Translations under genes and position numbers: made by a program
The notes under the pieces: generated by a model
Database searches by the model: none
Seen by the model: only the letters and a program-made list of their open reading frames with translations
What the model was told of the DNA's origin: nothing
Part shown: positions 1 to 64,000 of the stretch, one piece after another
Position numbering within the stretch: the stretch's first letter is position 1
How the letters are laid out: each line of letters begins with the position of its first letter
Origin: Cucumis sativus
Taxonomy: Eukaryota > Streptophyta > Magnoliopsida > Cucurbitales > Cucurbitaceae
DNA length: 64,000 nucleotides
Direction: 5' to 3'
NCBI RefSeq assembly: GCF_000004075.3
Contig: NC_026660.2
Location: forward strand, 29,205,498 to 29,269,497

Positions 1-173
1 TTAAAATGAAAAAGTAACATTAATATAAAAATTGCAATCTATTGCAATAGAATTTTACTTTTATTGTATTGTTTGTTCTTTACTAGTATAAATATGGATA
101 CAGGCTTCTTATTGAAATGCATACTATTGATTGAGGATATTACCGATTAATAGGGTTTGCATTTTTACTGCAG

Positions 174-1532
174 GCACTTGTGGATATGATATGAAAGAGG
201 TATGCAAAATGCCAGTTTTAATGGCTTTTTCAGTCTCTGATGGTTTTCAAGAATTGCAATCCTAAATGGAGTTCATATTCTCTTTATTACTTTCAGCAGT
301 TTTCTGATAACTCCTGCTCTCCCTGAATTGGATATGTCAGGACATTTATTTCCCACCTCTATTACTTATCTAGTTACAATCCATGTTGCATATGCTCCTC
401 TTGTTATGGGCTTCAACGGTTATTTTTTCTTCTTTTAAAAAATACTTTTTACAACTCTCTTTCTCACAAATTTGCTATGTCACGACTTTTTGGAATATAT
501 TGCCCACCTTTATTACTTATTATGGTAAAATCTCTGGCTAAGAAATAGACAAGCAAAACTTAATACGCATGCCTGCTCGTGATGTTAGAGAGTGGATATT
601 TTCTGGATGATACAAGATGATTGAATCATGTGTCCGTTTGGACTTCAATTTTGAAGATCTTTTTGTAACTATTGCATGGGTAACATTTTACTTAGTTGAA
701 ACCCCTTCTTTTAGTTGGGGTGGACTTGTTTTTTTGTATGCCCATGTATTCTTTCATTTTTTCTCAATAAAAGTTGTTCTCTCAAAAGAGATTTTACCAT
801 AAAGACGTTACCATTTTAAGACTTTTAAAAAATATCCTTTTGAGCTTTCAGAGCATGGAGAATTTGCTTAATCGGTCAACAACACCAGTGGATGAAAGAC
901 TTGGTTCGGGTAATAAGTCAACTGATATGGTTAGTATGACTTGAGTTTTTGTTTTCACGTAGTAAATAGTTTGAATAGTCGTTATTCTCATGAAACTTTT
1001 GTAGATTTGTCTCTGGTTAGAGTTATGGTGAAAGTTCCTTTTATAACTTATAAGTCATATTGTTGTGTGAATATAGAATTTTCTTTTTACTTCATGAGAT
1101 ATAAATTATGTTTGTCATTTTCCTTCAGTTTTGAATACTTTTGTGTAGCATTAAAGTCTCCTCCTTTTCCTCCCTCAATTAGCGTTTTCAAAGGTGAGCT
1201 TGGGTGGATTGCTTGTGGTGATAGGTGAGGCAAGATGCGGTTGTCTATGGCAAGCACCTTTACTCAGGCAAACTGCCTAGGTCATGTCACCGTTTTTTCA
1301 ACTTTTGGTTTGCTTACAGAAGAAAACAGACCTCTCACATTTTTTAGTGTTTCTAATTATAACTTTAATGATCATTATCATTTTATTATATCTTTTAAGA
1401 ACTATTGTTCTCTTGAAAATGTGTAGCAACTTAATATATGAAAATAAATTCTTATTTATGCCTCATCTGAAAAAAAAAAGATATTTATGCCTAATTTTTA
1501 TGTTTTAATGTTAAATAATGACATGCGTTAAT

Positions 1533-1565
<33 letters not shown>

Positions 1566-4500
1566 GTGTATCTATGTGTATGCATGACATATGACATATA
1601 TATCTATGTGTTACAAAAACTTCGTTACCAACCTGAGAATGGCATAACTAGTTAAGGAAAACACCAAGTGGTCAGTCTCCACAGAAAACACCTCACTCAC
1701 TCGGACCATGTTTTTTATGTGCCCCACGCCGCCAATCCAAGAGATGAGGAACATGTTGTCTTGGAATGCATCACTTTGGAAACATTTTGCACAACTTCAC
1801 ACATAGTATTGGTTTTTTAATTTGGTATATCGTTTTTATTCTCAATAATACGAGTTAGTGGCTGTAAGTTACACTTTGACCTATTGTAAAGGTACAGGTT
1901 TTGACGGGCAGTACTAACTTTTATTCACGGGGAATAAAGTTTTGTTGTACGTTTGAATATGTGTTTTCTTTCTTACTCGAGCTATTTTCTTTTGCAGACT
2001 GCAGCTTCATGTTCAAGATCAGATTCAATTTCATGTCAGAGAAATAAGGCAGAAAACCATTATCCTGGAGGGTAAATATCTTTCTATTGCAGTCTGGTAG
2101 CTTGTGTGTCATGGTTAGAAGTAGAAAGACTACGGATAGTTATTTTTCATATTCTTCTAGAACAAATATTATCTTCAAGATTTTCCTTGATATTCTAGTG
2201 ATTGGACAAGACTTCTTAAAAGACAAAGTTAACTTGTTATTTGTTCCTGAAGTTAATGTTCATTTCTGGTCATCTCCGTTTCAACAAAAAAAAAAATGTT
2301 CATTTCAGGTCATCTTGGAACGGAAATTTGGCCTCAAGCAAAAAAGTCTTGGAATTGACTAACCTGGAAAAGACTAGAAGTGATCTTCAAAAGGAGGTTT
2401 TGACCGCATTATATAATGCTTCTGAGGAACCAGAAGAGGAGTCACCAAGAAGAACAGTACCAAGGAGGAAGCAGTTTGGAGCATATGGACAATTAGTGAG
2501 TGAACCGTTCAAAGATGTGGATGCAGAGCGTGAGAAGCCTGTGGAATACAATGATCAAATTGATTTGGATGGTAACATCGGAATTATCTTTTTAACATCT
2601 ATTTATGGGGTCTTAGAAGCTTGAGCATTAGTTGTGAATCCTGATGAAAATAGATTAGCAATGCCGATTCTCGTACTTTCTGAACTCTTAATATTCGATA
2701 TCTTATTATTCAAAATTTCAAATGATTGAAGTTTCTTTCTAAGAGTATCATTGATTGTATGAGTAATTCACCAAAATTTACGAGTATTCTAGTTTTTTTA
2801 GCTGATTGCTTTCGGGATTGGCACATCATATCATGACTATAATATTTTAAAGAAATCGGAGCTCCTTGGTATTGCATCATTTTGCATAACAAGCAGATAA
2901 ACAAAAATAAAGTAGATTGGTGGTGCATAGAAATGTTCTAGGGAAAGAGCTCCTACTGCACAGTTCAAGAAGTATTGAATAGTCCTGTCATGTAAGATCC
3001 GTTAGAAGAGTTGAGGAAAGTAATGATACTAGTTTGAGTTCATTTCTATATGTTTTAATCAGTAATTTTGGCCATCACAATATTTTTGATCCACCACTAC
3101 ACTACAAATTGCAGTTGAAGTTGAGGATGAAGAAAATAGCTACCAACTCCTTCGTAAAGCTGTTAGGGAGTATCGTGGCACAATGAAGGAATATTATGCA
3201 GCGGTGGGTGAACTTCGTGCCTTGTTTTGACTTTTCCACTCTTGTTGTAATCTGCCATCAACTGATTTCTCTGCGTCTTTCAAATCACTTCTAAGATGGA
3301 AAAATTAATTTGTTCATAGGCCATAGATGCATTTGCTAAAGGGGATTCTGTTCGAGCAGCCAAACTCATAGATGAGGTAATGGGGTAGTGTCTATTTTTT
3401 TCTTAAATAAAAAAAAAAAGAACAGGACTATTTCATTAAAACGATAAGATGTAAAAAAATATTTTGAAAGAAATTACCTCCAAAAATCTGAAGGACAAAG
3501 GATTATAGAGGATTCTTCCCATTCATAGCTGTATAAGATACTGTATATTACAAAAGAAGGTAATGGGGTAATGTTTATTATCTAAAATTACTTTAAGATA
3601 CCGTGTAATATGTATATGATTCTGTGTTTCGATGGTGTTTTTAATCAATTCTATGGTCCTGTGTTTGCTTAATGCTCATTCCATGCTCATTCCACAAATG
3701 AAGTGAAGCTACAAGTATGCAATAGTTTCCTTGGACAAACAAGATGCACTATTTTTTTCAACTTGGAAAATGTAATAGTAGTCCATTACTGTATACAAAA
3801 TGTTACCCTAACCTCGTAGATTGGAATGCAAACTCATGTTCCTATGATGTGCATGAGTAGGGGCACTTTTTTCACAAAAAAGCTCAAGAAGCAGACAAAC
3901 AGTCAAACCAGTTAATTTTTGAACCCAGGTTAGTGGTTATGGTCTCTACAGATATGTTTTTCTCAAACTACAGTCTTTTAAATGATTGCAATTCAATTTC
4001 AGGCTCACTTTTTTTGTTTTGTTAATGAGCAGGCATGCAGATACTGAAGATGATGAAATGTTGCTTGATTTGCATGATCTTGGTGGGAAGGAGGCAGTGA
4101 AAGTTTTAAAGTCCCAAATTTCTTCACTCTCCGGGATCCCATGTGAGTTCCTCTTTTTTTTTTTTCCACTTGATTTATTTCTTTCCAGTCCATAATTGTA
4201 TTTTTTTCGTTGTCCACATTATATATTGATACACTTTCCTTTCGTTTACTGATCAGCAATTAAACATCTTAAAGTAATCATGGAGGCAGATGATAAAAAT
4301 ACCTCAAAGCGGTCTTGTAGACGTTTGGTAAGATCTTAACCTGGAAACATTTTTCAGTCGTTTCTCCTTTTTTGTTCTGTTTTTTACTTTCTTCTCAGTG
4401 TTTGGTCAAGGAGGTGATGAGACATGATAGGGATGTTCGAACTTGCAGGTGGAAGTAAAAAAGAAAAAAAAAAAAATCTAGTTAAAACATGTACCTTTGA

Positions 4501-4994
4501 TCTATAAGTTAGAGATTCAAATTTCTACTCCATATTACTGAATTGTAACTTAACCCATATTTCAGGTAGGTTATCTATGGTCACTGCTCACCGAGTTGTG
4601 CTCATACTATGCATCATTTGCATGCATGGATAAGCTATTTACATAAAAGCTTGAGAACTTGTCAAATCAAAATGATAGTATTGGTACATGATATTGCTAA
4701 CATTTGACTGTTTACAGAAAAGCTTTAGTACTTGTCAAATGATAGCATTTGTACATCATACTGCTCACATTTGATGCAAACTTTTGGAATCTGATTACAT
4801 TATGAACTTCTATCGGAACTCTACCTGTGTTGGAATTTACTTAATATTTTTATTGTCCTTTTATGGAAAAGGTTATGAAGCTGTTGGAGAAAGAGTCAAT
4901 CGAGTGGACCGAGGAAGAAAATGGCAGTTACATTCTAATCCACTTGGATACAATTGATCGAAAACGATTAAGTTTTGTCAAAGGAGTGCATTGA
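174..4994 (+). CDS. SMR-domain protein with DUF1771-like region (3' part, partial)
   Basis: Ten exons can be joined with consistent GT-AG sites and phases: 174-199, 852-929, 1998-2071, 2309-2571, 3115-3203, 3320-3376, 3861-3928, 4033-4142, 4257-4327 and 4872-4994. They give 318 codons plus a stop. The 5' end lies left of the window. The first visible residues (TCGYDMKESMENLL) resemble a CUE/UBA-like helix. A charged linker follows. Then comes a DUF1771-like helical region (YQLLRKAVREYRGTMKEYY, then FFHKKAQEADKQSN), and last an SMR domain opening with LLDLHDLGGKEAVKVL. The architecture matches plant SMR proteins such as Arabidopsis At5g58720. SMR domains are linked to nucleic-acid binding or nicking, but the role of this subfamily is not established. 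The usual SMR GxGxHS loop is not evident: an acidic stretch, MEADDKNTSKRS, sits near that position. Splice sites are predicted, not shown. Confidence 0.85.
1535..1563. repeat. (TA)n microsatellite
   Basis: An uninterrupted run of alternating T and A about 29 bases long. It lies in the intron of the SMR gene between the exons ending at 929 and starting at 1998. It is likely to vary in length between accessions. Confidence 0.9.
4637..4775. repeat. diverged tandem duplication in last SMR-gene intron
   Basis: Two adjacent units of about 68 bases share the order TTTACA, AAAAGCTT, ACTTGTCAAAT, GATAG, TTTGTACAT and CACATTTGA-like blocks. They occupy about 4637-4706 and 4709-4775. They differ at many sites and by a small indel, so this is an old local duplication inside the intron at 4328-4871. 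Confidence 0.7.
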
Positions 4995-6725
4995 GAACAA
5001 ATGGACAACAAAAAAGTAGAGAAAAAGTCCACCTGGATACTATTGATCGAAAAACAGTCATCGAGTGGACTGTGGAAGAAAATGGTAGTTACATTCTAAT
5101 CTGTCTGGATACCTTTAACCGAAAACGACTAAGTTTTGTCAAATGAAAGAATGCATTGAGAACGAATGGGCAGAAAAAAGATAGAAAAAAAATCAATAGA
5201 ACTCAAAACAAGAAATTGTTTGAAGATAATTTACGATGCATCACAGAAGTATACATATATGTTTTTTTGGTGTATGGAGCTCGAGATTTGATGCAGTATC
5301 ATTGGGGGGAGAAACCTTGAAGACAATTTGTAGTTCAATTATGTATCATCCCTCTAAGCCACTTTTTTTTGTGTAAAATTCTGTTATATATCATCAAATA
5401 GAACTCTATTCATCACATCAATATTTTGGTAACGTGTCAATAATAAAATTCTATTAGATTTAATTAAAATTCGTCGCAAGTATAAGGGCATAGTTAAAAC
5501 ATTTAAAAGTTCAAAAATTGAAAAGAAGAATACCTGAATTTATAGAACAAAATTATCGTTTAACTAACTTTTCTATGGTACTTATTTTCTGGTGTATGTT
5601 ATTAGCATTCTGCATTTTTTAAATTTTCTATTCTTTTGAAACATAAAAATGAGAGTTGAATATGTGTCAAAAGAATGGAGAATTTTTAAAATATAATCAC
5701 ACACTCTACTTAATCTTATGTTTATTAGATTCTTTTTAACTAATTATTTAAAAATTGAATAGGACATGGATGGAATTTTAGAGAAAGTCTGATAATTAAT
5801 TGATAAATTAAAACCCTTTTGAAAATATTTACAAATATGTTAGAAATATATCTATTCGTTGTTTCTTTTGTAATTATTAAAATAAATTTTACTATGCTAT
5901 TTGAATGTCTGTCTATTTAAATGAAATCAAAATATTACAATATTTCATTACATAATTTTGCTTTTCTCTTTTTATATCAATATAAAAAAATATATTGAAA
6001 TTTCTTATTTTTTTTTATATTATATAATAATATTATATAATGGGTTATAGAATAATTTATCGAATAATAAAGTTATTTTTAGTTATGTTATAGAGGATCT
6101 CCCCTAAGGGTTAAATATTGTGTTTTTTTAATTATTAAAATAAATTTTACTATATTTATAATTTTTGAACAAATTTATTATATTTGAACAACAACCGGTT
6201 TAGTTACCCACTTATTTTACGTGGACTAAATTAGATGATTTAAAATAATTTCATGTAATATTATCTACAAATATTCGAGTATTTTTTTTTTCCCCACTCA
6301 TGTGGAATTTAATTTCAGCTTCGAATTCATTCTTTTCGCTTCATATGGCTTAGCTTTCTTTTTACGCGATCATTTTTCTAGAATAATCTATAACTCCTTT
6401 TCCATTTGACCAAAAGCCAAGCCGAGTCCACTAGCCGACGGCTTTAAGCGGCCACAGGTTCAACCAAAGTATACGTGGCATTTTATCAGTGGGCATAATG
6501 ACGTCATCTATAATTCTCTCTAATTTTGGAAAAATAGTCCTAATGTTTTTTCAAATAATTTGGACACCATTTTGGAGCCCTAATTTAAGAAAAATTCTTC
6601 TTCAAGAAAATATTATTAATTTAAAAGGAAAATTGAGATCGTCTTCTAGGTTTTTTTTCTCGATTGAATTTCAGAGTGAAGTTTCGATCAATCCTCTCTC
6701 TGTGTGCTGCGGGTCAGGAAGAACA
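4995..6725. other. intergenic, AT-rich, between SMR gene and GRXS17
   Basis: Beyond the exon duplicate, no ORF here looks coding. From about 5400 to 6300 the DNA is extremely AT-rich with stop codons in every frame. The last few hundred bases are the GRXS17 promoter and 5' leader. Confidence 0.7.
5030..5190. repeat. partial duplicate of the SMR gene's last exon
   Basis: This segment repeats, with substitutions and small indels, the terminal exon and its 3' flank at about 4900-5035. Shared blocks include ATCGAGTGGAC, GAAGAAAATGG, AGTTACATTCTAATC, AAAACGA and AAGTTTTGTCAAA. It also keeps the downstream GCATTGAGAAC and the poly-A-rich tail. It sits just after the real stop codon at 4992-4994 and would be part of the 3'UTR or an exon relic. 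It has no acceptor or upstream exon of its own. Confidence 0.8.
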
Positions 6726-9098
6726 ATGAGCGGTTCTGTGAAGGACGTGAAATCTAAGGCGGAGCTTGACGCACTGCTCCGGAGTGATGCTTTGGTTATT
6801 CTCCATTTCTGGGCTTCATGGTGTGATGCTTCCAACCACATGGACCAGGTCTTTTCACATCTTGCTACCGATTTTCCTCACGCTCATTTCTTAAGGGTGG
6901 GTATCTATCCCCTTTTAGTAATTATTTCCGGTGATCTTTATTTGCCCGTGAGCTTCTATTACTTCGATTGTTCGTCTTCTTAGTTGTTCATGGTGATTAT
7001 AGGTTGAAGCTGAAGAGCAACCCGAAATATCGGAGGCTTACTCAGTTGCTGCCGTGCCTTACTTTGTTTTCATCAAGGTCGGTTGAAGTATTCTGTTTCA
7101 GTTTTCTTTGTAATTCTAATTCCAAGTTGGTTTTGTATATTAATTTTTTACTTGACAAGTATAGTTTTCAACGGATACTCGAATCAACGATACTCTGGAG
7201 AGATGGTAATGGTTTGACGTTTTGAATGTCTGATCTTTGAACTTGACATTGTAATTTTCCGGGTTCCTTTCGATGATAATGAAATTGTATTTCGGGGTTA
7301 GCTTGTAAACGAGTAGTTTCCAATCTATAGTCGGCCCAATTGTATTTAGTCAAGGGATGGTAATTGTTTTACGTTTGGGTATTGATCTTTGGTCTTGGCT
7401 ATGTAGCTTTCCTGGCTCACCAATCTTACTAGGAAACACATGGCCTCATTGATTTCTTTTAAAGCAAGAAATTAACTTGAACTTTACTGGAAAATTTTTA
7501 TCTTTTTTTTGAGAATGAATCGAATTCATCATGTTTGACTAGAAATGAATATCAACGGAAAAGAAAAGTAGAACTAGAACAGCTGAGGTCTGAGGATATG
7601 TGGTTGTAATGGACTTTCAAGTAGTTGATCAGTAATTCTTACGCGGTGATTCCTTGTGCTTTTCGGAATTTCCTTTAACATTTCTCTATACCTTTTCTTT
7701 TCCACTGCACTAGAAACGACTTTGGGTGCATTGTAGCAAGTGAAGGTTAAGGATACTATTCTATATTTCCATCTTAATCACCAAGAAAATTAGAGACACT
7801 TAGAATGTGTGGGCTTAATGTCTCTCGTGGACAACAAAGCTAATTGCATTATAGTTAATTTCGTATTTCAGGATGGCAAGACTGTTGATACCTTAGAGGG
7901 GGCTGATCCATCTAGCTTGGCTAATAAAGTTGCTAAAGCTTCTGGTGCAATCAATACTGGAGAACCAGCAGCCCCAGCTAGCCTTGGGATGGCTGCAGGA
8001 CCCGCTATTCTTGAAACAGTGAGAGAGTTGGCAAGGGACAACGGTTCTGTTACTGAAAGCAAGGTGCAACCTGGACTGAGTAGTGCTTTGCAGACGAAAA
8101 TTCAGCAGCTTATTGACTCTAATTCAGTTATGTTATTCATGAAAGGAAGCCCCGAAGAACCAAGATGTGGGTTTAGCAGAAAAGTTGTTGACATTTTGAA
8201 GGAAGAAAATGTGAAATTTGGGAGTTTTGATATCTTATCAGACAATGAGATTCGTGAGGGATTGAAGAAGTTCTCTAATTGGCCAACCTTTCCGCAGCTC
8301 TATTGCAAAGGGGATTTACTAGGTGGGTCTGACATAGCCATTGCAATGCACGAGAGTGGTGAATTAAAGGAAGTTTTCAGAGATCATGGCATTGAGAACA
8401 TAGTTTCTGATGAGGTAAAGACTGCCAAGCCCGATAGGAAAGGTGGTATTTCAGAGAACTCAGGCTTGAGTGAAGCTCTAGCCTCCCGTCTTAAAACACT
8501 AATTAATTCAAGTCCTGTTATGCTGTTTATGAAAGGAAAACCTGATGAACCCAAATGTGGGTTCAGTCACAAGGTTGTGGAAATCCTTCGTGAAGAAAAT
8601 GTGAACTTTGAAACTTTTGATATCCTTTCTGATGATGAAGTCCGCCAAGGGATCAAGGATTATTCAAACTGGTCCAGTTTCCCCCAACTATATATCAAGG
8701 GTGAACTGGTTGGTGGATCAGATATTGTTTTGCAGATGCAGAGAAGTGGAGAACTTAGGAAAGTTTTAGAAAATAAAGGAATCATCAAGAAAGACACTAT
8801 TGAAGATCGTCTGAAAAAACTGACCACTTCTTCCCCAGTTATGCTTTTTATGAAGGGTATACCAGATGCTCCAAAATGTGGTTTCAGCTCTAAGGTTGTT
8901 AATGCCCTCAAGGAAGAGGGTATTGATTTTGGTTCATTTGATATCTTATCTGACGAAGAAGTGAGACAGGGATTGAAAGTTTACTCAAATTGGCCGACCT
9001 TCCCCCAACTTTATTACAAAGGCGATCTTATAGGAGGCTGTGATATCGTGCTGGAGCTAAAAAGCAATGGTGAACTAAAAGCCACTCTATCTGAATAG
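6726..9098 (+). CDS. GRXS17: monothiol glutaredoxin S17, thioredoxin-like domain plus three CGFS glutaredoxin domains
   Basis: Three exons, 6726-6896, 7003-7077 and 7872-9098, are all phase 0 and give 490 aa, close to the 488 of Arabidopsis GRXS17. Residues 1 to about 105 form a thioredoxin-like domain. Its active site reads WCDAS instead of WCGPC, so it cannot act as a classical dithiol thioredoxin. Three glutaredoxin modules follow, each with a CGFS motif (Cys at residues 181, 311 and 418) and a repeated WP/WSxFPQLY segment. CGFS glutaredoxins bind a 2Fe-2S cluster with glutathione. GRXS17 of this architecture acts in the cytosol and nucleus in iron-sulfur handling, redox control and heat tolerance. 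The MSGS start fits the family. The same frame is open upstream to an ATG at 6489, but that stretch does not look like family sequence. The longest intron is 7078-7871. Confidence 0.96.
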
Positions 9099-10513
9099 TA
9101 TCAACATGAGCCTGCTTGGGGCGTGTCCACACCCATTCACCTGTCTCACCTACATCAATCTATTGATATTATACTTTTTCTAAACTTTGCTTTTATAGTT
9201 TTGATTGATTTTTGACCCGTCAATGTGGTGTGGTCTTTTCTACTACATGTAAAAGCAAGGGTTTTTCCCTGGTTACTGATGAATTTAAGTTATATTGTGT
9301 GTTGTTACCCGTTAGGCCGTTACCTGGCAACTATGTTCATATTTTGTGGTTTCTTTAGTTGGATTTTCAATGACGAGAAAACTTGCATTCTTTCTAAAAG
9401 GTGGGATTATATTTCGGCTTGAGAAACTGGCTTGAAGCTTTCTTTTTTGACTTTTCTTCATAGTATCTGCAAATGGATGTCATTATAATAGGATTTGGGG
9501 TACAGGTTAAGATTCATAACTTATGCTTGGGGAAGGGTTTGTTTGAAAATTTAGACCTTTTGAAGAGAAGCTGTTCAAAAGAATGATGGTGAGAATGATT
9601 CTCTCACTTTCTCTCTAAAAGAAAAATCAATGGGGTAGGTGTTGTGGAGAAAGAAAAGGCGCTCGCCAGTTCTCTTTCGTCATTTTCAAAGTCAAAATCT
9701 CTTACTTTATAGAAAAGTTGGATTGATTTTGCATTGCATTTTCGGACTTCTAAGATCAGTAGGCCAATATAAACCAAATTCTCTTGGAAATTCTCTGGCA
9801 GCTTCTAGTATTTTCAAAACTAAAATCACGTGCGATCTATTTAGATTTCCATAATCCGTTAACCAACGCCGTGTAACTATTTGCATTCATACCCTCATCT
9901 GTTTTCTAAGAACTGAAAGTATTCTTTACTTTAGGTAGTTGAACTTGCGTATTTCAAATTTTTCTGTTGGTTATTTGGTTAACTTTATATTAGTTTGGTA
10001 TTGTTGAAATTGGTTATTTGGTTAACTTTATATTAGTTTGGTATTGTTGAAATACTATGTTACGTGTTTTTAGTTTGGTTTCTATATTCAACTTTAGTTC
10101 ATTACTTTGATTTATTTTGGTCTATCTACCTCCGAAATGTTTATTTTTGTTCTTGCATTTCAAAAATAACAATTTTAGTCTTTTTATTTTCATTTTTACT
10201 TTAATATTTTAAGGATGAAAATGACTAACTCTTCGACAGTTCAAGGACTATTATGAAGGAACAAAGTTAAAAATAGAGTCAAAAGTCGTGTTGGTTTTAT
10301 ATATTTAGTTAGACTATCATTAAACAAGTATAAAATGATCTGTTTAATTGTTCGTCTTCATATCTAACTTTTACAGAGCCAAAGTAATGTCACAACTTCT
10401 TTAAAACTAACTGAGGACAGTGCTAACTCAACATGGAGAGGATGGATAACCCAAAACTAAACTCTCAGAGCCGATCCATTTTTTTTTTGTACAATAAAAA
10501 AACTCTTCGTAGG
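9099..10513. other. region between GRXS17 and the HSF gene
   Basis: Contains the GRXS17 3'UTR and the convergent 3' flank of the HSF gene. No other ORF is credible. The only structure seen is a perfect 43-base tandem duplication at 9968-10053. Confidence 0.6.
9968..10053. repeat. perfect 43-bp tandem duplication
   Basis: The block beginning TGGTTATTTGGTTAACTTT and ending TATTGTTGAAAT occurs twice head to tail, at 9968-10010 and 10011-10053, without mismatch. That implies a recent slippage or duplication. Confidence 0.9.
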
Positions 10514-11339
10514 CTATTTTTCAATGCACCGACCTAGACAGTCAAGCAATCTAATATGTAGTGCTTTGAATTGGGCTATTTGAGCCTGCAATTCCAGCTT
10601 CTGTCTTCTTAAGTTATTGTTTTCTTCCATTAGTAACAGATGATCTCCATTCTCCTGATTAACCGCCATTGTTGCACCTCCTTCATGAGAAGATCTTAGG
10701 AAGGCTGGAAACACACTTGGCTCACATTTCTTACGTACAATTTCCACCAACATATGCCTCTTTCCTCTCTGAAACTTCTCATGCTTGAATTCCCACCTTT
10801 TCGACGACGTTTTCTTGAACCCCTGCCTCCAAAATATCAAGAATTAGAACGAAACCCGACCCAAAAAATAATGTTAAATAGATCAAATATATCATAATCT
10901 ATCAACTCAACCGTCCCTTTCCGAAGTCTATAGGCATATAAGCATTCCAAATTACATCAAGAAAATGGTCGGTTGGATCTAATCTATAATGAAAAACTCT
11001 TTTTTAAGATGATTTTGAGAATAGAAAAAGAGAGAGAGAGAGAGGATTACATACGTAAGTATTAAGCTGGCGAATGAAGCTAGAGAAGTTATTATGCTTG
11101 AAGTACTTGGGCAATAGATGCTCAGAAAAATCAGCAGGAGACCAAACAATGAAACCACTTCCTTCTGCATTCCATGACACAGTCCTATTTCCACCATTCT
11201 TTTCTTCTTCTTCTTCTTCTTCTTCATCTTCTTCTTGATCTTGATCAGCTTCCTCGAAATGGAAGCTTCCAGCTTCTTCTAACAGATCATAAGTCTTTGA
11301 TAGAAAAGGAGCAGGGTTTCTGGTTCTTGAAGACTGCAT
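10514..11339 (-). CDS. class B heat-shock transcription factor, HSFB5-like
   Basis: Two exons, 11339-11055 and 10822-10514, join in phase 0 after RQLNTY and before GFKK. This is the conserved intron position inside the HSF DNA-binding domain. The product is 197 aa. The domain runs from [13 protein letters not shown] through [14 protein letters not shown] to [22 protein letters not shown] short leucine-rich coiled coil near residues 146-195 ([20 protein letters not shown]) would serve oligomerisation. The very short tail has no acidic AHA activation motif and no LFGV repressor motif, which fits the B5 type. B5 is reported in several eudicots but not in Arabidopsis. About 30 acidic residues, encoded by a CTT/GAA repeat, are inserted between the first helix and TVSW. 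HSF identity is firm; the B5 assignment is less sure. Confidence 0.9.
11200..11249. repeat. coding CTT/GAA microsatellite in HSF exon 1
   Basis: On the plus strand this is a TTC/CTT run with a few interruptions. Read on the minus strand it encodes the Gln, Asp and Glu-rich insertion ([16 protein letters not shown]) of the heat-shock factor. Length variation here would change protein length by whole codons. Confidence 0.85.
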
Positions 11340-14155
11340 TATTAAATTAATTTAATGCTAATTTTCAGACCCAAAAATTTGTTCAAAGTTAAACAGCTTC
11401 TCTACTTATAACCTTTTCCCCCCACCTGCAGCCATTTGCTAGGAAGCTACCAGGTTCTATAAAGGCTGGCCAGATTTCTTTTGTCCTTTTTCCAATTCTG
11501 CCTTTTTCTTCAAGTTTGTTTGGTGATATAAGCTGGACCCATTGAAGTAAATATATGTAATTAAAGAAAAAACTTGTTCACAAAATAGTTATAAAAATCG
11601 AACCTTTTTGCTTCTTCTAGTAATATCAGAATACATAGTATATCTAGCTAGATTGTAGGGTTGAAAACACTCAAAATCTATGTTGGACTCTTCACATTGA
11701 TCAATGGTATTGATAAGTGTGGTACCTCATGAATATGCTCCTACTCAAAAATCATATTTGATATGGCGTGGTTGAGGATCCATCAGCTAAGGAGGGAGAT
11801 TTCATCGACAATTTTGACTAATAAGATATACGACCTTGACATCTATGTCAAGATGGTTAAGCAAAAAATAAAATTGGTCATACGTTATATCTTGATTTGC
11901 TCATAATAATAACATCATTGTGTTTAGGATTTAGTATCACATCGATGTAATATCTTGCAAATTACATCAATCCAATTTGATTTGCTCGACTAAATTCATT
12001 CACCAACAACTTTTTCTAGGATTTGTTTTTACATCATAGAAAATATTGTCCCTGTTTTAGATGATGTGTGTTACATTGTTTAGAGAGGAAAATGAAATTA
12101 TGATATGGTTTTTGGAATAAATAATTAAATAAAATGAAAAGAAAATTTTAGTTTTTTTTTTTCTAAAGAAAAAAGGAAGAAAAAAGAAAATAAGTCAGTT
12201 GTTGAGGGATATTATTTAGCATAATACAAAGTTGAAAAGTGACATAAAAATTTCAAAAGAATGGCCGCGAATTCTGACCTTTTCTTTCTCCTTCCTGCTT
12301 AGCTCTGCATCCCATGTGTGTCATTTCATTAATAATCATTTAACTTTAAAGTGCACTTTAAATTTTGTGTAAAATTCAATATATATATATATATATAACT
12401 ATATGTATACCTTTATTAATCCTAGAAAACTATGTAATTTAAAACTAGTTGCTTCAACAATCACATGTGATTCAAAAATTAGGGTATTTTAGTTTCAATC
12501 TAGAAGTTCCGTCAAGATTAAAACTACATTCAAATTAACTTAATGATTTGAATTAATAATGTTATACAAACCCAAAGTTAGATTGCAATAAAAGAATAGA
12601 GAGATATAACAAAATTAATTAAATTAAGGATAAATTACAAAAATCTTTCATCATGGACTAACACAATTGCAAATGTACTAAAATTAGAATTTCAAACTTT
12701 TAATAACTATATAAATTAGATCTATAAATAGAAAATTGAACCCTCACACTTGAATAAATATTACAATTTATACATTTAAGAATTAATTTGACCAAAATTT
12801 AATATTTACAAAAGTTTGAGAACTAAAATTTTAAAATAAAAAAATTAATGATAGAATTGCAACTCCACATCTCTACTTTAGGGTAAATTTATTTTGAAAT
12901 GGGGCGGGGGAGTGGAGTGGAGTGGAGTGGGGGCGGTGGGGGAAGAGAATGAGTAGCAATGACATGCAACACCAAGTCACCAACTACCCACTCCATGGTG
13001 GGAAAAGGGGAAGTGGATTTTTGGGATGTAATGGACGGCCATGATTCTCCTCAACAACTTTATTGGATCAAAAGGAAGGGTGGGGATGATGCATCGTGGA
13101 TAATGTAGTAAAAATGTTCAATAAAGTTGGCTACAAGGATGATCCATCAGATCTGTGAAATTAAAATGTTGGATCTTTTCTTAAACAATGATGGTACAAA
13201 GTTTTCCTTAAAAGAAAAATTGAGAAAATTATTATATAAACTCTAAATTTCTTTTATTCACTATTCATATCTTTAATCTAATTATATGACTGCGTGTATT
13301 AGATGTACTGTTTGTAAATAAATAATTATGAGATAAAACTATTTTCCACAAGCTACTCTATTACAATGACGAGAAATAAAAGACACTTCATGAACATTAA
13401 TTTGTTGAATTCATGCTTGAATTTCATCGAAAATCACTCCAATGGAATAGTACAACCTATGATTTGCTTGTAACTCATACGGTTATTTTCAACTTTTTCA
13501 TATTAATGGAAAAATATTCAAAACTCACCTTATAAAATATAAACCTCCAAATGATACAAAGTTATAAAATTGTTCTCACAATTAAAATTTTTCATCTTCT
13601 TTTTCTTTATTTTTCTCTCTTGTTCTATTTATTTGTAGTAATTTGGAAGTCCAAGACTCATTCCGTGAAGGAAAAATATATAAAATTGCAATTAAATTTG
13701 TTAAATGCTTTTGGAAGAACAATTTAATGGTGCATTTTCTTTATAAACTAGAACAACATTTTATAAAACATAAAAAAATGTAGATTAAGAATTTGAATAT
13801 AAAAAAAGATAATAACTTATCATATACTACATTATCTGTCGCACAAAGTATACATACTTCCAATTTTTTACTTAAGATAAATATATTTAGTAATTCTCTA
13901 GTCATATCAACTTCTATTTTTTTTAAAGAAAAAAAAAACTTCAAAAAACGTGAATTAACAACGACCAAAATCTTCATTGTTCACAAAGATACCAAATCCA
14001 GATAATTCAAGACCTAATTGGTCTGCGTAGTTATTGTCTAAAGGAATTGAGGGCAATTTTTTTAGAGAAATTCAATTGAAACTTCTTCGTTTTTTGTGTT
14101 TATCAACATATTTGGACACATCCATTTTACAAATTAATTATTTTATAAATATCAA
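11340..14155. other. HSF upstream region and AT-rich intergenic DNA
   Basis: The first few hundred bases hold the HSF promoter and leader. The remainder is AT-rich with short TA runs (12381-12398) and one G-rich tract at 12901-12942. Short ORFs such as those near 13741-14005 are low-complexity and overlap on both strands; none looks coding. Confidence 0.6.
12901..12942 (+). repeat. G-rich GGAGT repeat, potential G-quadruplex
   Basis: A 42-base tract begins with GGGG and GGGGG runs, continues through four AGTGG-type units and ends in GGGGG, GG and GGGGG runs. It contains no T-rich or A-rich interruption, in stark contrast to flanks of roughly 70% A+T. Four or more G-runs are close enough to fold as an intrastrand quadruplex. 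Confidence 0.7.
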
Positions 14156-14227
14156 GTTGCTGTGGTGTAGTGGTTATCACGTTAGTCTTACACACTAAAG
14201 GTCCCCAGTTCGATCCTGGGCAGCAAC
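14156..14227 (+). tRNA. tRNA-Val (anticodon UAC)
   Basis: The 72-base sequence folds as a full cloverleaf. The acceptor stem is GTTGCTG paired with CAGCAAC. The anticodon stem is TTAGT paired with ACTAA around the loop CTTACAC, with anticodon TAC at 14189-14191. The T arm is CCCAG-TTCGATC-CTGGG. GTGGTGTAGTGGTTATCAC supplies the D arm and A box, and GTTCGATCC the B box. There is no intron. T-runs shortly downstream can serve as the RNA polymerase III terminator. Confidence 0.95.
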
Positions 14228-14491
14228 ATTACATTTCCCTTTATTTTTCTTTTCAAATATCTTATGGTCCAGTATATTTCGAATCTATTTTAATAATTTA
14301 ACCTTTTTTTTCTTTTCCGTCCTAGGAGTTCATGATTGCAGCCTCACCAATAAACAACCACAAGATTCAAAAGTCAGATTTATAGAAAATATAGTGACTG
14401 AAATTATTCATATGGACCAAAATGGTCACCAAATATATAATAAAAATTACTCACAAATGTTCAAAAAATAATTGCTTTTTATACACATCAA

Positions 14492-14563
14492 GTTGCTGTG
14501 GTGTAGTGGTTATCACGTTAGTCTTACACACTAAAGGTCCCCAGTTCGATCCTGGGCAGCAAC
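14492..14563 (+). tRNA. tRNA-Val (anticodon UAC), second copy
   Basis: Identical over all 72 bases to the copy 336 bases upstream, including the TAC anticodon (14525-14527). Both copies are immediately preceded by ATCA-A/TCAAG-like bases and followed by T-rich DNA. The more distant flanks differ, so the repeated unit is little larger than the gene itself. Confidence 0.95.
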
Positions 14564-14592
14564 ACTTTCTTTTCCTTTTTCCCGAAATTTCT

Positions 14593-15160
14593 TATTCTCA
14601 TTGGGCCTAAAATGAACTGGGCTCGTCTATCTTCGGCTTAACAATTTGAGCCGGCTTAAACAACAAAAGGTCCACCATAGCTAAGTTGTGCTCATCATTT
14701 GGATCGTATACTTGAGCAGAAAATTGGTCCTTTTCCTTCTCTTTGGGCCTAACATGAAGTGGGCTTGGCTATCTACGGCTCTACAATTTGGGTCGGCTTA
14801 AACAACAAAAGGTCCACCATATTTGAGCAGAAAATTGGTCTTTTTCCCCCAAATTTTTTATTCTTCTCATTGGGCTTAATGAAGTGGGCTCGGCTATCTT
14901 CGGCTCCACAATTTCGGCTGGCTTAAACAACAAAAGGTCCACCATAGCACATTGGGCTCATTATTTGGATCGTATACTTGAGCAGAAAATTTGGTCTTTT
15001 TCCACGAAATCCAATTTCTTACCCCTCATTGGGCCGAAAGAAAGTGGGCTCGCCTATCTACGGCTCCAAATATTGGGCCGGCTTAAACAACGAAAGGTCC
15101 ACCCATAGCTACATTGGACTCATTATTTGGATCGTATACTTGATCAGAAAATTGGATCTT
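14593..15160. repeat. four degenerate tandem units of about 125-160 bp
   Basis: Four consecutive units begin near 14593, 14739, 14864 and 15026. Each carries, in order, a TTGGGCC/TTGGGCT block, AGTGGGCTCG, CTATCTWCGGCT, GGCTTAAACAAC, AAAGGTCCACC, TTTGGATCGTATACTTGA and CAGAAAATTGG. Unit 2 lacks the segment between the CCACCATA and TTTGAGCAGAAA blocks. GGGCC-type motifs recur often. Short ORFs across it (14884-15166) are by-products of the repeat. No coding role is apparent. Confidence 0.85.
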
Positions 15161-15791
15161 GAGTGATGGTAAAATGGTATGGTAAATTTTCTGTTTTAGT
15201 AAGTCTTGAAACATTTTTCTCGAAAGTAAAAAAGTTAATGTAACTTTTGGAAGAATGGAAACATTGTACAAAGTTTTGAGGTAAATTATCATTTACCCAA
15301 AAGAAATAGAATCTCCTTTCAAAATCCCAAATTCCAACCAAACCATGAAACATTTTTCGTCTTCTCAAGAACTACTTCAATTTTCATCTATTTTTTTCAA
15401 GGTTGGTTATTCACGCTTCTCGTCTTCTTTTTGTGCTGATCATTTACGAACAAAATCGGTAGTTTTAGAAAAGTATATGAATTAAAATTAAACAACTAAA
15501 AATATAAAGATTAAAATAAAATAAAATCTAAAAGTTGATGAACTAAAACTAGATAATTAAAAATATAAATACTAAAATAAAATGAAATTTAAGTATATGA
15601 ACGAAATTGAATTTTTATTTTTCTTTTGCGGTGACCACATGAAATTTCTCAATATCTATTTCCATTTTCACCTAATTCATTTAATTTTCATTATTCATGC
15701 CTTTCATGTTTTCACTTTCCGTTTATTTACTAAGAAAAACGGTATTAACAAAGTATGCTAGTTTGGTGTTGACAATTTTTAAGAAGAGAAA

Positions 15792-15954
15792 GTTGCAAAC
15801 TTAGCAATTAAATTTAAAATAATTAAGTACATAACAATATTTTTAAAAACTTACAAATATAGCAAAAATTTTCAAATTATATCAACTATCGTTTTGCTAT
15901 ATTTACAATTTTTTTTAAATGTTGCTATATCCTTAATTATTATTCCTCAAATGG
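15792..15954 (+). mobile_element. dispersed repeat, short copy (copy A)
   Basis: Begins GTTGCAAACTTAGCAATTAA and ends CCTTAATTATTATTCCTCAA plus ATGG. Both ends match, in order and orientation, the longer copy at 54291-54530. This copy lacks the internal palindromic block of the other. It is too short for coding capacity, so it is either a non-autonomous element or a deletion derivative. No target-site duplication was identified. Confidence 0.6.
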
Positions 15955-16338
15955 TCATCTATTACAATTACCTTTTAATAAAGAAATTGAGATGAAGATA
16001 TATTTAACAAAAATAATTTCAAATTTATTTTAGAAGGTACAAATAATAGAACGTATAGATTATATTATAAGGTTGAATAACATGTATATAAATAAATACA
16101 TCATATAACTTGAAAGAATGATTGTGGACATCTTTTATATGAATATTGATGTTGAAAGTTCTTTTCTCCTTTCTCCATCTATGTAATATAATATTAACAT
16201 ATGAATGAATACATTGCTAAAATCTTTCAATTACATTATAATTTTTTTTAGCGTATAACAATCGTGGAATATAAATATAAACTCCCACCTACTTCTAAGG
16301 TGGAATGTTACATCAATTAAGTTCAATTTCAATTGTTG

Positions 16339-16440
16339 CACAACAATTGAAGTGGTACCATATTATTTGATTGGATCAAGTAAGAGGTCCACAACAATTG
16401 AAGTGGTACCAGATTATTTGATTGGATCAAGTAAGAGGTC
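16339..16440. repeat. 51-bp tandem duplication beside a small palindrome
   Basis: The unit starting CACAACAATTGAAGTGGTAC and ending TAAGAGGTC occurs at 16339-16389 and 16390-16440 with one difference (TATTA versus GATTA after CCA). The left edge lies in an inverted repeat, CAATTGTTG-CA-CAACAATTG, at 16330-16349, which may have helped trigger the duplication. Confidence 0.85.
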
Positions 16441-16815
16441 CACGAGAGCACATAACAACTAGTCGATAACATAAGATAAACACATAAATAAAGAAAACGG
16501 CTTCTAATTTGAGTAATAAGAATAATAAGAACCACTATGTAGGTAATACATAGCCATTGGTTCAATCTTACTACTATATTTTATAAGTTGAACATGTACA
16601 TATATTGATTACCTATGTAAAGTACTAAACGAGCCAGAAAAAGGTAAAAAAAAAGTGTGTATATAAGCATATTAGTTGTCCATGAGCTAACTTCCAAAAG
16701 CCTATACAGAGAATACAAAGACAACAAATATCTTCTTTTTTTTCCTTTTGCTCTTTCTTCTTCCTTTCTTTCTTCTTGTCTTGAAAATGGGGGTGTTTCC
16801 ACGCATACAATATCA

Positions 16816-17532
16816 TTAGAAGACAAGAACGCATAGAATTACACAGCAGAAGAGGAAAATGGAGATTCTGTTCAATGACTTGTCTACCTGCATTTCCTGT
16901 CTTCTCAGTCGGTTCCTACTGCTCCCTGTTAGCTGGTAAGAGTTACGGTAAGAGTATAAGTTATCCGAGTTCCCGAAGACCCTCGCATGCACGAAATCCC
17001 CGATCATTCCAACAACTGGATGGTGAAAACTACTGAATGATGTTCTTGCAAGGTTTAGCAAAGGGGATGCTGAATCTTCTTCATAATTGGCAAAAAGAAG
17101 GGGGTCGTGGTTCGGTCGCTGATAAGGATTTCGATATGGAAGTTGCTGTTGGTGTGTGCTGGGAGTAGCAAGAATCTGATTACCACAAGCTGAAGGTCTA
17201 GGAGGTATGTTAATGTCATGATGCATTGCTTTGTCTTCAGGCTCGACTTCCTCTGCCGTTTGGCCACGACCGTAAAGAGGAACCATTGTGGTGTGGGAAA
17301 TATCAGCCTTGCAAACAGGGCACTGCGGGTGCTCGTCAATGGCAAGAGAGGCACTCTGGACGTGTAGCCATTTATAGATGCAAGGCCAGCAGTATAAGTG
17401 GCCACAGAGAGTAACCACAGGCTCATGGGCAAAGTCTAAGCAAATGTTACAATCAAAACAACCCTTGTAGTTCTCTCGCTCTGTGCCAGAAACATGTTTC
17501 CATCCTTGCGCAAAGTACTGCTCAAAGGCCAT
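16816..17532 (-). CDS. RMA-type E3 ubiquitin ligase, RING finger with C-terminal membrane anchor
   Basis: A single coding exon of 238 aa starting MAFEQYFAQG. A C3HC4 RING finger is complete: Cys28, Cys31, Cys43, His45, Cys48, Cys51, Cys71 and Cys74, within CNICLDFAHEPVVTLCGHLY and ending CPVCKADI. A polar, proline-rich middle follows, and the last 17 or so residues (RISIFLFCCVILCVLVF) form a tail-anchor helix. This is the layout of Arabidopsis RMA1-RMA3, ER-membrane E3 ligases for ER-associated degradation and aquaporin traffic. The upstream in-frame ATG at 17574 is ignored because TTTACCAG/GAAGC gives a good 3' splice site at 17560, inside that extension. RMA genes commonly have a 5'UTR intron. 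Which RMA paralogue this is cannot be told by eye. Confidence 0.92.
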   Translation of the reverse strand: MAFEQYFAQGWKHVSGTERENYKGCFDCNICLDFAHEPVVTLCGHLYCWPCIYKWLHVQSASLAIDEHPQCPVCKADISHTTMVPLYGRGQTAEEVEPEDKAMHHDINIPPRPSACGNQILATPSTHQQQLPYRNPYQRPNHDPLLFANYEEDSASPLLNLARTSFSSFHHPVVGMIGDFVHARVFGNSDNLYSYRNSYQLTGSSRNRLRRQEMQVDKSLNRISIFLFCCVILCVLVF

Positions 17533-19480
17533 GGATTTGTCAAGAAACTGCAGATGCTTCCTGGTAAAGCACACGATAACAAATTATAAGGAAAATTTTC
17601 CCATCTGAAAAGATATTGGTAAACAGTAATTAAAAACAGAATTTAAAGCTAAGTTTATGGTTTGTGGGAAGAAAGTTAAAAACAATTGATCATTACGGAC
17701 TACCCAAATAGAAGGTTGGTGGGACATTTAAGATACCTAAAACCCAATTGGAAGTGACCAACCATGTGACCGACTTTATTTCAGAGTAGTTAGATGCCTA
17801 ATTAACACATCCTGCAAGAGTTTAATTACTCAAGACCAACCACAAAATGAACACAGATATGGAAGGAAGCAAGCTACTACTAGGTAAGAGAGGATGGGTA
17901 ATATCAATAAAATAGCAAACAGATCAACCAAATTATTGAGTTGGGTAAAATTCTAGAATACTCACAGCCCCATAAAATCAATCAGCCACATGGCAAATTC
18001 AAATGCAAAGAGCTTTCAATTGATTAACTGAATGTGTTTAGCTCTTAAATTCTATAGAATAGCAATGGTGAAACAATGGCAAAAAACAGCTATTGTAATG
18101 AATTAGCAATTAAAGCAGTCAACTTAGAGCTAACCATAGTAATAATACATGTAAAGCAAGCAATACCCATACCCAATGATTGAAGAAAATGACTACATTA
18201 TTTACTCATATGCCCAATGAATAAATACAGAAGAAGAGGACCTAAATGTTAAATCATTGTTTAGCTAGTTTGCCAAGAAGAAAAGTGTATTCCTGGCACA
18301 TTGTCCTCCTCAGTGTGCCCATATTCACAATATGCAGGCAGAAACGTACTCATTTATTAGATACCCACTCCAGAATCGTGATACCTCTTATCCCTTTCTC
18401 TTCCCCATTCAATATTTAGGGGTCCATCCACAAGAAAAAGTCATAAATGGAACTTCAAGTGGTAACTCCAGAAAACCAAATCCTCTTCTAGTTTTCCTTA
18501 AAGAGCCCAAAATCAAATGGTTAGGAATTTGCTGAACTCTAGACATATAATGTGATAAATGCTGCACACAGCAGACAAGAAACAAGAGGATATCTCACTG
18601 CTTCAAAATGCTTTCACACGAAAAAAAAAAAAAAAAATACAGAATTAAGAGGGAACAACTTTTCTCCTACGTGAAAAAAATCTCTGCTGTTCTAATTTTT
18701 AATTTTATGATAGATATATAAGAACAGATCGTGTTAGCAAATTGAATCAAATCGTCAGACCCAAAGGCTAAATAAATTACTCCCAGTGTGTGTTGCTCGG
18801 ATTATTTTCCATCGACCAGAAACAGATAAAAGTGGTCGATTACCTAACAAAGCTGTCAATGATGAAAATTCATCAACCAAAGCCGCAAGGATCCATAAGA
18901 AACCCTGCTCTTTCCAACCATAGAATGAGAACTCTAATCATAAATACACAGTACAACCGGTAGGCCGAACATTCAAAAGAATTTCTAATGAAACCACTGG
19001 TGTATTCTCACATACATAAAATTATCATACAACAGCCAAATACAACACTCCCAATTTTAAAAAATTAAAAAGAAACACAGAGTGGGAAGAAAAAGAGCTA
19101 TAAACAGAAAACTTATCCAGAATGAAAGATCCAGAAAACAAAAATGCTACCAGAAAATCTGAGAACGCGATCGCTACAATGAAACATCGCAAACAAATAG
19201 TAAGAAATTAAGAACAAAAATGGATTAATCAACAAATGGAAAGAAGCGTGAAAACTTCCACCTCAACGAACACAATCACAGGGAAAGGGAGCAAGAATAC
19301 AAAGAGAAAAGTATTGATGAAAGTTGAAATTCAGTGGTTAACCTGGGACAGAGATAGAGAGAAAAAACTGGTTGCAGAGAATAGAGGGAATGTTAATGTA
19401 GAAATGAAAAAGGTTGAGGAAGGAGAAGAAGACAGAACGGGAAACAGAGATAAGAAGAAGTTTGAGTACGAGAGATAATG
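17533..19480 (-). other. probable 5'UTR of the RMA-type gene with a long leader intron
   Basis: On the minus strand, a 5' leader exon near 19342-19480 could end at CCCAG/GTTAAC. It could splice to the acceptor at 17561-17563, leaving an intron of about 1.8 kb. No protein-coding segment was recognised in it. The exact cap site and donor are inferred. The 80-codon plus-strand ORF at 19236-19478 is antisense to this purine-rich leader and does not resemble a protein. Confidence 0.5.
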
Positions 19481-20539
19481 ATGGAGCGTAAAACGTCTCG
19501 TGAGATTGGGGTTTTATTGACGAACCTCCGTTTTCTTTAACAATACTTAATGGGCCCTACATTTTGTGCTGACATGGCATAATCTCATATCATACCCTCT
19601 TTTTCCTTCTCTGCTTTTCTTGTTTCCTAACAACACAATCACTTTTTTGGAGTTCTGTTAGCGTTTAGGATACTTTTTGTTTTTAAAACTTTAAAATTTG
19701 TTCTAAATAAATGCTCAAAAAAGTTAAAATTAAAATAAAGATGATATTCATTGTAGTAATTGATGGGTAAAAACTAAAATAAATATGTAATATTCTTTAT
19801 ATTATATGTCGAATGAACATAAAATGATGTGTAAATATTATTATTTTGTAATGTTATGTGGCACGCAAAACTTTGGAGAAGCAAATTTCTATAGCTTTGC
19901 ACTCTAGTTATTGTGAAAAAAAAAGGTTAAAATAAAGATGGTATTTTTTTTTATAACAAATTTCCTTAAATGAAATGAAACTTCTAGAAGCTTGGGGGCA
20001 TAATTAAAATATACAATAAAGTTTTTTGGTATTTTATATAATCAATGTTTAACCCATTGCCAATTTTACAAATTATTTAAGTTAAAGAAAAAGTTTAAAT
20101 GCCATTTTTGTTCACATTTTATTTTAGTTTTAAATTTTTAAATTGTTTAATTTTAATCCATATACTTTCAATTAATTTTAAATTTAGTCCTTTAAAATTA
20201 ATTTTAAACAACATAGGCTATGCTATGCTATTGACCAAAATTGGGTGTAATCTAAAGTATAATAAAGAGCACTAAACTAAAATCAAATGTAATTATTGTT
20301 ATTTTTGAAAAAATCCAATGTAACTCAAAAGATATAAAGATATCAAATGATATAACACCATATATTGGGAGGAAAATAATAAACATTAACTGTTTCCATT
20401 TAATTGGTAAGGAAGTGAACTAATTACGGGTTGATGTTTTCAACACCATTCAATGTAGTTTAGTATACTAATTATAGATTCAAAAAAGTTATAGTTACGT
20501 GTGTGTGTGTTTTTGTTCTTTAAAAAGACTATCGAGGTA

Positions 20540-21300
20540 GAGGTAGCAGCCAATAAGGGTGGTTGGAGGTTGACGATATAACGGTAGACTTTTGAAACAT
20601 TTAACTTTTTTTTTTATATTTTTATCCATAAGTACTTTTATCATACTTTATCAAATAAATGATTGAAATATCAAGGATAGTGAGTTCGTTATACATTTGC
20701 AACAAGTTTAACCTAATTTTGTATTAACAAATTAGAATTATGTTGTTTGATATATAACCCTTATTTTTATCCTATTGAAATGAAAATCAATATGATTATT
20801 ATCTCAAAATTCAATGCTTTCATTCTTCGAGTACTCAGTAAAAAAAACACATACACATACAATAAATTAATAATTTAAAATAATACTTATCAAAAGTTCG
20901 TTTGAAGTTGTAACTACTAAAATTGGTGTTGTCCATTAGTGATTAAGGACAAAGGTGGTGATGATTATTGAAGTTGGGTAGAGGTAGCCACCAATGATGG
21001 AGGTTGGAGGTTGTCAATGGCGTAATTGCTATCGACCATAGACAAATTAACAACAAAGTCATGACAACACAGTGAAAGTGAGGTAAATGACTTTTGAGAC
21101 ACTTCGATAATTTTTCTTTATATTTTATCCATAAATACTTTTACTCTACTTTATCAAATAATTAAATGATTGAGATATTATACTTGTTAATGATAATGAG
21201 TATGTTACGCATGAAAGTTATACCTTTGCAACAAGTTTAACCTAATTTTTGTAATAACGACATCATGTTGTTTGATATATAAACCTTATTTTTATCCCAT
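20540..21300. repeat. diverged direct duplication, two copies about 420 bp apart
   Basis: About 20540-20780 and 20955-21300 share blocks in the same order. These are GGTTGGAGGTTG, GACTTTTGA, a TTTTATCCATAA block with TACTTTTA, CTTTATCAAATAA, AATGATTGA, GCAACAAGTTTAACCTAATTT, and GTTGTTTGATATATAA followed by CTTATTTTTATCC. Substitutions and indels are scattered throughout, so the event is old. Confidence 0.7.
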
Positions 21301-23383
21301 ATATATTGACATGAACAACTAATACATATTTGTCATCAAGTGCAATGGAGAATGCCTTCCTACATTTTTAAATTTAATCTCATAAGACTAAAATATTGTT
21401 CATGTTCTTTTCTTAACTTAACCTCCTTGTTATATATATGAGTTAATGTCTTCTTTCTTTCCTTTTTTTTTTTATCTAAATAGAATACTCTTCTGACAGT
21501 TGTTTGCTTCTAGAAACTCTGAAAAGTACAATCTTGAGTTGATTTAAGTTCAAATTACTGTTTCTGTTGAATTAACATTAGCTAGAAAAGATAAAAAAAT
21601 CAAAATTGTAAAGTGATTTGTTCTGTTTGGAAGAAAACGATGATGCTATATAATACTTTGAATGATAAAGAAATCTAACCCAAATAAAGACATATGTATA
21701 CATCTGCATATTCAAATTCACACATTTTATATTATTATTGAACAAAAATAAAATTTCAGAAGTTAATCGTCAGCTACATTGGCTACAGGATAAATAATAA
21801 TGATTCTTTCTTTTAAAAAAAAATATTAAATCAGATTTAAATTTAACCTAGCCCAAGCTAATCAAATTTCTCAATTAGAAAAGTCTAGCTAGTTTGGGAT
21901 GTACTAACTCGTATTAATTAATTTTTTATGCACATGTCGAAATTTTCATATTTTCTATAAACTTTGTATTGATACCGGAATGAATTGATATTTACATAAT
22001 GAAACATACAAAATAAGCTATAAAAAAATATCGTTATTGTAATATTTTAAATATAATATAAACAATAGAGGTTAATTCCGTCGTGTTATTTTCTATTTTA
22101 AAAACTTTTTGTCAACCTTTATTGATATATTTTTCTTTTGTAATTTGTAGATTAAAATTTTGATATTTTATCGATATTAACATTTTAAATTTTTGTTAAA
22201 ATATCTTGATTATGTTATTTATCAGTCCAAATAACACACCTATAAACCTTTAGGCAAAAAAAATTGAAAATAACTTATAATGCACCTACAATTTATCATT
22301 GAATTTTTTTTTATAGGATTTAAAAAAATTATTTTAATATATTACGTATTTATTATATTTAAGAAAAACTAATGGAAAATTAAAATAAAAAGTAGAGATT
22401 GTTGGGTCCTTCTAATTCAAATGACCATTATCATTATTGCAAAAAGAACACCACATGTGGGTCTAATCTTATCCTCTTGTTTGTACCAAATTTGGTCGAA
22501 AGGATAATTTTCTTTTTTCTCGTTCTTTTAGAAGTTTGGAATTTTGGTCACGCATCCCAAAATTTAATGTTTGAATTGAGATATTAAAAGAATAATAGTT
22601 TAAGTATTACATTAATATATTATACATATTGAGTTATATATGATGAATGTTTCATTAAATATAATTTTGAAGGTAACAAGGAAGATGATTGTGGGGTTGG
22701 CACACCGAAGGCTAAATTCTTTGATTTTTATTTGTATTATTTAAATTACATGAAGTTATAATAAAGTTTATTTTAAAATTAATTGAAATACTTAATCTGC
22801 CGTCGTGAAATGGTATGGATCAGTTGTTGTTCTAGAAGCAATATTTCATATTATCTTCAAATCAGCGAATGAAATAAATAGTATATAATATTTCTATTTT
22901 TTAAAAAAGAAAGGAAAAACAATGACCGATTGACAGCACAAAAAACAAAATTTGATATAAATATCTTTTAACAAATACAAAAAGAATTTTTTAGTGGTTG
23001 GACCCACAACTTAAAGAGTTAAATTAAATATGAAAAATGATGTTTTTTTGGTTGTAGAGTATATGAACATTTTGGACAAAACAAAGAGTGAGTAATGAAC
23101 TTTCTTCTATGGTTTTGGAAGGCAAGTCATGTTCATGTTAGTATGAGTCTCGTTCTATTGAGGAATGGACAAGTAAATCAGAGGAGACACTTATGAAAAA
23201 CCTACTCACTTGATTGAAAAATCTATTAAGTTACTTAAGGTACTCTCTGTGTATATAGTTGAGATGATTCTATATGTCAACGTAAGTATAATACATTAAA
23301 TAAAAATGTTACATATCTTTCTAAGAGTCAATGTCTACCATTTTTATTAAACTGAAAAAGTTACATTTTCATATATTCTAAAT

Positions 23384-23501
23384 AATCTTAGGCTTGACTT
23401 GCATGTTTGAATTGCACATAAGATTACAGTATGAATTTGGTTAATCTTAGGCTTGACTTGCATGTGTGAATTGCACATAAGATTACAGTATGAATTTGGT
23501 T
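23384..23501. repeat. 59-bp tandem duplication
   Basis: The unit from AATCTTAGGCTTGACTTGCA to GAATTTGGTT occurs at 23384-23442 and 23443-23501 with a single T/G difference. It is therefore recent. Confidence 0.9.
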
Positions 23502-24953
23502 ATTTTGAGTCTCAATTTGATCTTTTATTATTTGATTAATCAGAATTCTACTAAACTAAATAAATGCAAAAAGAATTAGTGAATTGTTTTGAATTGTAGG
23601 TTGGTTACAATCACTACACTACTAAGTATTAAATATTTCAACTAATCAAACATTTTAAAGGTAAATTCACTATTTGATTTTGTAAAATGAAAATAATCAT
23701 AAAGTGGAGGTGGCCACCTACTACAATTTTTTATAATAGAAAGGAAGAAAAAAAAAGAGAGGAATATTTAATATTATAATATTCTCTCACCACCATTTCT
23801 TTTTGTCTCTATAAAATTATATAAATTTTTCCAAATTTGAAACCAACTTGACTTTAAGTCAAGAGAGTAATACAAAAGCTAATTAAAGCAAATTAGATAT
23901 AAAGATTCGATAAACTAGTCATATCAAACTTCTCATCCACGTTACGAATCAAAATAAAATTTCTTTAAGTTGCTCATAAATAAAACCTTGCTTAGTTCAC
24001 ATGAATCACATGTACTTGAGAAATTGGAAAGATTAGAAAAAATAATGACATTCTTCTTATATATAGTCATGGTTGATTTCATTGCATCACAAGCTTAAAC
24101 AAATGAATTTTAACTTAGGGAAGATTTTATTTCAATGTTTGGTACAAAATGAATTTGATGCTGAACAGCAAAGATATGGACAGTCCCACTTGAAAGGAAA
24201 ATGAAAGAATATTGAATTTAAGATGGTGCCTACTGCCTACCACAATAATTCAAACGTAAAGAAGAATATCAAATCGCAATATTTATCTGACCCAGTTTCA
24301 ATTTTGGAGATCTTTTATGTTGGCAAATACTGAGCCCAACAACTTTAAGTCGAAACTAGATATTTTATGTGGGCGTTGTACAAAAAAGCGGTGGGGGTAA
24401 AGTGTTTTTTTTTTTTTTTATCATTAAATTTGACCATATAGTACAAATTCGTGAGCAAAAATGATGAAAATGGGGTGGGTAAATCCAATTTACTAACATG
24501 AAGATATTCAATGTCTGGCAGAATAGATTTCACCTACATAAAGCACGTTAAAACTCATTATATCTCGATGATTTATCCTAGTATGTGTTAATCCGGATAT
24601 TATGCTGAAACAAATATGATGTGAAGAAAACGGGTTTCTATGGACAGCAGTGGGTAGGTCACCCATACACGACCTAGCAAATTGCTCTCTCTATAATGAA
24701 AGTAGAAGCACGGAGGACCTTTTGATCTTGGGATGAATGTCTGCTCCATTAATGGATTCCATGGGTGGTTGGTTGATCCAATTTCGACCAACCCATTACC
24801 GGGACCTTAAGGTGGCCACATATCTCACAAAACTATGCTTCAACTAGTTCTAATTTCTCAGGGGATGTGTCGTCCCTGCCTCCAGCCTCCAATGGCTAGC
24901 TTGCGAGTAAATCGTCCAGTACATGAGAGTTGACAAGAAGCTATAGAAAGAAA

Positions 24954-33004
<8,051 letters not shown>

Positions 33005-34696
33005 TTTCGTGAGGGTAACGGAGGAAGTGTGGTTTCTAGGAAATGAACCTCGCGCGAGCTCGAATGACCTTACGCGTCCCAAATTTACCGGTTCTGTTCT
33101 ATTTAAAGATGAATCAAGTATTTGAACTAAACTATCGGTCTTTAGGCCCATCTCTTTAGATGTTCACGGCCCATGTCTTGATTTTTCTTTTGTAAGAAAT
33201 TACCAGAAAATTTAACGCACATTTGTATATATATATATATAACAAATAAATTCAAAATAATTATTTCTAAAATTTTATCTAATATTTTCAAAAGAAAAAT
33301 TATAGAAAATAGAAAAATCAATAAAAAAACTGAAGTGTAAAGAAAATTTTCTTTTAGGGGTTTTTTCTGTAGTGTAAGTAGTGTTTTTCTATTTTTTTAA
33401 AAAAAATCATCTCAATGTTGTTTTAAATACCAAATTTAAAAAATATATATTTGTAAATATAGCAGTGTTGATTGGCCAACAAATAATAATAAGAGGTATA
33501 TTAATATAAAATAAATACTACAACAAGATAGGCACAGGAGCTTTGAAAAAATGAAAAATAATAGATCAAATGTAGAAATTTTATTATTATTATTTAAAGA
33601 AACATACTTGTAAAATAGAATTGTATAATATATAGTAAGTCTTGGTAGCAATTTAAGAAGTCTGGATAATTTTAAAAATTGTTCAACGTTACTTTAGTGA
33701 CAAGTTTATAAACTACAAAACAATAATAATTCCTAAATATTTTGTTGAATTATATAATAAACAGCGATAATTATTATATAAATTTTGTATTAGTCAACAT
33801 TCTTTAAATTTCTAGATTTTACGAACCCTAGTTTAGGAGGAAACTTAGCCTGTGGGTAAGTGGATTATTACTGTGATGTTTGTATTTGCTATCTTCAATG
33901 CCAACCTAAAATAATATGCACTAAAAAAATATAATATTATAACTAAACTCATCAAGGATAAAATAGAATACTATAACTAACTCATTAATACTATAACTCA
34001 AACTCAAACTATTGCTCAAACTCATGGATGATAATCAACTCACTGCCTTCAACATCTTCAAGAATTTGAAATTTGAATAAGAAACTACGTCTCCATCAAC
34101 CACAGGAGGGCTTTAGTCTTTGCTTCCAGATCCTAATTAGCACCAACCATATTTTATTTCAATTCTTACCATCCTTGGGAGAAACCGATAGAACTAAATA
34201 ACCATAGACACTTGTGGATTTAGTTTAGACTTAAGGAAGCTCAAACCACCTTCAATTTTATTCTCTTTATAAATAAATAAACAAACAAAAATAGTAACGA
34301 CTATAAGCTCCATTCTTTGCTTGTTAACAAATTTTATGGATCCACCACTGACCAACGGACGAGTAAATGAAATTTTTCAAACATAATACATCAGTTCACA
34401 GGACCTTGTATTCAAGTAAAGAAATCTTAATATAGCCTCAATCCATGCATTTGCCGTCTGGGGCAAGTTCATAAACAATTAGTGTAATCTTCACACCAAT
34501 AGAAGTACTGTTTCTTATTTCACATATTATATCAGCAAACTACACTCTATGTACATAAAACACCACAAGCTTTCACACTAGTGCTAGGTGACAATATATT
34601 AGAGACATATCAGTATTTCACATGGTACACACTTAACTTTATTTATAAACATTGGTTGGGTATGATGTTTTTTTAGATATTTATTTGTGAGAGAGT
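33005..34696. other. NRPB2 upstream region and PHO2 downstream region
   Basis: The two genes are in the same orientation here. About 150 bases next to the NRPB2 ATG are less AT-rich and are likely leader. The rest is AT-rich, with a TA run near 33227-33240 and no credible ORF. The end adjoining 34697 is PHO2 3'UTR. Confidence 0.6.
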
Positions 34697-37600
34697 TTAC
34701 AGAATGAGACCATTTTCTGCCTCCATAAATTGGCTGCAGTCAAATCCCTTACTTGAAAACGTCTTGATGAGTCTTGGAAAGATCTTAGCAAGCATAATTT
34801 TGAATCCAGTAGAACTTTGGTCCGGATTTTCGGGTTTTGTTGTTCCACACTGATAGTCACTTCCTACTGGAGTTCCTTCCATGTATGCTCTACAGGCTGC
34901 TAGAATGTGCTGATAACGTCTCCTGAAGTGTTCCTCCACAAGTGCCTCAAAGTGCTGCAACAGGAGAAATAACATTTTGGATGAAGTTATAAATCACAAA
35001 GGACTTTAGCAATCCTACTTTTGATTTTATCCAATGATTCAAATTATATCATAGAAAAGGAACTAGCAAGAGAAATTGTTGCGCCATCAAGATCTTTTCT
35101 GGCACATTCATATGCCACCACATGACATAATTAGTTTGTGTACACCAGTATGATTGCTTGACCCTCAAAAATGATCAATTCTCATTCAATTGCCAAAATT
35201 TGGAAAGTAGAGATAGCTATTATACCTTAGGGGATTTGCTTAGCAAGTACATCATAGATTTGCAGGTAACAAGAAATGCATTCTCGTTGTAGCTCGCGGA
35301 GTTCCTCTCTCCCTCAGCTCTTCCTAATTGAGCATCATATCCTGCCTCGTTATAATATGGCTTCTCATTAAGCACGAGAGCCTGAAGGGAAAGAAGAACT
35401 TGAAGTATAGTAGAACTCCCAGGATTCCACACTTCAGAGCCGCTGCCTGTCCAAGTGTTTAGAAGACTTAAACAGACCCTGCCAGATTCATACAAGTTTG
35501 GGTTGACACGAAGCCCACCAGATATGTAATGCACTAGCTGCAAAAGATATGAAGGAACTTAACAAGAGCCTAAGACTTACAAGAGAAATTTAAATACATT
35601 TTCCAGTTTAAAAAATTCTCGACAAGGGGGCTGAAATTTTGGAAAATATTCCCCTATGTATGTGATAAAGAGAGAAGGTGCCAATCAATAGAAACGTTGT
35701 GCACGGAGCACCTAACATTGTAGAAAAATATTTAATTGGAAGTACAAAGAAATTGATTTATCTGAGGGATTATTAAAATCATGGGAACTTGTAAAATGCA
35801 GAACTTAATGAGAAAGCTTACGGGTGGTATTTGAGGGTACTCTGGAGGAAGATAAATGTCAAAGAAGAAAAGGCCATCATGGTACGGTGTTCCAGGTGCA
35901 CCAATAATGACAGCTCGAATAAGATCCATTCTCTCCTCAAAGACACGAACATAGACAGTTTCTACAAAGATTTTTCTCATTCAGTTGGACAGTTGCATGC
36001 TATCTTCATAGAGCCATAAGAATAAATGATTGAAACTATGGGTCCGTTTGGATTGAAAAAAAATGTTTTTCAAGCAATTCATTTTTGTTTAAACTCTTTT
36101 TCCTAAAAAATGTTTAAAATACACTTAAAAAACTTAAAAATCTAATTTGAGTGGCGTTCAAACACTTTAGTTTTTTTACAAAATAACTTATTTGTTAAAT
36201 AAACACTTGAAAATGTAATTCAAACACACCATAAATTAAAGAAGAAAAAATGCTAACCAGGAAGATTATTTTTAAGAATGCTCCATTCTTGTTGGACCTT
36301 CTTTAGCCATCTTCTACTTGCCTATGAAAAACCAGAAGGAATATGAAAGGGTCATCTTGACTGCTGCAATAAAATGACAGGCCTAAGATTCTAAGGTATG
36401 CTGCTGACCTGAGATAGCATAGGTCCTTTTCCTGATGAAAGAAAATGATGGTCTGGGCAGTCACTGGCCATGTCAAACTGTGTAAGTAGGTCGTAGTTCT
36501 CACTTGAGGTTGAAAATGTTAAATCTTCATTCTTGTGAATTTCTTCAATGTCTAAACTTGTCTCACCAAAATTGTGTAATTTAGCTATTTGTGACATCTC
36601 AGTAGACTGGCTGCAAGTTTGCAGCACTTCTTTCTCGCAGAGTAAATTAATTTCATCCCCACCTTCAAATGATTGAAGGGCTGTAAAAGTGCCTGATAAA
36701 ATTGTTGATCGAACTGATCCAAACAGTGTCGTAAAAATATTAGAGAAAAATTCAACCGCAGCTCGAGAAAAGAAGCAAGTAGTATCCCTTTTGAAATTTT
36801 TACTAGCACCATCACAATTTGGCATATCCTGAGCACAAAAGATGTATTCATCATTTAGCTTAAAATGAACTGAAAACAGATGAACAAAATAATAGAAAAA
36901 CTCAACAATAGAACGATAGATTTAAAGAGGGGTTAACTGAAATAGTTGCGAAGTCTTAAAATGAAAGGTACAAATATGTCGACCAGACTTTGGAAGTACT
37001 GGAAATGGCTTTACCTTTCCTTTCTGGATATTATATGGTTTCAAAGGCTCAATCTGCTCTAGTCTCGACTCTTCAAGGTTTTCACCATTAGGTACAGCGA
37101 TTGGAGAAACTTCATACTTATCAATGGAGAAAATCTCTTGAGGTGAAACCTACAATCAAGTGCAAGGGAACTAATATGATTACAGCAGCCACCTCAATAA
37201 AATCTTATGCATGGATAAATCATTACAACCAAAAGGACCTTCATGGATCAAACTAAAAACTAATGCAAATTATTAGTGAAAACTTCAAATTTTATTGATT
37301 AAAATTCGTAAATGATAAAAAAAATGCTAAATGATGGTGCAATTTCTTAAGACAGTTGCTATTGGACCTAGAAAGTGATTCCCTTAACGAAGCCTATTAT
37401 CTGGTGAAGGAACTAACCATTCAAAGCAAACAAGATAGAGTATTACAGCTATTTCGAATAATGCTACAAATGAATTTATGGATCCTTGGTCCCTGCTACA
37501 TGTATGATGAAACAGTGGAACATACTGAGATTGCAAAAAGAGTAGAGACATTAACTAAAATGAATACCATGCTTATAGAACAATTAGCCCATTTGACCTC

Positions 37601-38982
37601 CACAGCACCATCTTTAAAGCCAGTAACATTACCAATGAAGGATAGGAAGTTGTCCATAATCATGTTATTATTGATGATGCGATTCCCCTCGTTCTGAGCA
37701 GACTCATTCATGGAGATTTCAGAAATTATATTATTTTCATCAGATTGACTGGCAAACTTATCCAATGCCAACCTAAACACAATATCTCCAAGAGAGAAGG
37801 AATAATCTGGGTGCTCAACCAGTTCGTATGCACTCATTGTTTCCTCCACCAACAATCCATCCAGATTGCTACCCTCACTCAAATCATCAGTTCTCAATTG
37901 AACCTTGACAGTTCTTTCCTTTGCATCAACAGCCTGTACAACACCCCATCTTTGATTTACAGACATGCTTGAATCATCACAATTGCCCTTCTCCATAACA
38001 AACTGTTGAGGCCAAAATTCATGAGCATTTGTAGCATTTGCTGGAGTTAAACAAGGGGAATCTAATGCTGTGGAGCGGCTACCATCCTGCCATAGCACAT
38101 CAACTTTAGTTTTTTTCTTCACGATGACACAGATATCCTGAAAGCCTGTTCCACGATATCCGCCATTCATCAAGTCATGAGTAGTAATGAACTTTTCACC
38201 AAAATAATTGTTTTTCTCATCCCCAGGAAAAATACACCAATCACCAAGATTCCAATTTGCATGAGAAAAGCACGACAACAAAGTCAATTCCTTAGCATGT
38301 TGCATACGTGGGGGAGCCGTTAAACTAGAAGAACAACCCATCAAAACTGAGGCAAGCCAATCAACATACACTAGTCCTGCCTCCACAGAACAGACTGTTC
38401 CTTCACAACGGTCATCTTTCCAACCAGATAACCATCCAGGTGGTTTGGAAACATTTGAGAACCGTACTCTTTGTCCAGGGTAATAAGGGTACTGTGAATC
38501 ATCGAGTACATCAACAGATATAGGTAAGAGCTTCTCTTGGTCCACAGCAATGATTTCACACTTGTTCCCATCATCAAAAAGAACACTGACAGAATCAATA
38601 ACCTTGTCTACTCTTCCAATCCATGGCCCATTAACAACGACATCTCCAGCAGAAATGGAACGGATTTTTAATAGATCTTTAGAATTAACATTTTTTATTA
38701 TGGGACCACTGTTTTTCTCCAAATCAACAAGCATGTCAATACCAACAACCTTTCCCATCTGTCCATAAGGATCATTCACAAAACAGACTGCATCTCCAAG
38801 CAGGAATTCCCTCTCAAAGGAAAGGAACTCGTCAATTTTTCCAATTGTTTCCTCTAAGCTTGATAAAATGCAACTAGTTTGGCCATGATAATATTCAGCT
38901 TCCTCTAGGTCATCGCTGCTATCACACTCACTGGAATTCTCCCAATCCGAGTCACTTAGAAACAGGTCCATCAATAGAATGT
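34697..38982 (-). CDS. PHO2: PHO2: ubiquitin-conjugating E2 enzyme UBC24 class
   Basis: Six coding exons: 38982-37568 (ATG at 38971), 37149-37015, 36828-36409, 36321-36258, 35961-35822 and 35537-35226, ending with a seventh at 34954-34697. All phases agree and give 910 aa, against 907 for Arabidopsis PHO2. The long N-terminus starts MDLFLSDSDWENSSE and matches PHO2, including FLSFEREFLLGD, VEAGLVYVDWLAS and WGVVQAVDAKERTVKVQ. The UBC domain lies at about 655-825 with catalytic Cys743 in GRVCLSLLNTW. PHO2 sits on ER/Golgi membranes and drives degradation of phosphate transporters and PHO1. It is silenced by miR399 under phosphate starvation. An upstream in-frame MMLCCIDILL extension is rejected because CTGTATAG/AC is an acceptor at 38983. 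A MITE-like segment lies in the intron at 35962-36257. Confidence 0.97.
36037..36233. mobile_element. MITE-like element in a PHO2 intron
   Basis: The left end TATGGGTCCGTTTGGATT and the inverted right end, read as TATGGTGTGTTTGAATT, form imperfect terminal inverted repeats around about 160 bp of AT-rich DNA. It lies inside the intron between exons 36321-36258 and 35961-35822. It has no ORF. A related segment is suggested at 42610-42795. Confidence 0.6.
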
Positions 38983-39661
38983 CTATACAGCATAACATCA
39001 CAAAATACTATGTTAATAACATGTCTACAAACTCAAATAAAGATGAAAAAAAATTATAAGAAAAAATACCTCAAAGTGACCTCCAAGTAAAGCCTCAGTT
39101 TTAAAACCAGAGTTTGAATCTTCTCGCGCTTCTTTGCCTAAACTTTTAGCAACAGCACTTCCTTGGGTAATTTATAACTTCACAGTGAGCACCAATTCCT
39201 GAAAATTAGATATGGAGAACATATCATTCAGATTATGTCATTGAATTGAGAAGTATCACACAAGAAGAAAATTATCTTCCATGTTTTTCTGCATTACAGT
39301 AATTTTGTCAGCTTTGAATCGTAACATTTTAAGCAGAAGCGCTGAATTGCTCTTAAAGAGCATCATCAACCAAAAAAAAATGTGTGGAAGGAACAGGGAA
39401 GGTCGAATATAGAAGGTACCATTCAATTACCACTTCTTTCGTTAAATCTTCCAACTCCTGGGTAGGATCCAAAAGTAAATTGATTTGTGTAGCACGACTA
39501 ACCAGAGATTGAATATAAAGCTGAAGCAAAAGAAATTGATGATTGTAACAATTGGCTATATCTAACTGCCAAATGAGCAATTTTCAGTAAGTATAAAAAT
39601 GTCATACCTGAATGAATCAATATCCACATTAGGATACCTTCCCTCACAGAAGCAGAGCAGA

Positions 39662-39680
39662 TTGCAAAGAAGATTTGCAA
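39662..39680 (-). promoter_or_regulatory. degenerate miR399-like site
   Basis: The plus strand, TTGCAAAGAAGATTTGCAA, aligns to miR399 with one missing base and several changes. It is close to site 1, inside the same predicted leader exon. It may be a decayed site; function is doubtful. Confidence 0.35.
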
Positions 39681-39710
39681 AGGGATAAACTGAGTCAACA
39701 AGGACCCAAA

Positions 39711-39729
39711 TGCCAAAGGAGATTTGCCC
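39711..39729 (-). promoter_or_regulatory. miR399 target site 1 (nearest the PHO2 ATG)
   Basis: The plus strand reads TGCCAAAGGAGATTTGCCC, identical to the first 19 bases of the miR399a/d/f type. The minus-strand PHO2 transcript would therefore pair perfectly with them, with mismatch only at the 3' end of the microRNA. It lies in the predicted 5'UTR exon. Confidence 0.93.
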
Positions 39730-39918
39730 ACTAAAGATGGACTGAAGTTTCAAGCAGAGGAAACTTCTGAAAATAGTTTCCAGAACTGTTGAAGAATCAA
39801 GAAGCAGCAAAACTGCCAAATAAAGACTTCTCCTTGTTGTTCTGGAACAAAGACGGATGATAACTAAGGAGGTTTTCTTTAATTTTCAAGTTGACTGCAT
39901 CAACCACAAGAACCTATT

Positions 39919-39937
39919 TGCCAAAGGAGATTTGCCC
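39919..39937 (-). promoter_or_regulatory. miR399 target site 2
   Basis: A second exact copy of TGCCAAAGGAGATTTGCCC on the plus strand, 208 bases from site 1. The surrounding bases differ from those at site 1, so only the site itself is conserved. Confidence 0.93.
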
Positions 39938-40018
39938 AACCCGGAGAAAGCTTCAGAATAATTAATAATGCAGAAAATCTAACAGAAGTATGAAACTACT
40001 CTGAGAGCCCAATTCTTA

Positions 40019-40037
40019 TGCCAAAGGAAATTTGCCC
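40019..40037 (-). promoter_or_regulatory. miR399 target site 3 (one mismatch)
   Basis: The plus strand reads TGCCAAAGGAAATTTGCCC, one G-to-A change at microRNA position 11, next to the expected cleavage bond between positions 10 and 11. It lies 100 bases from site 2. Pairing would still be strong, but slicing may be weaker than at sites 1 and 2. Confidence 0.88.
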
Positions 40038-42609
40038 AAAAACGATTTTTTTTTCGCCGAGTTGATCGGCAGTCATTCAGATTTTTCCCACAGAAGGATG
40101 CTAATCAATGTTCATCAAGAATCCCAAAGAAAATAACCCATCCACCACACATATCCAGCAGCTTGATCTAGAATGGAGAAGCCACATGTTGCTTGATTAC
40201 TTCACGATAACTATGTCATCAATTATCCATGGAATCGACAGCCCAACAAATCTATTGCATTCCCTTTTCACCTGCAACACGGTTAGTATTAGTAATATCC
40301 TTTTAAAAACTGATGAAGAGAGAATTAGCATATTGATTAGAAGCCACTGCTTTTGGTTGTTCAAGTACCAGTACGTAAAATTATTCCTCAAACAGATAGA
40401 GAAGAAAATAATATATCCATATGTACCGAACGAACTGCACTTATTACTTTTGGCATTTACTAACCACTACTTCCTATAACGGCGAATGACATGGACAGAC
40501 GTACGAAATAGAATTTGGATGTGATATTCTCTAGAGAAAAAGAACAAAACTCAGCGTTCAATCATGGAAGAAGAAAAGGTCAAAATACTCAGTTAAAAAA
40601 AAACCATCATCATTCTAACGATTTCAATGCGTTTCCCAAAGATTTGTACGGAATACTTCAGGAAACAAACAAGTGTGACTGCACACTCCATCAACAAAAT
40701 TCCAAATGAAAAAGCCAAGAAAGACGCGAAAAAAACAATAAACTCAAAATGAGAAAAGTATCTCTCAACATAAACGAAAACTAATATCCGGATCCTTGAG
40801 AATACCGCAGATGATAAGTTCAGAAGAAGGAAAAAAGGAGGCTAAATGCTTCAACTCCATAAGATAAATACATAGCATGCAAAATAAGAAGAAGAAAATG
40901 AAAACCATAGACAAAGTAAGGTGGCTGTCGAACTTCATATATACCTCTGAGAATTTTTCATGTATGGCCAAAGGAACTTCCGGAATAAAGCGAAAGGAAG
41001 ACACCAGAAAATTGAAGGAACTCAACGGAAAACATAATTCACAGTCACGGCCAGAAAAATCACCTTCTACCAAACGAAAAAAGCACAGGGAAAGGAGAAA
41101 CGGAAGAGGAAGAATTCAGGAAGATGAAGTCGCAGTGATAAAAACCCGGGTATTGGCACCATTTAGGAGGGTGGAAGTCATTGCAGAGTTTGCTTCTCTT
41201 TTTCTTTCCCTCTGCCGCTCGGTTGAAGGTGGCGCGTGGAGGATCCACTACCAAATTGCTTAATATTAAGACCCTTCAATAAAAAGATACCCAACAGAAT
41301 ATGCCAAAAAGATCTCTCGAATAAAGTTGGATGGAATTTAACAAGTTTCTTCCTTTATATTTTATTATTTCAATAGTAATGCTCACGAATACAACAAAAA
41401 CAATAAAACTATTTATAAAATATATCAAAATGATTGGATAGTAATTTTGTTATATTTTATAGACAATTTCACTCCAGTTTTATTTTTTATAATGTATCAA
41501 AATTTTGCTCAATTTGAAAAAATGACACAACTATACCATTTGCCACGACTTTCTTCACTCCATTTGTTTAGTTTATTCTCCTCACCCATCTTCCTATCTC
41601 TTTCCAATTAGAGTCTTTTGTGGCACAGATATATAATACAATTATGTGATTTAGATAATTCTGATATTTAAGATTAGATTAGTTTGTTATTTAATCAAAT
41701 AATAATGCATGGAGTTTAAAATTCAGGGTTTAGTATTTGACTCTGTCTCACTAAGTTAGTAGGTTGACATAAATAGGGTCCTATGTATCTTATTACATAA
41801 GGTGGTCAACCCCATAATAAAGTTCAAATTAGTATCTAAACATCAGACTTTGATTGGAACAATTGTGGTTTTGATATATATTTTTAAAATTATTAAATCA
41901 AAACCCACATGAACATGGTATATAACTCTTTTTTATCAAAAATGAGTTTAAGGTTGTAAAATTAAACTTAAGTAGATTTAAAATGATTATAGATATGTTT
42001 TAAGATTTTTTTTAAATATTGCACAGTTGATCTTCATCATCTCAAAATCACTTTCTAATATGCAAAATATCATATCTAAAATTTAAAGTATTTTTGTTTA
42101 GTGATTCAATAACGAAATCTTATAGTTCCGTACAAGTCTATAGTTGTTGACTTGTAATTGAAACAAAAAGTGATGAGATAGATAAAAGAAGAAATTATTT
42201 TTGTTGCGTAGAGAATCCATACAAAAAAAGAAGATTAGATGTAGAAAAGAAAAATTAGTTTTTAATTTGATAAGTTGAAGAATCTCAACTATGAACACTA
42301 TGATCGCTATTACATTATATATATATATATGATAACAATCGTTATCATAACTTAATATTGGGTAGATAGGAATAATTCAACACGATTACAAAAAGGGAAG
42401 AATAATGTGTTAGGGCATGCTGATATTCTGATATTTAGGCAGTTTGGCCTACTAATTAGAATCTTCTGATGCCTATTCTAAACTTTTATTACTGTTTTTT
42501 TTTTTCTTTCGCTTTTATGTTTTCTTAAAAAGGAAAAAGATAAGGAGAAAATATTGCTTATAGTTTAGAAAGAGAAATTTGAAGGAATAAACTTAAAAGA
42601 AAACAAGTT

Positions 42610-42795
42610 TAAGGGTGTGGAATAAGTTATCCAGTATTTAATTTTAAAATTAAGTCATTTCAAAACAAATTAGGATGTATAAAAATATATTTTGAAAGTA
42701 TCTTAAGTCATTTTTATCAAAATAGTTTAAATAAAATTGAGTTTTTAAAAGAAAAACATTGTTTTTTTTAAAAAAATCAACCCAAACATACTTTT
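42610..42795. mobile_element. possible MITE related to the PHO2 intron element
   Basis: AT-rich segment starting near AAGGGTGTGGAATAAG and ending near AATCAACCCAAACATAC. In inverted orientation it shares the arrangement of the element at 36037-36233: a TTTGGRTTGA end, a poly-A run, then AATGTTTTT. The match is loose and the boundaries are uncertain. Confidence 0.35.
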
Positions 42796-45700
42796 GAGAA
42801 TTTAAAAATAAAAATTAATCTTGAAAGAAAAAATTACTACATTGAAAGAAAATTAGAAACGATAATTCATAAGTTTTTTTTAAGACAAATTTAGTCAGAG
42901 AAGGGTTGAGAGTGATGCGAAAGAGAAGAAAAATAGTGTTAGGTGAAAAAAATTAGAAGTCAGTTTCTAAAAGTACTTTTTTTAGTCAAAAAAAATCTGC
43001 TTGACCATACAGTTTTAGAAAGTATTTTAAAAACAAGGAACATAATTAGTTATCAATCCAACTTCATTACTACACAATTACAAAAATAAAATAAAATAAT
43101 TCCATTTTATAACAAAATTTTAATTTTAAGTTTGGAAATGGAATGTTTGCAAACAAAAAAAATTAAGATATTAAAACCCACACACTACCTTTCTTAAAAC
43201 AAATAGTCCTCTTGTATATCTAATTACTTAAATTTACATGTCATATGAAAAAAAAAAAAGTTATAAATTGATTTTTTCTAAATTTTATGATGCAATTTTT
43301 CTTTCGAAAATGGTGATGGTTTCCCTGCTGACTACAATTTCATGTTTTTTAATTTAATCGTTTTTATTAATCGGCCGTACTTTTAGCCAAATTCTAAAAA
43401 CAAAATAATAAAACCTTAATGACCATATTTGTAGTTATCCAAACTCGATTTGGTTTTTTTAAAATATTGTTATAAATTAAATAACAAAGCAAATAAATGA
43501 ATGAAAGTAATAGTATTTATATTAAACATCAAAGTTAGTTACTACACGAAATGTAACTCTGATTACCAAATTACATGAGTAAACAATAACACCAATCTGA
43601 TTCTAAATATTGCAAACATATTAATTTTTGTTCTTATCAATTCATTAAAATGAAAAATATATATTTGTGATATGAAATCTTCCCAAAGCAATTGGTTTTA
43701 TGGATGACACGTATGCCAATGTGGTACACTTATGATAGTAAATCATCTTGTTCTCACTATTAGAATAACTTTGTCTTACTATGAGCCTAAAATCACGTTA
43801 CAGCATTTTTTGATTTGAAACATGCACAATGATTTCGTTTAGATTTTACACAATGTTTCATAACAACAAATATATACTGAATGTCCATGATCTACTATAT
43901 TCCTACACAATGTAGACTTGCATTAATGTCATATCAATTTCAACTCACAGTCACTAAATTGATAAAAGAAAAGAACTTTTAGGATATTATTTTATCAACG
44001 AAATGAAATGAGGTCCATTCCAAAAGCAAGTCTTGAAGTGCATATTTGACCTTGCAATCATAGATATGATATCTCACATCCTTCTCCAAAGGAAAATTTT
44101 TAGTTTTTCTTTTTAAAAAATTCGGATAAGCTTAAAAGCAAAATCAAGAAGCAGATGATGGTGACAAACAGAGGACAAAGCAACACGATGCATTGGCATT
44201 TGCTCCCACTTGTTTTATTATTTTATGAACTTCACCGTTCCCTTTTCACTTTTTTGGGTGGATTTCAATGTGATCTTTGTTTGTTGTACCTTTTCTCAAT
44301 GTTGTGGCTCAAAATCCATCTGCTCCCAGATTCTAGTGATCCTTTGGAAAAAAAAGAAACCCACAACTCTGCCACGTTTCGTCTGTAAACAAGAGAGGTA
44401 AATTTTTTAACAAATTAATAGATAAGTACAGCGAATCCATGAAAAGGAATAAAAAATATAACTTGATTTAACCCAAAAGTAAGAATGGATCAAGACCTCA
44501 AACTCATACCAGAGTCAGAAATGTTGAGAGAAGTTTTCTCAATCATTACAATTCCCAATCTTCACAATCTTGACAGTCAAAAGTTCAAAGTTCTTCTCTT
44601 TCCTTCTCCTTTAAATAGGTTTTTAAAAAGTTGTCCCACAAAGCAAGTTAATTATTCCATTTCCACATATGAGAAAGCTTGAACTTCCCTGCTGTTTTAC
44701 TTTTGTGTTCACCCAACTTCTATGAGACAGGCTTCTCTTCCTTAAAAGAGGAGTTGTCAAAGTAAATTGAACTTTGGAAAGTAGTTTGGGAGTAAAAGTG
44801 TCCAGCTTCTTTTTGTCTGCCAAATCTTCAGTGTTTTCCCAGCTATGGTTATTTCCTGACATTAGAACCTTCAAAATTTAACACTAACATGGTTTGTACT
44901 TTATCTCTCGCCTCCAAAAGCTGCAATAAAGCTATATCATACAAAATTTGTGGAAAATATTGGGTTGTTGGTATCTATGGGACAGCACAAGTTTGCACGA
45001 CATAGACCAATTGTCAAGTTACAGATCACTTGCAACTCTTTCTTTTATTAAAAGAAAAAGAAAGAAAAAAAAGGTCTTCCATCAGGAATTTGATTTTCCT
45101 TCTCATGTGTTGGTTGGACTATTCACCTCCGATTTGCAAATCCATTTTCAGGCATCTATCTTGGAAAGAAGAGATAATGGTTGCTCGCATAGGATAGCAG
45201 AACATAGACCAATGTCAATCCACTATACATGACCCATCAGAAATATTAAATCATCTCTAATTCTAAAAGCTCTTAATTGATCAATAATAATCATATTAAT
45301 TTGATTCAAGAAATTCAAGATAATTTAATGTAAACTCGAAATAAAATAGTATTATAATATTTGAACTAACCTTTTGATCAAAATCGAGTGTATAGCTCAA
45401 GCACACATTGCTTTTATGTTGACCTACAGCTTGGTTTGTTACTATAATAAATAACCATTAAACCTAAATGCCTAAACCCATAAACTAGTCATAATCAAGT
45501 GGCAAGCATTTAACAAAAATAAAAAGGAAAAAAATTGCTGTTGCGGTGCCGACCAACTTGGCGTAATTAAGAAAGTAACTAGTGGAGGGACTATTGAGAG
45601 GAAGAACAGTGTTTGAGGCAAAACACTACTTTAAATCAAAGTGGAAATCGTGCAAAGTAGTGAGGTGGGATATTAAGTATAAAGAAGAAGAAAAAATTCT

Positions 45701-45838
45701 CTAAGTGGCAAATAAAGTGACTCCATTTAAATCCACTTTTTTTTCAAAGTGGATCAATAAGTTTCAAGCAATTAAAGAACTCCAAGCCTTCCAGGCCAAT
45801 ACACTCTCCCATGGGAATTTTTTAATGCACTTTCAATT

Positions 45839-46008
45839 TTGATACAGGACAATCAAAGTTTACATGTCCAATGAGTTTTAATCTTGATACAAAGCAATCA
45901 AAGTTTACATCTCCAAATGAGTTTTAATCTTGATACAAAGCAATCAAAGTTTACATGTCCAATGAGTTTTAATCTTGATACAAAGCAATCAAAGTTTACA
46001 TGTCCAAT
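45839..46008. repeat. 45-bp tandem repeat, about 3.7 copies
   Basis: Units at 45839-45883, 45884-45929 and 45930-45974, with a partial at 45975-46008, share TTGATACAAAGCAATCAAAG, TTTACATGTCC and AATGAGTTTTAATC. The first unit has AGGAC in place of AAAGC, and the second has one extra base. Confidence 0.9.
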
Positions 46009-49000
46009 CTTATTCTATCGAGAAGTTCCAACAGGACTATGGTGGCCAGATCATCATAATTAAATCTTTATTCTTGGCTGTAAATCATTCAACTTAACAC
46101 CACTAAAGTGCTTTATCGAGTTGTTTTGATGGTCAACTCAACAACTAATTAATGGCATCAAATTTGGGTTTGGAGTTTTACGATTGGAGACATGAGTTCA
46201 AATAGCATATCTATTTCTCAGTCTCTAATTACTTTTCTTTAGTATAGTAATATTTGAACCATCTATTTCCAGAATGAAAGGTTGAGTCAATTATTATTAA
46301 ACTAAGTTTGTTTTGGCTCCACGTCTTTAATTGCTCTCATCTCTTTCCACTGTAATCTTAACTATCGTGTCTGGAATAAGAATAAAATTGATACAAAATG
46401 ACAAACATTCGAGCTTTTGAATGACAACACATAACTTAACCAGTTGAGTTACGTCAAGGTTCCAATGATTAACATCTAAATAATGCTGTTCATTATTTTT
46501 TTCAAGCATATGTCACAAAGGCTTCAACTCAAGTAGTATATGCTTGGCTTATTCTTCCTCTTATATTGACGTGGACTTGATCAATGGAAGTCTAACAATA
46601 CATACATCAAACCATTTCCAGATTATACATGTATTTTAACCAAATAAACATAATATACTATACAAAACTTTTAGAGAGGAACCTCTAGATATCATGGGAT
46701 TGGTGACATCTTAACTAATAAAGTGGCGAATAACAAAAGGGGCGGTTGTGGAAAAATGGAAAATTCGGTGTGTGTGTATACTATGTGTATATATGAAGTC
46801 TGGAGCCATTAGTCAACTGAAGAGACAAACTACTGTGTCGATTGCTTGGTCCATTGAGTTTATTTTAAAGTGAGAACTTTTGGTTTAATTGCCCTTTCCT
46901 GTTGGAGTTGGAGATGATGAGGATGTATTGCTCTTTCCATTATCTTTTAACCCGACCTTTTCAATTTCAAAACCATGTCCTCTCCATTTACCAAAAATTC
47001 ATAGTTCCATCGCTTCCAAATAATCAATAAGTTACTTAAATATTCAAGGATAATAATTATGAATAATAATCCGGAGAAATATGATATAGCAGTCGGGTAA
47101 ATATGTTTCCCTGGGTTTGGAAGGATTTCAGAAATTTATGATATGGAACTATGAGATCTGCATTGTTTCTTTCCAAAATATCTTGGCAGTTGAATTTATG
47201 TACGGTTGAAGGGTTTGAGATGTTTTTGTTTGTAGAGTATGTGCTCTGATTGTCCAAAAGAAGAAATTGTAGAGACTAAGTCATATTGTAGATCGTAGTT
47301 TGTAAAAGGTAAATTCAAAAGCTTGAGTTTATAAAGCTTATGAGAATAACAAGCTAATGAAAATAAAACATGCTTGCCCACTAAGTGCAACTCGACTTTC
47401 ATATTCCACGCTAAAAAAGCTCAATCCACTAGCCTAACAACTCTAAAAACTAGTTAAGATGACCAATGCCACTAACGGATTAACTGAATGTCGCAGTTCC
47501 TTCGAATCTAAATATCAAAGTTCAGCCTAAAGAGAGAACCAAGTGGCAAAACATAAATCTAAAAAAGATGCTACCAGGAACTTTGTCTAACAAACCCAAA
47601 AGTACCTTTCCCTGTTCCTTGTGCTCAACGTTTCAACGTATCCGTCCCACTTAAGTGGACTACCTTTTTAAAGCTTCCCACTTTCCAGATGGGATTCTCT
47701 CCAAAGTCCACATTGTCTCTTAAATCTCCCCAAATTCAGTTTTCTCACGTTAATAATTTAGTCTCATTCGCTGTAACGGAATCACTTTCACTCACTCAAA
47801 TCAATTTAAACAACATCGATTAGCCTACTTTCAATCAGCTTACACTTCACCAAATGGAACTTTTTTGGTTTTAAATTCTTGATGCGGGTCCCACCCTACT
47901 ACTCCACGGAGAGATTCATACAACGCATTCCCCAATGTCGGATTCGAGAGACAGCTAGCTCATTTTTTTAAAATTTCATCAACGGCTTTCAACCTAGGTC
48001 TGAATTTCTTCCCAAGTATCCTAAACCCTTACCCCAAGGCTGCCCAAAATGGCTTTTCAGAAACGGCACATTCTCTATGCGCAATCATCACCGTCAGCTT
48101 TATTAATTCCCACAACAATGCAACATATCTCTCAAGAAAGGTCATAACACAACTTCGTAAAGGCGATCATTCAGGCCCTAAAATTGGAAATTGAAAATAA
48201 GAATCTCAATGATTTCAGCCAACGGTGTCTGTGTGGGAAAATAAATGGCGAAGGTGGAAAGGTGCTTACCTACACTAGAAAACTAATTGGTCTTAAAAGG
48301 TCACAGTTCATACAAGATGAGAGAATTGTTACTATACATACTTAAGAACTAGGGAGCACCAAAAGAAAGCTTCTTCATGAGAATGGAATACAGACTAGCT
48401 CAGTCCTATTACCAAAGGGATTGTCATTCCACAGTTCCTTTTAAGCAGCAAATGCTTACCAGCCATTTTCCAAATATGTAACAAAATCTCCAGACTAGAA
48501 TTTATATCATTTGATATCATGTTTCTTTCGATATTTTTTAATATCGCATCAGGATATCTTTTGTATCTAGTTGTATTACCTTAACCAATCTTAACATGAG
48601 AGTTATGATAATATGAACCTGGATGTCCTCGCTTTACCCCATAACCATTCAAGCACTCAAGAGTCAACCAACTAAGATTGACTTTAATCCCCATAAATAA
48701 ACAGCCACGAATTCAATTAAAAAGGTCCAAGGAAAGAAAATTGAACAAAAACTTTGTACTTTCTATCTAAACGAAGAAAATAGAGGATTATTTTGTGAAG
48801 ATTTGTTCCTGTTAGGCCACTTATGTTTCGGTCAAATATAAGATATTGATTAGATTTGCTATTTTATTGTTTAGTTGAGTTATTTGGGAAGTTATGTATT
48901 TTTTAGTTAGGGGCATGATGATCTTGTGTCTATTTCGCTGAGTAGAATAGTTTTAGTTTGCGATACAACGGTCTTTTACATCATATTATTGGCTTTTGGA

Positions 49001-51446
49001 ATGAAATCCTTTGGCCTGATGGTTGAACAGCTTCGTAAATATTTTTGCAAATTTTAATCTAGGGTTGCATGGTTTGAGCATTCATATAAGTATAGTCAAC
49101 TTGTTTGTGGAGTGTTCAAAAACCTTGAGCAATAAATCGATCCTCCCCACCTCCTATTCTTCAATCATAACTCACAAGGTAATCTTCTCTAATTCTCCCT
49201 TCAAGTTGTCCCAACTGATATTCGGGAGTTTTAGTAATTGATAACGAGGAGTCCCCAGAACAAAAGGCTTTTAATTTCAAATGGTTAGGCTTTCATATCA
49301 CATGGCTAAGACTGCAAGGTTAGTAGTCGTCCATGCATAAAAAACTATGTTAGAAAAGATCGTTTAAATTTACATTGCTAATAGACAACGAGTTACTATT
49401 CTTACATGTTCCTCGCCAACGGCTTGGGCAGCTTCTGCATCTGCAGGGTTAGTCTATCTACAATCGTTTGGTTAGGTAATAGGTAGAGCCTAACCAACAA
49501 AACGTAGATGAACATCAACTGCAATAACAAAAAGTGAAACTTCTTAAAAGCATATTCAAATAAAATACAAAGGAGAACGTCAGTTGGCAATTTAAGGGTG
49601 AGAAAATACAACCCCAGATTACCGAAGTCCCTCTCGAGATGTGAATTAAGTTTAATCATGGAAGTGAATAACAATAAACGTGGATAAATAAACGAAACAG
49701 ATCCAAGTGAACCGAGGTGCAAAATATTCCTCAAACTCATACACTGGACACTAGAGAAGCAGTTCATAATACGACCCTACACAAAAGCAATATTGCACAC
49801 AGAAATTAGAATTACCATGAGATAAATTTAAGTGAAGCTGCGACTTTCAATAAATGAAAGAATAATCATCACATTTAGGTGCATTTTAGACTAAACTATC
49901 CATAAGCAGTTCTATGATCCAACATTAACCTTTTTTACCTTCGGTAACTGAATTGAAAAAACTGGCCGTGGAATGTTTAACCTACATAGGACCACTTAAA
50001 AAAAATACAACATTGTTTGAACTGTTACGGTACCTCAACTTATATCGATAAGTTAACATTTTAGAGCTTAAGTAACTTGATGGAAGAGTCAAAGCCGTGC
50101 GGAATGTTTATGCCCATTGAAAAGGTAGAATCGTGTGGAATGCCCATTGAAAAAGTAAAGCCGTGTTGAATCCTTATGCTGAATAAGACAACATAAAAAC
50201 GCAGCAGACTTGTAACTTATGACACAGAAGCAATGCAAGAACAGAAGGAATGCAAGTCAATACTTGATTATGGATTATGTCACGCAGTTTAAATTTCAAT
50301 GTTTGCTTCTTGAAGCTCCATCTAAACCATCTCCTGCACGCCACCGAACCTTTTACTTGGTGGAAAGAGGAACTTTTTTTTTTTTTATACCTTTGCAAAA
50401 AAAAAAAAAAAAGAGGAACTCTTGTTTTTTTTTTTGGGTGAGAAGCTTGTTTCAAAGTACCAAGTATCTAATAAATTTGAAAAAGCTCGGAACAAAAGGA
50501 CTACATGGAGCAGAACCAAAAGTCATGATGGAAATTGTAAATTACGGGGAAGGGGAAAAAACCGATTGAAGGAATATATAGGAGCGATCACCTCAGCGCT
50601 CACCTCAGCGCTCACCTCAAAGAATTTTTGTATGTCAATACAAACGCATTTTCCATGGCTGAACTTGAAACCGCCAAGAAGTTAAAACTGAGTTGCAAGA
50701 ACAACCAAAAGAAAATGTGCATTGATGATAAATGTCAATGGTATCCACTTTCACCAATTTAAGAATCTAATTATGAAAGGTTGTAAACCTGACAGCAGCC
50801 AGACAACACTCGTAAGGCTTAAGAACCCGCTGACACACACGCTATGTCAACATTTTTTGAGATCGCGTTGATGCAAGGAACAAAAAATTCTTAGGTCCTA
50901 CATCCATTTAATTAAAGAACGAATAATGTCTTAGAGCAAATACTCTTCTTTCCCTGAGCCTGCAGTATTGCGTAAAACGCTAAGTGTTTCGTTCGAAGCT
51001 TCCTAATTCTCCCCAGAAAATCGAGTTTGCATCTCATATGATGGCTAATCAAATTAGAAAAATGTTGAATGACGACCAATTTTTCTTTCCGTAATCTTTC
51101 CTTTGAAAGATTAGATTCTTGTAAATTTACCATTGGAAAGATGACTGCCAACTTAGAAGAGATATTATGTGATGCTACTTCAATTTTCAAATGCATAGGA
51201 ACACCTAGTCAGTACCTGCTTCAGGGATCGATCATTAAATAAATATGGGACCCGGCAGTGGGAGAACTGATCAAGTTACGACTAGATCACCGCAATTCAA
51301 AGACACAGAGGAGCAGCAGTGACTGGGTTGCTCAATAATTAGAAAATTCGCGAATTTTCCATGACTGGTAGCAGATTAGCTCATAAATCCGATGAAGTCT
51401 CAGTAACAGCTAGAATTCTCGAGATGAAGATTATGAATGAAAATTA

Positions 51447-53264
51447 TCACCAATAATCAAGACAAGAACATGAACCATCTTTGAAGTGGTGAAAACGAAA
51501 TTTATCCCTAACAATTATTTCTCTATCAGCAATAATAGAGATGTGTTTAATAGCTGAATGGCAATCCTCGCATATTCGAAGGTTCTTTACAATTCTAATA
51601 GTCTCACCTTGATTGGTTTTAAGTAAACCAAATGCTAGTGCAAGCTTCTCACTGTGATACCTAAGGGCATAATCCCTTTCTTCTTCTTCCAAATCATGCA
51701 TTAAGGACTCCGGTGCTGGTACATAGCCTGATTCACTACATCGACACATTAATTCATCTAAATACCTATATATAGTGTTTGTCTGAGGATGAGACTTGTC
51801 ACCCATGCTAAACAAATAGGTCTTTCGATTGATCTCTATGGTGCTATAGCCTACTTGCTTCTTTAGGCGTCGTCTGGTCATCATATTTCGTACCATCTCC
51901 ACTCGATCCATCCTACCGGCCAATGCATATATGTTAGAAAGCATTACATAATGGCCAGGATTTTCTGGCTCAACTGATAAAACATGTTCTGCAACCTTAA
52001 CTCCAAGGTCAAAATTTCTATGCATTCTACAGGCCCCGAGCATTGAAGTCCAAACCGCCGGGCCTGGCTCCTTGGGAATAAACTTTTTGATAAATTGATA
52101 AGCATCGTTGAGCAATCCAGCACGCCCAAACATATCTACCATGCAGACATTATGTTCTACTCCTGGAACTAACCCATATGCTTCCTTCATGCTCGAAAAT
52201 ACCCGACGACCATCATCAATCAACCCTGAATGAGCACATGCAGACAAGACTGCAACGAATGTAATATTGTTAGGACGAGGACCATAAGCTCTCATTTCAG
52301 TAAAAAGCTCCATTGCTTGCCTACCGTAGCCATGCATGCCGTACCCTGAAATCATGGCTGTCCAGGTGACAACATTCCTTTCTTTCATGGAGTCAAAAAC
52401 TTCCCGCGCTTTGCTTACATTCCCACATCTAGTGTACATGTTAATCAAAGAAGTACCAAGAACCACGTTGAGATCAAATCCATTACCATCAGCATAATCA
52501 TGCAACCAGCAACCGAAATCAAGCGCCCCTAGCTGAGAACAGGAAGACAATAAGCTCACTATTGTTGCTGAATCCGGTTGAAAACCCGACTCCATCATCA
52601 GATGAAATAAACCAATTGATTCTTGCGGGAGTCCATTTTGGTCATACCCTGATATAAGTGAGTTCCAAGCTATAATTGTTCTTTGTGGCATTGCATCAAA
52701 CACCTTCTTGGCAACTTTCATATCACTAGCTTTAGCATAGAGAGCAATTAAAGCAGCCTGAACATACATATCAGAACCATACCCACAAACCATAACGTGA
52801 GAATGAATTTCTTTACCCAACCTTAGAGCTGAAAGATCCGCACAGGCTTTAATCACAGACGTAAAGGTGTAATTCGACTGGGGAGCACCTGAGAAAAGCA
52901 TGCGACGGTAAAACAAGACAGTATCAATAGAGAAACCGAACTTGGAAGTCACTTTGAGGAGGGAATCAAACAGGAAAGAATCCGGATTAGGCACAGTGGG
53001 GAACAATCGTCGAGCATAGGTGATTGAACCAGCGGTACAAACCAGAGAAATAAGCTTAGTGAGGAGGGATCGACTTCTATGGAGTCCGGAAACGATGATA
53101 TGGGCATGAACTTGTTGAAGGTTTCTGAGACGGGGACCTGATCGAAGAAGCGCTTCGTGGACAGGAGAATGCGATTGCGTGTCAAAATTGCGAGTTACAG
53201 GATGTTGAAATGCAAGTTGTTGGGTTTGCAGTTTAATTTTGTTCATAGTTGGGTTTCTATCCAA
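51447..53264 (-). CDS. pentatricopeptide repeat protein, PLS class with E and DYW domains (At2g33760-like)
   Basis: One uninterrupted exon of 605 aa, as usual for PPR genes. From about residue 45 come tandem PPR motifs, recognisable by TFTSVIKACADLSALRLGKE, VAKKVFDAMPQRTIIAWNSL and ITFVAVLSACAHSGLIDDG. An E/E+ region follows, and the last 90 or so residues form a DYW cytidine-deaminase domain. Its zinc and catalytic residues are present in YHSEKLALAFGLL and CEDCH, and it ends exactly in LDYW. DYW proteins edit specific C residues to U in mitochondrial or plastid transcripts; the target cannot be read from sequence. It resembles Arabidopsis At2g33760 along its length. The start is the first ATG; a second in-frame Met is six codons later. 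Confidence 0.95.
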   Translation of the reverse strand: MDRNPTMNKIKLQTQQLAFQHPVTRNFDTQSHSPVHEALLRSGPRLRNLQQVHAHIIVSGLHRSRSLLTKLISLVCTAGSITYARRLFPTVPNPDSFLFDSLLKVTSKFGFSIDTVLFYRRMLFSGAPQSNYTFTSVIKACADLSALRLGKEIHSHVMVCGYGSDMYVQAALIALYAKASDMKVAKKVFDAMPQRTIIAWNSLISGYDQNGLPQESIGLFHLMMESGFQPDSATIVSLLSSCSQLGALDFGCWLHDYADGNGFDLNVVLGTSLINMYTRCGNVSKAREVFDSMKERNVVTWTAMISGYGMHGYGRQAMELFTEMRAYGPRPNNITFVAVLSACAHSGLIDDGRRVFSSMKEAYGLVPGVEHNVCMVDMFGRAGLLNDAYQFIKKFIPKEPGPAVWTSMLGACRMHRNFDLGVKVAEHVLSVEPENPGHYVMLSNIYALAGRMDRVEMVRNMMTRRRLKKQVGYSTIEINRKTYLFSMGDKSHPQTNTIYRYLDELMCRCSESGYVPAPESLMHDLEEEERDYALRYHSEKLALAFGLLKTNQGETIRIVKNLRICEDCHSAIKHISIIADREIIVRDKFRFHHFKDGSCSCLDYW

Positions 53265-54290
53265 TGGCTTTGCAGTTGGCAGTAAGAGGGGAAATCATTC
53301 AAACTACTAGAAATTGGAACAAAAATTGATGATTATGCCCAAAACTACAGCCGATGAAGTAGTAGTCTTTACAGTTCCAGTTCCTTCAGTTGAAGCTCCA
53401 AAATCCAAAGCGTCGCCATTAGTGTAAGTTGTTGTTGCTTCCTTTCGTCGTCCTCGGCATTCAGCTTGTTGCCAACGGCCAAAAATCCCATGCCTCCTAA
53501 ATACGAAAGTTCGATTCATTTCGCGGGATTGATATAATTAAAATAAGTTGAGAGTTATGCAAATATGGCGGTATGATTTTCATTATTAGGGATGGTCTTT
53601 TCCAAGTTGTTATAAACAATTTAACTTCCTTAGTAATTTCAATTTTTATGTTTTATATATATATATTTATGAGAAACTCTATTTTCTTATCTTAATATGT
53701 TTTTCACATTGATCAAATTTACAACTCTGTCACTCAGCATACAAATTTATTGACTACAATATATAAACTCTAGTTAATGGATCAAACTCCCCAATGTATT
53801 TTGTAGATATACACAATTCTTTCACCTCAATGATTGAACTTTCTCTAAACACTTCTCCTCCCGCTTCCCATTATGTATACACTGATGGACCAAGTAATTG
53901 CCTCGCTCCAACTCAGTTCATCTCGAATATCGACAACAGATACGACAACAAATGTAGGCCTTCAAATATATATCTTAGAGAGAATTATTGACGCTATCTT
54001 GATTGGGTGAAGTGACGAAATCCTTACATTTGTGTGTGAAGGAGAGAGATGCATTTAAAAAAATGTTGAACAAATGTTTTATCCGTTTAATTGTAAATTT
54101 GGTTTGTATTAGCTCATCGAATTTAATTGTTTATCCATTTGAATGTTTGCAAATAAAACAAAAAAGTTAACAAATTTATAAATATAATAAAATTTTACAA
54201 GTATATATATTTTTGAAGGCTCATTTAGTCGATCTAAATATAAATTTGGGCTGACCCATAATTATATCTAATCTAATGAATAAAGAAATA

Positions 54291-54530
54291 GTTACAAATT
54301 TAGCAATTAAATTCAAAATAATTAAATATATAACAATATTTTTTAAAAATTGCAAATATAACAAAATTTGTCAAATTCTATCAATGATATAGTCTATCAC
54401 TGATAGACCCTGTTGTAAAAACTGATCTATCACCGATAGATCATACGAGTCTATCAGTGATACATAGTTTTGTTATATTTGTATTTTTTTTTAAATGTTA
54501 CTATATCCTTAATTATTATTCCTCAAATGG
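54291..54530 (+). mobile_element. dispersed repeat, long copy (copy B) with internal palindromes
   Basis: Starts GTTACAAATTTAGCAATTAA and ends CCTTAATTATTATTCCTCAA plus ATGG, collinear with copy A at 15792-15954. The extra central block, about 54385-54475, contains GTCTATCACTGATAGAC and GATCTATCACCGATAGATC, each nearly self-complementary, then GTCTATCAGTGATA. The block can fold into hairpins. It encodes no protein. Confidence 0.65.
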
Positions 54531-55783
54531 GATTAAGCAATAACTTTGGATTAAATCAATATTAATAATATATAAAACAATGCAACAAAATTCCTACCTG
54601 TTTGGGGTATCATGAACTTTAAATAAATGTGGTTGGGTTCAGACTCCAGTTTTTTGTGTTACAATTCCTTTAATATAAAAGTGGTTGATAGATCTGCAAG
54701 ACCCCATTAATATCTTTGCTAAAGTAAATTAGAAATGAAACACTATCTTTAAGGGAAAAAAATCGAAACCCAATGAAATCAAAATGAGAAGTAAACAATA
54801 CGGGAAGATAGAGTAACATCTCAATAGATAAAAAGTCATATCAATTACAAACTAAATTTACTTTCACAATAATTAAACAATTTAAACCACAGTTGCAAAT
54901 GTAGACCAAAAGAATTTAAACTACTTTATTTTATATCCTAAACCAAAAGAAGACATGTGAAGAGATTCAAATCCCTCATGCAGGTTGTTTAACTATTGAA
55001 GCTACATAAATTAGCTAAGATGAATATTAAAAAACACAATAATAACAATGACTAGAAAATTAATATTCTGTAAATCCTAGAAGTACGGACATTTTTTTAG
55101 TTTAACATGTAACATGTAACATGTCACATGTGAAGTACAAGATTCAAACCTCCAATTTGTTGGTAAATGATATGATAACGTATGCTTTAAACAGCCAGGT
55201 GGGTTACAATAAACTATTTAGTTCAAAATTTAAACAGACTTAGATTCGAAATAAGAACAGACAGATAAAAAAGGGGATTTAAGACGATACTTGCAACTGA
55301 GCAGTGGGCAGCCTCTTTTTTCAAAGTGAAAGTTCAAAACTGTCGGTTATTGAGCACTAAAGCCTGCACCACAGTAGGACCTTAAGAAGGAGTATGTAAG
55401 AAGGAGAGAATCCACAAAAAGTTCACAACAGCCAGTAGAACTAAATGCATTAATGACACTAAAGCAATCGTCTTCATCAATTTCATTGAAATTTGAAACA
55501 GAAGGGTTCTACTAAAAAGCAAGGCAGAGCCAAGAAGAATCTAAGAAAAGAGTACTGCCATCTTTCAACTTCTCTTGATATGTATGCCTATTGTCTTCCA
55601 GTTCCAACCGAAATCAAGTGAATCAGTGATATCGGCTTCTACAACAAATCCGTTCAACTTAAGACATCAGATTAATACAGAACTTCAGCTCTTGAATCAC
55701 AAAGTTAATAATCATATCTCATGACAATTCAGTGGCCCGGAAGTTCATTAAATTCTTTCCATCAATCACAGCTCTTATCTTTC

Positions 55784-55899
55784 ACTATACCGATGAACTC
55801 GACAACAAAGCATCAAGTATGACTTAAATTTCATTTGACTTACTATACTAATGAACTCGACAACAAAGCATCAAGTATGACTTATATTTCATTGGACTT
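55784..55899. repeat. 58-bp tandem duplication
   Basis: The unit ACTATACYRATGAACTCGAC through TTTCATTKGACTT occurs at 55784-55841 and 55842-55899 with a few substitutions. It lies in, or just beyond, the 3'UTR of the minus-strand membrane-protein gene. Confidence 0.85.
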
Positions 55900-56161
55900 A
55901 TTAATAATCACATAATATTTACAAAAAGGATTGTGGTTTTTAAAGCTGAAAAACGTTGTTCAATCAACAAGAAATGAAAAGAAGAAAAGACACAACACAC
56001 ACAAGGGAAAGTGGGATGGATTGTCCCCTTTCTGCGATATGAATGTTTGAATCAGTAGCGTTCTTTCCCCAATTTTGAACAGATACCCAAACCCAGAAAA
56101 ATCTCAATGCAATTTGTAACTTGGAATCAAAAGAAAAGACTCGACAATTTAGTTAGGGAAA

Positions 56162-56602
56162 CTAATCATATTTTTCTCTCCAGGAATAAACAAGAAAGAA
56201 GACCCAAGATAGAGCAAGAAGAATGTCACCAACAATCTGCCTTAGCCAATCCCAAGCCAGATCCTCCACCCTCCGCTCGAAGTAGAATCTCCACATCGCC
56301 ATTGAGACGTGAAGCACCGTACAGCCCTTGGCGAAAAAGCCTTGAAATTCCCTGTCCTTGACGAACGCAACCATGAAAAGAAGGAAACCGATTGCAAAGA
56401 GAAGCAATCCGGAAAACGAATCGGATGTACGAATCAGGAGCTGATCGTGTGGCGTAGAGCCCATTAACTTAGTGGCGATTTCGATCCCATGGCCAATCGT
56501 GTAAATCTCCTTCATATAGAACATCATAAGAGTCCCGCTGGTAATTGCGACGACAGAATGAAGAAGACAGATAACCGGGAAAGTCGAGGACGACGATCCC
56601 AT
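56162..56602 (-). CDS. plant-conserved small membrane protein with four predicted helices
   Basis: A single exon encodes 146 aa starting MGSSSSTFPVICLLHSVVAI. Hydrophobic segments near residues 8-28, 63-81, 90-105 and 122-141 predict four membrane helices. The C-terminus is charged and short (YSWREKYD). Conserved-looking features include the STPHDQLLIRTSDSFSGLLL stretch before the second helix and FVKDREFQ after it. I recognise it as belonging to a family widespread in land plants with no assigned function, but I do not know a gene name. There is no signal-peptide cleavage site beyond the first helix. The composition and length argue strongly that it is a real gene. Confidence 0.8.
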   Translation of the reverse strand: MGSSSSTFPVICLLHSVVAITSGTLMMFYMKEIYTIGHGIEIATKLMGSTPHDQLLIRTSDSFSGLLLFAIGFLLFMVAFVKDREFQGFFAKGCTVLHVSMAMWRFYFERRVEDLAWDWLRQIVGDILLALSWVFFLVYSWREKYD

Positions 56603-59600
56603 TTCGATGGAACGGTGGAGGCGTCGTAATTAATTACGGATTGAGAACATGGAACATAGCTGCTATGGTAATAGAAGGAAAGGAACCCTAATTGTAGAGC
56701 TGAAATTTACGTTTATGAGGAAGACGATGCGCCGAACGAAAACCGTGATCCACCCTCTTTAATTTCTTCTTCCTTTTCCAATTATTTCTATTTCCTCTAC
56801 ATTATATATAATTTTCCTATTTTAATTTTATTTAGAAGAATCTGAAGAAAGAGTTTGTACACTCTGGATAAGTATCTCAACCCGGGGCCCAGCTCCGAGA
56901 AATTTTTGCACATCCTGCATCAATACGTGGCACTTGATGACAGTGCCGACACTTTCTTAAGGGCTCCACTTTTCAATTATAAATCAATTTTTTAATGCAG
57001 ACTTCAAAATTCATAATTTTCTCTTTCCTTTTTTCTTTTCTTTTTTGCGCAAGTGGATATTATTATTATTATTATTATCATTGTTTAATATTAGTGTGCG
57101 TGACGTAAATTTGTAGGCTTTGATAGGTGTTTGACAATTTCGCATCTGATTCATCTTTATATTTTTTATACATTAACTAAACTCTGAGCTCTTCAGTTTT
57201 TTCTAATCAATTTTATTTTAATAGAATTTTATTCAATGTACGAGGAATTTATTAAGCATAAATCAAAAGGTACATGTATTTATTTTGACATTTTTTAAGA
57301 ACAAATTTCAAATTTTAATGGTTTATTAGACATTGTTCATCCATAATTTCTAATTTATATTATCCACACTTATTTTCGTAAGTCAAAAAAAAAAAAATCA
57401 AATGGAGATTTATACCGAATAGGCTCTCATGGGCCCTCTTCATGTTCCTCGTACATGTATAATGGGCTTAGTAGTTAGCCCAACCTGGCTGCTGACACTC
57501 TCTTTTAAAGCGGCAATCAATTATCAGTGTAATCTATCATGTATAGAATATTTCTTTTCTTTTCTAAATTAAAGTTAATTTCTATTTCTGTTCTCGTATT
57601 TAAAGTTGGACTACTCGTTCTATTGGTAGTAACGATTTTTATTTCATTTTAGTATAGACACATCGTTGAAAGATCACTAGTTTGAATCTCATAGCCTACC
57701 AAAAAATTAATAAAAATATATATTTGTGGAATTTGAAAATGTTTATTTGTTATTTTAAATATTTTATAAATTTGGTGTTTTAAAAAGTTTGTCAATAGGT
57801 TGATCTCACTTTTTAATTGAATTGAAATTTTAAAATCTAAATTGAGAATGAGAGATTGGTTATAAATGAGTTTCATCAAATCGTGAATTTGTGACCACTA
57901 GTTTTATGTTGATGTAATTGTGTTTGTCGTTTTCTGATTATGATTTAATTTAGAAAGGATGGCAACTTAAGTTGGTGGTATAAAATATAATTGAGGCAAA
58001 TAGCATTGTTTAGAAAGATTGGCATAAATAATGTTGATTTGATACCATTATGTCATATAAAATTAAAATTTCAAGATAAATACCCAAGTGGCAACATAAC
58101 TAATATAAATCATGCTTTCATTTCTAAAATTATGAATATATAATAGAAATTAAATAACATTTAAGAATATACAAAATCAACTTAAGAAATTAAATAGTAT
58201 TTCTTAATTTCAAAGCACACGGATTAATTGGATAACTAAATTTGTTTTAGAAAAAAAAAAAAGATGATAATTCTGAAACGATTTATAAAAATAAATGAGA
58301 TGGTTATGAAACTTTTGATTCATGCAATACAATGGATATAACATTATACTAAATCTAGTCAGAGGGAACAAGATATCTAAATGAAGAATGAAAATTCAAA
58401 ATAATAAAAAAGAAAAGAAAAAGAAAAAGAAAAAGGAAAAAAGGGTTTTGGTTGCGTAAAATAGAAAAAGAAAAAAAGAAAAAAGAAAATTGGGTTAGAA
58501 GGATGTGATGAGAATAGAGTTGTGTGGAAGATCTTGGGGGTCGGTGCATTTTCCACATTCAAAGGTTCCATCTTTGACAATCATCTCTTAAGGCCACTCA
58601 TTCTATTATTAGTATATAAATATATTTCTCCCTCAATTTGTCACATCAAAATTAGTAATTATGCATAACAATTAGATACCAAATCCCATGTTGTACTCTT
58701 CTTTGCACAAAAATAACAATTTTGTATTAGATATTGTTTGAATTACGTGAAGATTAGGGAAGGTAATACCGCCATTTTCTAAACATATAAAAGTAATTTC
58801 TCTTAATTTCACAATATCTATTACTTTATATTATCTCTCACATAATTAAAGGTAAAACTATGAATATAACTCAAATGACATGAAGTTTATACAAACCATA
58901 TTTTTTCTAATAAAAGGATCAATATCAATTCGATTAAGAACATATCTAGCAATGAATTGAAAGCTATTTCTATTACATTAGATGGAAAATGTCCCATCTA
59001 TATATATTGGGATCAATTTTTAGTCATGTATGACATGTCAAAAGAAAAAATTTTATTAAAAGATTTTAATCTATTTCGATAACTATTTAGATTTTTAGTT
59101 TATAACTTTATAAGTCTAAGTTTGTAATCCACTAGTTTCCTATATGAGATTTTGTGCTTTAATTAATGTTTTTTTTAAAAATGAAAGCTTTAAAAACTAA
59201 AAAAAAAGTAACTTCATAGAATTGTGGTTTTGTTTTCTCAGTTTAACTAAGAATTGCAACTCATTTACCTAAGTTAACCCTAAGAGTATAAAACAATGGT
59301 TAGCAAACCAGAATTTGATTATGTCCAAATAACTCTTTCCTAAAAGAGTACGAAAAGGATAAAGCTTAGATTCTTCAAATGAAAAGAAGGAAAAAAAGAA
59401 GAAAAAGACAGAGAGATGCAGATGTAGACGAAGAAAGACGGCACTTCTGCTTTTTCTTACTTGTGTTTATCACAATATGGTTTGATCCTACAAGATGCTG
59501 ACCATTTGATTATTGCAAGACAAGAATCGAATCAAGGCAGGAATAGTATGCTAAATACACAAATTCATCATAAACTCGCCAAATAAAGGGAAGTGAACAA

Positions 59601-59678
59601 CGTCTAGTTTTAATTACAAAATGCAAAAACTTGCCTACAAGAACACTACGAAAGCTAGGTTGTAACATGGAGAACGAC
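56603..59678. other. intergenic region between membrane-protein and kinase genes
   Basis: Holds the 5' leader of the membrane-protein gene (to about 56750), a short TTA run at 57059-57077, AT-rich DNA, and a purine tract of repeated GAAAAA units at 58408-58490. Minus-strand ORFs across that tract (58355-58580) are low-complexity artefacts. The end near 59400-59678 is kinase 3'UTR. Confidence 0.55.
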
Positions 59679-62017
59679 TTATGAGAATTTTGGTTTTGGC
59701 ACGGGCGAGGATGAAACTTCGGGATGTAGGGGGCCAAGCTTTTGAATCCAATGGAGGAGCCCTTTCTTATGGTCATGGAAACTAGACAGAGGGTTACCTA
59801 ATAAATTCAGTGTCCCATCACGAGCAAGCGAAGATTCGAATTGCTCTAATACCTTCACAATCTGCCAGAAATCAGGTCTCTTGTCCGGTTGTAGCGACCA
59901 ACATTGCTCGATTAAAGCTCGCATTGCTAATGGACAATCACTTGAGATAACAGGCCTAAGATTCTGAAAAACAAAATGAGCACAGTTTTTTTAGTTTTGT
60001 TGAAAGAATGCAATATAAAAAGATTGTAAACCACTTCTATTATTGAGAAACTTGGGGTATCTAAGAAAATCTAACAAAAATAACCTGTACACTTACTTTC
60101 ACTAAAGATAAATTGCAAAAAAAAAAAAAAAAGCTCATTTACAACAACATTTGGTGCCGAGAAAACCGTATAGTATTTTAAACCATGACTAAGTGGCCCC
60201 GTGCTTTGGGACTAAACAATCTCCATCGAAAACTTGGTTTTTTTTTTCAAACTAGTTGCTTGAGCATATTCTTCAACAAAACCTACTGTACACTGAATAC
60301 TGCCAAACCTCAAATGAAACTTCATCTACTACCTATAACGAAGGGATACCTTATCATCAATAATGGATGTGTACGAACTCAGTTTTCTGCCAATTGTGAT
60401 GACTTGCTTCTCAGATTCAAAGACTTTTCTTTCAAAGATATTATCTGATAACTAATTAAATTTCATCTTCAACTTTACAGTTAAACAGCATCCCATAACA
60501 AGCGTTGATATTTTTGGGACTACGAGGAATGAGATTCAAAAAGACGAGTAAATTCGATGAATAAGCACAAGTTTCATCTGGTCACATGCAGGATATTGAG
60601 GCACTCACAATATAAACATGGAACATGTGAACTTTCCGAAGAAAACATAGAATGGGTATCAATGAAACACCATGAGTCACATGATAAACCTAAAGAAGAA
60701 GATGGTCAAGGAACACGTGATCAAATTAAAACTAACCTTATTCACAACAGCAAAGGCTGCTTGAATGGGAGTCATATCCTCGTATGGAATTGCACCAGAT
60801 ACCATTTCCCATAACATAAGCCCAAAGCTGTACACGTCAACCTTTCGACTACAAGGTTTGTGTTTGATCATCTCCGGTGCCATCCATCGGTAAGTTCCGG
60901 GATCATCAGCTAATGGGTCAAAAAAGGCCTCAGGACAAGCTATACCAAAATCTGCAATTTTCAAGTGCATGTCTTCATCAATAAGAACATTCTCAGGCTT
61001 AAGATCCCGATGAATTACACCTTGTGAGTGAAGGTATTCCATGCCACGAGCGACATCTAAAGCAAATTTAATTAGTTTTTGCAAAGGGAGGGATTGGTGC
61101 TCAAGTTTGTGTAAGTATGCCCTTAATGATCCTTGAGACAGATATTCAGTAATGACACAGTATACAGGTGGGTTCCTACAAGCAGCTACAAACTGCAACA
61201 GAAAACAAACAAAGATCAAGAAAACTAATAAGTTGCTATGTAGTTCAAAACATCACTTACAATCTAACAACTGAATTACCTTTATAACATTTGGATGATA
61301 GAGACGCGATAAAAGGGTAACTTCTCTGGTGAATTGCTTCTCCAATCGAGCCGCAAGCGTTCCGTTTTCGTCATCATCAGGCACTCTAATAATTTTAACA
61401 GCAACAGGTTCGTCGTTGTACTTTCCATGATAAAGTCGACTATGAGCTCCATGAGCAAACCTTAATCCAACAAACAACTTGGAGAGATCAACAGTCCAGT
61501 CATCCGCTGTTTCAACCGCAGTGACTTTTCCAGAATCGAAATATTTAGTCCAGGAAGAGTCCTTCTTCAACTTTGACTTATCACCCCCTTTCCCTGAAGA
61601 TAGTTGTTTCAAGGGACTGGTATTCAACGATGACTTGGAATTGGATGATTTTGAATCTTGAGGGTCCTTATTGAATAGCTTGTTCTTGAATTCCTTAGTT
61701 CGTTCTCTAAGTCGAGGAGTTGGAGTTGAGAATCTCTTACTCTCGGATTTTGCTTCCTTGAAAACTTCAGAGAGGTTGCTCTCAGGGAGAGGAGACAGAG
61801 ACCTCTGTTTATTGGAAATGAAACTTCGCTGAATCTTCGAAATATCAGGATTCGGCTTCTGAGCAGATGAAGCCGATGGAGGCCTCGATTTCAAGCCAGA
61901 ATTGCGAGGTGGTTCGACGATGAAAGGAACTGGGTTTAATTTTAATGAGTCCCATCGATGATAAACCGTGTGAGAAAACTTCGTTCTCCTAAGCCAAGAA
62001 TTAGCCTCTTCGTCCAT
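59679..62017 (-). CDS. Raf-like protein kinase, group C (At5g58950 type)
   Basis: Three exons, 62017-61280, 61192-60737 and 59963-59679, all phase 0, give 492 aa. A basic, serine-rich N-terminus of about 175 residues starts MDEEANSWLRRTKFSHTVYH. The kinase domain has catalytic Lys208 in VAVKII, HRDLKPEN at 307-314, DFG at 327-329 and GTYRWMAPEM. The nucleotide-binding loop reads GLRFAHGAHSRLYHG, not GxGxxG, as is usual in this Raf-like subgroup. The C-terminal tail, KKGLLHWIQKLGPLHPE and PKPKFS, matches At5g58950-type kinases. These are cytosolic serine/threonine or dual-specificity kinases related to HT1. The exact pathway of this member is not known from sequence. An alternate ORF reading past 61280 is intron read-through. 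Confidence 0.95.
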
Positions 62018-62960
62018 TTTTTTCCACCCGATTCCTATAATTCCTAGATGGACCTCTCAAAAGATCTTGCAACAACAAACGTCCTTGATTTTCTCCCCCA
62101 CTTGCTCAGGAAGAGGACTAAACTGAAGTTGTTCTCGGAAACAAAAGGGTATGATTAATTTGATGGCCCCAAAAGCTGGATTTCTTCAAACCCATCAAGA
62201 CTAAGGAAGAAACATTCTTTGTTTCATCGAATTAAAGAAGCATTGAGATCCACAAAGACCCAACTCAATAAATAATCGAGATTCTGGATCCCCCCAAAAT
62301 CCTATTCATTCCCACCAGCAAAACAATCGCTTAAAGCAAAAACCAACAACCAGAAACAGGGATGACTCTCAAGCCACAAAGCAGCAGAGTTCTGTTTAAC
62401 ACCAAACTTCCCCTTCCTCCTTTAATCCATCTTTTTAATTTGGTTTCAAAGTCAAACTCCACCTTGGGTAAAAAGCCTGGCAAATCCCACACAGAGATCC
62501 ACAATAAATAAAACTCCAAAATAAACAAATAAATAAATAACTCTCTTTTTTACTATTCAAACAAGACGATTAACCAGAATCCGGACAAAAGAGGAAAAAA
62601 AAATAAAAAAAAATAATCCCAAATACAGAAGAAAAAAAGAACCCATAATTCCAAAATCAAGCAGTAAGAAGGAAAATCCAGGAAGGACCAAGACCTTACT
62701 TGAACAAAACGTGTGGAAAACCATTCAATTCACTCCGCATTCACTGAAGAAATCTGTGGAATGATCGAAGATAAGAAAAGAAACAAAGAAACCCATCTGT
62801 TAGGGGAGAAGAAGGGGTTAGTAATAGAAATAGAATTCAGAAATGGAGGATTTAGTTTCGCCTTGAATTTTCTATCGTCGTAGAAGAAAAAAGTAATTTA
62901 CGTATTGTAGTGGGGAAGCAAAAGAAGGAGAAGAATAAGGGGCGGCAGTAAATAAGATTC
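62018..62960 (-). other. kinase 5' leader region, probably spliced
   Basis: Upstream of the kinase ATG on the minus strand the DNA is less AT-rich than the intergenic background, with purine/pyrimidine tracts typical of leaders. A leader intron is likely, because several candidate acceptors lie within 100 bases of the ATG, but the site cannot be fixed by eye. The 65-codon ORF at 62331-62528 is not supported. Confidence 0.4.
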
Positions 62961-64000
62961 CATAGAAGGGGATATTTCTTTTTTTCTTAGTTTGACGAAG
63001 ACAGCAGGGTATTAAGCCTCTGTTTCGCTATCTCCTCTAAAATAATCTCAAAAGTTGCTTTTTCTATATTTGAGAAACCAACTCAATTGAAAAGGTAATC
63101 TGTTTCAATTTATCTCACAATAACTTTTTTAAAGAACAAAAATGGTAAAATATTTATTTGTTAACGAAAAAATTTAATTTATTTGTCTTCAAATTTTAGT
63201 CAACCTAATAAAAATGCGTGCTTTCAGTTAATTTTTTTAATTAAAAACAACAATTTCATTTTATTTATCTTAAAACATTTCTAAATCGAATATATTTGGT
63301 CAAATAATAGTAATTAATTCACAAATAATAACATATAATTAAAAAGAAAGATCATGAAAAAAGTGAATTGAAGTTTTTTTATTAAAAATAGATGTAGTAC
63401 GAGTGAGGACATAAAAATGATAGGGATTAATGTTATGATAAGGTAAGTTGTAAGGTTAAATATTATGTTAAAACTTTTGATTGGTTTTTATAATTAGAAA
63501 GAAAAATAAGGAGGAGGAGAGATGTGACGGTGCATGGTGGGGAACCACATAATGAAATAGTCGTAAAACACGGAAAGAGAGAGAGAGAGAGAGAGAATAA
63601 TATTTTGGTTCCAATTTTAATTTTAGTTTGAAAATAAAAATTAGGAAGAAATTGTGGAATTGTTGAGGTCATTTTCGGCCATAAATAATAATATTGATTT
63701 ATTTTGGTACGGACGGAACTTCCTCTTTACCCTTTACCCAAACGCCATCCCATTTCCCTCCCTGCTTTCTACCCTTTTTTATTTTGTACGGTTCGCACGG
63801 ATACACACTCTCTACTCTCTTTATATAATGTTTTTTTTTTTTCTTTTTCTAATAGTTAAATATTAAAATATCAATTAAATAAGGATATATTTTTTTTAAA
63901 ATTACATTAATGGTATTTTGATGTTTATTCTATTGTTTTTTTAAATTTGGTTTGTAGATTTACGGCTTATAGGGTTTGGTTGATTGAGTTTGATATGTTT
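62961..64000. other. kinase promoter side and unassigned right edge
   Basis: AT-rich DNA with a GA microsatellite at 63575-63597. No credible coding sequence reaches the window edge. Two small ORFs near 63463-63866 are low-complexity. Confidence 0.6.
63575..63597. repeat. (GA)n microsatellite
   Basis: A run of about eleven GA units roughly 1.6 kb upstream of the kinase ATG. GA runs near plant promoters can bind BBR/BPC factors; whether this one does is unknown. Confidence 0.85.

Follow-up and report, generated by a model that had tools for sequence, protein, structure and literature searches.

Introduction

Whether the leader of the cucumber PHO2 gene responds to the microRNA miR399 as it does in other plants, or whether the unequal quality of its target sites adds a graded form of control, is the question raised by a 64-kb window of the cucumber genome (the whole stretch of DNA analyzed, 64,000 nucleotides) in which three miR399-complementary stretches lie close together. 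In the circuit as described in the literature, miR399 increases when phosphate falls, the PHO2 leader is cut and phosphate transporters persist (PMC11062440). Plants keep their phosphate balance by means of this module, and an exact inventory of the sites helps to interpret degradome data or natural variants of cucumber.

The host gene and its leader

The first coding stretch of the gene concerned, at 37496–38971 on the minus strand, gave Pfam matches to tSH3-B_UBE2O (7.4e-38) and SH3-B_UBE2O (6.3e-16), and parts of a UQ_con domain are found in two further open reading frames (Table 1). The occurrence of UBE2O-type domains together with UQ_con on the minus strand points to an E2 enzyme of the PHO2/UBC24 type, and judged by these domains the gene is most likely cucumber PHO2. 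One other relative was found in the genome, which matches in two stretches at 50% and 40% identity; it is located on contig C2, which holds none of the at least 15 miR399-like places recovered by a genome-wide pattern scan.

All three sites are positioned upstream of the start codon, and the edges of the exon that surrounds them are predictions. The initial annotation had placed the sites together in one 5′ UTR exon of 664 bases. The AG/GT edges of this segment agree with that proposal, as does its likeness to the second 5′ UTR exon of bean, on account of which we regard it as likely that the segment indeed serves as the second 5′ UTR exon; the splice-site scores are less favorable. In a crude scan the acceptor at 40271 obtained 13 points, as compared to 14–16 for six acceptor-like strings inside the exon and 17 for an upstream one at 40530, and use of an acceptor-like string at 39841 would leave out sites 1 and 2. 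A shorter spliced form of PHO2 that lacks the miR399 sites is described for Arabidopsis (PMC10319397, citing Scheible et al.). Nine of the 10 upstream AUGs in the predicted cucumber exon start short open reading frames of 2–28 codons that end within it.

Elsewhere in the window, the plus strand carries two tRNA genes (14156–14228 and 14492–14564; Rfam) that are identical in sequence and in score and lie at a distance of 336 bases. The minus strand has a 615-aa open reading frame adjoining PHO2 (51450–53294), which by eye looks PPR-like and may resemble the PPR gene located beside PHO2 in Arabidopsis.

Table 1 Features of the PHO2 locus and of the C6 interval between PHO2 and the MIR399 cluster (cuts are given in plus-strand coordinates)
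Feature	Position	Strand	Remarks
PHO2/UBC24, first coding stretch	37496..38971	-	ATG at 38971; starts MDLFLSDSDW; low coordinate is the open-frame end
PHO2, UQ_con exons	35220..35980	-	UQ_con parts in two ORFs, 35732-35980 and 35220-35558
Predicted 5′ UTR exon 2, with all sites	39608..40271	-	664 nt; AG/GT edges; 10 upstream AUGs; likeness to bean exon 2
Possible 5′ UTR exon 1	40945..41200	-	Candidate donor 40945 or 41064 (splice-site scan); 41200 is a guess
miR399 site 1, 5′-most in the mRNA	40019..40039	-	TTGGGCAAATTTCCTTTGGCA; G:U opposite miRNA position 11; predicted cut 40029/40028
miR399 site 2	39919..39939	-	miRNA positions 1-19 fully paired (U13 isoform); predicted cut 39929/39928
miR399 site 3	39711..39731	-	miRNA positions 1-19 fully paired (U13 isoform); predicted cut 39721/39720
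Possible fourth miR399 site, decayed	39662..39682	-	G:U wobble at miRNA position 9; mismatches toward the 3′ end and at positions 2 and 3
SBP gene (SPL3-type)	C6:29.309 Mb		Between PHO2 and MIR399; miR156-type site differing from the motif used at 2 positions
ARF gene (ARF3/ETT-type)	C6:29.4406 Mb		Between PHO2 and MIR399; two perfect tasiARF sites
API5 stretch	C6:29.5155-29.5229 Mb		Between PHO2 and MIR399; 9/9 genome API5 matches

Target sites and their pairing with miR399

A scan of the window yielded three 21-mers complementary to miR399, with steps of 208 and 100 bases, which confirms the cluster and the spacing that had been proposed. The core of that proposal, miR399 sites in the PHO2 5′ UTR, is right as well: with U13 isoforms of the microRNA, the sites score 1.0–2.5 (G:U pairs counted as 0.5, mismatches as 1 and the weight doubled at miRNA positions 2–13), which amounts to near-perfect complementarity on the sense strand of PHO2. 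With the 399f-type sequence, scores of 1.0, 1.5 and 2.0 were obtained for sites 2, 3 and 1, respectively, and no 21-mer beyond these three, on either strand of the whole 64-kb window, scored at least as well as 6. The target strand is the minus strand, the same as that of PHO2, and the wobble site comes first in the mRNA, followed by site 2 and then site 3.

Read on the plus strand, the sequence is that of miR399, and the letters displayed in the initial annotation thus represent the microRNA sequence and not the target. Three miR399-like stretches on one strand, in combination with the antisense transcripts reported at UBC24 in Arabidopsis (PMC2664332), might bring to mind a microRNA gene in antisense orientation. 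Such a gene is exceedingly improbable, however, since the Rfam MIR399 model finds nothing at gathering score anywhere in the 64-kb window and the gene on the minus strand is PHO2.

Two of the sites had been described as exact matches over 19 bases. This holds only for the U13 isoform, which is encoded by two of the eight MIR399 hairpins in the genome; position 13 is mismatched in the A13 and G13 isoforms, and both this position and position 8 in the products of two e-like hairpins. The remaining site was thought to carry a mismatch opposite the slicing position. It does deviate at miRNA position 11, but the mismatch has to be rejected, since a target U faces G11 of the microRNA and forms a G:U wobble, for which the penalty is mild. 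The predicted duplex energies of sites 1, 2 and 3 are −34.7, −37.3 and −37.1 kcal/mol, so that the wobble costs about 2.6 of 37 kcal/mol. Site 1 is otherwise very similar to site 2 (20 of 21 bases identical), and the pairing is unbroken in all three sites, with no central bulge opposite miRNA positions 10–11.

The absence of a bulge bears on the possibility that site 1 acts by target mimicry. Four motifs of the IPS1/At4 type were found in the genome, three on contig C3 (C3:30252936, C3:30261148 and C3:30342953, together spanning about 90 kb) and one at C6:23174447. Whereas these share complementarity to miR399 with the PHO2 sites, they have three extra bases inserted behind position 10 and by their letters fit the G13 isoform, unlike the PHO2 sites, which pair continuously and fit U13. 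Mimicry by site 1 was rejected on this basis.

The three sites are far above chance expectation. At cut-offs of 2.5, 4, 6, 7.5 and 8.5, the real window contains 3, 3, 3, 5 and 10 matches, as compared to means of 0, 0, 0.075, 0.65 and 2.7 in 40 simulated windows (Markov-1). Such simulations underestimate the background of weak matches, and the comparison is therefore applied to the strong sites only. Across the 226.6-Mb genome, a 19-base pattern with at most two mismatches occurs at no fewer than 15 places. These comprise the three sites in PHO2, eight MIR399 hairpins, one orphan MIR399-like stretch in the C6 cluster, two copies of TGCTAAAGGAGATTTACCC, of which the folds are unlike a simple hairpin, and one near-palindrome. 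The simulations and the genome-wide count together rule out a chance origin of the three sites. Candidates for a further site on the minus strand between 38960 and 41320, with next best scores of 9.5 (41068–41088) and 10 (40966–40986 and 40122–40142), were taken as chance.

Pairing strength is not the only factor that may set the rank order, since the predicted costs of opening the sites also differ. Sites 1, 2 and 3 required 4.7, 4.9 and 7.5 kcal/mol in one of three folding settings, and the other two settings gave 5.4, 5.5 and 8.0, and 4.4, 5.0 and 5.2 kcal/mol. The accessibility order is thus unstable, with site 3 clearly less open in two settings and at 5.2 kcal/mol in the third. From these models, site 2 is predicted to be the strongest, being perfectly paired and fairly open; site 3 is perfectly paired but predicted to be clearly less open in two of the three settings, and site 1 would be slightly weakened by its wobble, a rank order that we infer.

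Comparison with other plants

The PHO2/UBC24 leaders of Arabidopsis (AT2G33770), bean, Medicago, rice and N. benthamiana belong to the same gene family, are targeted by the same microRNA, and likewise contain several 5′ UTR sites of unequal pairing. Five sites each were described for Arabidopsis (PMC2268993), Medicago, where central or 3′ mismatches vary by site (PMC10319397), and rice (PMC9009289), and four for N. benthamiana (PMC6296076). Cleavage in Arabidopsis falls mainly at sites 2 and 3 (PMC8516643, citing Allen et al.). The cucumber leader has three good sites and one that is possibly decayed, as compared to four or five in the other plants, and differs from the known clusters by the G:U pair at miRNA position 11 of site 1.

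The possible fourth site, which had escaped the initial annotation, reads CTTTGCAAATCTTCTTTGCAA on the minus strand; 15 of its 21 positions are Watson–Crick paired and it scores 7.5. It is located 49 bases from site 3, close to the corresponding step of 54 in bean. In bean, the five sites in exon 2 are found at 1084, 1175, 1345, 1399 and 1453 (PMC3645745), giving steps of 91, 170, 54 and 54, to be compared with 100, 208 and 49 in cucumber if the last is counted. The spacing resembles that of bean sites 1–4, and on this basis the wobble site would correspond to bean site 1, and the two perfect sites to bean sites 2 and 3. When the remainder of the exon, with the three sites removed, was subjected to dinucleotide shuffling, 27 of 2000 shuffles equaled the score of this stretch. 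Its assignment as a decayed fourth site is suggestive, and as a target it is probably non-functional.

A weakened site 1 next to a decayed site 4 could reflect neutral drift under low constraint, an explanation that is compatible with ordinary regulation by miR399 and that we consider somewhat more probable than its opposite. The number of sites is variable, with three good ones here, four in N. benthamiana, and five in bean, Medicago, rice and Arabidopsis, bean genotypes differ at site 1 (PMC3645745), and the decayed-looking site is near the expected spacing. On the other hand, the 20 bases that site 1 shares with site 2 suggest some constraint, and the shuffling places the decayed site only moderately beyond chance.

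Cleavage in cucumber

Cleavage by miR399 in cucumber was reported in a fruit degradome study, in which cme-miR399c cuts XM_011659907.1 at position 473 and XM_004134656.2 at position 714 (PMC6769560, Table 3). Both records are annotated as probable ubiquitin-conjugating enzyme E2 24 (UBC24), and the primers given in that paper fit the U13 sequence ending in GCCCGG. We assume that the two records derive from the PHO2 gene described here, since none of the at least 15 miR399-like places lies on C2, where the single further relative was found. To match positions 473 and 714, the number of bases needed upstream of the predicted exon 2 would be 229 and 470 for site 1, 129 and 370 for site 2, and −79 and 162 for site 3. 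Site 3 at position 473 is thus impossible, and the degradome positions could fit more than one site.

In the examined text of three other cucumber degradome studies (PMC3316546, PMC5379521 and PMC6238408), cleavage of PHO2 by miR399 was not seen, and the word ubiquitin does not occur in the examined text of the latter two. The first of these papers gives 14 and 25 reads for miR399. The absence of PHO2 from these texts says little, since in N. benthamiana the degradome missed PHO2 and 5′ RACE confirmed its cleavage (PMC6296076).

Regulatory consequences

The cucumber leader is very probably part of an ordinary miR399–PHO2 switch, with three redundant, additive cutting sites. Phosphate starvation would induce miR399, as published for other plants and seen, for example, in pumpkin phloem sap (PMC2268993); AGO-bound miR399 would pair with up to three of the 5′ UTR sites, and the target would be cut between the two bases that face miRNA positions 10 and 11. 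A single cut would suffice to remove the cap and cause loss of the PHO2 message, after which phosphate transporters would escape PHO2-dependent degradation. Since any single cut should destroy the message, the cutting rates of the sites would add, and with additive rates a slightly weaker site would change the total little.

The unequal sites had been proposed to give graded silencing of PHO2, which fares less well: the wobble site should add little beside two perfect sites when any cut suffices, and graded silencing would not follow from one wobble site. For such a graded response, site 1 would have to be bound but poorly cut, acting as a brake or as a site of translational repression. Partial cleavage does occur in other plants. 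In N. benthamiana, two of the four PHO2 sites were confirmed to be cut, and the same paper counts two of five in barley and four of five in Arabidopsis (PMC6296076). The weaker site 1 of bean was cut less in one genotype (PMC3645745), and the wobble in cucumber lowers the strength of the duplex by the 2.6 kcal/mol that separate site 1 from site 2. However, a G:U pair at position 11 is neither a mismatch nor a bulge, and site 1 does not resemble the mimic motifs of this genome with their 3-base insertion. Its score of 2.0–2.5 with U13 isoforms is well under the limit of 5 used for bean, albeit with different scoring weights (PMC3645745), and decay of the message should be governed mainly by its two perfect sites. 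A braking function of site 1 is therefore unlikely.

The ordinary switch with additive sites is a known module without a new mechanism, and neither the observation nor its interpretation is new in kind. The notion that unequal site strength provides fine control is already in print (PMC6296076; PMC3645745), the former paper proposing that partial cleavage and differences in affinity may give greater control of transcript stability.

MIR399 genes and their linkage to PHO2

The eight MIR399 hairpins are distributed over contigs C1 (two), C5 (three) and C6 (three), their folds each being the best of seven window lengths. At two of five MIR399 loci examined, the Rfam MIR399 model scored above the gathering score. 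The hairpin at C6:29706557 contains exact copies of both published csa-miR399 arms, GGGCGGATCTTTTTTGGCAGG and TGCCAAAAGAGACTTGCCCTG (PMC6238408), at locus offsets 1453 and 1500, which points to cucumber or a very close relative as the most likely source of the sequence.

The C6 cluster (29.7006–29.7078 Mb) is separated from PHO2, located on the same contig at 29.245 Mb, by 455 kb (interval C6:29245208–29707792). The order on C6 is PHO2, an SBP gene, an ARF gene, API5 and the MIR399 cluster (Table 1); we take the two tasiARF sites of the ARF gene to be a feature of ARF3/ETT. In Arabidopsis, the gene numbers are AT2G33770 for PHO2, AT2G33810 for SPL3 and AT2G34202 for miR399d, and AT2G33860 for ARF3 and AT2G34040 for API5. 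By these numbers, the Arabidopsis order seems to fit the cucumber order.

The markers were picked with the Arabidopsis order in view, and three of the five marker families fall in the interval. The other two, NAT permease and SecY, which we assume to be close neighbors of Arabidopsis MIR399d-f, gave 11 and 15 matches, respectively, none of which lies within the interval or close to the MIR399 cluster, and none of the Arabidopsis neighbors was recognized by eye among the open reading frames, listed in shortened form, of the 60 kb from 29670001 to 29730000. The rough chance of a family member falling in the interval is 3.0% for SBP (15 genes), 3.6% for ARF (taking 18 genes) and 0.2% for API5, and the rough chance that any of four MIR399 locations would be that near PHO2 is 1.6%.

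We consider it quite probable that the linkage of PHO2 and MIR399 is shared by descent and was already present in the common ancestor of the two species. That it was kept over this time by selection, with regulator and target being inherited together, is speculative and improbable. Among the literature matches listed, no title or abstract opening dealt with this linkage; it may be a new observation, although it could easily have been published already. Provided that further species show it too, it would offer a simple case for asking why a microRNA cluster and its main target stay together.

The C6 cluster also contains an orphan MIR399-like mature sequence, TGCCAAAGGAGATTTGCCTAC, at C6:29707774–29707792 on the minus strand. 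No partner arm was found within 800 bases on either side, the best duplex reaching −13.6; a true hairpin, for which only the upstream side was searched, reached −27.3. The orphan is probably a broken MIR399 copy or, alternatively, a target-like site on the plus strand.
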